A stretch of DNA of 8,952 nt from Candidatus Atribacteria bacterium (GTDB lineage Bacteria; Atribacterota; JALVIU01), in contig JALVIU010000299.1 in NCBI GenBank assembly GCA_027028665.1, positions 1 through 8,952 on the forward strand. Reading direction: 5' to 3'. The notes beneath the pieces were generated by a model. The model was not told the DNA's origin, ran no database searches, and was given only the letters and a program-made list of their open reading frames with translations. The translations under genes were made by a program, and so were the position numbers. Of the stretch, positions 1 through 8,952 are shown piece by piece. Positions within the stretch are counted from its first letter, which is position 1. The number at the start of each line of letters is the position of its first letter.

Positions 1-760
1 ATTTTTCTATATAAAATCTATTAAGCACCGTTTTCAAAGAACTAAGGGTAATATTTTTAACTAACCTCCCATTTACAGATATAGAAATCCATCCCCTTTC
101 TTCAGAAACAACTATAGCTATAGCATCAGAATTCTCAGTAATTCCTATACCTGCCCTATGTCTTGTCCCAAGCATTTTATCCAGATCTTGTCTCTGAGTA
201 AGGGGTAATATACAACTTGCGGCAAGAATCTTATCACCCCTTATAATTATAGCACCATCATGGAGTGGGGATTCGGGAAGAAAAATGCTATATATAAGCT
301 CTGAAGAAATTTTTCCGTCGATTAATATACCTGTATCTACAATATCCTTTAAGCCCATCTCTCTCTCCAATACAAAAAGCGCACCTATCTTTTTCTTTGA
401 AAGGGCCTGAATGGCAAGTAACATTTCGTTTATAGCATGTTCTGTGAGAGCGGTTTCTCTCTCAAATAAGAAAAACTCTCCTGAGAGAAATCCCTTTTTT
501 CCCATTTCCATAAGAATTTTACGGAGTTCAGGCTGAAAAACTATAGGTATAAGTACAGCAAGGCCTGCAATCATCCATTTGGAAAACCAACCAAGTGCAT
601 GAAAATGAAAAAGTTGGCTTACTCCAAATATTACAAAAAGAAGAAACAGCCCTTTAGCAAGATAAAGGGCAGGAGTATCCTGAATAACTATCATAAGATT
701 ATAAAATATAAAAGCAACAATTAATATATCTATTAGATCAAAAATACCAAAATGAAACAA
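1..760 (-). CDS. cdaA: Diadenylate cyclase CdaA (membrane-bound c-di-AMP synthase), 3' end cut by window edge
   Basis: CdaA condenses two ATP into the second messenger c-di-AMP, which controls potassium and osmolyte transport and cell-wall homeostasis. I translated 253 codons from a TTG at 760-758, and the frame is open to base 1. Residues about 4-27, 32-50 and 58-78 are hydrophobic, matching the three membrane segments of CdaA. The cytoplasmic DAC (DisA_N) domain follows, with the substrate motif LHDGA at residues 166-170 and GTRHR at 198-202, both intact. Known CdaA proteins are about 270 residues, so only about 20 C-terminal residues should be missing. The TTG start is chosen because AGGAGG lies five bases upstream and the encoded N-terminus runs directly into the first membrane helix. 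It is the last visible gene of the rplM-rpsI-racemase-argF array, 43 bases after argF. The usual companion gene cdaR (ybbR), if present, would lie outside the window. Family assignment is firm; the TTG start is very likely. Confidence 0.95.
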   Translation of the reverse strand, partial: MFHFGIFDLIDILIVAFIFYNLMIVIQDTPALYLAKGLFLLFVIFGVSQLFHFHALGWFSKWMIAGLAVLIPIVFQPELRKILMEMGKKGFLSGEFFLFERETALTEHAINEMLLAIQALSKKKIGALFVLEREMGLKDIVDTGILIDGKISSELIYSIFLPESPLHDGAIIIRGDKILAASCILPLTQRQDLDKMLGTRHRAGIGITENSDAIAIVVSEERGWISISVNGRLVKNITLSSLKTVLNRFYIEK

Positions 761-764
761 GAAG

Positions 765-770
765 ACCTCC
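765..770 (-). promoter_or_regulatory. Ribosome binding site fixing the TTG start of cdaA
   Basis: On the minus strand this reads AGGAGG, five bases before the TTG at 760-758. The nearest in-frame ATG is codon 23, inside the first membrane helix, so this site decides the start. It begins one base after the 40-base palindrome between argF and cdaA, so hairpin formation could affect access to it. Confidence 0.8.
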
Positions 771-771
771 T

Positions 772-811
772 TTTTATAAAAGATGGGCTATATAGCCCAT
801 CTTTTATAAAA
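772..811 (-). terminator. 40-base perfect inverted repeat after argF (terminator or attenuator before cdaA)
   Basis: Bases 772-811 form a perfect palindrome centred between 791 and 792. Its GC core is GATGGGCTA pairing with TAGCCCATC, flanked by an A-tract on one side and a T-tract on the other, as in intrinsic terminators. The argF stop codon (806-804) lies inside the upstream arm. On the minus strand the 3' arm ends CTTTTATAAAA, so the U-run is only four long before an A. The cdaA ribosome binding site starts immediately afterwards and there is no room for a promoter. Partial termination of argF transcripts with read-through into cdaA is my inference. Confidence 0.65.
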
Positions 812-1736
812 CTAATGCAAGTATAGCTTTTTGAGCATGAAGCCTATTTTCTGCCTGCTGTATAACAACAGAATAAGGACTATCTATTACCTCATCTGTA
901 ACCTCTTCTCCTCTGTGAGCAGGAAGGCAATGCATTATAATTACATCGCTTTTCGCCTTTTTCACAAGTTCCATATTTACCTGATACGGACGAAACACCT
1001 TCTCTCTTTCTGCCTTTTCTTCCTCCTGACCCATACTTGCCCATACATCCGTATATATAACATCGGCATTTCTTACAGCCTCTCCTGGGTCACTGGTTAC
1101 TAAGATCTTTGCCCCACTCTTTTTTGCCTCCAAAAATGCCAAATCCAGAATCTCTTTTTTTGTCTCATACCCCTTAGGAGATGCTATAGAGAAATTGGCA
1201 CCAAGTCTTGCAGAAAGAAGCATAAGGGAATTGGACACATTGTTTCCATCTCCTATAAAGGCGATATTTACACCTTCAATTCTTCCCTTTTTTTCCCATA
1301 TTGTAAGCATATCCCCCATAGCCTGACAGGGATGATATGTATCACTTAATCCATTTATCACGGGCACATCTGAATACTCAGCAAGTTCTTCTACAATCTT
1401 ATGGGAAAATGTACGAACCATAATTCCTGATACATAGCGGGAAATTACTTCTGCAGTATCCTTTACAGATTCCCTTTTTCCAAGACCTATATCTTGAGGA
1501 GAAAGATATATAGTGTCACCACCTAATTCTTTCATTCCTACCTCAAAAGAGACTCTGGTCCTAAGCGAAGGTTTTTCAAAGATAAGTGCGAGGATCTTTC
1601 CTTTTAAAATAGAGAGTGATTCTCCTGCCATCCTCTTCAACTTTAGATCTCTTGCATAGCTCAACACATACCAGAGTTCCTCTTTAGAAAAATCAAGAAC
1701 CCGGGTAAAATCCCTTCCTTTAAAACTCTTATTCAT
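804..1736 (-). CDS. argF: Ornithine carbamoyltransferase
   Basis: This cytoplasmic enzyme makes citrulline from ornithine and carbamoyl phosphate, a step of arginine biosynthesis. It can also run in reverse in the arginine deiminase route. The 310-residue length is normal for the family. Visible motifs are the carbamoyl-phosphate loop SLRTR (residues 57-61), RTF near 108-110, HPCQ (135-138), the SMG ornithine loop (234-236), and HCLPAHRGEEV (269-279) with the catalytic Cys270. The SMG and HCLP motifs separate it from aspartate carbamoyltransferase. The ATG at 1736-1734 has AGGAGG at 1749-1744, seven bases upstream. It overlaps the upstream racemase gene by four bases (ATGA), which implies translational coupling. 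No arc genes (deiminase, carbamate kinase) are in view, so the direction cannot be read from context. The neighbouring racemase also probably uses ornithine. Stop is TAA, inside a strong palindrome. The function call is firm. Confidence 0.97.
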   Translation of the reverse strand: MNKSFKGRDFTRVLDFSKEELWYVLSYARDLKLKRMAGESLSILKGKILALIFEKPSLRTRVSFEVGMKELGGDTIYLSPQDIGLGKRESVKDTAEVISRYVSGIMVRTFSHKIVEELAEYSDVPVINGLSDTYHPCQAMGDMLTIWEKKGRIEGVNIAFIGDGNNVSNSLMLLSARLGANFSIASPKGYETKKEILDLAFLEAKKSGAKILVTSDPGEAVRNADVIYTDVWASMGQEEEKAEREKVFRPYQVNMELVKKAKSDVIIMHCLPAHRGEEVTDEVIDSPYSVVIQQAENRLHAQKAILALVL

Positions 1737-2818
1737 CTATCTACCTCCTTACCCCATATTTTCACAACATAAGAAGAATTAAAAAGATAAAGCATAGCAG
1801 GATAACCCAGATTAAATTTTATTATATCACCAACGCCATAATTTGTATATGATGAAGTTACATCAACTATCATATGATCAGAGCTACCTCCTACTATTTC
1901 AACCTCTTTATCTACAGGATGTAGAGCTTCAAAAACTACATCCTGCCTCCCAATACCAAGAATGGCCCTTTTTCTTATACCCCTATCTTCAAAATGAGGT
2001 ATATTTCCAAATGCATCTTTTGCAATGGTCCCCATAGGAAGAGAAGGTTTATTCTTTAGCTCTATAATCTCGGCCTCAAGTATAAATGTATCTGTATATG
2101 CACCTTCTATTCCTATATCCCTTATATCATCTATACCAAATAAGATCCCTGTCCCTATCCTGAGATTTGTTATGCCTTTAGGCATCTTCCCATTTTTTAC
2201 AAGATACAGAGAACTTGTACTACCCCCTGATACAAATTCAAGTTCCTCCTGTATAAGAGAGCTTACATCTTCTGCAAGTTCTGTAAGTAGTGTAAGATTT
2301 TTCTCATCTGGCAATACACCACCAAAACATGCAAAATTTGCACCAATCCCTGCTATCTTTATCCCCTTTATATCTTTTATCTCTCTTACTACATCCAAAA
2401 GATCACCAGGCAATATACCCTCTCTCCTATCACCTACATCTACCATTAAAATAACCTTATGAATAATTCTCTTCGCATGTGCAGCATTACCCAATGCCTT
2501 AATCACCAAAGGTTCACTATTCAGGCTGATATCTGCAAGATAGACCACATCATCTGCCTCACTCAACATAGGGATCCTTAAAAGTACAGTATTTAGATGG
2601 GGAAAATTATCCTTTATCTTTTTTATATTGAGTAGACGGGAATCCCCTATATAGTTTATACCCACAGAAGAAATGGTATCTACAATATGAGGATCAGACA
2701 ATGTACCCTTGGTGACACCAATTGTAGAAATATTATACACCTTTAGGAGGTTATATATCAAAGAGGCATTATGCCTTATTGATGAGAGATTTATAACAAG
2801 TCGTGGATAATGGACCAT
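1733..2818 (-). CDS. PLP-dependent alanine/ornithine racemase family protein, probable ornithine racemase
   Basis: The 361-residue protein has the fold-type III layout of the alanine/ornithine racemase family: an N-terminal TIM barrel with the PLP lysine and a C-terminal beta domain. The opening YPRLVIN followed by IRHN (residues 4-17) and the PLP lysine K37 in GVTKG match the Orr/YhfX-like branch rather than housekeeping Alr. Other markers are VDVGDRREG (127-134), GIGANFACFGG (157-167), the phosphate-binding SGGSTSS (197-203) and LRIGTGILFG (219-228). Characterised relatives interconvert L- and D-ornithine, and overlap with argF supports an ornithine substrate, but alanine, lysine or another amino acid is not excluded. 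The start is set by the family N-terminus. No Shine-Dalgarno is visible: the ten bases before the ATG are pyrimidine/A-rich and follow a hairpin directly. Stop TGA overlaps the argF ATG. Family assignment is firm; substrate is inferred. Confidence 0.87.
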   Translation of the reverse strand: MVHYPRLVINLSSIRHNASLIYNLLKVYNISTIGVTKGTLSDPHIVDTISSVGINYIGDSRLLNIKKIKDNFPHLNTVLLRIPMLSEADDVVYLADISLNSEPLVIKALGNAAHAKRIIHKVILMVDVGDRREGILPGDLLDVVREIKDIKGIKIAGIGANFACFGGVLPDEKNLTLLTELAEDVSSLIQEELEFVSGGSTSSLYLVKNGKMPKGITNLRIGTGILFGIDDIRDIGIEGAYTDTFILEAEIIELKNKPSLPMGTIAKDAFGNIPHFEDRGIRKRAILGIGRQDVVFEALHPVDKEVEIVGGSSDHMIVDVTSSYTNYGVGDIIKFNLGYPAMLYLFNSSYVVKIWGKEVDR

Positions 2819-2827
2819 TTATAAAGA

Positions 2828-2849
2828 GAAGGGGGAATTATCCCCCTTC
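2828..2849 (-). terminator. Hairpin between rpsI and the racemase gene (partial terminator or attenuator)
   Basis: On the minus strand an 8-bp perfect stem, GAAGGGGG with CCCCCTTC, encloses a six-base loop (ATAATT). It is followed by TCTTTATAA, a weak U-rich tail, and then the racemase ATG. It starts about ten bases after the rpsI stop. It resembles the terminator expected after a ribosomal-protein pair. The racemase has no promoter of its own in the gap, so read-through is likely needed. Confidence 0.6.
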
Positions 2850-2858
2850 GACAAATAT

Positions 2859-3248
2859 TTATCTCTTGGAGAACTGGAATCTAGCCCTTGCGCCCCTTTG
2901 TCCGTACTTCTTTCTTTCTTTCATACGGGGATCGCGGGTAAGGAATCCAGCCTTCTTAAGGATTGGCCTAAAATCTGGGTTCACCTGAAGTAGAGCCCTG
3001 GAAATTCCATGCCTTATTGCACCTGCCTGACCTGAGTACCCTCCACCTCTTACACGAGCAATCACATCATATTTACCCAATGTTTCTGTAAGAACAAGTG
3101 GCTGCTCAATAATCATCTTTAATATTTTTCTTCCAAAATAGATAGAAAAATCTCTGTTGTTAATAATAATCTTCCCTGTGCCTGGGACAAGTCTCACACG
3201 TGCAGTAGAAGTTTTTCTTCTTCCAGTTCCATAAAAAACAGATGGCAT
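2859..3248 (-). CDS. rpsI: 30S ribosomal protein S9
   Basis: S9 is a small-subunit head protein whose extended C-terminal tail reaches the P-site tRNA. The 129-residue length is typical. Recognisable features are the N-terminal [15 protein letters not shown] (residues 6-20), the [20 protein letters not shown] stretch in the middle, and the basic tail ending FQFSKR, the family's near-invariant C-terminus. The ATG at 3248-3246 has GGGAGGT about five bases upstream. It lies 12 bases after rplM, the usual L13-S9 pairing across bacteria, and is presumably co-transcribed from the promoters upstream of rplM. The gene is complete and unremarkable apart from the hairpin that follows it. Confidence 0.98.
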
Positions 3249-3260
3249 ATCTTACCTCCC

Positions 3261-3686
3261 TTATTTAATCAATTCAGGCATTTGGGCTTTGTGAGGATGC
3301 TCTGCCCCTTTGTAGATCTTTAGTTTTTTAAGCATCTTTCTTCCTAAGGAACTATGAGGAATCATGCCCTTCACTGCTATCCTTATAATTCTTTCTGGAA
3401 ACTTCTCTTTCATTTTTTTATAAGGGATAGCCTTAAGTCCTCCAGGATAGCCACTATGCTTATAATAAACCTTTTTATCTTCCTTTCCCCCTGTTAATGC
3501 TACTTTTTCTGCATTTATAACAATAACATAGTCTCCTGTATCCATATAAGGAGTATAAATGGGCTTATGTTTTCCCCTCAAGATAGTAGCAACTTGAGTA
3601 GCAAGTCTCCCAAGTGGTTTTCCAGTAGCATCAATTACATACCACTTCCTCTTGATATCTTCCTTTTTTGGTACATACGTTTTCAT
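3261..3686 (-). CDS. rplM: 50S ribosomal protein L13
   Basis: L13 is an early-assembling large-subunit protein. The product starts MKTYVPK and contains the family markers [23 protein letters not shown], the [18 protein letters not shown] stretch and [16 protein letters not shown]. At 141 residues the length is normal. A GTG nine bases further upstream (3695-3693) would add three residues, but the strong Shine-Dalgarno GGGAGGA (3702-3696) abuts that GTG directly and is nine bases from the ATG at 3686, so the ATG is preferred; MKTY is also the usual family start. It is the first gene of the minus-strand array. Two promoters at 3869-3841 and 3801-3773 give predicted leaders of roughly 150 and 80 bases. 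I saw no strong structured leader that I could name. rpsI follows 12 bases after the TAA stop. Confidence 0.97.
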
Positions 3687-3695
3687 GTAGAACAC

Positions 3696-3702
3696 TCCTC
3701 CC
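3696..3702 (-). promoter_or_regulatory. Ribosome binding site deciding the rplM start
   Basis: The minus strand reads GGGAGGA, nine bases before the ATG at 3686-3684. It touches the alternative GTG at 3695 with no spacer, which rules that GTG out as an efficient start. Confidence 0.8.
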
Positions 3703-3772
3703 TAATTTTCCTAATATATATAAATCTTTTTTCTCATTTCTCACTTAGACAGCTAATTCAAAAGCAATTTAA

Positions 3773-3801
3773 ATTTTAATACACTAACGCATAAATGTCA
3801 A
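3773..3801 (-). promoter_or_regulatory. Proximal promoter of the rplM operon (P2)
   Basis: On the minus strand a perfect -35 box TTGACA (3801-3796) is followed after exactly 17 bases by the -10 box TAAAAT (3778-3773). The predicted transcription start near 3766 leaves a leader of about 80 bases before the rplM ATG. Match and spacing are close to the sigma-A/sigma-70 consensus. Confidence 0.7.
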
Positions 3802-3840
3802 GTAAAATTATTCTGTTTTTCAAATTTATTTTTATGTCAA

Positions 3841-3869
3841 AGTATACCATCTTGAACAAAGAATGTCAA
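3841..3869 (-). promoter_or_regulatory. Distal promoter of the rplM operon (P1)
   Basis: On the minus strand TTGACA (3869-3864), a 17-base spacer and TATACT (3846-3841) form a near-consensus housekeeping promoter about 70 bases upstream of P2. A third TTGACA (3840-3835) directly follows its -10 box but has no good -10 partner at 16-18 bases. Tandem promoters are common for ribosomal-protein operons. Confidence 0.7.
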
Positions 3870-3932
3870 TCAAAATTACCTTTTGTACAATATAAGTTTC
3901 TAATAGTATTTTATAGAGCGATTAAAATAAAT

Positions 3933-3961
3933 TTGAAAATTTAGCTTATAAATGATAAAAT
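3933..3961 (+). promoter_or_regulatory. Possible promoter of the caspase-lipoprotein unit
   Basis: TTGAAA (3933-3938), a 17-base spacer and TAAAAT (3956-3961) fit the sigma-A pattern. Transcription would begin near 3967-3969, giving almost no leader for the TTG at 3971 but about 24 bases for the alternative TTG at 3992. The surrounding DNA is very AT-rich, so chance matches are likely. A weaker alternative is TTGTAC (3883-3888) with TATTTT (3907-3912). Confidence 0.45.
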
Positions 3962-3970
3962 AGAAAAAAC

Positions 3971-6325
3971 TTGAAGGGATGCTGGCAAAAATTGAAAAAA
4001 ATAATTCTTCTCTGTCTTTTCTTGACTATATCATTGCTCATTCCTTTTAATCTCTGGGCCAATACTTATACATTTATTATAGGAATAGATAAATATCCCA
4101 ATCTTCATAACGGTAATCTTCAGTTTGCTGTATCTGATGCAAGACTCTTTAGATATGTAATACAGAAGGAATTTTATATACCTGATGATAATATTTATAT
4201 GTTATTAGATGAAGAGGCAAAAAGAGAGAATATAAGAAACACTATTACAATAAAGATACGGGATAAACTTACATCAGATGACACTCTTATAATTTACTAT
4301 TCAGGTCACGGCACAAGAGGTGAAGACCTTCCGCCATATGATGAAAGTGATGGATTGGATGAATATATAATACCATATGATGCCCAATCTGGGATAGATA
4401 AAAATGGAGAAGAGATCATACTCTCTTGGTCTGCTATAAGAGATGATGATTTCTCCTCATGGATTACATCCCTTCCTGTAAAAAATATTATTATACTCTT
4501 TGACTCATGTTACTCAGGAGGAGCAGAAAAAGGCATAAAAGGATTTTTCCTAAAACCTTTGGCGACAAAGGGAGGAGACAGTTTTTTCCAGGACCTCGAA
4601 AAGGCAGTCACGAAAAAGATAGTAGTCTTTTTAGCATCCTCACGTGCCGATGAGAAATCCATAGAATCAACAAGGATAAATCATGGATATTTTACCTATG
4701 CACTATATGAGGCACTAAAGCAAAAAGAAAAAACAGATACAAACAAGGATGGGTCTATTTCTGTAGATGAAATATATAAGGCAGTAAAGAAAAAGGTAGA
4801 AAGGGTAACCCACAAAAAACAACATCCTACTTTGCAAATATCCTCAAAGGATGTAGATCCAAAAGATATAGAATTTCTACCTATAAAAAAGGAATCCTAC
4901 ATAGAGATTACTACTATTCCCTCATCTGTAGAGATATATATTGATAAAAAGTTTCTGGGAAGAACTCCCTTAAAACAGGTAATTAATCCTGGATACCATA
5001 TTCTATCTTTAGTAAAAAAGGGATATAAGAGATATGAGGAACTCATTGCTTTGTCTACAGGAGAAAAGAAAAAAATAAATGTTACACTGAAAAAAGAAAA
5101 TACAAAAAAGGAAGAGGTAGACTTATCGATAATTTTAAAGGGAAAGGATGGGACACTTCTCTCAGGGTACAAGGTCGCACTTACAGGCACACCTTATGCA
5201 CAAGTAACCAACAAAAGCGGAGAAGCAAATTTCTCCAACATAGAGAATCAAAATCCTATAGTAATAGTATTTGACAAGACAGACAATAGAAAGATTATAT
5301 ATACAACACAAATCTCACTAAAAGAAAGCAAAAACAAAATTGAGCTTGTAATAAATAATGTAAATATTGCCTCTCCTTCTTTCATAATCAGTCCGCAAAA
5401 AGAGACATATACATTTTCTATATTTACCGTCCCTCAATTAAAGATTAAAATAAAATACCCAAAAGGCTGGAAAGTAGTAAAAAATAACATAAAAAAGGGC
5501 ATACTATTTAACTCAGAAAGTTCTGAATCCTATCTTTTCCAAGTCTATAGGACAAAAAGATCAAAAGATATATCTACACTTACAAAATATACACTCGTTC
5601 AAAAGAAATGGCTATCTCAACATAGAAAAGATTATAAAGAATTAAAATTGGACAAAGATGAAAAAATAGGAGAGAAAACTGGAAACATACTTATATATTC
5701 TTATACTTATAAAGATAATATATATGAGGTAATGGAGTTTTATTTTGAAGGACCAGATAATGCCTATTATACAGCACTATTAGATGTACCAGAGGGAAAG
5801 CTGGATAGCCTTATATCACTATTTGAAAAACTGATAAGAGGGATAGAATTTGAATCATATAATACTACCTTGTTCTCTCTATTTGAGTCCCCAGAAAAAG
5901 GATTCAAGATCCTGTACCCAAAGAAGTGGAAAGTTGAGACACCAAATGAAGACATTGTATTTTATGTAAAAAATGGGACAAAAGAGGCTATACAGGTCTT
6001 AGTTCATACACTTATAAAAGGGATGGGTGTGGAAGATTATGCAAAAAATACAGACACCTGGCTGGGAAAAAACCTGAGAAATTATAAGAAATTAGTAGAT
6101 ACAAAAATAGAAAAACCTATAAAGGGTATAAAAAGGATCTATACCTATAAAAAGGGAAAAGATGCAAGATATGTAGAAGAGTATTACTTTGTAAGCAAAT
6201 ATAAGGACAAAAAGATGGGATATACCTTGATATTTGAAAGGTCAAAGTCTCTAACTAAATCTCAAATAGAAGAGTTTAATAAGATAAAGATATCTATATT
6301 AAAGAACTTTCATATTGGAGAATAA
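3971..6325 (+). CDS. Exported caspase-fold (peptidase C14, metacaspase-like) protein with EF-hand-like, PEGA and two PsbP-like domains
   Basis: The product has 784 residues. A basic start and a hydrophobic stretch (residues 8-30) ending LWA form a signal peptide. The caspase domain spans about 31-300: GID (38-40), the catalytic His in YYSGHG (H113), an acidic ESDGLDEYIIPYDA segment (125-138) and the catalytic Cys in DSCYSGG (C180). Asp178 beside the Cys resembles metacaspases, which cleave after Arg/Lys. Residues 256-267 form a canonical EF-hand loop (DTNKDGSISVDE). A PEGA domain (about 309-375) and an Ig-like/carboxypeptidase-regulatory-like segment (about 383-462) follow. Two related domains, about 488-627 and 640-782, each open with a YPKxWKV motif as in PsbP-like proteins. 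The start is uncertain: TTG 3971 lacks a Shine-Dalgarno, while TTG 3992 gives MKKIILL with weak AAGGGA upstream; both keep the signal peptide. Six bases separate it from the lipoprotein gene. Its biological role and substrate are unknown. Confidence 0.88.
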   Translation: MKGCWQKLKKIILLCLFLTISLLIPFNLWANTYTFIIGIDKYPNLHNGNLQFAVSDARLFRYVIQKEFYIPDDNIYMLLDEEAKRENIRNTITIKIRDKLTSDDTLIIYYSGHGTRGEDLPPYDESDGLDEYIIPYDAQSGIDKNGEEIILSWSAIRDDDFSSWITSLPVKNIIILFDSCYSGGAEKGIKGFFLKPLATKGGDSFFQDLEKAVTKKIVVFLASSRADEKSIESTRINHGYFTYALYEALKQKEKTDTNKDGSISVDEIYKAVKKKVERVTHKKQHPTLQISSKDVDPKDIEFLPIKKESYIEITTIPSSVEIYIDKKFLGRTPLKQVINPGYHILSLVKKGYKRYEELIALSTGEKKKINVTLKKENTKKEEVDLSIILKGKDGTLLSGYKVALTGTPYAQVTNKSGEANFSNIENQNPIVIVFDKTDNRKIIYTTQISLKESKNKIELVINNVNIASPSFIISPQKETYTFSIFTVPQLKIKIKYPKGWKVVKNNIKKGILFNSESSESYLFQVYRTKRSKDISTLTKYTLVQKKWLSQHRKDYKELKLDKDEKIGEKTGNILIYSYTYKDNIYEVMEFYFEGPDNAYYTALLDVPEGKLDSLISLFEKLIRGIEFESYNTTLFSLFESPEKGFKILYPKKWKVETPNEDIVFYVKNGTKEAIQVLVHTLIKGMGVEDYAKNTDTWLGKNLRNYKKLVDTKIEKPIKGIKRIYTYKKGKDARYVEEYYFVSKYKDKKMGYTLIFERSKSLTKSQIEEFNKIKISILKNFHIGE

Positions 6326-6331
6326 GAGATA

Positions 6332-7051
6332 GTGAAATATAAGGATATAGCCCTTATATTATTGATTACTATAATAACTGCAGTTACAGGGTGTACTATA
6401 GAATTTGTAAATCCTCCCCTTACATCACCTACTCCAATTAATAGTCCTACTCCAATTATATCAAAATATCCTATACATAAAAATATTACTGCAACAATAT
6501 TCTGGGTAGGAGAAGGTGCAGATGAGGATAATGCATTTATCTCAAATGTCCAGAGTGCATGGGATGATAGATGGATGGAACACTATGGGGGGATAGATAA
6601 TCCAGACAATCGTACAGGGTATTATCCAATGGGCTTTATTCCTCACGAAAATCCATTTTACTTTGCACTTCCCTACAATGATTTCAAAGAAGGCAAAAGA
6701 AAAAAAGAGGCCTATGATGTAGTGTACTGGGCAAAAGAGAAAATGTGGGGTGAGTATGAATCCATGTGTAAAAATAGATGGATAAAAATAATAAAGGGAA
6801 ATAAAACAGTATATGCACAATGGGAAGATGTAGGGCCCTTTAATGAAAATGATTGGCCATATGTATTTGGAGATTCTCTTCCCCAAAATCAGATAAACAA
6901 TCGTGCAGGACTCGATGTATCTCCTGCTATACATGATTATCTTGGACTCTCAGGTATGGATAAGGTAGATTGGCAATTTGTAGATGAGGATAATGTACCA
7001 TATGGACCATGGAAAGAGATCATAACTACATCAGGGATCTATTGGGAATAA
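6332..7051 (+). CDS. Lipoprotein of unknown function, C-terminal domain possibly double-psi-barrel-like
   Basis: The 239-residue product has a type II signal peptide: basic start, hydrophobic residues 6-18 and lipobox VTGC, with Cys21 as the predicted lipid-bearing residue. A short Pro/Ser/Thr-rich stalk (about 28-48) contains SPTPI twice. The globular part (about 52-239) is rich in Trp and Tyr. I do not recognise the family with certainty. AQWEDVGPF (162-170), RAGLDVSPAI (191-200), LGL and VDWQFVD (212-218) recall the order of motifs in RlpA/expansin-type double-psi beta-barrels, where Asp residues in the GPF and LDVS segments are important. This is a weak analogy and needs a profile search. 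The GTG start at 6332 lies six bases after the caspase stop and has GGAG 11 bases upstream. The gene is in the same frame as the caspase gene. Co-transcription and an envelope location suggest the two proteins may act together. Confidence 0.75.
   Translation: MKYKDIALILLITIITAVTGCTIEFVNPPLTSPTPINSPTPIISKYPIHKNITATIFWVGEGADEDNAFISNVQSAWDDRWMEHYGGIDNPDNRTGYYPMGFIPHENPFYFALPYNDFKEGKRKKEAYDVVYWAKEKMWGEYESMCKNRWIKIIKGNKTVYAQWEDVGPFNENDWPYVFGDSLPQNQINNRAGLDVSPAIHDYLGLSGMDKVDWQFVDEDNVPYGPWKEIITTSGIYWE
6428..6458 (+). repeat. Direct repeat coding the SPTPI stalk of the lipoprotein
   Basis: CCTACTCCAATTA occurs at 6428-6440 and again, identical, at 6446-6458, an 18-base period. It encodes two SPTPI units in the Pro-rich linker after the lipobox. 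This suggests linker length has changed by repeat duplication. Confidence 0.7.
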
Positions 7052-7086
7052 AAAAGAAAGGGGCACTATAGTGCCCCTTTCTTTTT
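7051..7086. terminator. Bidirectional intrinsic terminator between convergent genes
   Basis: Bases 7051-7086 are a perfect inverted repeat centred between 7068 and 7069, with GC core GGGGCAC/GTGCCCC around TATA and outer A- and T-tracts. A T-run follows the core on the plus strand (TTTCTTTTT) and on the minus strand, so it can end both the lipoprotein transcript and the molybdenum hydroxylase transcript. It starts at the last base of the lipoprotein stop codon and ends nine bases from the other gene's stop. Confidence 0.88.
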
Positions 7087-7095
7087 AGGGGGTGC

Positions 7096-8952
7096 CTATT
7101 TCTCTTCTTTCTCTTTTAAGGCATCTATAATCTTTTCTGGGGTGATTGGTGGCTCTTTGATTCTTACACCAAGTGCATTTTCCACCGCATTTGCCACAGC
7201 AGGCATTACAGGAATCATGGTATGTTCTGCGATACCCCTTGCACCAAATGGTCCATCTGGCTGCGGTACCTCTACTATTATAGGGTTCATATCCCTTGGT
7301 ACATCAAGTGCTGTAGGTATCTTATAATCTGTGAAATTGGGGTTTAAAATTCTCCCTTTATCGTCAAACTTTACCTCTTCCCATAGTGCTGTGCCTAACC
7401 CCTGTACAAAACCACCTATTATCTGCCCATTTACAAGATCAGGATTTATTGCCTTCCCTGCATCAAATGCCTCTGCCATCTTTATCACTCTAATTCTACC
7501 AAGTTCCTTATCTATTTCGATCTCTACAGCGCCTGCACCTGTGGTATAGTGAACATTAGGATGTCCACCTTGACCTGTCTCTGGATCCACCTGGGCGGAT
7601 GTAAATTCTGGCATATACATACCATGTCCCATTATTGGCCCACCTACAAAGGTGTGATGCTCTGTCTCAATTCCTGTAATCACAAAGTCTTCAAAGGGAA
7701 GTTCAAATTCTGGATCTGTATAACACTTTACCTTACCATCTTCAAGATATAGATTTTCTTTCTCTATATTATATCCACGGGCCACTGTCTCAAGGATCTG
7801 ATTCTTTGCATCAACTGCTGCACGTCTTACTGCATTTCCACAACTCCAGGTTACATGGCTTGCAACTGTCTGCCACTCATACGGGTTTCTATCTGTATCT
7901 GGAAGCTCTACTCTTACCTTCTCAAGAGGAAGGGAGAGTTCCTCAGCTGCAATCTTTGCCATAGCTGTAAGGAATCCCTGCCCAAGCTCCATCCCAGATA
8001 CCAGGATGTTTATGCTTCCGTCTTCGCTAAATTTAATAAATGCTGCAGATGACTCATTAGGTGGCATAGCAGGTGCCTTCCAGACAGCTGCAAAACCTTT
8101 TGCTCTTATTTTATTAGGATCATCTGTTTTCTCTTCTTTGCCCCATTCAATAGTCTTTGCCACCTTATCTATACATTCCTGAATACCTGTTGGACCCATA
8201 GGTACACCGTATGCTACAGGGTCCCCCTTCTTTATAGCATTTATCTTTCTGAATTCTACGGGATCCATTCCCAAAGCCTTTGCCACTCTATCTATGTGGC
8301 TTTCTAATCCAAAGTGGAACTCGGAATAACCAAACCCCCTATATGCACCACATGGAGGTCTATTTGTATATATTGCATAAGAATCTATATATACATTTGG
8401 TATGTAGTATGGACCTGTTGCAGAAAATCCTGTAGCATTTACAACATTGGATCCATACTCAGCAGATGCGCCTACATCCCAGAACATTTCATGTTTTAAT
8501 GCAACAATTTTTCCATCTTTCTTTACTCCCATCTTTATATGGGCATAAAGCTCCTGTCTCTGAGATGAATTGTAAAATTCCTGCCTTCTTGTCCAACGGA
8601 GCTTTACAGGATGACCGGGTACCTTAAGTGCAGCAACTGCAGCAATAACTTCCATATTAATACCTGCTTTTCCTCCAAATCCTCCACCAATGTATGGAGC
8701 TATAACCCTTACATTCTTATGTGGCATTTTCAAAGAATGTGCAAGTATATTTCTCTGTGTATGAGGTGATTGTGTAGAATTCCAGAGGGTAAGTCTTCCA
8801 TCATAGGAATAAAGTGCAACTGATATATGTGTTTCAATAGGTGCATGTACTACATGGGGTACATGGTACCAATCCTCAAGTATATAATCTGCTTCCTTAA
8901 AGCCCTCTTCTACATCACCCTTTCTGATCTTTCTCAAATGGCCAATATTGGT
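7096..8952 (-). CDS. Xanthine dehydrogenase/aldehyde oxidase family, molybdenum-cofactor-binding subunit, 5' end cut by window edge
   Basis: The C-terminal 618 residues of a molybdenum hydroxylase large subunit are present; the frame is open to the window edge, entering as TNIGHLRKIRKGD, so the TTG at 8937 is not a true start. Full-length relatives are about 750-780 residues, so about 140-150 N-terminal residues are missing. Counting from the edge, visible motifs are GGGFGGK (89-95), AYRGFGYSE (203-211), ELGQG (322-326), FDAGKAINP (496-504) and the active-site GARGIAE (570-576) with the base-acting Glu576. The segment AYRGFG, not the AYRCSFR loop of CO dehydrogenase, argues against CoxL. Such enzymes hydroxylate purines, aldehydes or N-heterocycles with FAD and 2Fe-2S partner subunits, none of which is visible here. 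The substrate cannot be read with confidence, so no symbol is given. The stop is TAG, next to the shared terminator. Confidence 0.93.
   Translation of the reverse strand, partial: TNIGHLRKIRKGDVEEGFKEADYILEDWYHVPHVVHAPIETHISVALYSYDGRLTLWNSTQSPHTQRNILAHSLKMPHKNVRVIAPYIGGGFGGKAGINMEVIAAVAALKVPGHPVKLRWTRRQEFYNSSQRQELYAHIKMGVKKDGKIVALKHEMFWDVGASAEYGSNVVNATGFSATGPYYIPNVYIDSYAIYTNRPPCGAYRGFGYSEFHFGLESHIDRVAKALGMDPVEFRKINAIKKGDPVAYGVPMGPTGIQECIDKVAKTIEWGKEEKTDDPNKIRAKGFAAVWKAPAMPPNESSAAFIKFSEDGSINILVSGMELGQGFLTAMAKIAAEELSLPLEKVRVELPDTDRNPYEWQTVASHVTWSCGNAVRRAAVDAKNQILETVARGYNIEKENLYLEDGKVKCYTDPEFELPFEDFVITGIETEHHTFVGGPIMGHGMYMPEFTSAQVDPETGQGGHPNVHYTTGAGAVEIEIDKELGRIRVIKMAEAFDAGKAINPDLVNGQIIGGFVQGLGTALWEEVKFDDKGRILNPNFTDYKIPTALDVPRDMNPIIVEVPQPDGPFGARGIAEHTMIPVMPAVANAVENALGVRIKEPPITPEKIIDALKEKEEK

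Follow-up and report, generated by a model that had tools for sequence, protein, structure and literature searches.

An open reading frame from an Atribacterota MAG encodes a caspase-fold protein with an N-terminal export signal and, behind the protease domain on the same polypeptide, a PEGA domain and two PsbP-like repeats, and across this phylum other exported caspase-fold proteases recur beside genes for PsbP-fold proteins. We see an even chance that the protein would act as a calcium-responsive, Arg/Lys-specific envelope protease whose PEGA/PsbP-like half docks onto a partner, as one instance of a habit of the phylum.

The window, by which we mean the whole 8952-bp stretch of DNA analyzed here, is the entire contig C299 of a 1.79-Mb, 413-contig MAG, the sole member of its own family among the 50 Atribacterota genomes compared. 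The caspase gene encodes 784 residues from a TTG start at position 3971 to a stop at 6325 on the plus strand (Table 1), and a stop codon four codons 5' of the TTG means that no earlier start is possible. An extended −10 promoter-like site lies at 3933-3961 with a predicted start point ~3 bases 5' of the TTG, such that the caspase mRNA would be nearly leaderless; the promoter scan of the window as a whole ran at chance level (17 sites found versus 16.9 expected). The plus strand also carries a putative lipoprotein gene. This lipoprotein is a near-orphan: 291 genomes yielded a single weak relative, and Pfam, NCBIfam, PADLOC, the PDB, and plasmids gave no match; its C-terminal motif, DxGPF ... 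AGxDxSPAxxxxLGL (DVGPF ... AGLDVSPA ... LGL in the window), may resemble RlpA-type barrels. On the minus strand, sequence and Pfam matches identify genes for ornithine carbamoyltransferase, an ornithine-racemase-like protein, rpsI, and rplM, as well as a molybdopterin hydroxylase (xanthine-dehydrogenase-like) gene that is convergent with the caspase-lipoprotein unit. A strong hairpin behind the lipoprotein gene, partly overlapped by a site at 7071-7095 in the terminator scan, is likely the terminator common to this unit and the convergent gene.

Table 1. Features of the caspase-lipoprotein unit, in window coordinates.
Feature	Position	Strand	Residues	Description
N-terminal export signal	3971..4063	+	1-31	Basic n-region, then 16-residue hydrophobic stretch; helix 2-23 in model
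C14 caspase / metacaspase-like domain	4064..4885	+	32-305	PF00656, phmmer, model
Catalytic His113	4307..4309	+	113	SGHG motif; aligns with metacaspase catalytic His; nearly invariant in alignment A6
Catalytic Cys180	4508..4510	+	180	DSC motif; aligns with DSCHSGG of metacaspase-4; nearly invariant in alignment A6
EF-hand loop inside p10	4736..4771	+	256-267	DTNKDGSISVDE; fits canonical 12-residue pattern
PEGA domain	4901..5101	+	311-377	PF08308, E 2.3e-13, 50.3 bits versus cut-off 20.8
Possible Ig-like / CarboxypepD_reg-like beta domain	5114..5365	+	about 382-465	
PsbP-like repeat 1	5405..5851	+	479-627	52.7% identical to repeat 1 of P0002; high-confidence model
PsbP-like repeat 2	5855..6322	+	629-784	PF01789, E 1.8e-5 alone; 36.7% identical to P0002 repeat 2; CyanoP matched with whole model
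Putative lipoprotein	6332..7051	+		GTG start, VTGC lipobox; 6 bp 3' of caspase gene, same transcription unit
16-bp hairpin with flanking A and T runs	7051..7086	+		Read directly in sequence

The initial annotation of this DNA described a metacaspase-like protein with a signal peptide and an intact His113/Cys180 dyad, each of which holds, and proposed a cell-surface or periplasmic protease. The N-terminal hydrophobic signal, a helix in the AlphaFold2 model, supports the prediction that the product is exported to the envelope or outside, as does the lipoprotein gene immediately downstream. The protease domain matches Peptidase_C14 (PF00656) over residues 35-290 (E 6.7e-21; 75.5 bits against a cut-off of 21.4) and is related by phmmer to metacaspase-4 (E 2.2e-8). 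This domain is modeled with high confidence, and the best structural matches to residues 28-308 are Arabidopsis metacaspase 4 and 9 (Z 23.8-25.4), with the fit to metacaspase 4 (6w8r) aligning 226 residues at a Z of 25.4 and an rmsd of 2.3. A caspase fold around His113 and Cys180 is thus supported, and the dyad, in the SGHG and DSC motifs, is intact. Two further residues, D178 of the DSC motif and D56 of an SDAR motif, are invariant among nine compared caspases; we take these to be the two acidic residues expected for a metacaspase Arg/Lys S1 pocket. A DGLDE-x3-P-x-D motif is common to the window caspase and metacaspases, and the linker between p20 and p10 is Lys-rich and of low model confidence. 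Single-protein scans of viral contigs and genome contigs returned no relative of the window protein, phages gave one weak caspase match only, and the broad caspase alignment A3 contained no stretch conserved enough for scanning.

Most studied bacterial caspase-fold proteases act intracellularly, in death or defense. That the window protein is such an effector, similar to the intracellular bacterial caspases that have EAD or NACHT partners, is very improbable, since it is predicted to be exported, its neighbors are housekeeping genes and a lipoprotein, and no EAD, NACHT, CHAT, or gasdermin gene adjoins it in the window. These features outweigh a match to the PADLOC caspase model (E 1.1e-12) and the fact that related plasmid caspases adjoin EAD1 proteins. 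The NCBIfam model of the EACC1-associated caspase (NF047832) scores 63.5 bits on the window protein, below its cut-off of 140.

The EF-hand-like loop noted in the initial annotation fits the 12-residue calcium-loop pattern. It sits between two helices of p10 and is part of the caspase domain instead of a domain of its own. No Pfam EF-hand model exceeds 14.8 bits on the window protein, where the cut-offs are 25 or more (25.9 for the 14.8-bit match), and we therefore refer to an EF-type loop instead of an EF-hand domain. The strict motif is found in 25 of 105 C14 domains, versus 0.09 expected from shuffles, and the loop occupies the same position in other C14 domains across bacteria. It is not a new feature, because seven archaeal orthocaspases have been reported to carry an EF-hand motif (PMC6426788).

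Together, these elements suggest how the protease may work. After export, high external calcium would load both the metacaspase acidic site and the p10 EF loop and favor the active form; a calcium dependence of this kind is suggested by the loop and the DGxDE motif. The enzyme would then cut after Arg or Lys, a specificity that we infer from what is known of metacaspases and from the acidic residues D56 and D178, with self-cleavage in the p20-p10 linker possibly occurring first.

Behind the protease, the PEGA domain proposed from sequence is supported by a PF08308 score above the cut-off; in the model, it has a pLDDT under 50, and this region has no homologs in the underlying alignment. The following segment, about residues 382-465, had been called Ig-like. 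It forms beta strands in the model, with pLDDT mostly under 60 and again no homologs in the alignment, and matches CarboxypepD_reg-like families weakly (E about 0.1), such that its assignment to an Ig-like domain is weakly supported. In the same genome, contig C10 encodes two adjoining exported PEGA proteins of 201 and 418 aa (L073 730-2617).

The two C-terminal repeats are PsbP-like, as annotated. PsbP (PF01789) matches the whole protein in two stretches (E 3.7e-5; 24.2 bits versus a cut-off of 23.5); scored alone, repeat 2 exceeds the cut-off (25.3 bits) and repeat 1 falls below it (15.6). The repeats share 31.6% identity, are modeled mostly with pLDDT above 85, and match the cyanobacterial PsbP protein CyanoP (2xb3) at E 1.2e-7 and a TM of 0.71 by target length. 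Other contigs of the genome encode a single PsbP-like protein (C30) and two further exported double-PsbP-like proteins, P0002 (342 aa) and the contig-truncated P0003, one of which is 44% identical; these paralogs do not adjoin the caspase gene. The existence of the two exported double-domain paralogs makes the caspase C terminus look acquired by fusion. Identity between the first repeats of the caspase protein and P0002 (53%) and between their second repeats (37%) exceeds that between repeats 1 and 2 of the caspase protein (32%), which indicates that the pair was duplicated before it was fused to the caspase. We find it hardly credible that the fusion is an artefact of assembly. The window is one whole contig of a fragmented assembly, but an uninterrupted frame of 788 codons shows no visible boundary between the caspase and PsbP parts, and the paralogs on other contigs are, at 44% identity, too different to have given rise to a false join.

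PsbP-like modules are associated with exported proteases in other members of the phylum. Profile A2, which is composed of the six repeats of the source genome alone, finds 16 domains in 13 other Atribacterota. Seven of these are C-terminal PsbP_2 domains of exported trypsin-like proteases (Pfam-confirmed for three), a fusion present in seven genomes, all of one family, and three adjoin exported TPR-CHAT genes (G026, G039, and G041). With a profile partly trained on the loci counted, a PsbP-like domain lies within 5 kb of 8 of the 12 Atribacterota CHAT genes and 6 of the 7 WD40-C14 genes (0.2 and 0.25 expected at random placement, respectively), whereas A2 alone gives three CHAT neighbors. The nominal probabilities of 4e-13 and 1e-8 overstate the case, both for this reason and because the genes are related by descent. 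Most of the PsbP-like genes so linked are immediate co-directional neighbors, and the pattern spans four families. None of the 15 other Atribacterota C14 genes has a PsbP-like domain within the same distance, and we therefore rejected the idea that every C14 gene of the phylum is coupled in this way.

A recurrent cassette emerges from these loci, in which genes for an exported single-PsbP protein of ~280 aa, a caspase-fold protease, and a double-PsbP protein of at least ~400 aa follow one another on one strand with small gaps. The protease is either TPR-CHAT (families f4, f5, and f7) or TPR-WD40-Big_7-C14 with an EF loop (f4 and f6), and one genome (G049) carries both types in tandem. By hhalign, the source-genome repeats are linked to the first repeats of the double proteins and to the 280-aa, stand-alone, and trypsin-linked domains (E 1e-9 to 1e-15, and 7e-9). 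A single group (E 9e-37) unites the second repeats with the related C-terminal domain that the WD40-C14 proteins carry; its link by sequence is weak. The model of a double partner partly resolves this: repeat 1 resembles CyanoP (Z 15.5), LpqN (Z 14.8), and MTC28 (14.6), and repeat 2 resembles Apa (Z 13.2), with strands and helices in the same order.

The pairs also occur in Atribacterota without a protease, which indicates that the module is not protease-specific, and a constant association of the pair with a protease was rejected: G020 has the pair alone, and in G016 an ANK-PsbP-TPR protein replaces the protease. At the latter locus (L144 7281-13511), the protease position of a cassette with the same layout is occupied by an exported 1204-aa ankyrin-PsbP-PsbP-TPR protein, which is followed by a 282-aa PsbP-like protein and a DUF4919-PsbP-PsbP protein. 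DUF4919 (PF16266) is likewise fused to double-PsbP partners of WD40-C14 cassettes (L135 7898-9661 and L132 13679-15865). In G006, the double-PsbP partner gene beside a CHAT gene is split by an in-frame TAA (L112 6215-7231). A tree, tentative because of long branches, places the window C14 domain outside both the WD40-C14 clade of its phylum and the small C14 proteins, and a single clade of the window caspase with WD40-C14 was weakly rejected (p-AU 0.036). This implies either repeated origins of the coupling or an uncertain tree; should the topology be correct, the joining of caspase and PsbP-like modules took place at least twice.

The pairing with PsbP-like genes is conserved in four families of the phylum, which points to a specific partner, and metacaspases are known to cut narrowly after Arg/Lys. 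Both points count against an ordinary extracellular digestive protease used for peptide scavenging, with accessory domains that only stabilize it or attach it to the surface. We regard this as quite unlikely, even though such an enzyme would share the export signal and intact dyad, and many lineage-specific accessory domains are found among prokaryotic metacaspases (PMC3501461). In our preferred reading of a docked envelope protease, the PEGA domain, beta segment, and two PsbP-like repeats would instead form a docking arm to an envelope partner; possible candidates are the co-transcribed lipoprotein and the stand-alone double-PsbP proteins. This role is suggested by the fusion and the gene neighborhood, and the partner binding proposed in the initial annotation draws indirect support from the stand-alone exported paralogs and from the coupling of PsbP-like domains to proteases in the phylum and beyond.

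Outside Atribacterota, the association takes other forms. About 75 caspases, mostly WD40-C14, have no PsbP-like open reading frame on the stretches fetched, and end 10-76 residues past the domain or run into other sequence; a general coupling of WD40-C14 proteins to PsbP was accordingly rejected. A three-family search of 386 genomes gave no adjacent pair among the matches listed. PsbP-like domains are fused outside the phylum to M48 proteases in four genomes and to a transglutaminase-like protein. The M48 metalloproteases (L250, L253, L254, and L255) are exported or lipoprotein-like, with the PsbP-like domain behind the protease domain, and two of them have LysM. In addition, locus L246 (3276-5882) encodes a Ser/Thr kinase, likely a receptor, in which three PEGA domains and a TcaA-type domain are combined with a PsbP-like domain at the C terminus. 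This kinase, from another phylum, has PEGA and PsbP-like domains in tandem in an architecture typical of receptors, and small lipoproteins, LpqN and DcrB among them, are relatives of the PsbP fold. Both observations would suit a single-protein sensor-effector, in which the PEGA and PsbP-like parts sense a ligand or envelope stress and binding releases the protease. We consider this unlikely, as the window protein has no membrane anchor to relay a signal and the stand-alone PsbP paralogs have no effector.

Each single part of the window protein is already known. Prokaryotic metacaspases have 112 architectures, 93 of them confined to one group (PMC3501461), and by this measure the window protein alone is one more unusual domain set. 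According to the initial annotation, this exact combination is not known to have been characterized, and we likewise found no exported C14 protein with PEGA and tandem PsbP-like domains in the literature searched. What is new lies in the surroundings: across Atribacterota, exported caspase-fold proteases are coupled with PsbP-fold proteins, a pattern that goes beyond a single odd protein and that we also did not find in the literature searched. Atribacterota would habitually attach PsbP-like modules to such proteases, by fusion or by gene neighborhood; such a habit hints at a so far undescribed means of targeting proteolysis outside the cell. Somewhat more tentatively, we propose that a widespread and so far undescribed extracytoplasmic proteolytic system exists in the phylum, where PsbP-fold proteins may be the obligate partners or substrates of caspase-fold proteases (both C14 and TPR-CHAT) and, separately, of a trypsin-like enzyme, with the window protein as its single-chain form. 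Atribacter has an unusual intracytoplasmic membrane (PMC7736352), and a phylum that exports several unrelated caspase-fold proteases with PsbP-fold modules would point to regulated proteolysis on the calcium-rich side of a poorly understood envelope. Because other phyla also have PsbP-fold proteins fused to M48 proteases, these proteins may have had an ancestral non-photosynthetic role as adaptors or targets of exported proteases.

Among known systems, the window protein is most similar to the Peptidase C14 family and the orthocaspases, with which it shares the fold, the His/Cys dyad, the aspartate before the cysteine, the DGxDE motif, the EF-type loop in p10, and the frequent presence of accessory domains; it differs from them in its predicted export and in its C-terminal PEGA and tandem PsbP-like domains. 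Arabidopsis metacaspase 4 and 9 are ~25% identical to the window caspase, but these plant proteins lack a signal peptide, PEGA, and PsbP domains. The Craspase protease and other known TPR-CHAT proteins are cytosolic. The TPR-CHAT proteases of Atribacterota, which belong to clan CD and have a caspase fold, are paired with PsbP-like genes, and the intact ones start with an export signal. By contrast with these, the window protein belongs to C14 and not to CHAT. Both repeats of the window protein and the partner proteins of the cassettes belong to the PsbP / CyanoP / DcrB / LpqN fold group, from which these modules differ in that they are in tandem, are fused to or encoded beside proteases, and occur without a photosystem.
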